Assembly: GCF_003838195.1 (NCBI RefSeq)
Contig: NZ_RCBY01000022.1
Location: 1-60,461 of the forward strand
DNA from: Okeania hirsuta
GTDB lineage: Bacteria > Cyanobacteriota > Cyanobacteriia > Cyanobacteriales > Microcoleaceae
Length of the DNA stretch: 60,461 bases
Reading direction: 5' to 3'
The position numbers and the translations under genes were made by a program. The number at the start of each line of letters is the position of its first letter. Position 1 is the first letter of the stretch. Positions 1 to 60,461 of this stretch are shown in pieces. Under the pieces are notes generated by a model. It saw nothing but the letters and a program-made list of their open reading frames with translations, was not told the origin of the DNA and did no database searches.

Positions 1-480
1 AAACCAGGCGCTCCTCATTTTCTGATTAGTGAAGCTGTGCGGGGGGAAGGAGCGCCTGCTTTAACTAAACCAGGCGCTCCTCATTTTCTGATTAGTGAAG
101 CTGTGCGGGGGGAAGGAGCGCATCTAATTGACGATCGTGGAAACCGCTTTGCCTTTGAATATCATCCTGCTGGAGAGTTGGCACCAAGAGATGTTGTCAG
201 TAGAGCTATTTTTCATCACTTGCAAAAAACTGCAGATGATCCCACCCAAGCTCATGTTTATTTAGATTTGCGACCTATTGCTCCCGACCGCATTCGTTAT
301 CGCTTCCCCAATATTATCAATGTCTGCAAACAATGGGGTATTGATGTTTTTCAAGAACCTATTCCGGTTGCTCCTGCTGCTCATTATTGGATGGGTGGAA
401 TTGCTTGTAACTTAATGAGTAAAACCTCAATTCGTGGACTCTATGCCATCGGAGAAACGGCAAGTACGGGAGTTCATGGA
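1..480 (+). pseudogene. nadB: nadB internal segment in inverted orientation
   Basis: This plus-strand reading frame encodes the middle to C-terminal part of L-aspartate oxidase, through the conserved stretch around APAAHYWMGGI and the FAD-site motif GLYAIGETASTGVHGAN. It breaks off exactly where the family continues with RLASNS. The rest of the gene is on the opposite strand (481-1465), and the natural continuation of that part (YLDLRPIAPDR) is found only here. The frame therefore belongs to the same gene but is joined in the wrong orientation. Bases 1-55 also repeat 67-121. It looks like a fold-back junction near a sequence end, either an amplification or assembly chimera or a real inverted duplication. 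Confidence 0.85.
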
Positions 481-696
481 GCAAATCTAAATAAACATGA
501 GCTTGGGTGGGATCATCTGCAGTTTTTTGCAAGTGATGAAAAATAGCTCTACTGACAACATCTCTTGGTGCCAACTCTCCAGCAGGATGATATTCAAAGG
601 CAAAGCGGTTTCCACGATCGTCAATTAGATGCGCTCCTTCCCCCCGCACAGCTTCACTAATCAGAAAATGAGGAGCGCCTGGTTTAGTTAAAGCAG
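56..696. repeat. 216-bp perfect inverted repeat inside nadB
   Basis: Bases 56-271 are the exact reverse complement of 481-696 by my reading. The spacer is 272-480. The arm and spacer on the left read correctly as nadB, while the join at 480/481 is the false one. The junction sits on a few bases of microhomology (around gcaaat). A further direct repeat at the far left (1-55 equals 67-121) suggests several template switches near the end. Confidence 0.9.
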
Positions 697-1465
697 TAGG
701 ATGAAATTGGAAAAATTCCAAATCTCGTAACACAGCTCCCGCACGCCAAGCTATTGCTACTCCATCCCCTGTACTCACTTCCGGGTTAGTTGTTTGAGCA
801 AATATTTGACCCCCTCCACCCGTTGCCAGCACAACTACAGAAGATTTTAACCACTGAATTTTACTTTGATGGAGAAGACTAATACCTTGGACGCGATTTT
901 TTTGTGGTGTTAGCCATAAATTTAATGCTACTGCCTGAGAAATAACTTGAATGTTTTGACGTTCCAACACTTTTGCTGTCAGTGTATCAATAATAGCTCG
1001 ACCTGTAGTATCTGCGGAATGAAGTACACGAGGATGTGAGTGGGCAGCTTCTAAAGTCATTGCCAGTTTTTCTCCTTTGCGGTCAAAAGCAACACCCATT
1101 TCTACTAGATGAGCGATCGCTTCACCTGCATTCTCAACCATGAATTTTACCGCTTCTTTTTCTAGATGAGCGATCGCTTCACCTGCATTCTCAACCATGA
1201 ATTTTACCGCTTCTTTTTCACATAAACCCACACCTGCTTTGAGGGTATCTTCTAAGTGTAAGAATGGATGATCTGATGGATCTACAGCAGCAGCAATACC
1301 TCCCTGAGCGCAGTTACTCGATCCCATATTTATGACATCCTTAGTAACTAAACCAACTCTAAGATGAGTAGGTAAACAAAGTGCAGCATAAAGTCCTGCT
1401 GCACCCGAACCTACTACTATAACATCAAAGTAGGGAGAAATGTTTAGAGATTTTAATCTTGGCAT
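481..1465 (-). CDS. nadB: L-aspartate oxidase, N-terminal two thirds (interrupted)
   Basis: L-aspartate oxidase converts L-aspartate to iminoaspartate, the first step of de novo NAD synthesis, and supplies NadA. The N-terminal Rossmann motif VVGSGAAGLYAALCL binds FAD. The motifs SSNCAQGGIAA, HSHPRVLHSADTTG and FQFHPTAL are typical of the fumarate-reductase/NadB flavoprotein family. The start is ATG at 1465. The frame is nadB up to YLDL (about 481) and then runs into reverse-complement sequence, so the last third is not in place. A 19-residue segment beginning EKEAVKFM is duplicated in frame, which is unusual for NadB. nadA and nadC lie 12-15 kb away in the same window. Confidence 0.9.
1105..1218. 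repeat. 57-bp in-frame tandem duplication in nadB
   Basis: Two adjacent copies of a 57-bp unit, each carrying a HIP1 site (GCGATCGC), encode 19 residues twice. The frame is kept. Other NadB proteins as I know them have this segment once, so this is a recent duplication or an assembly error. Confidence 0.85.
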
Positions 1466-1764
1466 TCGTATAAAGTTATTTATTTGATCTAGAATAAATC
1501 AGTGTACAATTTTGTTGAGCAAAGCTTTTCTATAAGGAATTTCAGATACATATTTATAGATAGCAATAGACTATCCCTTGCAATTAAGAGGGGACAAGAA
1601 GAATGCTTGCTCATTGTCTGCTCATTGTCTACAGATTAGAAAGATTATAATTGCTTTCTTAAAATTCAGCTACTTTTTTACAATTTCTTCGGTTATGAAT
1701 CAAAAATTATTTAGAGGAACTTATATTTATATTCAGAAGTTATTATGTTTCGGTTTTACTTTTA

Positions 1765-1954
1765 ATATCAAATCCGGTTAAATAACCTCACAATCATTAG
1801 ACATCTCCATAAAAGATGGAGTAGGGAGTAGGGGGAAAGAATTGATGAATAAGAGTACGATAATTGATTTGATTTTTGATAATTGGAGGTGTCTATTAGG
1901 CTAAAACTGATCGTAAGGTAATTGGAAGCATATGCAATTAGACGGATTTGATAT
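1765..1954. mobile_element. Family-A inverted-repeat element (MITE-like)
   Basis: The ends read atatcaaatccgg and cggatttgatat, an inverted pair about 190 bp apart with no coding content. Similar end pairs occur at 15129-15374 and 53662-53856. A family-B element occupies its centre. Confidence 0.6.
1799..1894. mobile_element. Family-B inverted-repeat element (MITE-like)
   Basis: The ends are agacatctcca and tggaggtgtct. Inside are a GGGAGTA-type purine repeat and an AT-rich half with ttgatttgatttttgat. Related copies are at 15172-15260, 44549-44664 and 53861-53955. Confidence 0.65.
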
Positions 1955-2341
1955 GAGCTTTTAACTTTGAACTCTAACAGTAATTAAATAAATACAGCAA
2001 ATTTCAGGGTAGTAAGGTATAATTTAAAGTTTATCTTTAATTCTTATTCCCTATTCCCTGTGTTTTAAAAGCATAATTTTTTCTACCTCCAAGACTCGAA
2101 AACTTCTGTATTTGCTACAAATATTTGTGATTTTTTACCGAATAATTACGGTATAGTTTATGAATAATCTATAATTTTTATTCATTCCTTGATCCCTGCT
2201 ACCTATTCCCTAAAAGTATCAAACTTTGTAACTGATCAACTCGAAAACTGCTGTAATTTTTGAAGCTTATCATCAACACAGTATAGGTGTCTAACTTATT
2301 TTCAATACCGGAAAATTCTACTTTTAACAGTCGGTCGGCCT

Positions 2342-3085
2342 CTAAATTTCAATAGTAGAAGCAATAAATGCACCGCGTTCGGCCATTTTATATAATCCGA
2401 CATGGTGTGATACTTTCTGTGGATGAATAGCAGTTTTTGGTAAACCTTGCTCTGCTGCCATTTCTGCTGTGAGGTCAAAGGTAGCACAACCTTTTTCATA
2501 TACAGCCACATCTTTTAAAGTAGGCACTAAACCATGATTACGAACCGACAGAATAGTTACAACAAAATCCATCACACAGATATCGGTGCAAATTCCTACC
2601 ACAACTAAGACTTCCAGTTTGTATTCATTTATCCAGTTTAACAATACATTACGCTGAGTATTAACATCAATAGAACCGATAAATCCATTAATACAATCCT
2701 TGGGAACTAATGTTGCGAGGGGATTATCGTGTAACCATTTCAGTTCTGGGACAAGTTCTTCTTCTCCTGTTCCCTTTTCGCAATGAGGTGGATAAGGAGG
2801 TTCTGGTTTCCCTGGTTCGTGGGTATCTAAAAATGCTAAAACTGGCCAACCTCGTTCAACAAAAGTTCTCGCTAGGCGATCGCTTTCTGAAATCATTGTA
2901 GCAATTTGTTCGTTAGGTTCTTGGGGTGCTAAGGGACCAAACCCAACAGTGCAAAAACCATTAAGTACATCTACTACAATTAATCCGGCAGAGCGATCGG
3001 CTATAATATAAGGTCGTGGATCAACAGGTAAAGCAGCTTGAATAGTTGCTAAGGTAGTATCAGGAGTCCCTAGAGTTGTTGTCAT
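2342..3085 (-). CDS. Plant-type nicotinamidase (cysteine hydrolase)
   Basis: Hydrolyses nicotinamide to nicotinate and ammonia, feeding NAD salvage. The 247-residue protein belongs to the isochorismatase/nicotinamidase superfamily. From memory it resembles Arabidopsis NIC1 along its whole length (VVDVLNGFCTVG, EPPYPPHC, KDCINGFIGSI, VVGICTDICV, GCATFDL, HPQ...HHVGLY). The expected catalytic triad is present: Asp39, Lys129 and Cys170, with metal-site candidates Asp87, His89 and His101. It is the last minus-strand gene before nadB and is separated from the PhyH gene by a transposase remnant. The family assignment is firm. The exact substrate is inferred from resemblance and from the NAD-gene context. 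Confidence 0.85.
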   Translation of the reverse strand: MTTTLGTPDTTLATIQAALPVDPRPYIIADRSAGLIVVDVLNGFCTVGFGPLAPQEPNEQIATMISESDRLARTFVERGWPVLAFLDTHEPGKPEPPYPPHCEKGTGEEELVPELKWLHDNPLATLVPKDCINGFIGSIDVNTQRNVLLNWINEYKLEVLVVVGICTDICVMDFVVTILSVRNHGLVPTLKDVAVYEKGCATFDLTAEMAAEQGLPKTAIHPQKVSHHVGLYKMAERGAFIASTIEI

Positions 3086-3249
3086 TATAATTTACTCAAT
3101 GAAACAATAGTATAAATAATTTTAGCTAAATTTTATTTATTCAGGACTTACGCAAAGACACTATATATAGCGTATACTAAATATAGTGATCGCCTACAAA
3201 ATTATAGCTATCGCCCAGCTTTGCTGATTCTATTCCTATTCATAAAAAC

Positions 3250-3597
3250 TTAAACCACCGTCATTTTAATTGTAGGATATTTGAGTTCAGATACTAAATA
3301 TTTAGATAACAATTGATGTTTCAGTTGATAAATAGTTTTCCCCATTTTTCCAGCTAACTCTTTTAAATGGTTCCAAACCAACATACCACAAGCAATATGG
3401 TTTTTCTGAATTCTCGCCCTACGACATTGGCACTGCTCAAGTCCTGTTAATTGCTTAATTTCTCTATGGAACTCTTTTATTTTCCATCTGGTTTGTGACT
3501 CAAATTCTACATCATCGCTCTTAAGATTGGCTCAAATCATTAGTAACAATATATTCTGTTCTGTTGGCGGTAACAGTAGCCCAAAATAATTTCACTG
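3250..3597 (-). pseudogene. IS4-superfamily transposase remnant
   Basis: Reading the minus strand gives the C-terminal part of a DDE transposase: RWKIKEFHREIKQLTGLEQC, then CRRARIQKNHIACGMLVW, ending TIKMTVV and a stop at 3250. An upstream piece (TANRTEYIVTNDL) is in another frame, with a one-base shift near 3525. The E-x6-K/R-like segment is the typical signature. The N-terminal part is missing, cut at a dispersed hairpin repeat (3602-3644). This is a dead fragment. Confidence 0.8.
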
Positions 3598-3601
3598 TCT
3601 T

Positions 3602-3644
3602 GAGTGCGTCTTACATTCTGAGGAAACCTCAGAATTACGCACTC
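3602..3644. repeat. Dispersed hairpin repeat (GAGTGYGT...)
   Basis: The arms gagtgcgt-attctgagg and cctcagaat-acgcactc pair around a short loop, with a small bulge (cttac) in the left arm. A perfect version is found at 21013-21051. It lies at the broken 5' end of the transposase remnant. Confidence 0.75.
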
Positions 3645-3751
3645 GCTTTTTTGTCTCGTGGAAAACCTTTTATTTTAATAACTTTTTTTCTGTAAAATAA
3701 TTGCCCTAGCCTAACATTGTTATTGATATTAGTACCATTTCCGAGAAAAGT

Positions 3752-3957
3752 CATCATTCAACAATGAATAATGAATAATGAATAATTACCTCTCCATGAA
3801 TTGAAGAGGATTGACAAATTCATGAAAATTTTTTCTTCACAGGAGTCCATTGGATATGGCGAGGAGACCTCGCCATCCCATCCTAGGTCATGCTGCGCAA
3901 ACGACCGCTTATTATCCCCTGAAAAGGGGAGGCGCATACCCACAATTTTTCGGTAAA
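3752..3957. mobile_element. Family-E palindromic element, enlarged copy
   Basis: It begins with an ATAATGA heptamer run leading into aattacctctcc...gaggattgac and ends with ccccTgaaaaggggagg...aatttttcggtaa. Compared with shorter copies (for example 32697-32815) it carries about 80 extra bases in the middle, including catgctgcgcaaacg. It abuts the 3' end of the PhyH gene. Confidence 0.6.
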
Positions 3958-3964
3958 GCAGTTT

Positions 3965-4855
3965 TCACTCTTTGTGGGGCAATCTTCTTAGAAATATACC
4001 TTTCCTTTTATTACCGTCAGTTTCCTTTCCGTGAAATATTTGATCATCAAAAGCTGAACAATTAGCATCTTTTAGTGCAGAGTCTGGTAATTTAGTTAGT
4101 GGTTTATATAAGTGATGTTGTTGTCGTTCACGAAAAATAGGCTCATTAGATCGTGCATTAAAAGTTGAATGTATTAAAGAACGAACTTCATGACTATTGT
4201 TGCCATCAGAACCATGAAGCGTTTTAGCATGAAAAAATAAAACATCACCAGCGTCCATTTCACAATACACCAATTCATGGTTTTCAAAAGCTTTTTCCAT
4301 ACGAACCGGATCACCAGCCACAGAATTACCTCTAGTCACATCATCTAGCCTAGCCATAACGTGGGAACCACGAAGTATCTGCAAACAACCATTAGAAATA
4401 TCATTCTTGTCTAGTGCAATAGAACAAGTAATCATATTAGGGTAAAGGCATCCATCCTGATACCATGCAGAGAAATCAGCGTGCCAATCAACTTTACCAT
4501 CACCAGGTTGCTTGATCACAATTTTTGAGTGCCAGTGGTAACATTCTTCTTCTAATAGTAACTCAATAGCATCAACAATTCTTGCTGTACGAGACATAAT
4601 GCCCAAAAAAGTTTCCCCTAAGTCTGTCCAAGCTGAAACTTTCCAACTCTTGCCGTCCTCATATATTACGGCTGTTTGTGAATTTCCCATAGTAGGATCT
4701 TTTTTCAGGGCTTCTTGAAGAGGTTTAAGCTCTTGTGCAGAGAACATATTTCTGATGATGATAAAACCATCTTTATGAAAACGAGTAACTTCCTCATCAG
4801 TGAGAGGACGAATACTTTTAATTTCTTGATTTGTTTTTACTGTTGTTTGAGCCAT
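3965..4855 (-). CDS. Phytanoyl-CoA dioxygenase (PhyH) family protein
   Basis: A 296-residue Fe(II)/2-oxoglutarate oxygenase of the PhyH family, which hydroxylates (or sometimes halogenates or epoxidises) small molecules. Visible iron ligands are His125 and Asp127 in WHADFSAWYQ and His214 in AKTLHGSDGNNS. Arg225 is the likely 2-oxoglutarate anchor. The N-terminal TDEEVTRFHKDGFIIIRNMF is typical of the family. It lies 170 bp downstream of the flavoprotein gene, on the same strand, at the end of the enzyme operon, so it may act on that pathway's product. The substrate is unknown. The protein appears full length and intact. Confidence 0.85.
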   Translation of the reverse strand: MAQTTVKTNQEIKSIRPLTDEEVTRFHKDGFIIIRNMFSAQELKPLQEALKKDPTMGNSQTAVIYEDGKSWKVSAWTDLGETFLGIMSRTARIVDAIELLLEEECYHWHSKIVIKQPGDGKVDWHADFSAWYQDGCLYPNMITCSIALDKNDISNGCLQILRGSHVMARLDDVTRGNSVAGDPVRMEKAFENHELVYCEMDAGDVLFFHAKTLHGSDGNNSHEVRSLIHSTFNARSNEPIFRERQQHHLYKPLTKLPDSALKDANCSAFDDQIFHGKETDGNKRKGIFLRRLPHKE

Positions 4856-5025
4856 TGTTTAAAAAGTTAAATTATATTTACCCATAGAACTTTAGGCGTT
4901 GCTGATGCGTTGGTATGATTTGTATTTTTTGGCGATTGCTAAACTATATTAATGACAAATATTTGAGATTCTTCAGTTTTGATTTTCATACCTTGATTCA
5001 GCAATACCAATTATAAAGTATAACT

Positions 5026-6547
5026 TTACTGCTTTGCAACATTCCGGCCAGCTATACGACCAAATACAAGGCAGTCTGTTATGGCTAAGGTACTTAATCT
5101 ACAAGCACCATGAACACCACCTGTTACTTCTCCAGCCGCATATAAACCCTTAATTGGTTTCTCCTTTGAATTAAGCACCTGTGCATCTGCATTAATTTTG
5201 AGTCCACCCATTGTATGATGAACCTTTGGGTATAAACGTACGCCATAAAATGGAGGTTTTAATGGTTTGCTACCTTCAAGAATAGGTTTGCCCAATGCCA
5301 CATCACACTGAGTCTCAACATAAGTATTGTATTCAAGTAGTGTTTCACATAAAGTCTTAACAGGGATGTTATATGCCTCAGCTAAAGTCTCTAAAGTCTC
5401 AAATTTTTTCACAACACCACGCCTCAAAGCACTTTTAATACTTTTTCCAGCTAATTCGACTCCTTGGGCATCTGCAATACCAACACTTGGCTGTGAGAGT
5501 TCAAACATGGCATCTGTACAGGTTTTTCTATCTGCTAATTCATTAACAAATCGTTTACCTGTGGCTACATCAACCATAAATCCATATTGGAATACAGCGT
5601 AACTCGCAAAAATTGGAGCTGTACCATAAGATTTCTCGTCAGGCGAAGTCCAAGGGGCAAGTTGAATATAGTTTAAATTGACTGTTTGAGCATCTAGTGC
5701 TACGGCTTGTAACATTCCTTGGGCAGTAGTGTTAGGTATATTCGTATGATCAACTTCAGCATTGAGACGCTGATCATATTTGATTCTGAATGAAATATCC
5801 CCCGAAAAACCACCAGTAGCTAAGACAACTCCTTTTCGGGGGATATTTCATTCAGAATCAAATATGATCAACTTCAGCATTGAGACGCTGATCATATTTG
5901 ATTCTGAATGAAATATCCCCCGAAAAACCACCAGTAGCTAAGACAACTCCTTTTCGGACTTTAATATATTCTAGAGGAAGTGTTGAATTTTTTTGAACAG
6001 ACTGAATAACCACACCAATGATTTCATTCTTTTCATTGGTAAGGAATTCTCTAAAACTTGTATTAGGCTTAATCTTACCATCTAAGCTTTTGAATTTAGC
6101 CAACATGGGTTTAATAATTCCCTTGCCAGAGTCATCACAAGGTGTATAACTACGAGGCATTGAATGCCCACCAAACTGATCTACACGATCTTGAAAACAA
6201 CATCCAATCTCTTCAACGAGCCATTGAAAAACCTCATTTGCTTGATTAGCCAAGATATTTACTAGCTTTTCATCGCAATAACCACGTCCTGCATTTAACA
6301 TATCTTGCCTGAGTAAATCAGGAGAATCAATTAATCCATTTTCACCTTGCAAATTTTGATTAACTATTGCTAAAACTCCATCACTAAATAAAGAATTACC
6401 ACCGCAATGATTTTGCTTTTCTAAAACCATTACGGATGCTCCTACTTCTCTAGCAGAAATGGCGGTGGCTAAACCGGCAAAACCACTACCGATCACAATG
6501 ACATCTATCTCATTATTCCATCTGTCTCTTTTTAAATTCGTCTGCAA
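5026..6547 (-). pseudogene. Fumarate-reductase-like FAD flavoprotein, split by a fold-back duplication
   Basis: Two reading frames (5858-6547 and 5026-5715) are halves of one FAD-dependent oxidoreductase of the fumarate reductase/3-ketosteroid dehydrogenase family. The first half carries the FAD Rossmann motif VIGSGFAGLATAISAREVGA and GGNSLFSDG. The second carries GKRFVNELADRK, the substrate-site His pair in VHHTMGGLKI, and GLYAAGEVTGGVHGACRLS. Removing a 118-bp duplicated insertion (repeat units 5745-5838 and 5863-5956) restores a continuous protein of about 467 residues, the normal length for this family. The insertion shifts the frame and gives an early stop. The family usually reduces or oxidises the C=C bond of dicarboxylates or enones; the substrate here is unknown. 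The gene starts 6 bp after the TauD-like gene. As written it is broken; if the insertion is an artefact it is intact. Confidence 0.85.
5745..5956. repeat. 118-bp direct duplication with fold-back core in the flavoprotein gene
   Basis: A unit of about 94 bp (5745-5838) recurs at 5863-5956 with a 118-bp offset. The 24 bases between (5839-5862), together with flanking bases, are the reverse complement of part of the unit (gatattt...caaatatgat). The structure is copy, inverted piece, copy, like the fold-back at the window start. Confidence 0.9.
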
Positions 6548-6553
6548 CTCTCT

Positions 6554-6956
6554 TTATTTCAATATACTCACAAACATTTGACGTGGTCCTTCAAAAGACA
6601 TCCTTCCATGTTGGACTAAGAGATTATCTAAGATTAATACATCTCCTTTTTGCCATTGAATTGAAACAGCACTTAGCCATATTTTTTGGCGGATATGAGC
6701 TATTAAATATAGCTCCATACTTATGCAAAACCTCTTCAATCCAAAATTCTGTTTCTTTTACCCATTCTTTTATAGAAATATTTTTAGCAGAAGAATTAGA
6801 TATTGGTTGTAAAACTAAAGGAAATGTTTCTGTCGGATTTTTGGAAATATGAGATGGCATGGATGGATGATCTGAACCCGGAAGAAAGGAACGATTTGAC
6901 AATTTTACGGGGACTTGAGAGGATTTAAGTGCGGTAGATGAAACTAAATTTTTCAT
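6554..6956 (-). pseudogene. TauD/clavaminate-synthase-like oxygenase with internal deletion
   Basis: The N-terminal frame (6624-6956) reads like the start of a TauD-family 2-oxoglutarate dioxygenase (PVKLSNRSFLPGSDHPSMPS ... WIEEVLHKYGAIF). Another frame (6554-6739) carries its C-terminus (VSIQWQKGDVLILDNLLVQH then GRMSFEGPRQMFVSI), including the distal iron-ligand His and the 2-oxoglutarate-binding Arg. About two thirds of a normal protein of roughly 330 residues is missing, including the HxD motif, and the two ends meet near 6720 in different frames. As written it cannot be active. It sits in the operon between the MmgE/PrpD and flavoprotein genes. Confidence 0.75.
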
Positions 6957-7004
6957 GTTTATTTTGATTTCCTTTATTAAAGATAATTCTAGATTATTCT
7001 TGTC

Positions 7005-8321
7005 TCAAGAAGGTTGATTCATCAATTCAAGCAGACTGCTTACATTTGATAAACTTATGCAATTCCAAACCATTTCCTCCAAATCAGTTGCTCGTTTTTC
7101 TGACAACTCACCTTTGGTTAAAGCTCGAAACTTTTCTTTTAATTCTTCATCCGTGGGTGGCTCAGTTGATGCCCATTTTTCCTCAATATCACCAGAATCA
7201 TAAGTCATTCCACTGTATGTTTTGATAATTACCCTTGCAAATCGCTGATTGGGATAAATACTGGTAAATTTTTCTTCTTCAATAGTCTCTATACAATCAT
7301 ACAAATGAGCAACAATATCACTTTTAAATGCGGCTTCAAATGTTGTTGCTCTGCCTAATTCACCATAAACGAGTATAGCCGCCACTGCAAATTTGAGGTT
7401 AAACTGAGCTTCCTCGGTATTTTTGGGCATAGGCATATTTCTTTCCTTGGTTGCCACAGCAAAAGAATGAACTTTGATAGACGTAATACTTTTAAAATCT
7501 TCTTTCAGATTATCTCTAAGTACTAATGCCGCATCCATACCTGCTTGCATCCACCGACAAACGGTATAAGGTTTGTAATAAGATTTAGATAATTGCCAAT
7601 GTTGTCCTAAATCATCCCAAATATCGGCTACTTCTTTTTCCTCGATATTGAAAGTGGGCGCTCCTGTAAAACCTTGTCTAGCTAACAATGCAGAGGTAAC
7701 CCCTTCCATTGCTGCCCAACCAGCACCAGTTCTCACCATAGTGGGATAACCAACGGTTTTGGGAATGGGTGCAACAGGGGCTACATATTCAGCTATACCA
7801 AGAGCGTGTTCCGTTTCAGAGGGACTCAATGATAACAGACGAGATGCGATCGCCGCACTACCTATAATATTCCAAGTACAAGCGGTATGAGCTTTACTAC
7901 TATCTCTCTTATTTAAAGCTATTCCTGCTCTGAAAGCTATTTCAAAGCCCATAATCCATGATTTCAAAAGTTCCTTTCCTGTAGCATTGGGGGTAACTGT
8001 AGTTAATAAAGTAGCTAATAAAGTAGCCCCAGCTGTACCCCTAGCGAGGGGATGTCCTCCATAAATACCCATAGCATCGGTAGTCATCCCATTAGCAAAT
8101 ACTGCCGCAGGTAGAGATACTTCCCTACCATCAAGCCATAAAAACCCGCCTTTACCACCATAAGTCGCCACTACATATTCATTCACAATGTGGGAAAGTT
8201 TGGTGTTGTGACCAATTATTGCCGCTCCCAAAGTATCAATTAAGCTACGAATTCCTTCTCGTTGGATTGCTTCTGGAATATCTTCTAACTTAAGTTGATG
8301 AATAAAATTGATTACTTGCAT
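7005..8321 (-). CDS. MmgE/PrpD family protein
   Basis: A 438-residue protein of the MmgE/PrpD fold, whose known members dehydrate 2-methylcitrate, decarboxylate cis-aconitate or epimerise iminodisuccinate. Family features seen are LIDTLGAAIIGH near the N-terminus, AVFANGMTTDAMGIYGGHPLA, ACTWNIIGSAAIASRLL, EHALGIAEYVAP and a C-terminal RFARVIIKTYSGMTYDSG. The length is normal. It lies 16 bp after the DRE-TIM aldolase-like gene. Given that neighbour, a branched tri- or dicarboxylic acid is a plausible substrate. That is inference, since the family is chemically diverse. Confidence 0.85.
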   Translation of the reverse strand: MQVINFIHQLKLEDIPEAIQREGIRSLIDTLGAAIIGHNTKLSHIVNEYVVATYGGKGGFLWLDGREVSLPAAVFANGMTTDAMGIYGGHPLARGTAGATLLATLLTTVTPNATGKELLKSWIMGFEIAFRAGIALNKRDSSKAHTACTWNIIGSAAIASRLLSLSPSETEHALGIAEYVAPVAPIPKTVGYPTMVRTGAGWAAMEGVTSALLARQGFTGAPTFNIEEKEVADIWDDLGQHWQLSKSYYKPYTVCRWMQAGMDAALVLRDNLKEDFKSITSIKVHSFAVATKERNMPMPKNTEEAQFNLKFAVAAILVYGELGRATTFEAAFKSDIVAHLYDCIETIEEEKFTSIYPNQRFARVIIKTYSGMTYDSGDIEEKWASTEPPTDEELKEKFRALTKGELSEKRATDLEEMVWNCISLSNVSSLLELMNQPS

Positions 8322-8337
8322 TTTTAATGTCAGAGAT

Positions 8338-9324
8338 TTAAACAGTAACTTCTTGTGGTTGTAAAATTTCTTCTATTGTCTTGTAACGTTTCCAAGGCAA
8401 TTGTTGTAAAAAATCGATTGTTGTATTCCCATAACGTTCTAACAGAGGGGCTACCCATAATCCTGAAAGATTTTTACTACCTGCGAGGTATTGTAAATAT
8501 CTTTGTTCAGGTAAAACAGGAACTTGGAGTATATGGAAAAGAGATTTGAGATGTTCATATTGATATAACTTCTCATTGTGAAAATGTTCCACGATAGCTA
8601 AAGCTTGATCAATTTTAGTATTACCTGCACCTAAACCATAGCCATTAATAGAACCATCAATTATAGTACATCCTGCTGCCATCGCTGCATGAGAGTTAGC
8701 AGAAGCCAAACCTAACATATCATGAGCATGAAAACCTAATACCCCATCCCATTCTTGACGTGCAGATTTGATAAAAGAAAAAACTTCATCGGGTTGTGCT
8801 GCACCCCTAGAATCAGCAAAATAAAATATATCAAATACCTCTTTTGCTGTGGCTGCTAATTTAACTGCGGATAATAATTCATCAGGGGTATAGACTGTAA
8901 AATTAGCAAAATTCAAGCTAGATGATATACCTAATTTTTTTATTTTTTCAGCTATCTTTATTGCCAAAGGAATTTCTTCTTTTACACTTACTACAATACG
9001 AATCAGATCAAGAAATTCACCCCTTGAATCTAATATTTCATCTACTTTTTCTTCGTAACATCTCAACATTCCACCAACAGAGGCGGAGTTAACTTTTTCT
9101 TTTAAACTAGCTAATAAGGATGATGGACAAGTAGCAGTAAGCATACTTTCAGGATCTTCACTCAGATAACCAACTTCAATCACATCTACACCAACTTTAT
9201 CCATTCCAGTAACGACTTGGAAAACCTCACTTTCAGAAAAGTCCCAATTGTTAAGGAAACCTGCATCTCTTAAGGTTACATCTATAGCACTATGTTTTTG
9301 TAAAAAATTCATTTTTGATAACAA
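8338..9324 (-). CDS. DRE-TIM metallolyase (HMGL-like aldolase or synthase)
   Basis: A 328-residue TIM-barrel protein of the HMG-CoA lyase/4-hydroxy-2-oxovalerate aldolase/homocitrate synthase superfamily. The N-terminal motif is IDVTLRDAGFLNNWDFS (the DRE-like TLRD segment). The divalent-metal HxH lies in GFHAHDMLGLASAN, followed by DGSINGYGLGAGNTKID. These enzymes make or cleave C-C bonds next to a keto acid. Short relatives like this occur in polysaccharide and natural-product clusters. It starts 18 bp after the HpcH-like gene, so two different aldolase folds are made together. Its substrate is not predictable from sequence alone. Confidence 0.85.
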   Translation of the reverse strand: MLSKMNFLQKHSAIDVTLRDAGFLNNWDFSESEVFQVVTGMDKVGVDVIEVGYLSEDPESMLTATCPSSLLASLKEKVNSASVGGMLRCYEEKVDEILDSRGEFLDLIRIVVSVKEEIPLAIKIAEKIKKLGISSSLNFANFTVYTPDELLSAVKLAATAKEVFDIFYFADSRGAAQPDEVFSFIKSARQEWDGVLGFHAHDMLGLASANSHAAMAAGCTIIDGSINGYGLGAGNTKIDQALAIVEHFHNEKLYQYEHLKSLFHILQVPVLPEQRYLQYLAGSKNLSGLWVAPLLERYGNTTIDFLQQLPWKRYKTIEEILQPQEVTV

Positions 9325-9342
9325 ATAATTATATTGATCGCT

Positions 9343-10155
9343 TTAGTCAACTGAAGCAACTAATTTTTTCTTGGTAATTTCAACTCTGGATTGATAAAAA
9401 TCATTCCTTTGAGGATTCAAGTTTTTAAGACTTTCATAATATGCTATTTCTGTATTTAACATCAATCTTACACCTTCAGATAAGTCTTGACACTTATCAA
9501 TATTCAGTAAAAAATTAATAGTATTCAAATGATCCGCTTGGAACTCATTCTTGATAGAAAGAGCAGTACGAGGATTTACAAAACCTCCCACAGAAACACT
9601 TTTCCCTTTTTTATGTACTGCATCAATGATTTTTTTGCATATTTCTTGTACTTCTGGAGCGTCAACATTTTGTATTCCCATTGAATTTGATAAATCCAAG
9701 CGTCCTAACACTAGCATTTCTAGTTCATCAAAATAGGGACTATTAAGAATGATGTCAAGATTATTATAAGTCTGAATTGATTCTATCATCATAGCTAGTC
9801 TGGGCTTTTTATGATGTTTCTGACAAATTCCTTTAGTAATTGTAACAAACTTTTCCAAGGCAAACTCAGACTCTACCATTGGAGCTAAAAAAGATTCTAC
9901 TCCAATCTCTAGCAAATTTCTAATTTCTGTTCTTGCTTCAACTCCACCAACTTTCATTAATACGGGTATATCATGGCTTCCTAATTGCTTGAGGTAAGCA
10001 ATTTCTTCTAAGTCCATATTTTCCCATTCTGAACCAGCTTTAAACATTCTTAAACCGTAAGAGTTATAAAGCTCATCAACCATTATATTTAAAGTTTTAG
10101 TCTCTAAATCTAGTGATTTTTTCAGATCCAGTTCAGTTTTTTTCATCGCTTTCAT
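9343..10155 (-). CDS. HpcH/HpaI aldolase/citrate-lyase family protein
   Basis: A 270-residue class II aldolase-like TIM barrel. The metal-binding Glu is in LAMMIESIQTYNN and the Asp in LVLGRLDLSNSMG, as in HpaI and citrate-lyase beta proteins. The Arg that HpaI uses to hold pyruvate falls in a segment that reads PVLMKVGGVEAR here, with Lys near that place, so the substrate may differ. The family condenses or cleaves pyruvate-type keto acids with aldehydes or acyl-CoA. Start and stop lie within 4 bp of the upstream gene, indicating tight co-transcription. Metal-site conservation argues that it is active. Confidence 0.8.
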   Translation of the reverse strand: MKAMKKTELDLKKSLDLETKTLNIMVDELYNSYGLRMFKAGSEWENMDLEEIAYLKQLGSHDIPVLMKVGGVEARTEIRNLLEIGVESFLAPMVESEFALEKFVTITKGICQKHHKKPRLAMMIESIQTYNNLDIILNSPYFDELEMLVLGRLDLSNSMGIQNVDAPEVQEICKKIIDAVHKKGKSVSVGGFVNPRTALSIKNEFQADHLNTINFLLNIDKCQDLSEGVRLMLNTEIAYYESLKNLNPQRNDFYQSRVEITKKKLVASVD

Positions 10156-10159
10156 AATT

Positions 10160-11065
10160 TTAAAAATTTCTCAAATAATTCGTAAGAGTCTCTACAACCA
10201 TTTTAATTCTTCGTGTAAAGGATTCTTTAGTATACCAACCACGACGAGGTGTAATGATTAGATTAGGAAGTTGAAAATATTTTTCATCTTCACTCAGTAA
10301 ATCTACTCCAGCATAGGATAATTTGCCATCTTCCAAAGCCCACTTCAAAGCATTAAATTCGATCAATTTATCAGGAGAAATATTAATCAATATAGCTCCT
10401 TTTTTGATTTGGGAAATATTCTGAAAATTTATGATATTCTTAGTATCTTGGTTTAAAGGTAGTGTCAGAAAAATCACATCACTTTCTGATAGTAAGGTAT
10501 TCAAATCTGTCTGTATCCCTAAACTGGTAGTCAGCTGACTTCTATTACTATACTTAACTTTCATTTCAAAACCTTGAAGTATTTTAGCAATTCTTTTCCC
10601 AATATCACCCATTCCTATAATGCCTACTTTTTTGCCAGATAATTCCATACCTTGATGTTCAAACAATTGAAAGTCACCCGATCTGACTTTAGTATTAAAA
10701 TCAACAATTCTTTTAGCTGCCGAAAGCATTAAAGCTACAGCATGTTCAGCAACTGATGCACCTGTATATTTGGGAGTGTTTACAACTTTTATGTTGTTTT
10801 GGTGACAATATTCCCGATCTATATAACTGGTTTCCGTTGTTGTTGCCAGTATAAATTCCAGTTGAGGAAGTTTTGATAAATTACTTGCATCTAAATTCAT
10901 GAAAGTTGTTATCAAAATTTCTGTATCATTATGGGTCTCTAATATTTTTTCTAGGGAAAATGAACCAGAATTATCCTGATACCAAACTACATTCGCATGA
11001 GAAAGATGATTGAATATATCTTCTGGATAAGGCTCTCTATTATTTAAAAATAAGCATTTTTTCAT
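10160..11065 (-). CDS. D-2-hydroxyacid dehydrogenase-like protein lacking catalytic Arg and His
   Basis: A 301-residue protein of the D-isomer-specific 2-hydroxyacid dehydrogenase family. The NAD-binding motif GIIGMGDIGKRI is intact, and the flanking VVNTPKYTGASVAEHAVALML is typical. The usual catalytic Arg of the LIN-x-x-RG motif is replaced (ILINISPDKL, Pro231), and the catalytic His of TPH is Arg274 (IITPRRGWYTKES). The acidic region GVDLLSEDE is still present. Ordinary hydride transfer to a 2-keto acid is therefore doubtful, and it may catalyse a different reaction or be non-catalytic. Its first base overlaps the last base of the methyltransferase gene upstream. Confidence 0.85.
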   Translation of the reverse strand: MKKCLFLNNREPYPEDIFNHLSHANVVWYQDNSGSFSLEKILETHNDTEILITTFMNLDASNLSKLPQLEFILATTTETSYIDREYCHQNNIKVVNTPKYTGASVAEHAVALMLSAAKRIVDFNTKVRSGDFQLFEHQGMELSGKKVGIIGMGDIGKRIAKILQGFEMKVKYSNRSQLTTSLGIQTDLNTLLSESDVIFLTLPLNQDTKNIINFQNISQIKKGAILINISPDKLIEFNALKWALEDGKLSYAGVDLLSEDEKYFQLPNLIITPRRGWYTKESFTRRIKMVVETLTNYLRNF

Positions 11066-11679
11066 TATTTTTTACTTTCAGGAATAGCAAATACCCAGTA
11101 ATGTGCGTTTGATTCCTCTCCTAAATAAGGTTTATTCATTCTGCAATCTATTAATTTTAATTCTCCAAGTTGCTCTAATTCTTTATAATAACCTTCAAAA
11201 TTATAAGTCTCACAAAAAACCAATCTTGTACTCATTAAAATTATGCCTCCTGGTTTTGTTACTTCCATCAGCCATCTTAATGCAGTCGGCTTTACTAAGT
11301 CAAATGAAAATACGCCACAACAAATAGTTAAATCATATTGATGATGGAAAAAAAAGGGTGGTTTTTTATTCAAATCACACCAACCCATCAAGTATTGATA
11401 TGCGCCTGTTTCATAGGCTAACTTTACCATCTCATGAGAAAAATCTACCCCATCAATATAAGAAAATCCCTCTTTGCGTAATTTAACTCCAAGCAAACCT
11501 GTACCACATCCGGCATCTAAAACCTTAAGCTCAGATTTGTTACTGTAATCTATTACTTGCTGATTTACAACTTCCATGAGATATTCTACGATGTAGCTTG
11601 GAGCATAATAATTTCTATTTTTAACATCTACATTGTATGTGGAAGCCCACTTATCATATCGTTCTTGGTGATTGATCAT
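11065..11679 (-). CDS. Class I SAM-dependent methyltransferase, METTL27-like
   Basis: A 204-residue methyltransferase. The SAM-binding motif I is VLDAGCGTGLLG, motif II is IDGVDFSHEMVKLA, and a post-motif reads DLTICCGVFSFD. The C-terminal ending AHYWVFAIPES resembles the METTL27/WBSCR27 type. It is the second gene of the enzyme operon, 43 bp after the enolase-superfamily gene, and overlaps the next gene by one base. The substrate is probably the small molecule made by the operon. Methylation of O or N cannot be told apart from sequence. Confidence 0.85.
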   Translation of the reverse strand: MINHQERYDKWASTYNVDVKNRNYYAPSYIVEYLMEVVNQQVIDYSNKSELKVLDAGCGTGLLGVKLRKEGFSYIDGVDFSHEMVKLAYETGAYQYLMGWCDLNKKPPFFFHHQYDLTICCGVFSFDLVKPTALRWLMEVTKPGGIILMSTRLVFCETYNFEGYYKELEQLGELKLIDCRMNKPYLGEESNAHYWVFAIPESKK

Positions 11680-11721
11680 CTATATTATATGTTGTTTAGA
11701 AAATACTTTTAGAAAAAATTA

Positions 11722-12837
11722 CTATGATTTAGTATAAACGGCAATGGGTTCACCTAATATTTCCATAATCGGTTCTATGCCTAAACCTGGTGTTTCTGGT
11801 GGAATACCTGTACCCTTTTTGTAAGTATAGCCACCTTTGGCAGGAATGACGGTATGTAATCTAGTAGAATCTGAAGTCGCTAAACGATATCTGAGGGGGG
11901 TAGCAACGGCTAAATGTATCGCACCTGTGCCTCCTATGACGCTACCGCCTGTTTCTTCTATATTCATACGAAGTCCAGTGGCCAGACAAAAATCTCGCAT
12001 TTGACGGGCTTTAGTTAACCCTCCAACTCTTCCAATTTTAATATTGATAGCTTGTGCCACACCTTCTCGTTGAGCCCATAATAAATCTTGAAAAGTGTGA
12101 ATGCACTCATCTAAAATAATGGGGTGTTGAGTTAGGCGACGCACGGTTAAACATTCTTCCAATGTTTCACAGGGTTGCTCAAAATATACTGTTTTATCAT
12201 TGATAGAATTCATAATTTGAATAGCATGATCTGGCAACCAAGCACGATTAGCATCTATGGTAATCTTTTCCTGTGGCTGTAATTCTGCCATGATTGCTTG
12301 AATACGGGCAATATCAAGGGAAACCTCCCCACCAATTTTAGGAGAAAAAATATGATATCCTTGATCTCTTCGTTGTTTGAGATCGGCAACCATTTCTTCT
12401 GGTGTACCATTGGCAAAAGCCCCTATTAAATCAGCGTGTTCGCTAAAACGTCCTCCCAACAGTGTATAGAGGGGCAAATTAGCATATTTACCTAATATAT
12501 CCCAACAAGCTACATCAATAGCAGACTTGACATATAAATGTCCTTTGAGAGTTAAGTCCATAAGATGATTTATGTTCTCTAACTCAAGGGGATTAGCTCC
12601 TATAAGTATAGGAGCTAATTGAGCCATTCCTGCCTTTATTCCTCCAGCAAAAGCAGGTAAGTAAGATTGTCCAAAAGGACAGGACTCACCCCAACCTACG
12701 ATACCATCACTGGTTGTAATAGCGACAATAATGCTGTCCATTTTGTCCACAAATAAACGTCCACCTGAAATTCGATATGGCTTAATTAATGGTAATTCTA
12801 CTTCGTAAATATTGATCTCACAAATTTTAATTGTCAT
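11722..12837 (-). CDS. Mandelate racemase/muconate lactonizing enzyme family protein
   Basis: A 371-residue enolase-superfamily enzyme. The capping domain reads GWGESCPFGQSYLPAFAGG. The barrel carries the first base Lys in FSPKIGG, metal ligands Asp (ITIDANRAW), Glu (YFEQPC) and Asp (ILDEC), and the second base Lys in INIKIGRVGG. The pattern resembles, from memory, the proline-betaine/hydroxyproline-betaine epimerase and cis-3-hydroxy-L-proline dehydratase group (GWGE-CP-G, IGANPL). Such enzymes remove the alpha proton of an amino or hydroxy acid. It is the first gene of the operon. The residues for catalysis are all present. The precise substrate is unknown. Confidence 0.85.
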   Translation of the reverse strand: MTIKICEINIYEVELPLIKPYRISGGRLFVDKMDSIIVAITTSDGIVGWGESCPFGQSYLPAFAGGIKAGMAQLAPILIGANPLELENINHLMDLTLKGHLYVKSAIDVACWDILGKYANLPLYTLLGGRFSEHADLIGAFANGTPEEMVADLKQRRDQGYHIFSPKIGGEVSLDIARIQAIMAELQPQEKITIDANRAWLPDHAIQIMNSINDKTVYFEQPCETLEECLTVRRLTQHPIILDECIHTFQDLLWAQREGVAQAINIKIGRVGGLTKARQMRDFCLATGLRMNIEETGGSVIGGTGAIHLAVATPLRYRLATSDSTRLHTVIPAKGGYTYKKGTGIPPETPGLGIEPIMEILGEPIAVYTKS

Positions 12838-13220
12838 GTTTGAATTTTGTTGTTAACTCAAAAATAATAGCTTAAATCATTGACTAAAACTTAAGTAAGA
12901 AAGTGTTCAACAATTAATAATTAATTATTATTGAAGAAGGAGACAGGAGACAGCTATACTGGAGACAGGAGGAAAATTACATGGGGATTCTAACCCCAAG
13001 TAATTTTGAACACCGTGTAGACGGTGGGGTATTAAACCCACAAAGAAAATGATAATTAATTATAATATCATGTCCGGATAATTAGTGATCAAAAAAACTT
13101 TCTCCTTTTCCTCCTCTTTATTCTTTCTTCTTCTTTCTTCTTCTTTGTTGACTTCTGACTCCTGACTCCTCTGTCATTTATTTATAACTGGTAAATTCTG
13201 TTGAGGTCAATTTGACCACT
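12838..13220. other. Promoter-side gap of the enzyme operon
   Basis: This 383-bp gap contains a GGAGACA-type heptamer run near 12940-12972, small hairpins (ggggattctaacccc at 12982) and the family-C element at 13066-13195. Any promoter of the operon must lie here, but I could not recognise convincing -35/-10 boxes. Confidence 0.5.
13066..13195. mobile_element. Family-C inverted-repeat element (one end degenerate)
   Basis: The left end is tatcatgtccggataattagtgatc. The right part has TTCTTCT and TGACTCC heptamer repeats and ends near ttataactg, which matches the inner end region of the copy at 29750-29870 in reverse. It abuts the truncated 3' end of the methyltransferase pseudogene. Confidence 0.65.
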
Positions 13221-13924
13221 TCATTGAACCCTTGTCTGTACTTCTTCCCCAAAACGTCGATAATGAATTGGTACATTTTGAGAAAGATCAATAAAATGTA
13301 GTTCCTCAAAACCAAACTCTTTTACTGTTTGACTGTAAAACAGATAAGACCCAATATCACTAATTCCCAGACGGTCAAAAGCAGGTTGCAATGCTCCTGG
13401 GGGCAAATTTCGCTTTGCATGGGGTCAGTAAAAATTAATTCGCCTCCCGGTTTTAATATTTTTTTAATTTCTGGGAAAACTAGACAGCGATCGCCACTAT
13501 GCACAATGGCATCCTGAGACCAAACTATATCAAAGGAGTTATCTGCATAGGGGATATCCTCAAAACTTCCTTGAGTAACTTCTACCAAGTGGCTTAAGTT
13601 TTGTTCTTGATTAAGTTGACTGTTGCGTTGATTTTGCAACTGGCTTAAATTGAGACAACACACGGAACAGCCATAAGTTTTAGCCAAATACCTAGCTGCC
13701 CCTCCATATCCAGCTCCCAGGTCGATGACCCGTGAATTTTGGTCTATTTTTTCTAGAGTTTGGGCAATGGTTTCTAGGGTACGCAGGGACGCATAGTGAA
13801 TTGCTTCGTCTGGTTGGGTGTAGATGCCATCATGAATATGTTCCCCTCCCCAGATAGCTGCATACATTCTGTCGGTTTCGGTGTCATCATAATATTGTTG
13901 GGCAATTTTTACTGCTTCTGTCAT
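13221..13924 (-). pseudogene. Sarcosine/dimethylglycine-type N-methyltransferase, frameshifted and truncated
   Basis: The first 180 or so residues (from ATG at 13924) match the glycine-betaine methyltransferase family: AAIWGGEHIHDGIY, the SAM motif VIDLGAGYGGAARYLA, SFEDIPYADNSFDIVWSQDA and ELIFTDPMQSE. Near 13405 a one-base shift in a run of A/T moves the rest (PPGALQPAFDRLGISDIGSY onward) to another frame, and a second shift near 13230 follows. Full-length relatives have about 277 residues. Here roughly the last 30 are missing, cut where the family-C element begins. It starts 24 bp after nadA, so the two may be co-transcribed. It probably no longer gives a working enzyme. Confidence 0.8.
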
Positions 13925-13948
13925 TTATCCTCTATCTATAACTTTTGC

Positions 13949-14920
13949 CTAATTAAATGAAAGTTCTAACATCTTTTGAATAGGTTTTAGTGCTTCTACT
14001 CGCGTCTCTTCAGGAATCTCAATTTCTGGTGTTTTATTTTTCATTGCCAGATAAAGTTTTTCCAAAGTATTCAACCTCATGTGAGGACATTCGTTACAAG
14101 CACAATTATTCATCGCTGGTGCAGGAATAAAGTTTTTGCTCGGTGCTTTCTTTTGCATTTGATGAATTATTCCTGGTTCCGTTGCCACAATAAATGTTTG
14201 GTTTTGGTTTTCCTGACAATACTTCAATAAAGCAGTGGTTGAACCAATATAATTAGCATGACGCAACACACTCGGTTCGCATTCTGGATGAGCGATAATT
14301 TCAGCTTCGGGATGCTCTATTTTTAATTGCACCATCTTTTTTTCAGAAAATGTCTCGTGAACAATGCAACTTCCTTCCCACAAAATTAAATCTCGTCCGG
14401 TTTGCTCCATGACATAACGACCCAGGTTCCGGTCTGGGGCAAAAATTATCGGTTGGTCTGCTGGTATTTGCTTAACTATTTTGACTGAGTTGGAACTGGT
14501 GCAGATAATATCGCTCATTGCTTTAATAGCAGCAGTGCAATTAATATAAGAAACTACTATTGCATCAGGATGGACTGCTTTAAATTTGGCAAATTCTTCC
14601 GCTGGGCAACTATCGGCGAGAGAGCAACCTGCATCTAAGTCTGGGAGGAGTACCAGTTTATTTGGGTTGAGAATTTTTGCTGTTTCTGCCATGAAATGAA
14701 CTCCGGCAAAAATGATGACATCAGCATCTGTTTCTGCTGCTTGTTGAGAAAGACCGAGGGAGTCACCTATATAGTCAGCAATATCTTGAATATCCGGTTC
14801 TTGATAATAGTGAGCTAAGATAACAGCATTTAATTCTTGCTTGAGGTAAGCGATCGCTTCAAATATATCGTTAGGTATATTATCTAAAGTTTGGTTAGTT
14901 TTAAGTTGAGTAGCAAACAT
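13949..14920 (-). CDS. nadA: Quinolinate synthase
   Basis: Condenses iminoaspartate (from NadB) with dihydroxyacetone phosphate to give quinolinate, the precursor used by NadC. The 323-residue protein has the A-type fold signatures [39 protein letters not shown] and IAHPECEP. The three cysteines that hold the oxygen-sensitive 4Fe-4S cluster are expected in [20 protein letters not shown] and [11 protein letters not shown]. It is divergent from nadC, with 504 bp between. A HIP1 site lies within the gene. It looks full length. Confidence 0.97.
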
Positions 14921-15424
14921 TATTAAATCTTTCTGTAATTTACTTATTGACCAGTGGTAAGTTTAAGACACTTTAATCAGTCTATTTTATGATAGATTTA
15001 TTAATTATAGTAGAATTCATCAAAAATTGAATTTAGAGTTAGTTATGGGAGAAAAAGTTAACCTTGTTGAGTAAACGAATATAGATTCAAAAAATGGACG
15101 AGTTGATATTTGCTGTGTTAAATATTTTATATCAAATACGGTTAATTGCACATAGAATCTAGTTATATGATAGACATCTCCAATAATAAAAAATCAAATC
15201 AATTATCGCACTCTTATTTCTTTCCCTTTACTCTCTACTCCCTATGCGTGGAGTAGATGTTTAATATCTGTTTATAATTTCTTAAATTACTTGAATATTT
15301 CTTCTCCACTACTCTCCCACTCTCCCACTCCCCTACTCCCAACTATATAATAAGTATTCAACCGGATTTGATATTAGGTGGGAGCTACTCTGCCAGTAAT
15401 TTTGAATAAAATTTCAGTAACAAT
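14921..15424. other. nadA-nadC divergent intergenic region
   Basis: This 504-bp divergent promoter region is half filled by a family-A element (15129-15374) with a family-B element inside. The element ends 51 bp before the nadC start, so it may form part of the nadC leader. No recognisable riboswitch was seen. Confidence 0.6.
15129..15374. mobile_element. Family-A element with nested family-B element
   Basis: The outer ends atatcaaatacgg and ccggatttgatat form an inverted pair. The left end continues ttaattgcacatagaa, as does the copy at 53662. The nested family-B part (15172-15260) starts agacatctcca and contains ctctactccctat. Confidence 0.65.
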
Positions 15425-16327
15425 ATGCAATCTGTTATACCTCCAAACATAATATTAGACAACTTATTAAAAAATTGGCTGCTAGAAGATATTGGCAGGG
15501 GTGATCGCACTACTGCAGGGTTATTTTCAACAGACCAAGTAATTACAGGTGCCGGTTATTGGTTGGTCAAGGAATCAGGAGTTATTGCGGGGTTACCAAT
15601 TGCAGCTAGAGTATTTCAACTTTTGGATGAAAAGGTCAACTTTTTACCTACTGTTACAGAAGGAGAATGGTGCGAGTCGGGTACTGTAATCGCTAAATTA
15701 GATGGGCCTTTAGATAGTTTATTGACTGGGGAAAGGGTGGCCTTAAATCTAGGGATGCGTTTGAGTGGGATAGCGACTATGACTCGTAAATATGCAGATA
15801 AAATTGCCGATCTGTCGGTGCAACTGGTTGATACTCGCAAAACAACTCCAGGACTGAGAATTTTAGAAAAATATGCGACTCAAGTTGGTGGGGCAAAAAA
15901 TCATCGCATGGGTTTGGATGATGCGGTGATGATTAAGGATAATCATATTGCTGCTGCTGGAGGTATTGGGAAAGCGATCGCTAAGGTCAGAGAAACAATA
16001 CCTTATCCTTTAACTATTGAAGTGGAGACAGAAACATTGGCAGAAGTAGAAACTGCTTTGGAGTATCAGGCAGATATTATTATGCTGGATAATATGTCTG
16101 TTGAAGTAATGCAGCAAGCAGTTAAAATGATTAGGCAAAACAATAATCGTATCAAAATTGAAGCTTCTGGAAATATTACTTTAGATACTATTAGAAATGT
16201 GGCTGAAACAGGTGTCGATTATGTTTCTACTAGCGCTCCTATTACTCGGTCAACTTGGTTAGATTTAAGTATGAAGATAGAAAAAAATATTACCAATATC
16301 GCAGGAGGAGGAAGAGGTTTGGAATAG
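15425..16327 (+). CDS. nadC: Nicotinate-nucleotide diphosphorylase (carboxylating)
   Basis: Quinolinate phosphoribosyltransferase makes nicotinate mononucleotide from quinolinate and PRPP, completing the three-gene aspartate route with nadB and nadA. Motifs are LEDIGRGDRTT at the N-terminus, LNLGMRLSGIATMT, VDTRKTTPGLRILEKYA, GGAKNHRMGLDDAVMIKDNH and IKIEASGNITLD, which are the phosphoribosyl and quinolinate binding segments. At 300 residues the length is normal. It starts with ATG at 15425. The C-terminus ends in a Gly-rich stretch (AGGGRGLE) a little beyond the family consensus. Confidence 0.97.
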   Translation: MQSVIPPNIILDNLLKNWLLEDIGRGDRTTAGLFSTDQVITGAGYWLVKESGVIAGLPIAARVFQLLDEKVNFLPTVTEGEWCESGTVIAKLDGPLDSLLTGERVALNLGMRLSGIATMTRKYADKIADLSVQLVDTRKTTPGLRILEKYATQVGGAKNHRMGLDDAVMIKDNHIAAAGGIGKAIAKVRETIPYPLTIEVETETLAEVETALEYQADIIMLDNMSVEVMQQAVKMIRQNNNRIKIEASGNITLDTIRNVAETGVDYVSTSAPITRSTWLDLSMKIEKNITNIAGGGRGLE

Positions 16328-16491
16328 GGAAGAGGATTTTGAGGCAGCTTGGTACTGCTAGAAATATCAGAATCATTTCCATAAGAATCTGTAGTGTTAG
16401 CCCAAAAGTCAAAGAAGGCAACACCGATACTATTACTATTAAATAGAGAAATAGAGAAAAATTCGGTTGAACTTAACAATCAGACTTAAAG

Positions 16492-16980
16492 CTAACCAAA
16501 ACCTTTAGGTTTATTTTCCTCTGGCTCTGTATCTAGGAAAGATTTGCGAATTATTTGAATATCAGGGTCTACCTCAATCCACAGGCGAGCACCACCAGCT
16601 TGACTCTTGTTAGGTTTATGAGGACGATACACGATTTTGCAGTTTCCCAGAATCTCTACTTCGTGACAACGATAATTTCTGTTTCCCTGTTTTACAGATA
16701 TCGCTGGTAAAGATGTGCCATTGTCTCGGTTATAGTCAATTTCTCTTCGTAGCACATGGATAAAAGTATTGCCTGTACGAAATCCTTTATTCCAAGTTCC
16801 TTGAGGACCTCGACGACCTGGAGTAATTTCTGGCATTCCCCGACTATTCAAAGGAATTATCCAGAATCGTTTGACCTTTTTGGCTCCTTTGAGGCGACCT
16901 TGCCTGAGAAGTAACCTGAGTCTGGCGGTAGAAATATTGAGAAGAAAAGCTGCTTCTGTTGTACCTACTGTATCTGTCAT
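16492..16980 (-). CDS. Small helix-turn-helix protein (excisionase/MerR-like N-terminus)
   Basis: A 162-residue protein. Residues 5-45 (VGTTEAAFLLNISTARLRLL then LRQGRLKGAKKVKRFWIIPL) form a helix-turn-helix of the excisionase/MerR-like type. The remainder is basic and not recognised (ITPGRRGPQGTWNKGF, YRCHEVEILGNCKIVYRP). It stands alone between nadC and the channel gene. Similar small HTH proteins are common in cyanobacteria. A DNA-binding role is inferred from the fold only. Confidence 0.65.
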   Translation of the reverse strand: MTDTVGTTEAAFLLNISTARLRLLLRQGRLKGAKKVKRFWIIPLNSRGMPEITPGRRGPQGTWNKGFRTGNTFIHVLRREIDYNRDNGTSLPAISVKQGNRNYRCHEVEILGNCKIVYRPHKPNKSQAGGARLWIEVDPDIQIIRKSFLDTEPEENKPKGFG

Positions 16981-17116
16981 AAACTATTCCGGAATATATA
17001 TTTTATCAAGTGAATAACCCTTGATGATTAAACCACAAAAAACTTAGTTTGGCAAAAATTTTTGATTTTCCAGTATTTATCAGTATTCATTCATACTTTA
17101 ATTTCTGAATTTTCAG

Positions 17117-18025
17117 TCAATTTTTACTTATTTCTAAAGGCATAACATCATGGAAATGTGAGTAATCAACATAGTTTTGACCACCCGCAGAAGTAAACAT
17201 TATATCAACAAAACGCTGATGCCACATTATCTGGTCTAATGTATAAATATGACGAGCATGAATAGTCTGAGAAACAGTTTCATCTAATCCCGTAAGCATT
17301 ATAAAAAATCGCATATCCTGATTATTTAAATTCTTAAAATCATCTTCAGACCAATTATATAAAGGACTATTTTCATCAATTTGGTGCATTACTAACCAGG
17401 TAAGAGCAAGCATTGGTGTTTGAGAACGAACCAATTTTAAATCGCATAATCTTCGTAAAGAATGTCCTTCAGCAGAAACCTCTTTATCCATTAATAAAGT
17501 TACTCTCACTTGAGTTTCTACTATCCAATTTTGGCGTTGATTGGCAATACGAAACATAAGAGTCGGAATACCATTGTAAGGAGAAATAACTGCTACCTTA
17601 CTGAAAAGTACCCGCGCAGTTGGCAAAGAAAAACGGGCAAACATTAGTCCTGTAATCATTGCCATGGCAATTAGACCAATAAAAACTTCTATAGTTACTA
17701 AAATATGGGTATAAGTATTTGTCGGGTACATCGCGCCATAACCAATAGTGGCCATGGTTTGTACGCTGAAAGAAAAAGCATCACTAAAAGAACCAGGTTG
17801 AGCATTAGCAATTCCATTACTACTGGCCAAATATAAAAATGTAAATATAATATTAATTATTAAATAAAAACTAATGATTATTCCCCATAGCTTTTGCCAA
17901 GAAATTTGTATTAACCAATGGTAAAAATCACTCCACTCAAAGCGAGTCATTCCTGAAATTATAAAGTCTACAGGACCGATTTTTCTTACAAAAGTTTTTT
18001 GAGGTTTTCGTTTAAAATTTTTCAT
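17117..18025 (-). CDS. Inward-rectifier-type potassium channel (KirBac family)
   Basis: A prokaryotic Kir channel in the cytoplasmic membrane. An N-terminal slide-helix region (FEWSDFYHWLIQISW) is followed by TM1 (LWGIIISFYLIINIIFTFLY), a pore helix with the selectivity filter TIGYGAMYP, TM2 (VTIEVFIGLIAMAMITGLMF) and a C-terminal immunoglobulin-like Kir domain (FSKVAVISPYNGIPTLMFRI then ANQRQNWI). I chose the ATG at 18025 (302 residues). An upstream TTG at 18088 would add 21 residues that do not look like the family. It stands alone and is intact. Confidence 0.92.
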   Translation of the reverse strand: MKNFKRKPQKTFVRKIGPVDFIISGMTRFEWSDFYHWLIQISWQKLWGIIISFYLIINIIFTFLYLASSNGIANAQPGSFSDAFSFSVQTMATIGYGAMYPTNTYTHILVTIEVFIGLIAMAMITGLMFARFSLPTARVLFSKVAVISPYNGIPTLMFRIANQRQNWIVETQVRVTLLMDKEVSAEGHSLRRLCDLKLVRSQTPMLALTWLVMHQIDENSPLYNWSEDDFKNLNNQDMRFFIMLTGLDETVSQTIHARHIYTLDQIMWHQRFVDIMFTSAGGQNYVDYSHFHDVMPLEISKN

Positions 18026-18204
18026 TTTAATTACCGAATAATAGTGCTGATGAAAATTATCAAATTCTCTGACAAATAACCATGGCAAAAAAATTTGAAA
18101 TGAGTCAAACTAAGTTATGAGCATAAAATAAAGATGACCGATCTGCTAGTCAAAATTTTCAACCGATATAAGCTTTAAAAATTGTAAGTTAACTGATACA
18201 GAGC

Positions 18205-18747
18205 ATGGCTAATAGTAACAATAAAGAGTGTAATAATCGCCCTAATATGTCTCATACTGACCCGGATTTAGAAAAACTAACAAAACGCCTTGCTCAAAAT
18301 GTAGCTCGAAACACTTTTATCCAAGAAACTCTTGATAATATTAGAGGCTATATTCGATCAGAAAGAGTAGTATTATATTATTTTTATCGTGAGTGGAAAG
18401 GACAAGTAACATTTGAGTCTTTGAGTGATGAGGAACTATCAATTTATGGTTCAACAGGAGCTGATGAATGTTTTAATGATGAATATGCTGCTATGTATCA
18501 AGAGGGAAGAGTCCGAGTGATCGAAGATATTGAATTAGAAGCAATACATCCTTGCCATCGAGATTTTCTCCGTAGTATAAGGGTTAAAGCTAATTTAGTA
18601 GTGCCGATTCTTAATTCTAGGAGGTTATGGGGGTTGCTAGTTGCTCATCAATGTCAGGATGCACGCTCCTGGTCAAAGTCAGATATAGAAATTATGCAAA
18701 AGGCAGCAGTCAGTTTGGCAACTGCACCAGCTATTAGAGATAGCTAA
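18205..18747 (+). CDS. GAF domain protein
   Basis: A 180-residue, single-domain GAF protein. The segment from about residue 30 (NTFIQETLDNIRGYIRSERV then VLYYF) to 178 (LVVPILNSRRLWGLLVAHQC) is typical of cyanobacterial GAF modules. The bilin-attachment Cys of the DxCF motif region is not in its usual context (one reads HPCHRDFL), so chromophore binding is uncertain. No output domain is present. It is divergent from the channel gene. Confidence 0.8.
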   Translation: MANSNNKECNNRPNMSHTDPDLEKLTKRLAQNVARNTFIQETLDNIRGYIRSERVVLYYFYREWKGQVTFESLSDEELSIYGSTGADECFNDEYAAMYQEGRVRVIEDIELEAIHPCHRDFLRSIRVKANLVVPILNSRRLWGLLVAHQCQDARSWSKSDIEIMQKAAVSLATAPAIRDS

Positions 18748-18944
18748 TATTAAGGGAATAGGGAATAGGGAACAGAAAGAAATATTTGAATATTTATGGA
18801 TAAGAATTGATTTTATTTTTGATTTTTACCAGATGTCTATTATACCAATTTGAACAAAGAATATTACGAATAATAAGCTTAATTAAAATATTTTACAGGA
18901 GATGTCCCTTTGACAAAGTGGTGCGACCCCGCGACGACATTCAG

Positions 18945-20069
18945 TTAAAAGCTACTACTATTTGCCAATAATTTATCTAAATCTGGCACATTGACCCAAT
19001 TACCTGTCATATTAGATTCATGGGTTAAATCCATTAATAACTGAGAATAAACACCTTCTCTCAGAGATGGAACTACAGATTTTCTGACCTCTATTGCTTT
19101 TACCCAATTATCAACTACTCGAATAAAAGGTGCAATTCTACCATCAGGATAAATTTGAGGAAATTCTAATCTGTCAGGAACTTTTATTTCTACTAAAGTC
19201 TCCCCATTTTGAGAACCCCAAACTTTGAACCCATGTACATAATCTTTTTGATTATCGCTACCTATAATTAGTGTACCTTTACTACCATAAACTTCTACCC
19301 AATGACCACGCCCTTGATAGGTAACAGAACTAATACAAATTTGACAGGGAGTACCGTCCGCCAAATCTAGCATAATATTACAAGTATCATCTGCATCTAC
19401 TGGTTTTAACTTGTTATCCTCTGTGGGGTCAGGACGAGTTTTAATTGAAGTATTCAGTTGTCCCCAAAGTTTTTTCGTAGGTCCAAATAACCAGTTAATA
19501 TAATCAAAAGAATGAGAAGCGATCGCTCCTAATGCACCACCTCCTTTATCCTTTTGAGAATACCAATTCCAAGGACGACTTGGGTTAGCGCGACTTGATG
19601 CTAACCAATCAATTTTTATTAGGCGTTTATCTCCTACATATCCATCGGCTAAAATTTCTGCAAATAGTTGCCAAGCAGGAACATAACGAAATTCAAAATC
19701 CATAGTTGCTACACATCTATTAGTAGCAGCAATTTGATATAATTCTTGGGCTTCTTCTACTTTTAAAGTTGTGGGTTTTTCTAACAATAAATGTTTGCCT
19801 GCGGATAAGACTTTTTTTGCCATTTCATAGTGTAAAAATGGTGGAGTAGAAATTGTTACTGCTGCAACTTCAGGTATAGAAATAATTTCCTCTATAGTAT
19901 TACAACCATGAGGTATATTATGGCTTAATGCAATTGATTTAGCTTTTTCTAAATCAGGGTTATAGACAGCTAATACTTGAGTTTTGTGATGTGCTTGTAA
20001 ACCTGGTATATGTACTTTTTGACCAAATCCTGTACCGATAACTGCTACGCCAATAGTTTGATTGTTCAT
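18945..20069 (-). CDS. Gfo/Idh/MocA family oxidoreductase
   Basis: A 374-residue NAD(P)-dependent sugar or cyclitol dehydrogenase-like protein. The N-terminal Rossmann motif is VAVIGTGFGQKVHIPG, and the family EKP motif is LLLEKPTTLKVEEAQ. The second domain starts near residue 125 with the large beta sheet, and GGGALGAIASHSFDYINWLF carries the usual catalytic-His region. The substrate is unknown. It is a stand-alone gene. A family-E element follows upstream (20137-20262). Confidence 0.9.
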   Translation of the reverse strand: MNNQTIGVAVIGTGFGQKVHIPGLQAHHKTQVLAVYNPDLEKAKSIALSHNIPHGCNTIEEIISIPEVAAVTISTPPFLHYEMAKKVLSAGKHLLLEKPTTLKVEEAQELYQIAATNRCVATMDFEFRYVPAWQLFAEILADGYVGDKRLIKIDWLASSRANPSRPWNWYSQKDKGGGALGAIASHSFDYINWLFGPTKKLWGQLNTSIKTRPDPTEDNKLKPVDADDTCNIMLDLADGTPCQICISSVTYQGRGHWVEVYGSKGTLIIGSDNQKDYVHGFKVWGSQNGETLVEIKVPDRLEFPQIYPDGRIAPFIRVVDNWVKAIEVRKSVVPSLREGVYSQLLMDLTHESNMTGNWVNVPDLDKLLANSSSF

Positions 20070-21041
20070 TGTTTATAAGAAGTAAGAAGGAAGAAGTAAG
20101 AAGGAAGAAGGTAAATTTTTAGTAAGTAGGTAGGTTTCATTAATGGATAATGGATAATGGATAATTACCTCTCCCTTTTAGGGAGAGGATTGACCAAGAA
20201 GGAAAAAATTTATTTTTTTCCCCTTTTAAGGGGAAGCTTTTAACCTGAATTATTTAATTATTAATTGTAATTATTAATTATTAGGTAAAAAAAAATAAAA
20301 TCAATAGGCAAATGCCACGTGAGCTGAGAGAAATTGTTTAATCACTATCCACAGTTCTTATTTTCCGGTTTTCCGTCTCAACAATCATTTTCTATTTAAT
20401 TTTACCTACCTACTTAGCTAAGTTATAATACCGTAGGTTTGCAAGTGAGACCAAACCCAACAGGTATCTATTATTGTTGGGTTTCCTGCGTCAACCCAAT
20501 CTACAAAGTTATAAAAATCATCAATTGTTTATTATAAGCATTCAAGGAAACACAATATAAGTTAGGAAAGAATACTTATAGCAGTTCTATTTTATTAACT
20601 CCTGTAAAAAAATATTTGTTTTTTTTAGGCAAGAGCTAACAGAGGAATATTTGATAATTTTTATCAAGTTTGGAATTTATAAAAATCATTTAGGATAGTG
20701 ATACCTTAATTTTTTATAACTATAACTAATCTGAAATTATATTTAAGTATCTAAGCAAAATTAATTAAACATCCTGCCAACCCACTGTTGAATATTGCCA
20801 GATGAGCTGTTTACTTTCTCAAAATTGTACTTTATTTTCAAGGTTTGGAGACCAAAACCCTACTAAATTTAATAAGAAATAATTACTTAATTGTGATATT
20901 ACTTCTTAACTATTATATTTAGACTCTAGGATATTAATTAATAGCTCTGGCAAAATACAAATCCAGATAAATTCAAATACAGGAATTACAAATTATTACT
21001 TTTGACTGTCTTGAGTGTGTAATTCTGAGGTACCCTCAGAA
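20070..21041. other. Repeat-containing intergenic region
   Basis: No gene was found in this 970-bp gap. It holds a GAAGGAA heptamer run (20083-20113), a family-E element (20137-20262), a hairpin reading aacccaaca...tgttgggtt at 20450-20487 like those in many cyanobacteria, and long AT-rich sequence without recognisable signals. Confidence 0.65.
20137..20262. mobile_element. Family-E palindromic element
   Basis: A GATAATG heptamer run leads into aattacctctcccttttagg, then gagaggattgac, a T-rich middle, ccccttttaaggggaagc and gaattatttaatt. Both internal hairpins (cctctccc/gggagagg and cccctt/aagggg) are well formed. Confidence 0.7.
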
Positions 21042-21051
21042 TTACACACTC
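21013..21051. repeat. Perfect 18-bp hairpin containing the gshB stop codon
   Basis: gagtgtgtaattctgagg, a 3-nt loop (tac), and its exact complement. The gshB stop codon (21042-21044) and last codons lie inside the right arm. A less perfect copy is at 3602-3644. As an RNA it could act as a 3'-end or terminator hairpin for gshB. Confidence 0.85.
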
Positions 21052-22031
21052 GCTTTTGACTTTTGACTTTTAACTCGATCAATTACCCATTCTATTACTT
21101 GTTTCCCCAGATTAACATTATCAAATAAATCAATTTCTCTAATTCCTGTTGGACTTGTAACATTAACCTCTGTCAGATAACCACCAATTACATCTATACC
21201 AACAAAATATAAACCATCTGCTATTAATTTAGGTGCTAAATACTCACAAATTTCAGATTCTCGTTCCGTAATTTCTGTCTGAGCAACTCGCCCACCTACT
21301 GCCATATTTCCTCTAAATTCTTTACCAGTAGGAATCCGATTTACTGCTCCAATAGACTTACCATTAAGCATAATAATTCGCTTATCTCCTTCTTTTGCTG
21401 CTGGTAAATAACTCTGAATCATCACAGGTTCTCTACCTTGTTTTGTACTAATTTCTATTAGGGAATTAAAATTTTTATCTGTGGGTTCTAAAAATAAAAT
21501 TCCTTCCCCAGCTTTTCCTCCCAAAGGTTTCAAAACTGCTGCTCCTTGTGACTCTAAAAATTCTCTAATTACCTCTTTTTCTTGACTAACAATTGTCTCT
21601 GGAATTACCTTTTTAAATTGCAAAGCATACATTTTTTCATTAGCAGCGCGTAACCCTTGAGGAGAATTTATGACTAAAGTTTTTTCTGGATTAATATAGT
21701 CTAAAATATAAGTAGCATAGAGATAAGGAATTGTTACAGGTGGGTCTTTGCGCATAAATACAGCATCCATTGACTCCAATGGTTGTAGCATCGCTTTTCC
21801 CAAATCATACCAAGGGTTACTAGCAACCCAATGATTTTCTACCCTTTCAACTGGCATTAAATGTGCCCGCTTGAGGGTTGCCCAAGCTTTACTTTCAATA
21901 GTACTTAATTGGTTAATTTCCGTTATCCAAACTTCGTGACCAAGTTCTTGAGCAGCTTCCATCAGTGCAACGGTACTATCGTGAACTTGGTTGAGTCGTT
22001 CTATAGGGTCTATGATGAATGCAAATTTCAT
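21042..22031 (-). CDS. gshB: Glutathione synthetase
   Basis: ATP-dependent ligation of gamma-glutamylcysteine and glycine. The 329-residue protein starts MKFAFIIDPIERLNQVHDST as in GshB. It shows MRKDPPVTIPYLYATYILD, the ATP-grasp segments VLKPLGGKAGEGILFLE and RGNMAVGGRVAQTEITERE, and the C-terminal metal and substrate segment GIDVIGGYLTEVNVTSPTGI. The end, SQKSKASV, is encoded by the dispersed hairpin repeat, so the natural C-terminus was probably altered. It follows grxC on the same strand (200 bp), the usual cyanobacterial order. Confidence 0.96.
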   Translation of the reverse strand: MKFAFIIDPIERLNQVHDSTVALMEAAQELGHEVWITEINQLSTIESKAWATLKRAHLMPVERVENHWVASNPWYDLGKAMLQPLESMDAVFMRKDPPVTIPYLYATYILDYINPEKTLVINSPQGLRAANEKMYALQFKKVIPETIVSQEKEVIREFLESQGAAVLKPLGGKAGEGILFLEPTDKNFNSLIEISTKQGREPVMIQSYLPAAKEGDKRIIMLNGKSIGAVNRIPTGKEFRGNMAVGGRVAQTEITERESEICEYLAPKLIADGLYFVGIDVIGGYLTEVNVTSPTGIREIDLFDNVNLGKQVIEWVIDRVKSQKSKASV

Positions 22032-22231
22032 CTTTATTTGGTTTATTATTTCAAAATATTTTTAATAGTAGTGCTTTGACACAGCTAAAATGTTGCAATA
22101 GTAGGGGCGAATGCCATTCGCCCTCACTACATTTAGTTTCCGTGGGTAAGTCCTGGTTAAATTAATAAGTCTTAACCAATTAGATGAACCAGCCACAAAA
22201 TAATCAATAACTACAGAAATAGAAAACTATA

Positions 22232-22492
22232 CTAAACTTCTAGTAATTGGTCTAGTTTACCTTGGTCCTCTAGTTCATATAGATCGTCACAACCACCGAT
22301 ATGTTGGTCTTTGATAAAGATTTGAGGCAAAGAGCGACGGCCATTAGCTCTTTTAGCCATTTTTTCTCGTTCTACATCATCACCATCTATAGTATATTCT
22401 TGATATTCTGCTTGCTTTTTATCTAACAGAGCTTTAGCGCGGATGCAAAATGGACAAGTTGACCAAGTGTAAATTTCTATGTTAGCTGCCAT
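22232..22492 (-). CDS. grxC: Glutaredoxin 3-type
   Basis: An 86-residue dithiol glutaredoxin. The active site is CPFC in YTWSTCPFCIRAKALL. The glutathione-binding segments SLPQIFIKDQHIGGCDDLYE and the cis-Pro are present. It reduces protein disulfides using glutathione made by the next gene (gshB). It is intact and of usual length. Confidence 0.96.
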   Translation of the reverse strand: MAANIEIYTWSTCPFCIRAKALLDKKQAEYQEYTIDGDDVEREKMAKRANGRRSLPQIFIKDQHIGGCDDLYELEDQGKLDQLLEV

Positions 22493-22841
22493 ATTTATAG
22501 ATTAGATTTTCTATATAAAATATTTCTTTAACAATTTTAATATTAATTTGCTCTGAAAAAAATTATATTTTAGATTTTAAGCCTACTGAAAAATTCTAAA
22601 TGTTGAGGTTAAGGAATAGGGAAAAGTTTTCGTGCTATTTTAACCTCATTATCTTACCTAAATAACACGGGAGCATGAAAGCCATCGTCTTTTAAGCGAT
22701 GGATGAAAGGCGAGGAGTCGGATTTTAATCCGATGTATTTTATTTGACCGAAAAGCCACGTTGAAGGCCCCGTGTTTGAACCGTGGGGATGAAAACAAGG
22801 GAGTTATTTAGACTAGACAACTAAAGTAGCCCTCTGTTACT

Positions 22842-24176
22842 ATGATCAACAATAAGTTTTCGGTCCGCCTGTTTCAAATGTACTCTTGTCAGCAAGTTTT
22901 AGCAGGTAAAAATCCTGAATTAATTGCTATCTTAAAATTCTTGTGCGAACAGTCTCACAAGCTAACTAACATGGGAATATATTATGCCAGGCAACTATAT
23001 TTTAAGTCTCAAAAAGGCATTGGCAAGTATGACTTAGAAAAGGTATACAAAAAGAACAATCACTATAAAGTTTTACATTCTCAAGCAGCACAACAAATAT
23101 TGAGAACTGTAGCGGAATCATTTCGCTCTTATTATGGTCTAATAAAAGCCTATAATGAAGGTACAATCGAACACAGACCAAGGATTCCTAACTATAGAAA
23201 AAAAGGGGGAATGGCTACAGTTAGCTATCCCAAACAAGCATTAAAACTTAAAGATAATCAAATTAGAATACCACTAGGTAATACCTGTAAGCGCTGGTTT
23301 GGTCTAGATTGCTTTTATATTCCTATGCCAAGTAATCTTGAATTTTTATCTCTTAAAGAACTGAGAATATTACCGAGAAACAGATGTTTTTATTGGGAAT
23401 TTGTTTATGAAAGAGAAGTAATAGTTAAACCTCAATTAAATCAAGAAAATGTATTAGGAATTGACCATGGTTTAAATAATTGGTTGACCTGTGTATCCAA
23501 TGTAAATACTAGCTTAATTGTAGATGGGAAACAGATTAAATCAATGAATCGTTGGTACAACAAACAAGTATCAACTATTAAAGAAAATCAACCGACTGGA
23601 TTTTGGTCAAATAAACTAGCTGCCATTACAGAAAAGCGTAACCGCCAAATCCGTGATGGAATTAATAAAGCAGCCAGGATAGTGATTAATCATTGTTTAG
23701 AAAATTCTATTGGTACAATTGTTTTTGGTTGGAATAAAGGTCAGAAAAATCAAATAGAATTAGGAAAAAAAAGTAATTCAGAATTTGTACCAATTCCCAC
23801 AGCTAGACTGAAAGAAAGAATAGCTCAGTTATGCTCTGAATATGGAATAATATTTATAGAAACAGAAGAGAGTTATACAAGTGTCGCTTCATTTTTAGAT
23901 GGTGACGATCTGCCTATTTATGGTGAGAAACCCAATGATTGGAAACCGTCAGGAAAAAGAATAAAGCGTGGTTTGTATAAAAGTAGTAATAATTGGTTAA
24001 TTAATGCAGACTGTAATGGGGCTGCAAATATAATCACAAAAGTAAGCAGAAAGCTAAGGTTAAACTTAAGCCAACTGTGTAGGGGCACTTTGACTTGTCC
24101 CCAGAGAGTTTATCTTTGGTCAGCTAAGAATAGACGGAGCAACACGGATTTATCCTGTTGCGTAGTATCTGCTTAG
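22842..24176 (+). CDS. tnpB: TnpB-family RNA-guided nuclease, variant without Zn ribbon
   Basis: A 444-residue TnpB. RuvC motifs are visible: Asp in LGIDHGLNNWLTCV, Glu in FIETEESYTSVASFLDG, and Asp in LINADCNGAANIITKV. A segment typical of one TnpB subgroup is GTIVFGWNKGQKNQIELGKK. The four-Cys zinc ribbon of common TnpB proteins is absent, the region between the last two motifs being short (GEKPNDWKPSGKRIKRGLYK). TnpB proteins cut DNA guided by an RNA from their own right end. The frame is complete and looks active. Confidence 0.9.
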   Translation: MINNKFSVRLFQMYSCQQVLAGKNPELIAILKFLCEQSHKLTNMGIYYARQLYFKSQKGIGKYDLEKVYKKNNHYKVLHSQAAQQILRTVAESFRSYYGLIKAYNEGTIEHRPRIPNYRKKGGMATVSYPKQALKLKDNQIRIPLGNTCKRWFGLDCFYIPMPSNLEFLSLKELRILPRNRCFYWEFVYEREVIVKPQLNQENVLGIDHGLNNWLTCVSNVNTSLIVDGKQIKSMNRWYNKQVSTIKENQPTGFWSNKLAAITEKRNRQIRDGINKAARIVINHCLENSIGTIVFGWNKGQKNQIELGKKSNSEFVPIPTARLKERIAQLCSEYGIIFIETEESYTSVASFLDGDDLPIYGEKPNDWKPSGKRIKRGLYKSSNNWLINADCNGAANIITKVSRKLRLNLSQLCRGTLTCPQRVYLWSAKNRRSNTDLSCCVVSA

Positions 24177-24209
24177 AATCCCCTCGACTTTAGCCAGGGG
24201 AGTAGTCAA
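24060..24209 (+). ncRNA. Candidate omega RNA of tnpB element 1
   Basis: In characterised TnpB elements the guide RNA overlaps the tnpB 3' end and finishes at the right end of the element. Here the end would be at tcaa (24206-24209) after the hairpin cccctcgac...ccagggg, and the guide would begin at 24210 (tgctttatcttaatttctac). Boundaries are inferred, and no promoter was identified. Confidence 0.4.
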
Positions 24210-24233
24210 TGCTTTATCTTAATTTCTACTTGT

Positions 24234-25955
24234 TCAAGAAGCAATAACATAATCAATAAGTTGTGCAAGTCGTTGACGCAAAGTTTCCAAACCTAGAGCT
24301 TTAGCAGCAGAAATAAATACTGCCATCGGATATTCTTCGTGAGCAAATCTTAAAGTATCTCCATCTACTTCATCGATCTTGTTAAAAGCAACTAAAGCAG
24401 GTCCTGGAGTTTCTGGCATTTCCGCCAAAATAGTCATCACAGAACGTATTTGACTTTGCCAAGCAGGATGAGACAGATCGACAACATGAAGTAAAGCATC
24501 TGCTTCTGTCACCTCTTCGAGGGTTGCCCGAAAAGCATCAATTAGGGTAGGTGGGAGTTCGTGAATAAATCCCACTGTGTCGGTAATCACAATCGGAATT
24601 CGCTTACCCGTAATTGCATCAGGAATAATCAGACGACGAGAAGTAGGGTCTAGAGTTGCAAACAATTGGTCTGCAGCATAAACCTCTGATTTAGTAAGTG
24701 TATTCAGTAATGTAGACTTACCAGCATTAGTGTATCCAACTATTGCCACCGTTGGTACTTCTTGACTTTGACGATGTTGACGTAGACGGGAACGATGTGC
24801 TTGTAACTGATTTACCTCTTTCTGCAACCGAGATATTCGAGCATTAATTGCCCGACGTTCCGTTTCTAACTTAGTTTCACCAGGTCCTCTAGTACCAATA
24901 CCACCACCAAGACGAGACATTGCCTCACCTCGACCTGTAAGACGCGGGATAGTATATTCTAGTTGAGCAAGTTCGACCTGTAATTTTCCGGCGCGAGACT
25001 GAGCGCGTTGAGCAAAAATATCGAGAATAACTTCAGTACGGTCTACAACTCTCACACCAACCTTAGTTTCTAGGTTACGAACTTGAGCAGGAGAAAGGTC
25101 GCGGTCAAATACAACTAAATTAGCTCCCACAGTTTGAACAGTCAGAGCAATTTCTTGGACTTTACCCTCTCCCACCACAGTTTGAGGATGGGGTTGCGAT
25201 CGCTTCTGTTGCATTGTCTTTAATACCAAACCTCCAGCAGTATTAACAAGTCTAGCTAATTCTGCTAACCCATCTTCAAATTCCCTATCCTTCATTTTGT
25301 CTGTTTTTAGTCCCACCAACAGAACCTTATCTTGGTCAGAATCAACTTCTTGAGCAATAAATTCTCTTTCAAATTCTGCTTCTAATCCATCAATCAAGTC
25401 AATAAAGTCTTGTTTAGCAAGCATATCCAGACTCAGAGGGGGTGATACCGTCCAAAACGGTAATTCTTGGATATTGGTATCTGTCCGATCTGTTTGAGTA
25501 GGTAACAAGTGAGCTAAATAAGCTTGTTTAATGTAACCAGTAGCTCCACCCCCCTTGCGTTTAAATCCTTCACCTGTGAGGGTAAGCACCACCAGAGCAT
25601 CAAGTCGTTGAATCACCATTGCAGTCAGAGCCGCTTCTGAAGGCACTTCTGGTTTCAGGTTAGTAGCGATGCAACGAATACCACTAAGGCGACTTGCACC
25701 GTAACGGGGTAATTCTAGAGGAGGAATTTGGGTTTGGCGGGGTGTGCCAATTCCTACCCGGATAATTTTTCCTCTACGATTGACATAAACACAGACTGGT
25801 TGGCCAACTTCTTTGCTGATTGAGGCGACTCTTTGGGCAAATTCTGAGGTAGTTAGGCAATCGCTTGGTAATCGCTGATGGTACAACCTTTGCAGTTGTT
25901 TAAGTTGGCTAGATTTTAGACCTTGAAGATTTCCGTAGATGGTTTCGATAGGCAT
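24234..25955 (-). CDS. hflX: GTPase HflX
   Basis: Ribosome-associated GTPase that splits stalled ribosomes. The 573-residue form has a long N-terminal extension usual in cyanobacteria. Next come the HflX domain (VVFDRDLSPAQVRNLETKVG, LDIFAQRAQSRAGKLQVELA, GGIGTRGPGETKLETERR) and the G domain with P-loop GYTNAGKSTLLN, DTVGFI, NKID and ISAAK. It lies just downstream of tnpB element 1, convergent with it. It is intact. Confidence 0.96.
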   Translation of the reverse strand: MPIETIYGNLQGLKSSQLKQLQRLYHQRLPSDCLTTSEFAQRVASISKEVGQPVCVYVNRRGKIIRVGIGTPRQTQIPPLELPRYGASRLSGIRCIATNLKPEVPSEAALTAMVIQRLDALVVLTLTGEGFKRKGGGATGYIKQAYLAHLLPTQTDRTDTNIQELPFWTVSPPLSLDMLAKQDFIDLIDGLEAEFEREFIAQEVDSDQDKVLLVGLKTDKMKDREFEDGLAELARLVNTAGGLVLKTMQQKRSQPHPQTVVGEGKVQEIALTVQTVGANLVVFDRDLSPAQVRNLETKVGVRVVDRTEVILDIFAQRAQSRAGKLQVELAQLEYTIPRLTGRGEAMSRLGGGIGTRGPGETKLETERRAINARISRLQKEVNQLQAHRSRLRQHRQSQEVPTVAIVGYTNAGKSTLLNTLTKSEVYAADQLFATLDPTSRRLIIPDAITGKRIPIVITDTVGFIHELPPTLIDAFRATLEEVTEADALLHVVDLSHPAWQSQIRSVMTILAEMPETPGPALVAFNKIDEVDGDTLRFAHEEYPMAVFISAAKALGLETLRQRLAQLIDYVIAS

Positions 25956-26459
25956 TCCTAGCCACGAAAATGTGGCCCCTCTCTAATACTACTTTAGAAT
26001 TATAAATATTCTATTATAATCCTAATTTTTGAGTTCAACACAGTCCACTTGATATATTACCTTTGTACAATTTTTGTGGAAATATAAATAATATCATGTC
26101 CGTTGGTATCGTTTGTGTAAAAGTTAGCGTGGATATCTACAGGAAATTTAAGTTTTTTTCTTGCTCAATTGCCTTCCTGTTTGTTGCCTGTTGCCTTCCT
26201 TTGCTATACAATACCGATGCTACCGGACATAATATAAGTCTTAAGTGGTGGCTTCAAATCAATGGAGTTTTAACTTAATTTATTCCTTGCGATCTACCTT
26301 AAAGATAATTTGATAAGACCGATCATTTCAGTTATCAGTTATCAGTTATCAGTACCTCTGCAATAAGGAGGTTTGACATCAGGAATAGTCTCTTTTTTTA
26401 TCCCTTTAAAAAGGGAGGCGCATACCCACAATTTTTCGGTAATTATGTTGAATTTTTTA
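25956..26459. other. Intergenic region with family-C element and partial family-E element
   Basis: Contains the family-C element (26092-26235), a run of TTATCAG heptamers (26333-26354) and the right part of a family-E element (26402-26442, agggaggcgcatacccacaa then tttttcggtaa). No gene was seen. Confidence 0.65.
26092..26235. mobile_element. Family-C inverted-repeat element
   Basis: The ends atatcatgtccg and cggacataatat are inverted and about 144 bp apart. Inside is tttgttgcctgttgcctt, related to a heptamer repeat. The open frame across it is not a gene. Confidence 0.65.
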
Positions 26460-26549
26460 ATGCCAGACTCTCCTCCACCAAGCATTCAGGAAATTGCTTT
26501 TGCGTTTCGTCGTTGGGGACGAATTGGTTTTTGGTTACCGAAAAATTAA
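26460..26549 (+). pseudogene. DUF3611-like N-terminal gene fragment
   Basis: A 29-codon frame reads MPDSPPPSIQEIAFAFRRWG then RIGFWLPKN, resembling from memory the start of cyanobacterial DUF3611 membrane proteins (AFRxxGxIGFWLQ). It ends exactly where a family-E element begins (ttaccgaaaaattaaag). On its other side is the end of another family-E copy in the opposite orientation (26442). The rest of the gene is not nearby. It is a remnant trapped between two elements. Confidence 0.55.
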
Positions 26550-26790
26550 AGTATAAAGCCTCTCCATTCATGGAGAAAAAGCGGTCGATCTTTGGAGATT
26601 CCCGAAGGGTGGGATGGCATTAGCGTTAGCGTTTGCGCAGCATGACCATAGGAAAGCTCCTCTGTAAGAGGTAGCGGCTCTGTCACTCTTCGGGTCTCCT
26701 CGCTGGCCAACCATCGGCCAAGATAAGGAAAAAAAATACTTTTAGCCAATCCTTCTATTACAGAAGAGGTAATAATTAATAATTAATTAT
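26535..26790. mobile_element. Family-E palindromic element, enlarged copy (reverse)
   Basis: It reads ttaccgaaaaatt...gcctctccattcatggag at one end and ttacagaagaggtaataatt followed by an AATTATT run at the other. In the middle is a GC-rich insert with gcatgaccat and gttagcgtttgcgca, similar to the insert of the copy at 3752-3957. Confidence 0.6.
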
Positions 26791-26809
26791 TAATTGTTAA
26801 TTGTTGAAC

Positions 26810-28024
26810 TCACCTTGGACGAATTCTATTTAACTGTTCTAAAGCCCATTTTGCTGTTTTTTCAACTTCAGGGTCTGGGTCATATTCTGCTTGTTGCAAT
26901 AAGCTAGTTGTTTGAATGATTAACTCATAAATTCGAGTTAAATCTCGGATAGCATTTTTTCTGACTTCTGCATTGTCATTTTGCATTGACATTGCTAAAG
27001 CTCTATTCATTGGTTTTAACGTTTTAGTTCCTATTTCTGAGAGAGTCGCTAAAATTAAACTTTGCTGTTTAGAATCAGAATCTATCAGTAAATTAACTAA
27101 TGGTTGAACAGCTCTAGAATCTCCTCTTTGACCTAATTCCCAGATAGCATTATGCCGTTTTTTCGGGTCAAAATTTTGTAGACCACTAATTAATTCTTCA
27201 ACAACATTAACTTCTGGTAAAGGATAGTTATTTGGCAGAGTAATATCTCTAGAGTCTTCAACTGTAGAATGTTGATTATTTGCTTGTGATAAATTCACTT
27301 TATTTTCTGGTCGCTCATAGTGGTTATTTTCTTCACTCTCAATTGTAGAAAAATTTTCAGCTTTAATATCTAAATTATGGGATTTTAAACTATGTTTTGA
27401 AATTTCTACAGAAGTATTTTCTCCAGACTTCTGTAATGGGGGGACAAAAGAATCTAAAGAATTGTTTTTATTGGCCAAATAAGAGGTTTCTGGGAATCTA
27501 GGCCATTTAGAGGGGGACTGTTCGGAATCGTTAGCCTTTAAATTTAAATCAGTTGAAGTTGTTTTTGGTATTTGATCTTGAGATTGTAAGTCTTCTGGAT
27601 CTAAGTCTTTAGGTTGATGATCGTCAAAAAGCTTAAGTAAGATAAATACTGCTGTACCAGTGACAAGAACTGATGTTATGCTTAAAATAAATAGTGCTTT
27701 TCGTCCTCCTAGAGCCTTGAGTATGACACGAATAGCTTTCGGAACTTTTGAGTCCGAGGATTTCGATTCTTTTTGATTGTTATTTTGAGATTTATTGGCC
27801 TCTGAATCAGTATCTTGAGCAATATACAGAGGAAATGAAGATTTGGTTAATGATACTGGATAATTAATCTGATTGGTTGATTGTAAATTTTCTGCCTCTG
27901 TAAAGCTACGATTATTTAATTCTCCTGTACTGTAATCATCTACGATAGCTCTACTCGGGGTCGCAGAAGAGTACAGGAAAGTCAAGGACGTAATGATAGA
28001 AAAGATGGATTTGTAATAGGCCAT
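26810..28024 (-). CDS. Membrane-anchored HEAT-repeat protein
   Basis: A 404-residue protein. An N-terminal signal-like segment (YKSIFSIITSLTFLYSSATP, cut perhaps after SRA) is followed by a low-complexity Ser/Asn/Lys stretch, a transmembrane helix at about 110-133 (ALFILSITSVLVTGTAVFIL), a long hydrophilic linker, and HEAT-like repeats from about 275 (LQNFDPKKRHNAIWELGQRG, DSRAVQPLVNLLIDSD). HEAT repeats bind proteins, and related cyanobacterial proteins include phycobilisome lyases, but no lyase motif is seen. The function is unknown. Confidence 0.8.
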   Translation of the reverse strand: MAYYKSIFSIITSLTFLYSSATPSRAIVDDYSTGELNNRSFTEAENLQSTNQINYPVSLTKSSFPLYIAQDTDSEANKSQNNNQKESKSSDSKVPKAIRVILKALGGRKALFILSITSVLVTGTAVFILLKLFDDHQPKDLDPEDLQSQDQIPKTTSTDLNLKANDSEQSPSKWPRFPETSYLANKNNSLDSFVPPLQKSGENTSVEISKHSLKSHNLDIKAENFSTIESEENNHYERPENKVNLSQANNQHSTVEDSRDITLPNNYPLPEVNVVEELISGLQNFDPKKRHNAIWELGQRGDSRAVQPLVNLLIDSDSKQQSLILATLSEIGTKTLKPMNRALAMSMQNDNAEVRKNAIRDLTRIYELIIQTTSLLQQAEYDPDPEVEKTAKWALEQLNRIRPR

Positions 28025-28089
28025 GATGTTCTCTTAGGAGTTTTCAGAGGCAACTTTTACAGAATAGGTAAAACAGAATAGGTAAATAA

Positions 28090-28240
28090 TTGACATACTC
28101 CCGGCATCAAATCAGAGATTATGATGCGGGATTCTCATCATTGATGATTCTACGCTCACAGAGATGACTTAGATGGACAATATCACTATTACCAAACCAG
28201 AGGTCGGACTCTCCCGTAGCTTTTGGGTCTCCCCCAGATT
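28090..28240 (-). ncRNA. Candidate omega RNA of tnpB element 2
   Basis: By analogy with known TnpB systems the guide RNA would end at the right-end tcaa (28093-28090 on the minus strand), preceded by the hairpin around 28098-28130. The guide would start with ttatttacctattctgtttt (28089 to 28070). Boundaries are inferred only. Confidence 0.4.
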
Positions 28241-29390
28241 CCGAGTGCCCCTCGGTACTGTTGACTATTGCTCCTAGCATTTCTAAACCTTTAGCTAAAA
28301 TGTTCCTTGCTGCATTGTGGTCTCTATCAGCAATATAACTACAATGCGGACATTTGTGAGTCCTAACAGACAAAGATTTTTTAACAGTCTGACCACAATT
28401 GGAACAATTTTGAGATGTGAAATGTGGAGGTACTGCTATGCAAGCAATTCCATGCAACTTAGCATAATATTCCAGCCATTCGGTGAACTGATACCAGCTT
28501 GCATCAGATATAGATTTAGCTAAGTGATGATTTTTAGCTAGGTTAGCAATGTTCAAATCCTCGTATACTACCAAATCGTGACATTGGATTAACGCCCGTG
28601 CAGTCTTTACTGCATGGTCTTTACGCTGTCTACTGATTTTGAGATGCTGCCTGGCTAATTTCTTTCTGGCTTTGTGGTAGTTATTTGATTGTGCCTTTTT
28701 TCCTTTCTCGTGGCGGCGCGATACTTTCCGTTGTAGCTTTTTTAGTCGTTTTTCCGACTTCCTTAAATACTTAGGATTATCTACAACATTACCATTACTA
28801 TCAGTATAAAAAGTATTTAAACCTAAATCTATTCCTACGACATTGCCTTGAAAATTATGAGTTTCTTTTCTCTCTACATTTACTAGAAATTGACAATAAT
28901 AACCATCAGCTCGTCTCACAACTCTTACACGACTTATTTGTTGCTCTGAATACCAGACTAAATCGCGACTTGTCCACAATTCAAATACACCAGCTTGAAA
29001 ACCATCTTTAAATTCAATTTTCTTTCTGTCTGGAGATAGCTTATAACCTGTTGATTTGTACTCTATTGAACGAGTGAATTTATTGAATTTTGGATCGCCC
29101 TTTTTACCTGGTAATTTCAGTCTACAATTTTTGTAGAATCGTTGTATTGATTGCCATGTTCTATGGGCTGATGCTTGTCTTGCTTGAGAGTTTAACTTTT
29201 TCACCCAAGGAAAATTACTATCCTTTGCTAGTACAGAACAAAGCTTTTGTAAGTCATTGCGTTTAACATCTTTATTATCCATCCAGTAGCGCAAACAACT
29301 GTTTCTGATGAATTGACCTGTGAGAATCATTTCATCTAAAACTTTGTACTGATTTTGACTGCCTTTTAATTTGGCCTCAATTACTAGCAA
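28119..29390 (-). CDS. tnpB: TnpB-family RNA-guided nuclease (canonical, Zn ribbon)
   Basis: A 423-residue TnpB. RuvC motifs: Asp in VVGIDLGLNTFYTD, Glu in LVVYEDLNIANLAK, and the C-terminal Asp in DRDHNAARNIL. The zinc ribbon is CSNCGQTV...CPHCSY. It begins with TTG at 29390 (MLVIEAKLKGS), the usual position of the TnpB start. All catalytic positions are kept, so the nuclease is probably functional, unlike the many broken genes around it. Its sequence differs clearly from element 1. Confidence 0.93.
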   Translation of the reverse strand: MLVIEAKLKGSQNQYKVLDEMILTGQFIRNSCLRYWMDNKDVKRNDLQKLCSVLAKDSNFPWVKKLNSQARQASAHRTWQSIQRFYKNCRLKLPGKKGDPKFNKFTRSIEYKSTGYKLSPDRKKIEFKDGFQAGVFELWTSRDLVWYSEQQISRVRVVRRADGYYCQFLVNVERKETHNFQGNVVGIDLGLNTFYTDSNGNVVDNPKYLRKSEKRLKKLQRKVSRRHEKGKKAQSNNYHKARKKLARQHLKISRQRKDHAVKTARALIQCHDLVVYEDLNIANLAKNHHLAKSISDASWYQFTEWLEYYAKLHGIACIAVPPHFTSQNCSNCGQTVKKSLSVRTHKCPHCSYIADRDHNAARNILAKGLEMLGAIVNSTEGHSESGGDPKATGESDLWFGNSDIVHLSHLCERRIINDENPAS

Positions 29391-30577
29391 AGTTATTGTT
29401 AATTCCTTGACTACATTGACTATTATAACTAAATTTACCTAAAATTTATACTGGATAAACTATTAATATTTGTGTCTAATTATGACATCGAATCATAATT
29501 ATACACGCATCATTCATCCAGACACGCTCATCATAGATTATAGTGCTGGCCTTCTGATGCGTTTAGGTAACTATAGTTTAATTCAATCATATCTGGTGTT
29601 AGTTAAGGATGGTCAAATTATTTAAACTTTAGCTATAAAACTACTATTTTACAAATATTATGTTACGCGTAGCATAATGTAGAATGCGCTGAAATGAAAC
29701 TAACGATTCAATAAAGACTATACTACGATACTATAATAATTTTGAGTTATATCATGTCCGGTTAAACAGTTATAAATAGAGGAGTCAGGAGTCAGGAGTC
29801 AGTAGTAGAAGGAGGGAAGAGGAGAAGGAGAAGAAAGTTTTTTTTGATCACTAATTATCTGGACATGATATTAATGCCTAAAGTGGCTGATTGCTTAGGT
29901 TAGGTATGATTTTAATTAGAAGTTAGACTATAAGTTGACTATTTAGTTTCTGAGTTGCCACTGAATATGTGACAAAAAATTGATGTAACTCGGCAAAACA
30001 TTTTGATTACCTGATAAATATTTTATATACATACGAAATATAACGTAGACAAATATTATAGTTAGATAAGTTTAAAGTCTAATCGGCTATTTAGGCTTTA
30101 AAAAATTTATCTCTTTATTTTGGTCATTCCCTAAATTATTGTACATTTAAATTGTGAATTATATAGCAATAGACAGGTAGGTGAGGACATAGACTCATAA
30201 TGCTCCGAATCAGGGGAAATATTTTTCCCACTGTTCTTTCACAGGAGTGCGCGTTCCCTCTCTTGGTCAGCGTTCCCATGGCGAGAATACCTTGCCTCTT
30301 ACAGAGGACTTAAAGCTTTTTCCTACGGAATTCTGCGCAGCATTTTTGCGCAGCAAAACGCCGACGCGGGGTCGCACCACTGTTCCCTGCTATAGATATT
30401 AACTTTAAAAATAGTAATAGTAGCTGGAAATATCTTATTTGTTATTTTTACTATTTTCAAAATAAGTGTATATTAGCTTAACAGAGAATATAAAATCTAA
30501 ATGCGTCTTAGCTTAATCATTAAGCTTCACTCGATTTTCAAACACCAAAAAAAGCTCTACTGAATTAGACAGCTATT
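29391..30577. other. Intergenic region with family-C element
   Basis: 1.2 kb without a recognisable gene. It contains the family-C element (29750-29870) and a GC-richer block (30190-30390) with cacaggagtgcgcgttcc, aggacttaaagc, tgcgcagc palindromes and gcggggtcgcaccac. Fragments of that block recur at 18920-18940 and 39840-39855. The promoter of the pseudokinase gene must lie near 30480-30570. Confidence 0.6.
29750..29870. mobile_element. Family-C inverted-repeat element (best-preserved copy)
   Basis: The ends tatcatgtccgg and ggacatgata are inverted. Inside, GGAGTCA heptamers and a GA-rich strand are followed by tttgatcactaattatct, a layout shared in reverse by the copy at 13066-13195. Confidence 0.75.
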
Positions 30578-32545
30578 ATGAGCTACTGTATTAATCCTAA
30601 TTGCTTCTACCCAGAAAATCAGAATAATCCTTTATATTGTACAGCTTGTGGCTCCAAATTATTAATTGAAGGACAATATCAAGCTGTCAAAAAACTTAGG
30701 GTTCTTGACTGGGGAACTATTTATGAAGTTAAAAGAGAAGAAACCACAGAAATTCTCAAAGTATTACATATAAATAGTCCTGAATCTGTCTCTCAATTTC
30801 AACAACAAGCCAAAATATTAGCGCAACTGAATCATCCTGGAATTCCTCAAGTCAAACCTGGTAGTTATTTTACATTTATACCGAGAAACAGTAATCAAAA
30901 ATTACACTGTTTAGTTAGAGAAAAAGTTCCTGGAGAAAATCTACAAACTTGGTTGGGAAAAAACAATTTACCCATTAATCAAGAATTAGCTGTTGAATGG
31001 TTAAATCAACTCATAGAAATCTTAGACTTATTACACGAAAAACAATTTTTCTATCAAAATATTCAACCTAGTAATATTATTCTCCGTCCCAATGGGCAAT
31101 TAACATTAACTAATTTTTCTCTAGAGCTACAGTCAGCACAATCTGATTTTGTGGCTCTCGGATATATGTTTATTTACTTCCTAACTGGTCAGCCTGCATC
31201 TACATTTTTAAATTCTGATACTAAGACCTTAAATTGGCGAGATAAAGTTTCTCAAATATCCCCAAAATTAGTAGATTTTATTGATGACTTAATTTCACAA
31301 CAACATCCAGAAAATTATCAGACTATTCTACATCAGTGGAGACAGATAAAAGATGATTTATCTCAATCTTTGATACAAAAAAAATATCATCCATTAAAAA
31401 GCAAATTCTTATTAGGTAGTGCAATTTTACTTCTGGGGATTGGCGCTACTCAAATTATTAGTCATTTGCCAAAACAATTTAATTCCGGTTTATTTTCTCC
31501 AGAGCGGTCAAAGGAAATTAAATCTGATAATCTAGAGAAATTTTTCTCTAAAAATCAAGGCAAATTTCTAGTAGGTGGAATAATTTTCATCCTCGCTATA
31601 GGAGGTAGTCATTTTGTTGGTTATTTTCGGATTCATCCCAAATATTTAAAGTTAAGTCTGCCCAATGGAGTTTCCTTAGAAGAAACTTTTAATACAGATT
31701 CAGAAAGAGTTTATTCTGTAGTTATTAGTCAAGACGGTCAAATTTTAGCTTGTGGTAATGGTAATGGTACTATTCAAGTTTGGAATTTAGAAACAAGAGA
31801 AGAATTAGGTATAATTGAAGGCCATACTAATGATGTAGTAGCGATCGCTCTCAGCCAAGATGGAAATATATTAGCTAGTGGTAGTTATGATGGGACGATA
31901 AAAATTTGGCATTTAGCAACTGAAACAGAACTAACTTTGCAAAGTCATTTTATGCGAGTTACTTCTATTGCTATTAGTCCTGATGGAGAAAAATTAGTGA
32001 GTGGCAGTAGCGATGATTCCATCAAAATTTGGCATATACCTACAGGTAAAATGCTACATACTTTTCGCGGTCATTCTGACAGTATTTATGCAGTTGATAT
32101 TAGTTTGAATGGGAAAATATTAGTCACAGGAAGTCAGAATAATATTAAAACTTGGAATCTGGAAACTGGAACAGAAATTTACACATTAGTCGGTCATCAT
32201 GGCAGAATTTTATCTGTGACTGTCAGTCCTGATGGCGACAAAATAGCAAGTGGTAGTAGCGATAAAAATATTAAAATTTGGCAACTAGAAACAGGAAAAA
32301 TTTTACGCACTTTACGCGGTCATACTAATGATGTTAATTCTGTAGTTATTAGCCCAGATAATCAAACTTTAGTTAGTGCAAGTAGCGACCATACTATCAA
32401 AATTTGGCATCTAGAAACAGGGAAACTTTTACGCACTATAAAAGGGCATTCTCGATGGGTTAATTCCGTTGCATTTAGTTCTGATGGAGAAATTTTAGCT
32501 AGTGGTAGTTTCGATCAAACTGTTAAGCTTTGGAAATTGGGATAA
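30578..32545 (+). CDS. Zn-ribbon/pseudokinase/WD40 membrane protein
   Basis: A 655-residue multi-domain protein. Residues 4-24 hold a zinc ribbon (C4, C9, C21, C24). Residues 32-265 have a Ser/Thr-kinase-like fold: the ATP Lys lies in EILKVLH, but the HRD motif reads YQNIQPSNI and the DFG position reads TNFSLE, so catalytic Asp residues are missing. Two hydrophobic segments follow (KFLLGSAILLLGIGATQI and FLVGGIIFILAIGGSHFVG). Seven WD40 repeats fill the C-terminus (LASGSYDGTIKIWHLATETE and others). Active kinase-WD40 fusions are common in filamentous cyanobacteria. This one is probably a scaffold or sensor. Confidence 0.88.
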   Translation: MSYCINPNCFYPENQNNPLYCTACGSKLLIEGQYQAVKKLRVLDWGTIYEVKREETTEILKVLHINSPESVSQFQQQAKILAQLNHPGIPQVKPGSYFTFIPRNSNQKLHCLVREKVPGENLQTWLGKNNLPINQELAVEWLNQLIEILDLLHEKQFFYQNIQPSNIILRPNGQLTLTNFSLELQSAQSDFVALGYMFIYFLTGQPASTFLNSDTKTLNWRDKVSQISPKLVDFIDDLISQQHPENYQTILHQWRQIKDDLSQSLIQKKYHPLKSKFLLGSAILLLGIGATQIISHLPKQFNSGLFSPERSKEIKSDNLEKFFSKNQGKFLVGGIIFILAIGGSHFVGYFRIHPKYLKLSLPNGVSLEETFNTDSERVYSVVISQDGQILACGNGNGTIQVWNLETREELGIIEGHTNDVVAIALSQDGNILASGSYDGTIKIWHLATETELTLQSHFMRVTSIAISPDGEKLVSGSSDDSIKIWHIPTGKMLHTFRGHSDSIYAVDISLNGKILVTGSQNNIKTWNLETGTEIYTLVGHHGRILSVTVSPDGDKIASGSSDKNIKIWQLETGKILRTLRGHTNDVNSVVISPDNQTLVSASSDHTIKIWHLETGKLLRTIKGHSRWVNSVAFSSDGEILASGSFDQTVKLWKLG

Positions 32546-32576
32546 GAAGGAAGAAGGAAGAAGGAAGAAAAAATAC

Positions 32577-33530
32577 CGAAGTTGGCTTTAGTTATCTACA
32601 ATAGAAGCAAAAATAGCCTTGTCTGAGTTTTCAGTTTTTGAGATGTCAAATACAGTTATGACTACTGCTATAAATCAAGAAGTGAGGAGTAGGGAGTATT
32701 CAATAATTAATAATTGATAATTACCTCTCCCTAAAAGCAATGAAGATTGACTGAAAGGAAAATTTTTTCTTATTTCTCTTTGAAAGGAGAGGCTTTAAAC
32801 TTTAATTATTCGGTAAGATTTGCCTTGTATAGTTTTTTCATCAATTGTCCACATTTTATATTAGATATTACCTTCAAAAACTAAGTTTTAAGGATTAACT
32901 AAATTATGTTTTGTCCTGATTTATATTGCCAGACCGAAGTTGGAATAAGACTTTAGTTATCTACAATAGAAGGAAAAATAGCGTTGTCTGAGTTTTTAGC
33001 TTTTGAGATGTCAAATACAGTTATGGCAACTGCTATAAATCAAGGAGTAAGGAGTGAGGAGTAGGGAGATTTGCCTTGTATAGTTTTTTCATCAATTATC
33101 CATATTTGATATTAGCTATTACCTTCAAAAACTAAGTTTTAAGGATTAACTAAATTATGTTTTGTCCTGATTTATATTGCCAGACCGAAGTTGGAATAAG
33201 ACTTTAGTTATCTACAATAGAAGGAAAAATAGCGTTGTCTGAGTTTTTAGCTTTTGAGATGTCAAATACAGTTATGGCAACTGCTATAAATCAAGGAGTA
33301 AGGAGTGAGGAGTAGGGAGATTTGCCTTGTATAGTTTTTTCATCAATTATCCATATTTGATATTAGCTATTACCTTCAAAAACTAAGTTTTAAGGATTAA
33401 CTAAATTATGTTTTGTCCTGATTTATATTGCCAGACCGAAGTTGGAATAAGACTTTAGTTATCTACAATAGAAGGAAAAATAGTATTGTCTGAGTTTTCC
33501 GCTTTTGAGATGTCAAATATCAAATACAGT
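32577..33530. repeat. 251-bp tandem repeat array (about 3.5 units)
   Basis: Units begin at agaccgaagttgg: unit 2 at 32931-33181, unit 3 at 33182-33432 (identical to unit 2 by my reading) and a partial unit 4 from 33433. Unit 1 (32577-32930) is more diverged and carries a 119-bp family-E insertion. No coding potential was seen. Confidence 0.9.
32697..32815. mobile_element. Family-E palindromic element with an identifiable empty site
   Basis: Inserted in tandem unit 1. Units 2 and 3 read gtagggag-atttgcc, while unit 1 reads gtagggag-[119 bp]-ag-atttgcc. The ends tattcaataattaa and (complement) taccgaataattaa are an imperfect inverted repeat. A 2-bp ag duplication is possible. Confidence 0.8.
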
Positions 33531-33535
33531 ATATA

Positions 33536-34141
33536 ACTTAATTTAGACAAGTTCCAGAAAAAATAAAATAGTTGAAAGCGTATTGTTAGAAAATAAAATT
33601 AGTAAAACTATTATGAATTGGCTGCAATCATTCTTACATTGATGTCTCAATCGCAATAAACACCGTGTCCCGCATATAGAAAATCTATAGTTTCTATAGA
33701 ACCCCTAACCGTATCTTTTTCAAGCTAAATTAGCTTCTGAAGTAGCTAATATCTTGAGCAATTTAGGTCTAGGTAATAGCCTTTAGTAACTATTTATGCC
33801 AATAATGATTAAACCAAGAAACTGTAAGGCTTATGATTAGGTCAGGAGATCCCAAATGGGTTCTATATACAAAATTCTGTAAACAAGGAGCTTGATTTGC
33901 ATTGATAATACAGCGGTGCTAAATGGAACTAAATCAACTTTTTTCTAAGGTTTAGATTCAAGTTTTTGAGCTACTTTAACTAGGATTTAATACTTGTTTC
34001 ATCCAACTTACGAAAAATGGACTTAAAACTCCACTCAAAAATGCTAAGGAGTAATAATTTTTTTTCTGTCGTAACCAATAATTGTGTATTCGTGCATATC
34101 TATAATTTTATAAATCAAAATAACTAAACCGATGGTAGCTT
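33536..34141. other. Intergenic region with family-D element
   Basis: No gene is apparent. It contains the family-D element at 33695-33869; the rest is AT-rich without recognised signals. Confidence 0.6.
33695..33869. mobile_element. Family-D inverted-repeat element
   Basis: The ends tatagaacccc and gggttctatata are inverted, about 175 bp apart, and non-coding. A second pair is at 39731-39965. Confidence 0.55.
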
Positions 34142-34613
34142 CTAATCTATAATTTGTCCTGGCAGCCAATCTTCATCAAGTATTTGTTCGAGAGTATAAG
34201 GGTTAATTTCTGGTAATTTCAGTTCCGATTTAACTTGAGCAATTTTTCTGGCTTTACCATAAAGATAATCTAATCTATTAACTAAATAATTCCGTAAATT
34301 TGTTGTGAGTTTTAGTTCCAACTGAGTTCGAAATGTTAAAATTTCTGTCTGCCAATGTCTAGAATTATCATCTCTTTCCTTTTCCCAATATTGATAAAAT
34401 AGAAGATGTTGAATAATTAAAATCACGAAACTTTCAACCGTGCTTTTTTAACTTCTACCCAAGGCTTCTAACTCTGCAATTAAATTATCATAATCTATGC
34501 TCTCTAATTGACAATTATTTAGCAGTTTAATTATCTTTTCTAAGCACTCAAAATAATCATCCTCATAAAATAATTTTAAATCAGTAACTTGATTTTCATA
34601 TTTGATTTTTGTA
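34142..34613 (-). pseudogene. DUF29 family gene with in-frame stop
   Basis: The downstream frame (HLLFYQYWEKERDDNSRHWQ ... NPYTLEQILDEDWLPG) and the upstream frame (FYEDDYFECLEKIIKLLNNC ... IDYDNLIAELEALGRS) are one DUF29 protein in the same frame, split by TAA where relatives have GRSEKRAVES. No ATG is found at the N-terminus either; a stop precedes it directly. DUF29 genes are numerous in cyanobacteria and their role is unknown. This copy is dead unless the C-terminal part starts at an internal GTG. Confidence 0.75.
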
Positions 34614-34669
34614 TCTTATAAACTCCCGCTAAACTATTAAAAAACGTCTAACGGGAGAACTCATAAAAT

Positions 34670-34846
34670 GTAAGTATTTCCTGCGGAATGCTGCGGAAAC
34701 AGCTATTAGATCTCAGCTCTCATAAGGAGGTTTCAATTAATATAGCCAGCTTTTGTAGTAAGATTTAATTCCGACTCAATTATTAAAGCTTTTATCTAAA
34801 ACTAAAACCAATAGCTGATAGCTGATGGCTGACTACTGAATGCTTA
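34670..34846. mobile_element. Family-F repeat element
   Basis: It starts gtaagtatttcctgcggaat, ends ctactgaatgctta and contains aataaagc-like and TAGCTGA heptamer segments. Copies lie at 36688-36883 (reverse) and 42748-42955. The outer ends gtaagcatt/aatgctta are inverted. Confidence 0.7.
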
Positions 34847-34856
34847 ACATAAAATT

Positions 34857-34958
34857 CTAGATTAACTTAACAGCACGCAAGCCAAACATTAAAACTGTAG
34901 CTACACCTAAACCACCAACAAACAATACAACGAAAGCAATAATTCCATCAACAGTCAT
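34857..34958 (-). CDS. petL: Probable cytochrome b6f subunit PetL
   Basis: A 33-residue frame (MTVDGIIAFVVLFVGGLGVA then TVLMFGLRAVKLI) with one transmembrane helix and a C-terminal basic KLI ending, as in cyanobacterial PetL (about 31-32 residues). A good ribosome-binding site, ggag, lies about 8 bases before the ATG at 34958. PetL is a small peripheral subunit of the cytochrome b6f complex in thylakoids. The gene is divergent from aroB, with 80 bp between. The similarity is from memory and short, so another small membrane subunit is possible. Confidence 0.55.
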   Translation of the reverse strand: MTVDGIIAFVVLFVGGLGVATVLMFGLRAVKLI

Positions 34959-35038
34959 TAACTTTTCTCCAAAATGGCGAATAATATAAAATTAAGTCTA
35001 ATATTTAATGTTCAAAATAGCAAAGTCTGAAATTATCC

Positions 35039-36130
35039 ATGGCATCCATCACCGTTCAACTACCCTCCAAATCTTATGAAATAGCGATCGCCCCTGGCAA
35101 CCTCGACAAACTTGGCCAAAAAATGCAACCCCTCAACTTGGGCAAAAAGGTCTTGCTGGTCTCCAACCCAGAAATATTTGGTCATTATGGCTCAAGAGCG
35201 ATCGCTTCTCTCCAACAAGCGGGTTTTGATGTTTCTCACTGCACCCTCCCTGCTGGAGAACAATACAAAAACTTTCAAACCCTAAATAATATTTACGATG
35301 CAGCTTTAGCACACCGTATGGAACGGTCTTCGACAATGGTCGCCCTGGGTGGTGGGGTAGTTGGGGATATGACTGGGTTTGCAGCAGCGACTTGGTTGCG
35401 AGGTTTGAATGTAGTGCAGGTTCCCACCTCTCTATTAGCAATGGTGGATGCTGCTATTGGGGGAAAAACGGGAGTCAATCATCCCCAAGGTAAAAATCTC
35501 ATCGGCGCTTTCCACCAACCACGTCTCGTATTAATTGACCCGGAAGTATTGAAAACTTTACCTGTGCGTGAGTTTCGGGGTGGAATGGCAGAAGTTATTA
35601 AATATGGAACTATCTGGGATGCGGAATTATTTGCCAAAATGGAGAATAGTCAGGAGCTTGATGAAATTAATCATCTCACGCCAGGGTTATTAGAGGAAAT
35701 CTTGATTAGGTCTTGCCAAAGTAAAGCTGATGTGGTAGAGAAAGATGAAAAAGAATCGGGATTAAGGGCAATTTTGAATTACGGTCATACTATTGGTCAT
35801 GCTGTGGAAAGTTTGACTGGTTATACTATGGTGACTCATGGTGAAGCAGTAGCTATTGGGATGGTGGCTGCGAGTCGGTTGGCGGTGGAGTTGGGGATGT
35901 GGGATGAACAGAGCGATCGCCGTCAGTTAGCTTTGATTGAAAAAGCTAGTTTACCGACGAGGTTGCCGAGTGGGTTGGATATTGAGGAAATTTTGGTTTC
36001 TTTACAGACGGATAAAAAGGTAAAAGCGGGTAAAGTTAGGTTTGTCTTACCGACTGGGGTGGGTGTGGTCAAGATTACAGACCGGGTAAGTGCAGATGTA
36101 TTAAGGGGAGTCTTGACAGGGATGGGTTAA
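35039..36130 (+). CDS. aroB: 3-dehydroquinate synthase
   Basis: Second step of the shikimate pathway (DAHP to 3-dehydroquinate), using NAD and a divalent metal. The 363-residue protein shows [53 protein letters not shown] and the metal-site His residues in [12 protein letters not shown] and [10 protein letters not shown]. It contains several HIP1 sites, and its base composition is richer in GC than the surrounding repeat region. Intact. Confidence 0.97.
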
Positions 36131-36194
36131 AGAAAAAGTTAGAATTCATAATAGTTTGATGAAATTTACTTGCTGTAGTTATTTTACGTTTAGT

Positions 36195-36325
36195 TTTACC
36201 GAATAATTAAGGTAAAATGCCTCTCCTTTCAAGGATAAACAAGAAAAATTTTTCCTTTGAGTCAATCCTATCCGTTTTCAAAGAGAGGTAATAATTAATT
36301 ATTAATTATTAATTATTAATTGTTT
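36195..36325. mobile_element. Family-E palindromic element (reverse)
   Basis: Starts ttaccgaataattaaggt and gcctctcctttcaagg; ends gagaggtaataattaatta followed by the heptamer run. Same layout as 32697-32815 on the other strand. Confidence 0.7.
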
Positions 36326-36687
36326 AACTACCTACTTAATCATCACTTTCATTATGAGTAAGTTTTGGTTTTTACCATTAAATAAAATCATAGGATTTTA
36401 ACTCTAAATCGTACAGATATAAAATCACATTATCAAAATAATATGGGTCGCGCAACCCCGCCTTTTAAGGCGAAATATTTTTGGAGCTTTGCTCAGATTC
36501 CCGTTACAAAAATGACTTCTGAGTTCTGAGTTCTGACTTCTGACTTTGTTAAGTCTATCCCAATTATGCTGGAATTATTATTTGTCTATACGAGCATTAT
36601 TGGGAAAATTTTGCTCATTGTATTCATAAAGTTATTAGCGGATTTGAGATATTCAAAGGAGAGTTAATTCGTGTCATATCATGTATC

Positions 36688-36883
36688 GTAAGCATTCAGC
36701 CGTCAGCTATCAGCCATCAGCTATTGCTTATTTTTAGTTATAGATAAAAGCTTTACTCATTGAATGAGAATTAAATTTTACGCCTAAAAGCTGCCTTTAA
36801 ATCTATATATTAAAATCCCCTCATAAGAGCTAAGAGCTGACAGCTAATAGCTGTTTGCGCAGCATTCCGCAGGAAATGCTTAC
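36688..36883. mobile_element. Family-F repeat element (reverse)
   Basis: gtaagcattcag...ctatcagccatcagct at one end and gctgtttgcgcagcattccg then caggaaatgcttac at the other. Matches 42748-42955 in reverse. Confidence 0.7.
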
Positions 36884-37187
36884 CATGTATCTTTGAATAC
36901 CCACCATAAAAATTTTAAGCAGCAGGGAACAGGGAACAGGGAGCAGTGGAGAAATTTATCAGAGAAAATATTTTATTATGGCTAATTAATAATACTTGCT
37001 CGATATCAATAATATTTTTTCATAGATTAAAATTACAGTAAATTATCCCCACAGCAAAACTTTATTCTATGATTAGTGGTTGACGAACTTTTCAGTTCGG
37101 AAAATGCTACCTATATTTGCTTTTATTTATTATAAACAAATGTTATTTTACAAATTAAGTAAATTATTTAAAAAAGGATAAATTAGA

Positions 37188-38002
37188 ATGCACTACATTG
37201 AACACTCTGTTGGGGAATTAGTAGTAACTCAACGCCATTCTGACGGCTATATCAACGCAACTAAATTAGCGAGAGCATACAAAAATAAAACAGGAAAGTA
37301 TAAAAACCCCAATAGCTGGTTTGAAAAGGATAGAACAAATGAATACATAGAGCTTTTGTCTGATAAAACAAGAGTTGAGGTTTATCATCTTGTGGAAAAA
37401 AAGGAGAAGGTAAAAATCAACAAGTTTGGATTCATCCTAAGCTTGCTGTTTCTTTTGCGATGTGGCTTTCACCTGAATTTGAAATGATGGTGTCTGAATG
37501 GGTCGAGCAATGGCTTTTCACAAATCAAAAACCTGCTATTCAGGAACCTATAAAATTGCACCCTTACCAACGTGTTTGGTACGAACGCTTAAGGTTGTTT
37601 GAAGAGAAAACTAAACTACCAAAAGGTAGATGGTGTGTTTTTGAAGAAGTTGGTAAATTAATGAGGAATTTGGAATCTAACAATGTCTCTTTACATGATA
37701 GAGCAACTATTGACATTTCGGTTGGTAGAACTTGGTGTCATTGGCTAAAACAGAACGGATATGAAACAGATTTTGAACAGTATATTCACCATTATCCAGA
37801 TAAAAGAGGTGAACAGCTTGCTAATATTTATCCCTATAAATTACTGGGAGAATTTCATCAGTGGCTAGAAGAAGCTTACATCCCTGAAAAATTTCCTGAA
37901 TATGTCAGAAAATTTGTTACTTCAGAAGAATGCAAGTTAATTTCAGAAGCTATTGGTTATGAAATTAAACCAGTTTTCAAAAGACTTAAAGCAAAGATTT
38001 AA
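37188..38002 (+). pseudogene. KilA-N domain protein interrupted at an A7 run (possible -1 frameshift site)
   Basis: The first frame (37188-37487) gives the KilA-N DNA-binding domain (RHSDGYINATKLARAYKNKT, NPNSWFEKDRTNEYIELLSD). The domain continues in the -1 frame as GEGKNQQVWIHPKLAVSFAM then WLSPEF, and on to 38002 with an unknown C-terminal domain (WYERLRLFEEKTKLPKGRWC). The switch is at gaaaaaaag (37395-37403). The heptamer A AAA AAG is in the zero frame, the classical slippery sequence. A -1 slip would give a product of about 270 residues. A homopolymer indel, real or from sequencing, explains it equally well. KilA-N is typical of phage and mobile-element proteins. Confidence 0.75.
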
Positions 38003-38215
38003 TCTCACAAATAGTGAATGTTTATGTTTGCTTAATTTGCGCTCAGGTGGAATAGATATTTTGGTGTTATCTTAATTATAAAATTATTTTGAGATTAGGA
38101 TTTACAAGTTCTACAGACTTAAATAATTCTACTTATTACTATAGTAATTTTGCCTGCTAGCAGTGTACTTGACTGAAATGAAACTCGCTATAATACCCCC
38201 TATTTTACGAAACAA

Positions 38216-38727
38216 TTAATGAGAACAACTATTTTCAATGATATAAATTAAAATGCCAAACAGATATTCCAAATTCCCAATAAAATGCTCACCCGCTTCA
38301 ATTTCCACTTGATTTTCTGTAAACCTTAAAAACTTCCAATTACTCCCTGTTGTAACGATTCCATAAATACAATAAATTTGATTATTTTTCTATCGATTAA
38401 ACAATTGAGCAGCCACCATTTCCGCAATACACTGAGCTAATCCAGATTTAATATTATCGTTTTTTGCCTCAACAATTTTCACCACAGGAGCAGTTACTTC
38501 TAACTGTTTGGGTGAATAACTAATTATAAAATCACATCTTCCCGTTAATCCCTTACTTTTATCCACATTAAATTCTGTGCCAGAAAATAAACTAATTTGG
38601 CGGTTAAAGTATTTTCTGAGTTCCACAATAATTGGAGAAATAATCAATTCTGTTTGCGGAGCATTCCGTCAGGAAACGAGCTTTTTCTGTATCAATTTCT
38701 AATGCCAAAGGAATATTTTCAGCCAAA
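38216..38727 (-). pseudogene. Cyanobacterial PD-(D/E)XK-like conserved gene, broken
   Basis: Three same-strand pieces form one gene. The N-terminal piece (AENIPLALEIDTEKAR) is followed by a short inserted repeat (ttcctgacggaatgctccgcaaacag), then the middle piece (38390-38647: GLTGRCDFIISYSP ... PVVKIVEAKNDNIKSGLAQC) with an Asp...Glu-x-Lys pattern. After a TAG stop comes the C-terminal piece (IYGIVTTGSNWKFLRFTENQ, ending SCSH). Related proteins of about 200 residues are widespread in cyanobacteria. Function is unknown; the nuclease-like motif is only suggestive. This copy is dead. Confidence 0.65.
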
Positions 38728-38867
38728 ATTTATCTCAATAAGGCACTAGGATTTACAGATTTTATAGACTTGAATAATTCAACTCGTTCCTGAAGTATCA
38801 AATTAAATTAAAACTCTAATTGTGAGAGAGTAAATTCCCTGTAATACATATTATAAGAGGGAAGGAA

Positions 38868-39012
38868 GAATTCATTAATTGATAATTGATAATGGATAAT
38901 TGATAATTACTTCTGGTTAAAACCGTTCTTGATTGAATATAAGGAAATATCCTAGCACTTTTTTTCCCCTTAAAAGAGGAGGCTTTAAACCAGAATTATT
39001 TAATTATTAATT
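38868..39012. mobile_element. Family-E palindromic element
   Basis: ATTGATA run, aattacttctggtt, T-rich middle, cccctt...aggaggctttaaaccaga and aattatttaattatt. The first hairpin is more degraded than in other copies. Confidence 0.6.
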
Positions 39013-39730
39013 ATTTGGTAATACCAAATTGATAAATTTTTGCTACAAATAGCTAGGATATTTCTGATGATTTTAATAGTTTTGTGGAATGGGCATCTTG
39101 CCCGTTCCTGTTCTTTATATTTTCCCGTTCTTTATATTTTCGGATGGGCAGGATACCCACCCCACTTATATTCATCCCTTAATTCAGCAACACCTATTAT
39201 TTTTGACAACTGATAACTGACAACTGAAATGACAATTCCTGAAATATTCGGTTTTGAATCACTACTTTCCTACCTTATAAAAATTAATCCGTCAATGGCT
39301 ATGATTACTTAAGCACTTCTACTTATCTAAAATTTGTTTTTTTCAAGTTATCCAACCAGACAAACAATGTGAATATTGGAGGTGATATTAACGTAAATAC
39401 TAAGTTGTAGCTTGATTAAATAGAGGATTTTTTACTTTTAGCTACAAGAATAACATCATATACTATGTACAAATTATGATACCAAATCGCTGAAAAAACG
39501 CAAGTGCGTGAAATATTTTGTAATAATTTGGGGAAAATCGTATCTTGTTTGATTAAAATAAATAATTTTAATTACTGACGCGATAAGTTAAATCTATAGT
39601 TTATCCCTCTTGTCTAATTTTTAATTTGAAACTACTTTTGGATAATTAGCGATCGCATTCCTGACAAAAAAGAGAATATTGCCTGAAATTCTTGTAGAGA
39701 TGTTCCATGGAGCATCCCTACATTATTACT

Positions 39731-39965
39731 TATATAGAACCCCTGAGTGGGAGCTTTGCACGCGGTATATGCTTTTGGTTGCAGTCCTCAGTCATCATAA
39801 GTTGTGGAAATTCAGGAACGAGAATAGGGGAAAAAGCTAATGCGACCCCGCGCCACCCGATAACGTAAGTAGGTAGAAAAATTCTCTCATCTCCCCATCT
39901 CCCCATCTCCCCATCCCCCCATCTCCTCCTCTATTTTTAAATAGATACCAAATGGGTTCTATATA
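39731..39965. mobile_element. Family-D inverted-repeat element
   Basis: The ends tatatagaacccc and gggttctatata are inverted and 235 bp apart. A CCCATCT heptamer run lies inside. Confidence 0.55.
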
Positions 39966-39981
39966 TTGCCTATTGACAATT

Positions 39982-40383
39982 TCAACAATCACTGGCTTCC
40001 TGACTCACTGATGCATTTGCCTCAGTCGCTTGCCACAACTTAAAAAGTAACAATTCAATCCGATCGCTCAACGCAGTAATAAAAATCCCATTCTCATATT
40101 CTGGATCTACTGTTATCCAAGTTCCTCCTAAACTAACTTCCACAAACTCATCATCAGCAACACAAAAGGCAATATCTTCTCCACCCTCCTTTTGCATAGC
40201 CATCTCCAACATCGACAACTCAGGTAAATTTACAGGTAGCAAAAAAGCTGCAGAACTTGGTTCAACTACAATTTTTTGACCAACTCGCATAGCCAAGATT
40301 ACCCGCAGTGCTATCAACTGTTCGGGAGATTGAGCCAAACGCTCCATATAAAAGCCAGATTCAGTATAAGTTAACTTTAGCAT
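39982..40383 (-). CDS. Conserved cyanobacterial protein of unknown function
   Basis: A 133-residue protein (MLKLTYTESGFYMERLAQSP ...) that I recognise only as a type of short protein conserved in cyanobacteria. It has no clear domain, signal or transmembrane segment. The composition is acidic with a hydrophobic core (FCVADDEFVEVSLGGTWITV). The start ATG at 40383 is preceded by ggag-like bases (rc of ctctcc). Its intact frame among broken genes suggests it is expressed. Confidence 0.65.
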   Translation of the reverse strand: MLKLTYTESGFYMERLAQSPEQLIALRVILAMRVGQKIVVEPSSAAFLLPVNLPELSMLEMAMQKEGGEDIAFCVADDEFVEVSLGGTWITVDPEYENGIFITALSDRIELLLFKLWQATEANASVSQEASDC

Positions 40384-40948
40384 TCCCGGTGGTCTCTCCT
40401 TTTTTAATTGGAAGAGCTTCGGATGTTATTGAGTAATTACAGCAGTTTTCTAGTGCATGAGGTACAAAGTTTTATTGCTCTAGGCAACAAGCAACAGGCA
40501 ACAGGCAACAGGGAATATAGGAATAAATAAATCTTATAACTGTACCTCACTACCCTCAAAAGTACTGTAATCTATAACTCAAAACTCAAAACTCTTTGCA
40601 GTTATTGAAATTAGTTTTGTTAGGAACATCTGGCGCAAATACCGTTTCACGGAAGTTAAAAGTCAAAAGTCAAAATACCGTTTCACGGAAGTCAAAAGTC
40701 AAAAGTCAAAAGTTAGATTTTATAGACTCCAAACTTTGCTGCCACAGTAATTTCAGGAAATTATTTCACTTATGTAATTTGAAACTATTTTTGACATCTT
40801 TAAAGTGAAAGTGAACTGATATAGGATATTATTTTGACTATTTTCTGCTCAAAATAACGACATCAAAATTTAGCTCTAGTTACTTCCTAGAACTAACGAA
40901 ACTTATAGACAACTTTTTAGGTCTGCTTCAGTAAAAAAATAAGAGCTT
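40384..40948. other. Intergenic region with heptamer repeats
   Basis: Contains CAACAGG repeats (40487-40511) and AAAGTCA repeats separated by two copies of ataccgtttcacggaag (40639-40713). The short open frame across it is repeat-derived. No gene is supported. Confidence 0.6.
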
Positions 40949-41464
40949 CTAAACCTCGTGTTGTCGTTCGCGCCAGAACTGTTCAGCAAATGCAATAGTC
41001 GGATGTATTGGTGTTTTCGGTTGGTGTGATAATTTCATCCCTGCTTCAGCAGGAGTACGATTACCTTTCATTGCATTGCACCTTTCGCAAGCCGTAACTA
41101 CATTATCCCAACTATGTTTACCACCCCTAGACCGAGGAATAACATGATCTAAGGTGAGACGTTTAGTAGCCCCGCAATATTGGCAACGATGATGATCCCT
41201 CTTTAACACTTCCCTGCGGTTGACTGGAGGAACTTTCCACACCCGTTCTTGGGAGGCCATCGTTAGGCGAATTTGTTCCGGCACATATAAGACCAAACTA
41301 GGAGAACGCACAGCCCAGCCACTACCATTATCAAAATTTAGAGGTTCAGCTTTGCCAGTCACCAGCAGAGCGATCGCCCGCTTGATATTTACGCGGGTCA
41401 TGGGTAAGTAGTTCTGAGAAAATACGACTACAGATTGGTTTAATACTTGAGTCATGCTGGTCAC
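40949..41464 (-). CDS. HNH endonuclease
   Basis: A 171-residue HNH nuclease of the type present in nearly all cyanobacteria. The core is RREVLKRDHHRCQYCGATKR, LTLDHVIPRSRGGKHSWDNV and TACERCNAMKGNRTPAEAG, with two CxxC zinc pairs and the His-Asn-His residues. The N-terminal half (VNIKRAIALLVTGKAEPLNF) is family-specific. Its role (repair or defence) is not settled. A terminal His-rich segment is absent. Intact. Confidence 0.92.
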   Translation of the reverse strand: MTSMTQVLNQSVVVFSQNYLPMTRVNIKRAIALLVTGKAEPLNFDNGSGWAVRSPSLVLYVPEQIRLTMASQERVWKVPPVNRREVLKRDHHRCQYCGATKRLTLDHVIPRSRGGKHSWDNVVTACERCNAMKGNRTPAEAGMKLSHQPKTPIHPTIAFAEQFWRERQHEV

Positions 41465-41717
41465 TGCTTTACCTCCTAAATTTAAAATTTTAGATTTTTT
41501 ATAGCAACTGGTTTTTCAATTAATTAGCTATTAGCACTTCAGCACTTCAGTACTTCAGCCTAAAAATTTGTGAATATAATTAGGTATCTGTTTACGGAGC
41601 AGTCTGCGCCAAGCTGACCGCTGATTGCTGAACTACTGAAATGCTTAATGCTTTTTAATTGTCCGAATTCAAAAATTAATTTTATTTTTATATTTCCCGG
41701 TCCTATTTAAAACTAAC

Positions 41718-41752
41718 AACCCCTGCTTCTACTTATTCGGAAGCGGGGGCTA
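41718..41752. terminator. Hairpin, possible terminator
   Basis: aacccctgcttc and gaagcgggggct pair with one bulge around a 9-nt loop. On the minus strand it is followed by ttgttagtttt and lies just after the small frame 41774-42025. It could end that transcript. Confidence 0.4.
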
Positions 41753-41773
41753 GAAAAAAGATTTTTATACCTT

Positions 41774-42025
41774 TTAGTCTGACTTATGTACAGATTTTTT
41801 TGGTCTGTACCTCCCGCTTCTGAGAAATTGATTTGACCTAATGTTTGGCCCTTCAATCTGAAAAATATGATTAAATTTTTCGAGTAGCTCCAAACCTCCA
41901 TAATCAATGCCAAAGTCATTTCCATTACATAATATTTCTCCCAACATCAGCCATGAAATAGTCCTACAACCTTCAAATAGGTTGTTTTCTGACAGAGGGA
42001 TGGCTTGAATAAATGAATAGTTCAC
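41774..42025 (-). CDS. Hypothetical small protein
   Basis: An 83-residue frame (MNYSFIQAIPLSENNLFEGC ...) with no domain I recognise. Support is limited to an open frame with plausible composition and a terminator-like hairpin just downstream. An overlapping frame carries SEAGGTDQKNLYISQTKRYK in continuation, so a frameshifted longer gene is also possible. Low confidence that it is a gene. Confidence 0.3.
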   Translation of the reverse strand: MNYSFIQAIPLSENNLFEGCRTISWLMLGEILCNGNDFGIDYGGLELLEKFNHIFQIEGPNIRSNQFLRSGRYRPKKSVHKSD

Positions 42026-42123
42026 AGGAAGGCTCTCAAAAAGTTGGGTTTCAAATCTAACCTTTTTTATACTACACTAATATTACAGAGATGTCTACCT
42101 AAAAATTAAGGAGAAAAAAAATC

Positions 42124-42459
42124 ATGTACACAATTCCTAGAACTTCAACTACTGATATGGAAGTTACTAGCATCCGTTTGGAAAGGGAGTTAAAGGATAG
42201 GTTGAAAAGACTGGCTAATAATAAGGGCTATCAAGCTTTGATTCGAGATATCCTCTGGAACTATGTCCAGCAAAAGTCTGGAGATTATCGGCCACAGTTT
42301 TCCCATTCGGATATTCGAGCTAGTCTTCCTGCAACGGCCCAACAGGAGGAACGATGTGTGCTTACTGGCAAAGTGATACGAGCAAATGAATCGATGTTAT
42401 TAGGACTTACGAATAATGGTGATATGGTGCCCCTCAGTATAGATAGTATGGATGATTAA
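42124..42459 (+). CDS. Ribbon-helix-helix-like small protein
   Basis: A 111-residue protein. Residues 12-50 (MEVTSIRLERELKDRLKRLA then NNKGYQALIRDILWNYVQQK) fit a CopG/Arc-type ribbon-helix-helix DNA-binding unit. The C-terminal half (CVLTGKVIRANESMLLGLTN) is conserved in cyanobacterial relatives, and its role is unknown to me. A purine-rich ribosome-binding site (aaggagaaaa) precedes the ATG. A hairpin (42474-42552) follows 14 bases after the stop. Confidence 0.8.
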   Translation: MYTIPRTSTTDMEVTSIRLERELKDRLKRLANNKGYQALIRDILWNYVQQKSGDYRPQFSHSDIRASLPATAQQEERCVLTGKVIRANESMLLGLTNNGDMVPLSIDSMDD

Positions 42460-42562
42460 CTAAATTTTATATTGGTGATGGGCGATGGGCAATTGAGAAG
42501 TATAAAAGATGACGATGCCCAAATTTATTTATTTGTCTGTTTGCCCATCACCTCTGTAAGTT

Positions 42563-42662
42563 GGGAGTGGGGAAGTAGGGGAGTAGGGGAGTGAGGGAGT
42601 GAGGGAGTAGGGGAGTGAGGAGAAAGATAGGGAGTAGGGAGTAGGGAGTAGGGAGTAGGGAG
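42563..42662 (+). repeat. G-rich tandem tract, quadruplex-capable
   Basis: More than ten runs of three or four G separated by AGTA, AGTG or similar. The later part is a regular GGGAGTA heptamer repeat. The pattern meets the usual G3-loop-G3 rule for G-quadruplexes on the plus strand. Confidence 0.8.
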
Positions 42663-42747
42663 AAAGAATTAATTTGTCAATAGCTACAATTACTCAAGTA
42701 CTTATCACGAATTATTTAGGATTGCTAGATCGCCAATCTATTAAGAA

Positions 42748-42955
42748 GTAAGCATTTCCTGCGGACTGCTGCGCAAACAGCTATTAGCTGTCAGCTTTCA
42801 GCAATGAGATCCCAATCTTAAAGAGGGAGTAGAAATTAATATAGACTTTAAAGTCAGCTTTTGTAGTCAGATTTAATTCTGACTTAATTAATAAAGCTTT
42901 GATCTAAAACTAAAAAATAGCTGATAGCTGATAGCTGATAGCTGATAGCTTACAT
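42748..42955. mobile_element. Family-F repeat element
   Basis: gtaagcatttcctgcggact ... gcgcaaacagctattagctg at the left, aaagctttgatctaaaact in the middle, and TAGCTGA heptamers then agcttac at the right. Matches 34670-34846 closely. Confidence 0.75.
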
Positions 42956-43608
42956 TAAGAAAATATAGATTTTTTTTGAAACATTACTTACTTATCCCAG
43001 TAAGTTTTTGGCTAAAGATAATTGCCAAAAACTTTTTTATCTTAGTTTATCAAAAATTATATATCAAACAAATAAGTTAAAAATAGTTATATGCAAATAA
43101 TCATAAAATCAATTAATAAATACCATGATTTATAAATGATTAAATGAAATTGTAGTTATAAGTTTTAGCTATGTATAAAAATATCAAGTTTTAAGTTGTG
43201 TTACTGACCTAAATCAACCAAATAAATTTGAACCCATATTTTTCCAAAATTTTCATATTTTTCATCTACCATCGACTGTGTAATACTTAATACCTACACT
43301 AAGAGAAAATTTTACTACTTCAACTAAGTTCATCAACAGGAACTTCTGGCCAAAACACTCAACATAGAGTCAGGTAGAAAACTGGTCATCATAAAATCTA
43401 GTAGCCAAAATCAACTGAAATCTTAATTAATTTTTTTACTTTCTTCTTTCTTCTGTAGTTAAGCTATTATAAAATTTAAGAAGTAAATTGCTATTCTATA
43501 GTTTATTTCAAGTGCCAATCAAAGTCGAAAAATTAAGGCACAGTTAATGTTAACTATAAAAATATGGAAGCTTAAAAAAATCTTTAAAATCAAACTATTA
43601 TAGAAAAA

Positions 43609-44548
43609 ATGAGCAGAAATAAACAACTCTTAAATCAACGTAAACAATGCCATGAATCTCAACCAGATGATTTTTTGAAGATATTTAGTCAGTCTCCAGT
43701 AGGTACGTCAACTTGGAATTGGATTTTAACTAGTTCTCGTTCTGGAACAAATCAAATTTTTTTACCTCTGTCTACAGGAAAAGGGTTAACAACAGATTAT
43801 GAACCATTATTTTTATTAAAAGTGTCTCCTGGGAAAAGTTGGAGTTTAGAAAGTTCTGTAAAGGTTACTGCTAAAGCAGGAGTTTTCATCACAAAAGTAG
43901 GTTCTGTATTTGTTGCACCACTATATGTACTTTTCAGGTTATCTGGAAATGATTATATTTATCACATCTGGATTAATCATTATGGTGGAGATATTTTACC
44001 TTCTCCTCTATATAAACTGCAAAAAATGCCATATTTAACTCTACTGTTAATAGAAGATAAACCTCAGCCCGAAAGAGCCATAAAAATTGAGAATCAAATA
44101 AATTGGTCAAGTTTAATAACAAAAATTGAATCAGTTTCATGTTGGGATAGAAGTGTCTTTGAGAAATTCAATTCTTTAGTATATTCTGCTCAAGAATTGT
44201 GGAATAGAACTACAGAAGAACAAGTTAAAAAAACAACAATAGCTAAGTTAAACGATCGCTTTAGAAATGGGGATAAAAGTTTAGGAGATTACAAAATGAG
44301 TAGGCAAGTATTAGCATTACCCAGAAAAAAGCAAAAACAACTATTTAAAGAAATTCAAGATTTTTCTAATTTTACGTCAGAAAACGATCCTAAAGGTGAA
44401 CATAATGGGGGTAAAGTTATCATGGATGATGTAGAATACGTTTGGAAAATTGACTATCTAGATACAAGTATGATTATGCTGTCAGATGCACCAGAAGATA
44501 TCAATAAAACTACCAGAGTATTATTGGTAATACGAGCTGATGAATATT

Positions 44549-44550
<2 letters not shown>
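43609..44550 (+). CDS. Unknown N-terminal domain fused to DUF3768
   Basis: A 313-residue protein. The C-terminal 110 residues (KLNDRFRNGDKSLGDYKMSR, FSNFTSENDPKGEHNGG, YVWKIDYLDTSM, NKTTRVLLVIRADEY) fit DUF3768, which as I know it is usually a stand-alone domain of about 110 residues. The first 200 residues (GTSTWNWILTSSRSGTNQIF, SPGKSWSLESSVKVTAKAGV, YIYHIWINHYGG) match nothing I recognise and have no signal peptide. The sense of the fusion is unknown. The gene stands alone between repeats. Confidence 0.7.
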
Positions 44551-44664
<114 letters not shown>

Positions 44665-44989
44665 ATTAGACATCAGTCAGAAGTCATAAGTCAGGAGGGA
44701 AGAAAGAATAAGAAATGAGGAATAGAAGGAGAAAGTTTTTTTGTTTAGCTGGCGCACAACGCACGTTAGACACACTTGGTAGCGAACTCGGTGTGAGGCA
44801 ACAGTGGGAAATATTTTTCCCTGTCTCAGGTTCATTATTCAGTTTATTTCCTCACCAATTATTTCCCGTGCCATCAATAAATTTAGGGGCTTATTTTTGC
44901 GTTTAATTGATGGATAACATAGATTTTTTAATAAATGCAAAACAGTATTCAAGATATTAATAACTGAAAAAAAATCAAGGAATAAAATA

Positions 44990-46096
44990 GTGATTTCAGG
45001 AAAAGCAACAATAGCAGCAACTAAGTCTTATGCTCAACTCCATCAAACAGAATGTCCTCAAAAACACTTCCGAGAAATTAATAGCTTAATAATGAGTTCA
45101 ATAGGTATCGGCACATATCTTGGAACATCAGATGCCACAACAGATAATTTAGTCACAGAAGCAATTATTAAATCGGTAGAAAGCGGAATAAATTTAATAG
45201 ATACTGCTATTAATTATCGGTCTCAACATGGAGAAATGAGTGTTAAAGCAGCTCTTGTTCATTTAATAGAATCACAAACAGTATCGAGAGCAGAATTAAT
45301 TATTTGTTCCAAGGGCGGTTTTATTCCTAACCGAGAAAGAGAAAAATGGTTTAAACAAGAGTATGTAGATAACTCCAAATTTAATGTTCAAATGACAGAT
45401 ATGGTGGCAGGAATTCACTGTATGCACCCAGAATATATTCAAGACCAACTAGAGCGCAGCTTAATAAACTTGGGAGTGGAAACCATTGATATTTATTATT
45501 TACATAATCCAGAAACTCAACTGGGAATTATTCCTCCGGATGAATTTTATCGTCGTCTGAAAGCTGTTTTTGCAGTGTTAGAAAAAGCTGCTGATGCTGG
45601 CAAAATAACTGCTTATGGAATAGCTACTTGGCAAGGTTTTCGAGTGCCACCAACAGATGCAAAACACATAGACTTAGCTAAAGCAAAATCTATTGCGCAA
45701 GAAGTAGCAGGTGGAAAAAGCGATCGCTTTCAATTTATTCAACTGCCAGTAAATTTGACAATGCCAGAAGCATTTATCACTCCTACTCAACCTGTAGACG
45801 GCAAAATTTTACCTGCCATTACCGCAGCAAACCAATTGGGTATTAATGCGATCGCTAGTGCGTCCATCGCCCAAGCTAAAAACCTCATGCAACTTCCCCA
45901 AAACATTATTCATTACCTTGGCGAAAATCTGAAAACAGATGCAGTACGCGCTCTCCAATTTACTCGCAGTGTGCCTGGTTTATCTTCGGCCTTAGTTGGC
46001 ATGAAATCTCCTAACCATGTAGCAGAAAATCTGGCTTTAACTAGCATTCCTCCATTAGATGCTGAGGACTTTGCCCAGTTAGGAGTAAGGGAGTAA
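44990..46096 (+). CDS. Aldo/keto reductase
   Basis: A 368-residue NADPH-dependent aldo/keto reductase. The barrel starts SSIGIGTYLGTSDATTDNLV. The catalytic Asp and Tyr are in NLIDTAINYRSQHGE, the Lys in LIICSKGG, and the His region in IDIYYLHNPE. GTG at 44990 is the likely start because the N-terminal extension (ATKSYAQLHQ...HFREIN) resembles family members. The substrate is unknown. HIP1 sites are present. Confidence 0.88.
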   Translation: MISGKATIAATKSYAQLHQTECPQKHFREINSLIMSSIGIGTYLGTSDATTDNLVTEAIIKSVESGINLIDTAINYRSQHGEMSVKAALVHLIESQTVSRAELIICSKGGFIPNREREKWFKQEYVDNSKFNVQMTDMVAGIHCMHPEYIQDQLERSLINLGVETIDIYYLHNPETQLGIIPPDEFYRRLKAVFAVLEKAADAGKITAYGIATWQGFRVPPTDAKHIDLAKAKSIAQEVAGGKSDRFQFIQLPVNLTMPEAFITPTQPVDGKILPAITAANQLGINAIASASIAQAKNLMQLPQNIIHYLGENLKTDAVRALQFTRSVPGLSSALVGMKSPNHVAENLALTSIPPLDAEDFAQLGVRE

Positions 46097-46744
46097 GGGA
46101 GTGGGGGCAGGGCTGTTTTAAAGTATTGTATATTAAAGATGCGCGGGAGAACAGGAGATTATGGGATAGTGGAACCTTCAAGAATTTAGAATTTAGAATT
46201 TAGAATTACCTCTTCTTTTCAAGGAGAGGATTGACGAACAGGAAAATTTTCATTTATTATCCCCGATCAAGGGGAGGCTTTAAACCAAAATATTTCGGTA
46301 AAATTTGCCAAAATTTGCTGATTTTTGAGCCAATAAGCGTCTTTAAGCTCTGAGAGAATATTTGGTTCAACGCCGCTTAAAAGCCTCCATCCCCGTGTCT
46401 GGTGTGTCTCCGCGTCCCCGTGTCTATCGAGAATGAAACAGCCCTGCTGGGGGAGTGGGGGGAGATGGGGAGATGAGGTACACCTCGAAGCGAGCAAGAT
46501 GCTCGCACTAGGAACATTTAATTTTTCATATCTGTACTTCCTTCATATACTTGGAATGTGCTTTATATCATGTCCGGATAATTAGTAGACATCTTATTCG
46601 TAACATTCTTTTTTCAAAATGGTATAATTCTAAATTCTAAATTCTAAATTCTAAATTCTAAATTCTAAATTCTAAATTATTAATACTTGACTAATCATTC
46701 CAGAATTGCTATCTTAAAAATATGAGCAGTTAAAATCAAAGGTA
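46097..46744. other. Repeat-containing intergenic region
   Basis: Contains TAGAATT heptamers leading a family-E element (46186-46305), a family-C end fragment (tatcatgtccggataattag, 46566-46585) and a run of AAATTCT heptamers (46628-46680). No gene was seen. Confidence 0.65.
46186..46305. mobile_element. Family-E palindromic element
   Basis: TAGAATT run, aattacctcttcttttcaag, gagaggattgac, ccccgatcaaggggaggctt and atatttcggtaa. Both hairpins are present. Confidence 0.7.
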
Positions 46745-47323
46745 ATGGGCAGGCAGAAAGAGTTCAATAGGGATGAAGTATTAATGAAGGCAATGCAAAC
46801 CTTCTGGTGTTATGGCTATGAGGGGACTTCCATACAAACCTTAGTTGATAAGATGGGTATCAACCGAGGCAGTCTTTATGATACTTTTGGCGATAAGCAA
46901 TCTCTGTTTCAAGAAGCGATCGCCTATTACGACTCTAGACTTGTAGCACCTATGATTACTAAGCTAGAGGCCTATGATGCTTCTAAACAAACCATTGTAG
47001 ATATCTTTTATGGTATGATTGATTCTGCAGTAACAGATGAAGATCATAAAGGCTGCTTAATTACAAACACTGCTGTTGAACTTGGTGGCAATAACCCAGA
47101 CAGTGCTAAACAAATTGCTGCCAAGATCCAACAGATTGAAAATGCACTTACAAAAGCTTTAACTACAGCTCAAGAGAAAGGTGAAATTAGTCAGAAACAT
47201 AACTGCACTACCGTAGCCAGATTTCTTACTTGTTGCTTACAAGGTTTACGGGTAATTTCTAAAGTTAATCCTGACCGAAAAGCATTACAAGATATAGCTA
47301 GAATGGCTCTTTCTGTTTTATAA
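46745..47323 (+). CDS. TetR/AcrR family transcriptional regulator
   Basis: A 192-residue repressor. The N-terminal helix-turn-helix is GYEGTSIQTLVDKMGINRGS then LYDTFGDKQSLF. The C-terminal ligand domain shows GCLITNTAVELGG, as in the YkgE/YxaF-like group. The downstream peroxiredoxin gene is now separated by the IS66 element, so it may once have been its direct neighbour and target. No operator was identified. Confidence 0.9.
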   Translation: MGRQKEFNRDEVLMKAMQTFWCYGYEGTSIQTLVDKMGINRGSLYDTFGDKQSLFQEAIAYYDSRLVAPMITKLEAYDASKQTIVDIFYGMIDSAVTDEDHKGCLITNTAVELGGNNPDSAKQIAAKIQQIENALTKALTTAQEKGEISQKHNCTTVARFLTCCLQGLRVISKVNPDRKALQDIARMALSVL

Positions 47324-47473
47324 CAGGCAACAGGCAACAGGCAACAGCTCATCTGGGGGAAAACATTTCCCTGTCTGAGGTTCATTATCACTCTATATCC
47401 TAAGTAACTTGTTCGTTGCTATAGATTAATTTACCGACTTTTAATTTTTTGGCATTGGTGATTTGAGGTATGA

Positions 47474-47640
47474 TATCATGTCCGGGTAAGAGGTCGATAG
47501 AACTCCTTTCTGCGCTCCGTGTTAAAGTTTGCGCCCTTCATTCCGATAGGATGCGTTGTGCGCCAGCAAACAAAAAACTTTCTCCTTCTATTCCTCTTTC
47601 TTCTTTCTTTCCTCCTGACTCCTGATTCCTGTACCTCGCC
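47474..47640. repeat. Family-C related repeat upstream of IS66
   Basis: Starts tatcatgtccgggtaagagg, contains gcgctccgtgttaaagtttg and a GA/CT-rich stretch with tcctgactcctgattcc. One end of family C is clear. The other is lost near the IS66 left end. Confidence 0.5.
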
Positions 47641-47665
47641 AATCCGACGGCTCCCCTTACCTGAC

Positions 47666-49238
47666 GTAAGGATTCAGGTATAATGGCGATCGCAGTGTGA
47701 ATTCTCAGAAGAAAAATTCAAGACTCACGGTTCCCTTGACAAAAAAACAAACCTTGGTAAAGTAAAAGCATGAGTCAATCACAGCGCCCAGTAAATCGTA
47801 AACGCCTCAACCAGTTGTCAAAGGAAGAACTGGTAGAAATGTTGTTGACTCAACAAAAACTGATAGAGAAACTGCAAAAACAAATTGATAAATTAGAACA
47901 GAATCAAAACCTAGACAGTAAGAACTCCTCCAAACCCCCATCAACCGATCTACTGAAAAAATCGGAAAAAACCAAACCAAAAGAAGAGTCTCTAAGTTCC
48001 TCAGAAAAGAAGAGGCGACCAGGAGGACAAATAGGCCATGAGGGTAAGACTCGCAAAGGGTTTTCTAGAATAGACAGAATAGAAATATTGCAACACTCTG
48101 TTTGTAGTCATTGTGGTCAAGCAGAATTTTTAGATGAGAGTGTGGAAGTAGAAACTCAACAAGTAGCCCAACTGGTGGACAAACCTATTGAAATCATAGA
48201 GTACCATCGCCACAAGTGTCAATGTCTGAGGTGTGGTACAGTCACATCAGCACCTTGGTCTGAAGATATGATACCAGGGCAAGATTTGGGGGTAAAGTTA
48301 CAAGCTTTCCTAGGATGGTTGGGAAACTATGGACATTTACCCTATGAAAAACAACAAGAAATGTTATGGGAATTAGGGAAAATTGAGATTGGCTTAGGGA
48401 CTTTAGTGAACACCAATCAAAGGTTAGAGCAAGCAATTAAACCTCATGTAGAAGAACTCTCAGAATGGGTGAAAATAGAACAACCTTCAATTCATGTAGA
48501 TGAAACACCTTGGCCAGTAAAAGGAGTGAAGGAATGGTTGTGGGTGTTTACCAATCAAGATTTTTGTTTATTCCGGGCTTCCGATACCAGAGGACGTGCC
48601 GAACTGGAATCTCAGTTGGGGCATAAATATGCTGGTGTTCTCAGTAGTGATGATCTGAGTGTTTATAATGGCTATCCAGTGCAAGCCCAACAGAAGTGTT
48701 TAGCTCATCTACGATGTCATTTTCAACGATTAATTCAACTACCAGGTAAGTTGAATCAAGAGATAGGAAAAACTTTTAAAGAGTTAATTGATGAAGGATT
48801 TGAACATTATAGTATCTGGCAAAAGAACCAAGAACGGGCTATTTATGATGAGTGGGCGATTGGATTTAAAAACAAAGTAGAATTAGCTCTCAAACAATGG
48901 AGTCATAAAGCAGGCTATGAAGCAGGGAAACTGTTACGAACTTTGAAATTGAAAGCAGACCAATGGTGGTATTTTCTACTTCACCCAGAGATTCCTCCTG
49001 ATAATAATCTAGCAGAACGTTCATGACGGTTGGCAATCACCAAACGAAAAGTTAGTGGTGGTTCCAGAAGTATGGAAAGATTTCAACACACAGCTAATTT
49101 ATTAACTGTGGTACAAACCTGTCGTCGCCAGGGGCGTTCTGTGATTGAATTCTTTGAACAGTCTCTAGTGGACAGCGTTGTAGGCGATCCCTCATCAACT
49201 CTTTCTCTTATTCCTATTTTGCATACCTGAATCCTTAC
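47666..49238 (+). mobile_element. IS66-family insertion sequence, single-gene type
   Basis: The inverted ends gtaaggattcaggta (47666-47680) and tacctgaatccttac (49224-49238) are perfect complements. Only the DDE transposase gene lies between them; the usual IS66 accessory genes are absent, as in the ISBst12-type group. The transposase frame carries a stop, so the copy is probably defective. Confidence 0.85.
47770..49230 (+). pseudogene. IS66-type transposase with in-frame TGA
   Basis: One frame, split by a TGA at 49024-49026. The N-terminal coiled-coil and leucine-rich segment (LLTQQKLIEKLQKQIDKLEQ) is followed by a basic linker, a zinc-binding segment (HSVCSHCGQAE...CQCLRCGTV), and DDE motifs: Asp in HVDETPWPVKG, Asp in LSSDDLSVYNGY and Glu in PDNNLAERS. 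The stop replaces the codon between AERS and RLAITKRKVSGGSRS. About 66 residues follow to the natural end. As written it gives a product ending right after the catalytic Glu. Confidence 0.88.
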
Positions 49239-49344
49239 TACCTGACTCCTCAGTAATTAAGATTAATATCATACCCTAATTTACCAACGCCAATTTTTTT
49301 TGCCTTAATTGGAACAATCATTCTAAATAATAGGAGAAAATCCC

Positions 49345-50055
<711 letters not shown>

Positions 50056-50296
50056 ATAAATATTGAAAAAAAGGGAAAAACGATAGATATAAATATCTAA
50101 TACCAATTTGATAAATGTTTGCTACAAATAGCTAGGGTATTTCGTAAGAATTTCCTACGGAATGCTCCGCAAACAGAATTGCCGACGGAATGCTCCGCAA
50201 ACAGGAGTCAGAATTAGAGGTACAGTTTTAAGATTAATCTTTTTTTCCCTACTCCCCCGCTACCTCACTCCCCCGCTCCCCCGCTCCCCTACTCCC

Positions 50297-53200
50297 CTAA
50301 TCCCTACTCCCTAAAGTCTCAAAATTAGCCATCAATAAATACGAACAGGGAACAAGGTAGAGAGCAACGAGCGTTGCACCACCAACACCACCGGCGATCG
50401 CTATCGCCAAAGGAGGCCAAAAGTCACCACCTTGTACTAACAAAGGAACAAACCCGATCATTGTGGTTAAAGTTGTCGCAACCACATGACGAGTGGAACA
50501 CATAACAACTTGACGCATAGCTCGACGGTTGCCTGTAGATGCTTTGGGATCTTCCAGGATAGCAGCTAAAACTACTACTGAATCATTAATGGCAACTCCC
50601 ACTAAACCAAATGTTCCGATCAGACTCATAAAACCAAAGGGATAACCAAATAACCATAAACTGAAAAATCCTAAACCAATGGCACAAATGGCGACTCCCC
50701 CAATAATGGCAGTTGCTCGGAAGGAATTTAAGGATAAAACTAAAATTGAAGTTGCTAACAACAACACTAAAGGTACTGTAGCAAACAAATTTGCTTCAGT
50801 TTCGCCTTGTTTTTCTGACTCTCCAGCAACTTGCAACCAATACCCGGATGGTAACTCAAAGTTTGAATCATTCAACTTTTGTTGCCACTCCTGCAAAACT
50901 TGAGAAGGTAAAACCCCGGCAGCAACAAAACCTTGAATTGAATTTATCCGTCTGCCATTATGTCTTTTAATAAGAGAAAATTCTGGCTTTAATTCTACTT
51001 TTGCTAAAGCTGAAAGGGGTATTGTATCAGTTGCACTAAATCGGTTTTTATTGAGACTGGAACCAGTCGGTTGTAAGTCTAGAGATGTAATTTGACTAAT
51101 GTTTCCCCGTTGAGCATTCGATACTCGCACCCGCACTGGTAATTCTTCGGTATCTTCAATAATTGAACCTCCTAACTTTCCCTCTAACAAGGTCTCCAAC
51201 TGTTGTGAAACAGTAGCATGATCTAATCCTGCTAAACGAACTTCTTCCTCATTCACTTGTAGTTGTAGTTGGGGTCGAATTTCGCTTAAAGTGTCGCGGG
51301 TGTGAGTTACGTTAGGAATTTGAACTAAGATATTTCTTGCTTGTTCTCCTAATTCTTGTAGACGATTTAAGTTAGGACCATAAATTCTCATTTCTACTGG
51401 TGCGTCAAAAGGAGGTCCTTGTTCTAATTGTCGAATCAAAACTTGAGCTTCAGGAAATGCGGTATCAACTTCTGCTTGGAGTGCATTAACAAATTCTGGT
51501 TTAGCAATTAAATTTAACTGTAAAATTCCTTGAGCATAATTTGGGTCTTGTCTACCTGATGCTAAGTTATAGTAATACCGAGGAGAACTACGTCCTAAAA
51601 ACCACTGTATTTCTTCAATTTCTGGATGTTTTAACATTATGTTTCTGACTTCTATAGCTGTATTTTTAGTTTTTTCAATGGAGCTTAGACCAGGTAGTTC
51701 TAATTCTATTTGTAGTTGATTTCTTTCTGCTAGAGGAAAGAATTGTCGGGGGAGACTGCTAACTTGAATGAAACCAGTTATCGGTAAAATTAAACTTAAT
51801 AATATTCCTAACCATGGACTGCTAAATACACTTCTTAGACTGACTTTGTAAAGTTGATTTAAAGATGAATTTACAAACCCAGTTTGCCACCATTTTCGTT
51901 GAATATAATGCGAATAATAATGATATAGTTTGCCTGCTAAACCAGAACCTATAGTTAGAGAAAATATTAAAGAAGAAATAACAGCTAAAATCACACTAAT
52001 GCCAAGACCACCAACAAATTCTCCACCGTAACCAGGCATTAAAACAATTGGTAAAAATGCTATAGCTGTAGTTAAAGTTGATGCAGTTAATGGCAGGAAT
52101 AAATGATTAACTGCATTATTTATAGCAGTTTCAGCGCTCAATCCAGAAACCATATTTTTAGTAATTCTATCAACAACAATAATTGCTGTATCAATCAATA
52201 ATCCTAAAGCTACAATTAATCCAACTATTGAGATTTGATTTACAGAAACATTCAGAAGCTTCATTATCCCTAAAACCATACAACTTGATAAGGGTAATGC
52301 TAAACTCACAACAGTTGCAGATTTCCAACCCATTAAAAATAATGTAATTCCAAATATCAGTATCCCACTCATTAACAGATTTAACATCAGACTTTTGAAA
52401 CGAGCTTGAATATAATTATTTTGATTAAAAATTATCTCAAGTTTTAGACCTTGACCAAGCTCTTGCCGGAATTTTTCTATGGCTGCTTCTGCCGATTTTG
52501 CCCAAAGGTCTATTTGATAATTTGATTCTACAAATATAGCTAAAGTAGAAGCCGGAAGACCATTAATTAATGCTAGTTCATTTGCTGGTTCAGCAATTGT
52601 TTTTCTGACTTCAGCAATGTCGCCAAGTAGAGTGAATTGCCCTTGTTTACTAAAGCTAATTGGAATATTTATAATCCGCTCTAGGGAATCTAAATCTGCA
52701 TCAACTTCTAGAAGTAAATCATTATTTTTGCTACGAAATTGACCGGAAGAAACTTTAGCATCACTTTGTTTAATTTGGGCTGATAATTGTTGGGGTGTGA
52801 GACCAATACTAGCTAACTGAGCTGCATCAATCTCTACTAATATTTCTTCTTGAGGATTACCAATTGTGGCGATTTTTTCTGTTCCTGGTAATGCTAATAA
52901 TTTATCTTTTAATAATTCAGATAAACGACTAAGAAGTGCATAATTTGGCTTTGTATCTTGTTCCCAAGTTAAAGCAGCAATCATGGCATAAGCTTTAATT
53001 TTAAGTTCTTCTAATTGTGGTTTACTTGCACCAATAGGTAGTTGAGTTGTAACTTGATTTAATCGGTCTCTAATTCTTAACCAAACTGTATCGGCGTTTG
53101 TTTTTTTAACTGAATCTAATAATTCAATACTAATAGTTGAAGTTCCTACCTTAGAAGTTGAAATTGTCATTCTAATTTCTTCAATTTCAGATAGTTCTGT

Positions 53201-53398
53201 TTCTATTTTTTCTGTGATTAATGTTTCTATTTGTTCTGCATCTGCTCCCGGCCAAAAAGTTGTAATGACTGCAACGCGGGAAGTTAATTGTGGGTCTTCA
53301 AGTCGTGGCAATGTTAAAAAAGATGATACTCCCCAGACCACAATAATTAGTATGGTTAGTATTAATAATCGCAAGTTCCGATAAAATAAGGTAGCCAT
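50297..53398 (-). CDS. RND-family efflux permease (copy 1)
   Basis: A 1033-residue inner-membrane proton-driven exporter. It has TM1 (NLRLLILTILIIVVWGVSSF), a porter domain, the TM2-6 block with [14 protein letters not shown] (a TM4 Asp for proton relay), a second porter domain, and TM8-12 ending GIDSV-like segments ([20 protein letters not shown]). Close in sequence to the next gene. No membrane-fusion or outer-membrane partner lies beside it, so it may work with one encoded elsewhere. Substrate unknown. Confidence 0.93.
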   Translation of the reverse strand: MATLFYRNLRLLILTILIIVVWGVSSFLTLPRLEDPQLTSRVAVITTFWPGADAEQIETLITEKIETELSEIEEIRMTISTSKVGTSTISIELLDSVKKTNADTVWLRIRDRLNQVTTQLPIGASKPQLEELKIKAYAMIAALTWEQDTKPNYALLSRLSELLKDKLLALPGTEKIATIGNPQEEILVEIDAAQLASIGLTPQQLSAQIKQSDAKVSSGQFRSKNNDLLLEVDADLDSLERIINIPISFSKQGQFTLLGDIAEVRKTIAEPANELALINGLPASTLAIFVESNYQIDLWAKSAEAAIEKFRQELGQGLKLEIIFNQNNYIQARFKSLMLNLLMSGILIFGITLFLMGWKSATVVSLALPLSSCMVLGIMKLLNVSVNQISIVGLIVALGLLIDTAIIVVDRITKNMVSGLSAETAINNAVNHLFLPLTASTLTTAIAFLPIVLMPGYGGEFVGGLGISVILAVISSLIFSLTIGSGLAGKLYHYYSHYIQRKWWQTGFVNSSLNQLYKVSLRSVFSSPWLGILLSLILPITGFIQVSSLPRQFFPLAERNQLQIELELPGLSSIEKTKNTAIEVRNIMLKHPEIEEIQWFLGRSSPRYYYNLASGRQDPNYAQGILQLNLIAKPEFVNALQAEVDTAFPEAQVLIRQLEQGPPFDAPVEMRIYGPNLNRLQELGEQARNILVQIPNVTHTRDTLSEIRPQLQLQVNEEEVRLAGLDHATVSQQLETLLEGKLGGSIIEDTEELPVRVRVSNAQRGNISQITSLDLQPTGSSLNKNRFSATDTIPLSALAKVELKPEFSLIKRHNGRRINSIQGFVAAGVLPSQVLQEWQQKLNDSNFELPSGYWLQVAGESEKQGETEANLFATVPLVLLLATSILVLSLNSFRATAIIGGVAICAIGLGFFSLWLFGYPFGFMSLIGTFGLVGVAINDSVVVLAAILEDPKASTGNRRAMRQVVMCSTRHVVATTLTTMIGFVPLLVQGGDFWPPLAIAIAGGVGGATLVALYLVPCSYLLMANFETLGSRD

Positions 53399-53661
53399 TT
53401 CAGTTATAAGTTATCAGTGATCGGTTTTTCTGCTCTCAACAAAATCTATGGAGCATCTTGCACCCGCTATTTCCCAAAAATTCCCAATGTCCCCACATTT
53501 TCTACACTTCCCACAGTACTCCTTATTATAGCAAATCTAAAAATTATTGCTACATATCCTTGAAAGTACGGAGTAGTGAGTATGGTTCAAAGACATAAGA
53601 TATCTTGTTTTAGTGCCGAGAATCGTTGCAAAAATCACTGAACCATTATTATTACTTAATA

Positions 53662-53856
53662 ATACCAAATCCGCCTAATTGCACATAGATCCAATAACGT
53701 CATAATCAGGATTTTAAACTATTAGACAATAATAAAAAATAAAATCAATTGTTCTACATAAATTATCAATTATTTATCCTTAACCCCTGCTTCCTACTCT
53801 CTACTCTCTCTTTTCTAGGTCTATTGATTGTGAGGTTATTTAACCGGATTTTATAT
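53662..53856. mobile_element. Family-A inverted-repeat element
   Basis: The left end continues gcctaattgcacatagatcc, as in the copy at 15129. The right end reads gaggttatttaaccgg. Non-coding. Confidence 0.6.
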
Positions 53857-53860
53857 AACT

Positions 53861-53955
53861 AGACATCTCCAAAAATTAAAAATAAAATCAATTCTTATCC
53901 AGAAATTATTAATTATTCTTCTCTGTTCCCTGTTCCCTCTTTTCTGGAGATGTCT
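53861..53955. mobile_element. Family-B inverted-repeat element
   Basis: The ends agacatctcca and tggagatgtct are perfect complements. The inside has aaaataaaatcaattcttat and ttccctgttccctc. The shortest and cleanest copy. Confidence 0.75.
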
Positions 53956-53980
53956 ACTGAAGTTTTTATGAAGTATAGCA

Positions 53981-56900
53981 TTATTTTGGGGAATTGGTAT
54001 TACTTCTACCAAAATTCGCCAGAAGTAAATACGAACAGGGAACAAGATAAAGAGCTACCAACGTTGAACCGCCAACACCACCAGCGATCGCTATAGCTAG
54101 AGGAGGCCAAAAACTACCGCCTCCTAACAATAAGGGCACAAACCCAATCATTGTAGTTAAGGTTGTAGCAATTACATGACGAGTGGAACGTAGGACTACT
54201 TTTCGGGTAGCTCGACGGTTGCCTTGAGATGCTTCTGGGTCTTCCAGGATGGCAGCCATAACTACAACTGAGTCGTTAATGGCAATTCCCACTAAACCAA
54301 ATGTGCCGATCAGACTCATAAACCCAAAGGGATAGCCAAATAACCATAAACTAAAAAATCCTAATCCTACAGCACAAATAGCAACTAAACCAATTATGGA
54401 AGCTGCTCGGAATGAATTTAAGGATAACACCAAAATTGAGGCTGACAATACTAATATAACTGGGAGAGTTGAGAAAAGATTTCCTTGAGCATTGCCTTGT
54501 TGTTCTGCCTCTCCAGCAATTTCAGACCAGTACCCAGATGGTATTTCAAAATCTGCATCATTTAACTTTTGCTGCCATTTTGTGAAAATTTCTGAAGGTA
54601 AAACCCCAGCAGCGAGAAAACCTTGAATTGAGTTTACTCTTCTACCGTTACGCCTTTTAATGACTGAAAATTGTGGTTCTAATTCTACTTCTGCTAAAGC
54701 TGATAGAGGTATTGTGTCAGTTGCATTCAGGCGATTTTGATTGAGACTGGAACCAGTCGGTTGTAAATCTAGGGATTTAATTTGGTTAAAGTCTCCTCTT
54801 TGAGTATTTGATACTCGCACCCGCACTGGTAATTCTTCAACACCTTCGAGGATAGAACCTCCTAAATTTCCCTCTAGTAAAGTATCTAACTGTTCCGAAA
54901 CAGTAGCGCGATCTAGTCCTGCTAAACGAATCTCTTCTTCATCCACTAACAGTTTTAGTTGAGGTCGAACATCGTTTAAGGTGCTGCGGGTATGAGTTAC
55001 TTTCGGAGTTTGAGCTAATAGCGCTCTTGCTTGTTCTCCTATTTGTTGTAGACGGTTTAAGTTGGGACCATAAATTCGTAGTTCCACTGGTGCATCAAAA
55101 GGAGGTCCCTGTTCCAATAGTCGCACTAAAATTTGAGCTTTAGGAAATGCGCTATCAACTTCTGCTTGAATTCTGTTAACTAATTCTGGTTTAGCGATCG
55201 TATTTAGCTGCAAAAATCCTTGAGCATAATTGAGATACCGTTCTTTACCTGCTTTTAAGTTGTAGTAATACCTGGGCGAACTACGGGCTAAAAACCACTG
55301 TAATTCATCAATTTCTGGGTGCTTTAAAATTAGCTCTCGGACTTGTAGAGCAGTATTTCTTGTTTTTTCAATTGAGGTGAGAGCCGGCAATTCTAATTCA
55401 ATTTGTACTTGGTCTCTATCTACTTGAGGAAAGAATTGTTGGGGCAGAGTTCCTAGCTGAACTATACCAGTTATTGGCAAAATTAAACCTAATAATATTC
55501 CTAACAAAGGAGAACTATATACACTGCGTAAACTTAGTTGATAAATTTGAGTTAAATAAGAATTTGAAAATCCCGTTTTCCACCATGGCTGTTTAGTTTT
55601 TTGCCAGGAATTACGGTCTGGATTGTGGTATAATTTTGCTGTTATTGCTGAACTGATTGTAATTGATATTAATAGTGAATAAAGAACAGCTAAAATCACA
55701 CTAATACCAATACTACCAACAAATTCTCCAGAAGGACCAGGCATAATTGCAATTGGTAAAAACGCCAGAGCTGTAGTTAAAGTTGATGCCATTAAAGGCA
55801 TAAATAAATGATGAATTGCTTTAGTAATTGCTACTTCTGATTTTAGACCTGAAGCTATACCTTGACTAACTTCATCAACCACAATAATTGCTGTATCAAT
55901 TAATAGCCCTAAAGCTACAATTATTCCAGTTATTGACATTTGATGTAGAGGTATATCTAACAATCCCATCGAACCTAACACCATACAAGTTGATAGAGGT
56001 AGGGCTAAACCAACAACAATTGCAGATTTCCAACCCATTAAAAAGACTGTAATTGCAAATACTAGAAAGCCACTAATAAACAAATTTAAAATCAGACTAT
56101 CTAGACGATTTTCAATATAATTACTTTGATTAAAAATCATCTCTAGTTTCAGACCTTTGCCTAGTTGTTCGCGGAATTTATCAATTTCTGTTTCTGCTGT
56201 TTTTGCCCAAAGGTCTATTTGATAATCTGATTCGACAAATACCCCTAATGCAGCAGCAGGACGACCATTAATTAATGTTAATTCTCTGGGCGGTTTAATA
56301 ATAGTTTTCCTCACCTCAGCAATGTCGCCAAGGAGAGCAAATTGTCCTTGTTCGCTAAAATTAATTGGAATACTCCGAATCCTTTCTAAAGAATCTAAAT
56401 CTGATTCTATTTCTAATAGTAAATCATTATTTTGACTGCGCATTATACCTGCTGAAACCTTAGCATCGCTCTGTTGAATTTGCGTTGATAATTGTTGAGG
56501 TGTTAACCCAATACTAGCTAACTGAACCTGGTCAATTTCTACGATAATTTCTTCATTTTGCTTGCCAAAAATATCAACCTTTTCTGTACCCGATAATCCC
56601 AAAAATTCATCTTTCAACAGTTCAGATAAACGGTTAATAATTGCATAATTCGGTTCGCTATCTTGTTCCCAAATTAAAGCTGCAATCAAAGCATAAGCCT
56701 TAACTTCTACCTCCTCTAGTCGTGGTGGACTCGCACCCACAGGTAATTCAGGAGCAGCTCTATTTAATCGCTCTCTAATTCTTAACCAAACCGCATCAGC
56801 ATCTGCCTCTTCAACGGAGTCTAACAGTTCAATATCGATAATCGAACTACCCGCTCTAGAGTCTGATTCGTAGGTTTTAATTTCCTCAATTTCAGATAAT

Positions 56901-57103
56901 TCTTCCTCTATTTTTTCCGTAACTAACGCCTCTACTCGTTCAGCATCAGCTCCAGGTAAAAAAGTTGTGACAAACGCTTGACGAGAAACTAATTCAGGGT
57001 CTTCAAGTCGTGGCAATGTGAAAAAAGCTGAAATTCCCCAGGTGAGAATTACCAATATTGCCAGGATTAATAATCTAAAGTTTCGATAAAATAAAGTAGT
57101 CAT
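53981..57103 (-). CDS. RND-family efflux permease (copy 2)
   Basis: A 1040-residue paralogue of the following gene, starting [20 protein letters not shown]. The TM4 segment is [14 protein letters not shown] and the C-terminal half has [20 protein letters not shown]. Many stretches are identical to copy 1, pointing to an ancient tandem duplication followed by divergence. No partner protein is adjacent. The 5' end is close to a GGAGACA repeat tract. Confidence 0.93.
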
Positions 57104-57112
57104 TTTCAGTTA

Positions 57113-57320
<208 letters not shown>

Positions 57321-57381
57321 TTACAGCTAGGGAGGAGTGGCGTACCTCTCGCCTGATGGAATTTGCTGTATCAGTTCTAAA

Positions 57382-60336
57382 CTATCTTGAATCATATTCC
57401 CCCTGCAACGTAAATGCTCCCCAATAATAAGGACTTATCTCAGTCTCTAACATCTGCAATTGAGCTGCCCGCAATGCCTCCACAGGTGATAATCTCTGGT
57501 CTAACATTCCTTGATAAAACTGCGACATTAAATCTGCTGTTCTAGAATCATCAACAACCCACAACGAACCTACTACCCGTTTTGCCCCTGCATACATGAA
57601 TATCTTTGTCAAACCTACCAAACCTTCTCCTTTAATATCCTTCCCTAAAGCTGTTTGACACGCACTCAATACTACTAATTCTGCTGGTAAGTTAAGATTA
57701 AAAATATCATTCAGTCGGAGGAAACCGTTTTGCCAGTTGCCGTTTTTATCCACTAACGACATGACAACCCCTGACAATTCTGGTTGCTTACCGTTAGCAA
57801 AACCGTGAGTGGCAAAATGTACAATCTGATATTGGGCTAATTCCTGACTGGTTGCTATTTCTCTGTTGGCCTGAAAATCAAAAGCTTGAGTGCGTTCCGA
57901 CTCTGGTATTAAAGCCATAATTGCTTCTGCTTCAGTGCGAGTACCTGGAAGTCTATCCCATCTAATACCAACATCTCTAGCAGCCCTATCTAATTGTTGT
58001 GCCTCTAGGGGGAAAGCTCGACTCCGAGATTCTGCTGTAGATATTGTGGTAGTTTTACCTGTAAACCTAGCATCATCAGGGCTAAATACTGGGTCGGCAA
58101 TAATAGCCACTTTCTTCGGGGCAAGTTTCCGAGATTTTGTACTATTGCGGATATTTGCAATAGTAGTAACTGAAGGGAGATTTACTATTTCGTGGTTAAC
58201 TATTAAAGGTTGATAACCATCACTTTCTTGATCGGTATTTGGTATTGATAAGACGGAAAAAGGAATTTCTTGTAAGAAGCGATCGGCAACTATTAATAAA
58301 CGTTTTTTGTTTAATTTATCGGTAACTGGTTTGATCAGAATTTCTGTCAGCTCATCGGCAGCACTATCAACTTTTGCTATGTCGTTGCGTTCTCGTGGAC
58401 TTGTTATTCTCACCATCAACTCTATAGCAGCATTTTTGATTTTTGCTTGGGGAGGAAGTTGATAACTGTGGATGCTATCTTTGGTGACTGCCCATAAATA
58501 GCTGCTTTCTTCACCCAGGGAATATTGTAGAAGTAAGGTGTTGTCATCTAATACTTGTTGTTGAACTTCCTTGAGAGTGAGGGGTTGAGGTTCAGTTAGA
58601 GCTGCATAATTTGGGCTGGTGGTACGAATTTTGATGCGTAACTGGTTGTATTCATCTATGAGTTGGTCTCTTGTTTGTTCGATGTTGGCTTTTTGTTCGC
58701 AGGTGTATTCTCCACTAAGGAGTTTGATGCGTTGGGTTTCGATGGCATTGAGTTGTTGTTGCAGCTCTGTTTCTGCCATTGCTAGTTTGGGATCTATTCC
58801 TTGGCGGATATTGACACTAGCTTCGTTGAGGAGTTCGAGGAAAGCACGGGCGCGACTGCGTTCACTGGCGTAAAAGGCTTTAGCATCGTGACCTTGGTTT
58901 GGATTTTGTTTGTGGAGTTCCATGAGTAAGTCGATGTAGAATTCATATCTATCCTGGACGGTGGCGAAGTAGGAGGCGCGGAGTTCAACACTAGCAATTT
59001 TGGTACGGAGGTCTTCAATTATTTCTAGGGATTTTTCTATGAAAGTTAGACTTTCAGTGAGTTTGCCTTGGTCTCGTTTGAGCCAAGCGATATTAAAAAG
59101 AGTGCCTGCTTCCCCATCCCGATCGCCTACTTGCCGTCTTATAGGTAATGCTTGATTTAAGTAATTAAGTGCTGTTTGTTTTTCTCCTAAGCTATTGTAG
59201 ACACTGCCAATATTATTGAGAGTGCTTGCTTCCCCATCCTGATCGCCTACTTGCTGATATATAGGTAATGCTTGATTTAAGTAATTAAAAGCTGTTTGTT
59301 TTTCTCCTAAGCTATTGTAGACAAGGCCAATATTATTGAGAGTGCTTGCTTCCCCACGGCGATCGCCTACTTGCTGATATATAGGTAATGCTTGATTTAA
59401 GTAATTAAGTGCTGTTTGTTTTTCTCCTAAGCTATTGTAGACACTGCCAATATTATTGAGAGTGCTTGCTTCCCCATCCTGATCGCCTACTTGCTGATAT
59501 ATAGGTAATGCTTGATTTAAGTAATTAAGTGCTGTTTGTTTGTCTCCTAAGCTATTGTAGACACTGCCAATACTTATGAGAGTGGTTGCTTTCCCACGGT
59601 GATCACCTACTTGCTGATATATAGGCAATGCTTGATTTAAGTAATTAAAAGCTTTTTGTTTTTCTCCTAAGCTATCGTAGACACTGCCAATACTTGTAAG
59701 AGTGGTTGCTTCCCCACGGAGATCGTCTACTTGTCGTTTTATAGGTAATGCTTGATTTAAGTAATTAAGAGCTGTTTGTTTTTCTCCTAAGCTATTGTAG
59801 ACAAGGCCAATATTATTGAGAGTGCTTGCTTCCCCACGGAGATCGCCTACTTGCCGTCTTATAGGTAATGCTTGATTTAAGTAATTAAGAGCTGTTTGTT
59901 TTTCTCCTAAGCTATTGTAGACAAGGCCAATATTATTGAGAGTGCTTGCTTCCCCACGGCGATCGCCTACTTGCTGATATATAGGTAATGCTTGATTTAA
60001 GTAATTGAGTGCTGTTTGTTTTTCTCCTAAGCTATCGTAGACATAACCGATCCAAACGAGTGTAACTGCTTCCCTCCTCAAGTTACCTATTTTCCTAAAT
60101 AGTAATAGCGCTTCTTCCCATTTAGCGATGGCTTGCTTCCGAGATTCTGCTGTACCTTGCTTATACAGTTTCATTACTTCATCAAAGACTTTTTCTGCTT
60201 CAGCATCAGGGTTGGTTTGAGCAGCAACTTCTCCCTTATTCACAATACTTGGCAACATTAGGAGAGGGAAACTCACACTAAATAATATCAGACTATTAAT
60301 AGTGAGAATAGACAACCATCGTACCGGAGAAACCAT
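57382..60336 (-). CDS. CHAT-domain protease-like protein with TPR repeats
   Basis: A 984-residue protein. It has an N-terminal signal-like segment ([20 protein letters not shown]), then about nine 40-residue tetratricopeptide repeats from residue 80 ([20 protein letters not shown] then [20 protein letters not shown]), a coiled region, and a C-terminal CHAT domain from about 690. The caspase-like dyad is expected at His about 842 ([13 protein letters not shown]) and Cys about 892 ([12 protein letters not shown]), and both are present. Repeat units at DNA level (120 bp) are nearly identical and many carry HIP1. Such proteins are abundant in filamentous cyanobacteria; target unknown. Confidence 0.92.
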
Positions 60337-60461
60337 AGATATTATCCCTTTCTAAGCAATTAGAAAACTTCATATTAATATACTTCCTGTTTCAAGAAAG
60401 ATATGCAGTATCCAGTAGGTTGGGTTAAGCGTCGGAGCGCAACCCAACAATTCTAACTCTT
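60337..60461. other. Upstream region of the CHAT gene
   Basis: Contains the dispersed hairpin ttgggttaagcgtcggagcg then caacccaa (60421-60448), a widely scattered cyanobacterial palindrome. No further features before the window end. Confidence 0.5.

Follow-up and report, generated by a model that had tools for sequence, protein, structure and literature searches.

Positions 3965-12837 of a 60,461-nt stretch of Okeania hirsuta DNA (positions 1-60,461 of contig NZ_RCBY01000022.1, assembly GCF_003838195.1; hereafter the window) hold an enzyme operon with a conserved, closely linked core. Its D-2-hydroxyacid-dehydrogenase homologue, in which the canonical Arg and His are replaced, is called here the variant HADH. 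Our tentative reading, in which we have a little less than even confidence, is that marine cyanobacteria exchange this operon as an accessory island, and that its product is a small molecule, either a non-proteinogenic amino acid or an imino-acid-derived metabolite.

Layout of the operon and state of its genes

The genes of the operon and its flanks are as follows.

12838..12913, minus strand: short upstream stretch at the left edge of the shared tract, conserved in Okeania sp. SIO2C9 up to 12913 and in genome G305 up to 12887
11722..12837, minus strand: enolase-superfamily enzyme, 371 aa (Pfam MR_MLE; NF043002, 373 bits, cut-off 500)
11065..11679, minus strand: class I SAM-dependent methyltransferase, 204 aa (Pfam)
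10160..11065, minus strand: variant HADH, D-2-hydroxyacid-dehydrogenase fold with SPD and TPRRxWYT motifs, 301 aa, putative NADPH imine reductase (Pfam 2-Hacid_dh)
9343..10155, minus strand: HpcH/HpaI-fold class II pyruvate-aldolase homologue, 270 aa (Pfam HpcH_HpaI)
8338..9324, minus strand: DRE-TIM (HMGL-like) aldolase homologue, 328 aa (Pfam HMGL-like)
7005..8321, minus strand: MmgE/PrpD protein, 438 aa (Pfam MmgE_PrpD)
6554..6956, minus strand: TauD-like oxygenase remnant (homology to the G305 piece)
5026..6547, minus strand: flavocytochrome-c/fumarate-reductase-type flavoprotein, broken, open frames 5858-6547 and 5026-5715 (Pfam FAD_binding_2)
3965..4855, minus strand: PhyH-family Fe/2-oxoglutarate oxygenase, 296 aa (Pfam PhyH)
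359-1465: nadB, flank
2342-3085: isochorismatase-family (nicotinamidase-like) gene, flank
13949-14920: nadA, named by eye
15425-16327: nadC, named by eye

Pfam and NCBIfam scans agree with the enzyme families first named for this operon (MR_MLE, methyltransferase, 2-Hacid_dh, HpcH_HpaI, HMGL-like, MmgE_PrpD, FAD_binding_2 and PhyH), and none of the NCBIfam matches listed for its proteins reaches a curated cut-off. Between the enolase gene and the TauD remnant the gaps measure 42, -1 (an overlap), 4, 18, 16 and 48 nt, and past the remnant 76, 142 and 170 nt, the last of which sets PhyH apart from the rest. The single strand, common direction and tight spacing are those of the compact operon originally described, but the two genes after PrpD are not intact. 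As first stated, neither NRPS nor PKS was seen, by eye rather than by Pfam scan, among the frames of at least 120 aa at 15000-60461 and the frames near the operon. Within 3965-12837 we recognised no gene for an uptake transporter or a regulator, and in the operon none for an aminotransferase or an amino-acid oxidase.

The TauD remnant is 110 aa long and has no Pfam match of its own; its name rests on the homologous piece in G305, which scores 55.7 bits to Pfam TauD. A 656-nt stretch between the two aligned TauD parts of G305 is missing in the window, and the G305 gene itself contains frame changes. In SIO2C9, TauD is not recognisable. In each of the four genomes that share the window's type, TauD is broken, unrecognisable or absent, so that the pathway may be undergoing decay. 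The flavoprotein consists of two open frames of 229 aa each, and its region 5745-5957 contains a 95-nt exact duplication with inverted repeats. This duplication may be an assembly artefact, since nadB at the contig end is likewise duplicated and inverted. The flavoprotein is intact in SIO2C9 (a 482-aa homologue) and in genome G003. Thus, of the expectation that the same gene order would be found elsewhere with both genes intact, SIO2C9 bears out the order and the flavoprotein, but no intact TauD was found.

Linkage, distribution and apparent transfer

Counts below come from even genome samples (388 genomes of the order, 388 of the class, 386 of the phylum) and include the window's genome. Ten of the 388 genomes of the order carry the variant HADH, and the same ten carry the DRE-TIM aldolase homologue; the two genes lie less than 6 kb apart in all nine loci that have both on one contig. 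Two sets of nine would coincide by chance with a probability of 2e-18 in a calculation that ignores relatedness, the ten carriers falling into seven genera, and we place no weight on this figure. From the co-occurrence itself we reject a chance neighbourhood, and the scattering among relatives that had been named as a refutation did not occur. Beyond the order, the variant HADH was found in two of the 388 class genomes (at 1e-50) and in three of the 386 phylum genomes (at 1e-70). HpcH was found in 3 of 61 genomes of the family (at 1e-15); G305 gave no match in this search because its two cluster contigs end inside the variant HADH and begin inside the DRE gene.

Other members vary among the ten carriers. 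The methyltransferase is counted in nine, one of them (G003) by a weak match of 33% and another (G034) by a split one; G185 has none on its short contig. HpcH was seen in four and PhyH in three. SIO2C9 keeps the gene order of the window, and G371 keeps five operon genes in order; on the 12.9-kb contig of G371, the enolase is reduced to its last 57 residues, PrpD lies in two frames, and neither a flavoprotein nor a PhyH match was found. The methyltransferase copies are 77.5% identical to that of the window in G371 and about 57% in a second architecture.

This second architecture, found in five of the nine single-contig loci, has most of the core (variant HADH, aldolase, flavoprotein and methyltransferase) together with a PLP enzyme that is absent from the window's operon. 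Pfam names for it come from scans of the G141 proteins and one G084 protein; the like genes in other genomes are named from inspection of frame starts by eye. The closest known relatives of the PLP enzyme are GntC and capreomycidine synthase: the one copy scanned, from G141, has the GntC model as its best NCBIfam match, with 212 bits against a cut-off of 415. A Ser-Ser pair is described for GntC, and the G141 enzyme has one near its N-terminus that may correspond to it. An MppP/RohP-type arginine oxidase was rejected as its identity, as no such chain is named among its 25 PDB matches at 1e-20. Searches of open-licence PMC papers for the operon set, the second architecture and single enzymes brought up no published pathway or cluster with this set, in line with the original statement that no such pathway is described.

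To judge from sequence divergence, the cluster looks recently transferred between strains, with nadC as the only flanking control for dS. Upstream of the enolase gene, the window, SIO2C9 and G305 diverge past the short conserved stretch. The downstream isochorismatase gene has a dS as low as that of the cluster (0.006), so that the exchanged tract must extend beyond the cluster. The G305 match could be bin contamination. Against SIO2C9, dN/dS is 0-0.31, all at low dS, for six of the seven full-length genes; PhyH has a dS of 0, so that its ratio is not computable. Against G371, the four genes compared give 0.15-0.23.

The variant HADH and the other enzymes

The canonical Arg and His, which we take to be the catalytic residues of ordinary D-2-hydroxyacid dehydrogenases, are replaced identically in 9/9 copies of the variant HADH, an invariant SPD standing at the place of the Arg, and are kept in 7/7 ordinary homologues. 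By these residues, none of the nine is an ordinary D-2-hydroxyacid dehydrogenase. Sequence comparison also indicates that the protein is under purifying selection. The label "defective" that it was first given must therefore be dropped in favour of a conserved subfamily.

Pfam and model comparison both give this subfamily the D-2-hydroxyacid-dehydrogenase fold with an NAD(P)-binding domain. Its top PDB sequence match is 6p2i, the acyclic imino-acid reductase Bsp5, with a lead of only 1.6 and 4.2 bits over other dehydrogenases, which are ketone reductases. In a Foldseek search with the model, 6p2i came second, behind a glyoxylate reductase; in a second comparison it came eighteenth but tied, and the model matches many ketone reductases at equal scores. 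Bsp5 shares the fold, the loss of the catalytic His and the WY directly after it with all nine copies, whereas WY is found in 0/7 ordinary homologues; because the W occurs in four of these seven, what sets Bsp5 and the variant HADH apart in that set is just the Y and the loss of the His. Unlike the variant HADH, Bsp5 keeps the canonical Arg. In the tree, the variant HADH forms a clade of its own (100/99), and Bsp5 lies outside on a long branch at an open fork rather than in a common clade.

The operon enolase matches the NF043002 model over its whole length (373.4 bits), below the equivalog cut-off of 500, and also matches 4mgg, presumably the Labrenzia enzyme, over its whole length (302 bits). 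The first residue in its K-x-K motif position is Ser, where 4mgg has Gln. This comparison system is described in PMC5144071; in contrast to it, no proline-racemase-type gene was recognised beside the operon enolase. The HpcH protein has the fold and the Pfam HpcH_HpaI domain of HpaI class II pyruvate aldolases. All four of its copies carry a GxEWE stretch and lack a His at the D-x-E-H base position; this His is, we assume, the base of those aldolases. Both it and the DRE-TIM homologue lack residues taken to be the catalytic bases, and the latter reaches 88.3 bits to the 4-hydroxy-2-oxovalerate aldolase model TIGR03217 (cut-off 286). The MmgE/PrpD protein, the only MmgE_PrpD_N match in this genome, scores 18 bits to 2-methylcitrate dehydratase prpD, TIGR02330 (cut-off 458).

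The intact SIO2C9 flavoprotein scores 236.7 and 213.7 bits to the flavoprotein domains of flavocytochrome c fumarate reductase and urocanate reductase. An Arg that is presumably the proton donor of fumarate reductase is kept in 8/8 copies. Unlike flavocytochrome c fumarate reductase, the operon protein has no room for a haem domain. The His, Thr-Glu and Arg that we take to form the second carboxylate clamp and proton path of fumarate reductase are not conserved, Ser-Tyr replacing Thr-Glu; the clamp residues His, Thr and Glu are conserved in none of the eight copies, which come from seven genomes. The best solved relative of PhyH is the leucine hydroxylase 5nch (77.5 bits), which we take to be GriE, followed by ectoine hydroxylase structures (61-64 bits); to the ectoine hydroxylase model TIGR02408 it scores 81.3 bits, below the cut-off of 336.5. 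Because PhyH is nearest to leucine and ectoine hydroxylases and the variant HADH is nearest to Bsp5 by sequence, the comparisons point to amino- or imino-acid chemistry as much as to keto-acid chemistry. Of the keto-, hydroxy- or dicarboxylic-acid pathway first proposed, the co-inherited enzyme operon is borne out, but its chemistry is matched by an equally indicated alternative.

Competing explanations and the proposed pathway

A first rival, close to the original proposal, is a nitrogen-free route whose product is a carboxylic acid, hydroxylated or unsaturated, and in which the variant HADH would be either a usual ketone reductase whose site has been rebuilt or a non-catalytic protein. Most operon families have keto-, hydroxy- or dicarboxylate-acting members, and the equal model scores to ketone reductases fit as well; the uniform Arg and His replacements and the nearness of PhyH and the enolase to amino-acid enzymes argue against it, and we consider it unlikely, though worth real weight. 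Somewhat less probable is a relic, a cluster being lost in this lineage and making nothing in this strain. The broken TauD and split flavoprotein of the window, the state of TauD in SIO2C9 and G305, and the reduced G371 locus would fit such a loss, but seven other genes are full-length open frames with dN/dS values of the kind given above, the flavoprotein is intact in two other genomes, and its duplication here may be artefactual.

Catabolic roles are typical of HpcH/HpaI and 4-hydroxy-2-oxovalerate aldolases, of PrpD and of hydroxyproline dehydratases, and a distant Ilyobacter HpcH relative (29% identity) has aconitase, PrpF, a hydroxyacid dehydrogenase and a 2-hydroxycarboxylate transporter in its neighbourhood. 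The operon might accordingly degrade an amino-acid-like or dicarboxylic compound, with pyruvate set free by the two aldolase homologues. A catabolic operon would not usually contain two oxygenases and a methyltransferase, however, and the rare, patchy distribution, the lack of a recognised transporter or regulator gene and the sub-threshold NCBIfam matches also speak against this, which makes it improbable. A role in NAD or quinolinate metabolism, suggested by the flanking nadA, nadB, nadC and nicotinamidase-like genes, is very remote. G323, a genome of the same genus that lacks the cluster, still has the order nadC, methyltransferase gene, isochorismatase gene, nadB, and different genes occupy the site; in G305, nadB and the isochorismatase gene are on a contig other than the two carrying cluster pieces. 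NadA, NadB and isochorismatase queries gave no orthologue-like match in the stretches retrieved from other carriers, NadB finding only flavoproteins at 27-28%. On these loci we reject the nad genes as pathway members.

For the amino- or imino-acid pathway that we favour, we infer the reactions and their order from the enzyme families. The HpcH- and DRE-type enzymes would form or cleave a C-C bond to a pyruvate-like unit, and a dehydratase (the enolase-superfamily or the PrpD protein) would give an unsaturated or imino intermediate. The flavoprotein would reduce or form a C=C bond beside a carboxylate, the variant HADH would reduce C=N with NADPH, and PhyH (formerly TauD too) would hydroxylate an amino-acid-like intermediate in a 2-oxoglutarate-dependent step; a methyl group would be added at an unspecified point. 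No result from any analysis supports the earlier suggestions that the methyltransferase acts last and that PrpD adjusts C=C bonds. Since an iminium already carries its proton, the variant HADH could do without a catalytic His, and the loss of the carboxylate-binding Arg to the invariant SPD, together with the new RRxWY, would mean that its substrate is bound differently from a 2-hydroxyacid. Several results count against this reading: the narrow lead of Bsp5 by sequence, its lower ranks by structure and its place outside the variant HADH clade, the W shared with ordinary homologues, the Arg that Bsp5 keeps, the lack of a recognised gene to bring in nitrogen, the absent base residues of both aldolase homologues and the state of TauD. 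The single flanking control for dS and the possible contamination in G305 weigh on the transfer part of it.

A bolder version, which we regard as doubtful, is a cyanobacterial pathway family with at least two architectures around a four-enzyme core (DRE-TIM aldolase homologue, fumarate-reductase-type flavoprotein, methyltransferase and variant HADH). The variant HADH would then be a new class of NADPH imine reductase without the hydroxyacid-dehydrogenase Arg and His, and the products would be non-proteinogenic amino acids made without NRPS or PKS. One branch, with its GntC-like PLP enzyme and an arginase-like protein, would take arginine-like compounds as its starting substrates.

Standard cluster finders easily overlook clusters that have no NRPS, PKS or terpene genes. 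This operon has a core that is clearly conserved, shows marks of recent transfer and encodes a dehydrogenase whose rebuilt active site is itself conserved, and so offers concrete enzymes to assay. Should the variant HADH prove to reduce imines, the few imino-acid reductases on record would gain a further group, and both cluster types would be joined in a single pathway family.

Operon layout and its carriers

The window is contig 135 in an 8.79-Mb draft assembly. Family matches placed nine gene families on the minus strand between 12837 and 3965, in the order below.

Operon features in gene order, all on the minus strand
11722-12837, minus: MR_MLE (enolase-type protein)
minus: methyltransferase
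10160-11065, minus: 2-Hacid_dh (dehydrogenase-fold protein)
9343-10155, minus: HpcH_HpaI (HpcH protein)
8338-9324, minus: HMGL-like (DRE protein)
7005-8321, minus: MmgE_PrpD (PrpD)
minus: TauD remnant
5026-6547, minus: FAD_binding_2, two pieces (flavoprotein)
minus, cluster end at 3965: PhyH

The intergenic gaps are 42, -1, 4, 18, 16 and 48 nt from the enolase gene to the TauD remnant, and 76, 142 and 170 nt onward. The operon originally predicted is real and unusual: nine families lie on one strand in an order that is kept in Okeania sp. SIO2C9 (contig NZ_JAAHGO010000041.1, 85,154 bases), where seven intact genes show 96-100% protein identity. The proposed search for this order with intact TauD and flavoprotein genes succeeded in part: the SIO2C9 flavoprotein is an open frame of 482 aa, but no recognisable TauD match was found in SIO2C9, and the TauD reading frame also shifts in G305, a genome of another genus. 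In the window itself the operon is not intact. The TauD remnant is missing 656 nt that separate the two aligned parts in G305 (whose piece L016 2071-2541 scores 55.7 bits against Pfam TauD), and the flavoprotein breaks into its two pieces at an exact 95-nt direct duplication, which forms inverted repeats as well. Assembly errors are possible because the neighbouring nadB (56-1465; 368 aa, compared with 569 aa in SIO2C9) is rearranged as well: it contains a direct duplication of its own, positions 56-487 run in the opposite orientation to SIO2C9, and 56-271 repeats a later part exactly as an inverted copy. This rearrangement at the contig end reflects either template switching or an assembly artefact.

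Separate searches of 388 genomes from the order with the DRE protein (E <= 1e-30) and the dehydrogenase-fold protein (E <= 1e-50) returned the same ten genomes, the window's own included. Between 831 and 5,800 nt separate the two genes in eight measured loci, and 835 nt in the window, so that their linkage is real; rather than being scattered in relatives, as had been considered, they are linked in the carriers. G371, of the same family, holds the methyltransferase, dehydrogenase-fold, HpcH and DRE proteins and a PrpD split over two frames, with identities of 72-84%, together with the final 57 residues of the enolase; its 12,928-base contig gave no flavoprotein or PhyH match. G305 has the genes from enolase to dehydrogenase-fold protein at one contig end and those from DRE protein to TauD on another contig. 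G003, of another family, has HpcH, the DRE protein, two flavoproteins, PhyH, the methyltransferase, the dehydrogenase-fold protein and an EamA transporter, plus a 297-aa frame without a Pfam match, possibly oxygenase-like by eye.

A second architecture, found in five genomes (G034, G084, G130, G141 and G185), combines the DRE protein, a PLP enzyme, the flavoprotein, the methyltransferase (split in G034; none seen on the short contig of G185) and the dehydrogenase-fold protein. Pfam scans covered the G141 proteins and one G084 protein, and the remaining genes were named by eye. Dehydroquinase-like and arginase-like proteins occur in four of the five; G141 and, by eye, G185 also encode an FrhB-like protein. 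A frame resembling a polyketide ketosynthase by eye lies at L042:18973-19998 on the SIO2C9 contig that carries the cluster, ~33 kb away from it; none was seen by eye among the window's listed frames.

Conserved replacements in the enzymes

In all nine copies of the dehydrogenase-fold protein, SPD stands in place of the Arg of the R-G motif, and the TPH His has become Arg within TPRRxWYT (SCRR in G003). Both residues, which we take to be catalytic in D-2-hydroxyacid dehydrogenases, are kept in 7/7 ordinary homologues (six plasmid homologues and 5aov). The copies form a separate clade (support 100/99), and dN/dS against G371 is 0.22, with 0.16 for the methyltransferase, 0.23 for HpcH and 0.15 for the DRE protein (dS 0.5-0.9). 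The protein had been described as defective; replacements in all nine copies and this dN/dS indicate that it was rebuilt instead. Its top PDB match is 6p2i, both with the single sequence (129.3 bits vs 127.7 for 5aov) and with a profile (172.3 vs 168.1 for 1wwk). Its structure model (mean pLDDT 81.5) matches the entire dehydrogenase family with no preference. The title of 6p2i is 'Acyclic imino acid reductase (Bsp5) in complex with NADPH and D-Arg', and PMC11876095 names PunC5/BsP5 acyclic imino-acid reductases and reports that they reduce imines weakly. Bsp5 likewise lacks the His and has WY, but it retains the Arg; four of the seven ordinary homologues have W without Y. The lost proton donor, the Y following W and the weak 6p2i lead suggest the hypothesis that the protein is an imine reductase.

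The flavoprotein keeps the Arg, presumably the proton donor, and one carboxylate site in 8/8 copies. Because the second carboxylate site is kept in none of the eight, it is probably not a fumarate reductase but a flavin enzyme whose substrate has one carboxylate at that place. The HpcH model (pLDDT 89.2, built with four sequences) matches class II pyruvate aldolases, SbnG and pyruvate kinases, and 4/4 sequences lack the His that we assume to be the base of the class II aldolases. The DRE protein has the metal-site HAH motif in 9/9, and after TLRD it reads A/G-G-F/Y-L-N-x-W, unlike the motif that presumably bears the base in 4-hydroxy-2-oxovalerate aldolases. The closest relatives of PhyH are a leucine hydroxylase and ectoine hydroxylases. 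The PLP enzyme is nearest to GntC (212 bits against a cut-off of 415); two adjacent Ser residues close to its N-terminus resemble, by description rather than alignment, the pair described for GntC in PMC10367076. For the enolase family, PMC5144071 reports a Labrenzia enzyme acting as 2-epimerase and dehydratase of cis-3-hydroxy-L-proline.

Signs of exchange at a variable site

Between the window and SIO2C9, seven cluster genes have dS values of 0.00-0.05 and the isochorismatase gene has 0.006, against 0.20 for nadC, the sole control gene measured on the opposite flank. DNA identity is 98.7-98.8% across the cluster, except for a 659-nt part of the flavoprotein (96.1%), and 87-97% on the nadC side; the nadB side is at 98.4-99.0%, and the exchanged tract therefore extends past the cluster. 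In G305 the cluster is 98.6-99.4% identical and aroB 86%, a match that may come from bin contamination. In G305 and SIO2C9 the shared tract begins 50-76 nt upstream of the enolase gene; beyond that point all three sequences diverge.

The succession of nadC, a methyltransferase gene, the isochorismatase gene and nadB recurs in G323, of the same genus, with different genes at the cluster site, showing that the cluster occupies a variable site in Okeania. Since G323 has nadC and nadB without the cluster, the nad genes are neighbours rather than members. The matching site (L073:5737-10055) holds, by eye, zinc-dehydrogenase-like and gamma-butyrobetaine-dioxygenase-like frames. At 13322-13924 the window has a sarcosine/dimethylglycine N-methyltransferase homologue that is truncated to 200 aa (236 of 550 bits); its counterpart at this position in G323 has 277 aa. 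The window's nadA (13949-14920), the genome's single nadA match at 1e-20, shares 75-78% identity with the nadA genes of G371 and of three further Okeania genomes; at this locus SIO2C9 has a 70-aa fragment of the same type as the window's (94%), and elsewhere an intact 76% copy. This nadA was either exchanged or duplicated. Short repeat families at 1796-1898 (also in G305) and 15300-15378 have many copies in Okeania genomes among the matches listed.

Proposed chemistry

The cluster displays linkage, selection, signs of transfer and conserved replacements, and the make-up of its enzyme families suggests amino- or imino-acid chemistry. The earlier reading in terms of keto, hydroxy and dicarboxylic acids stands only in part, the closest parallels being partly amino- and imino-acid enzymes (Bsp5, leucine and ectoine hydroxylases). 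The putative pathway would comprise a pyruvate-type aldol step, C=C redox, dehydration, imine reduction, hydroxylation and methylation. Open-licence papers, also queried for the second architecture and single enzymes, yielded no pathway with this gene set. We call the operon an accessory biosynthetic cluster.
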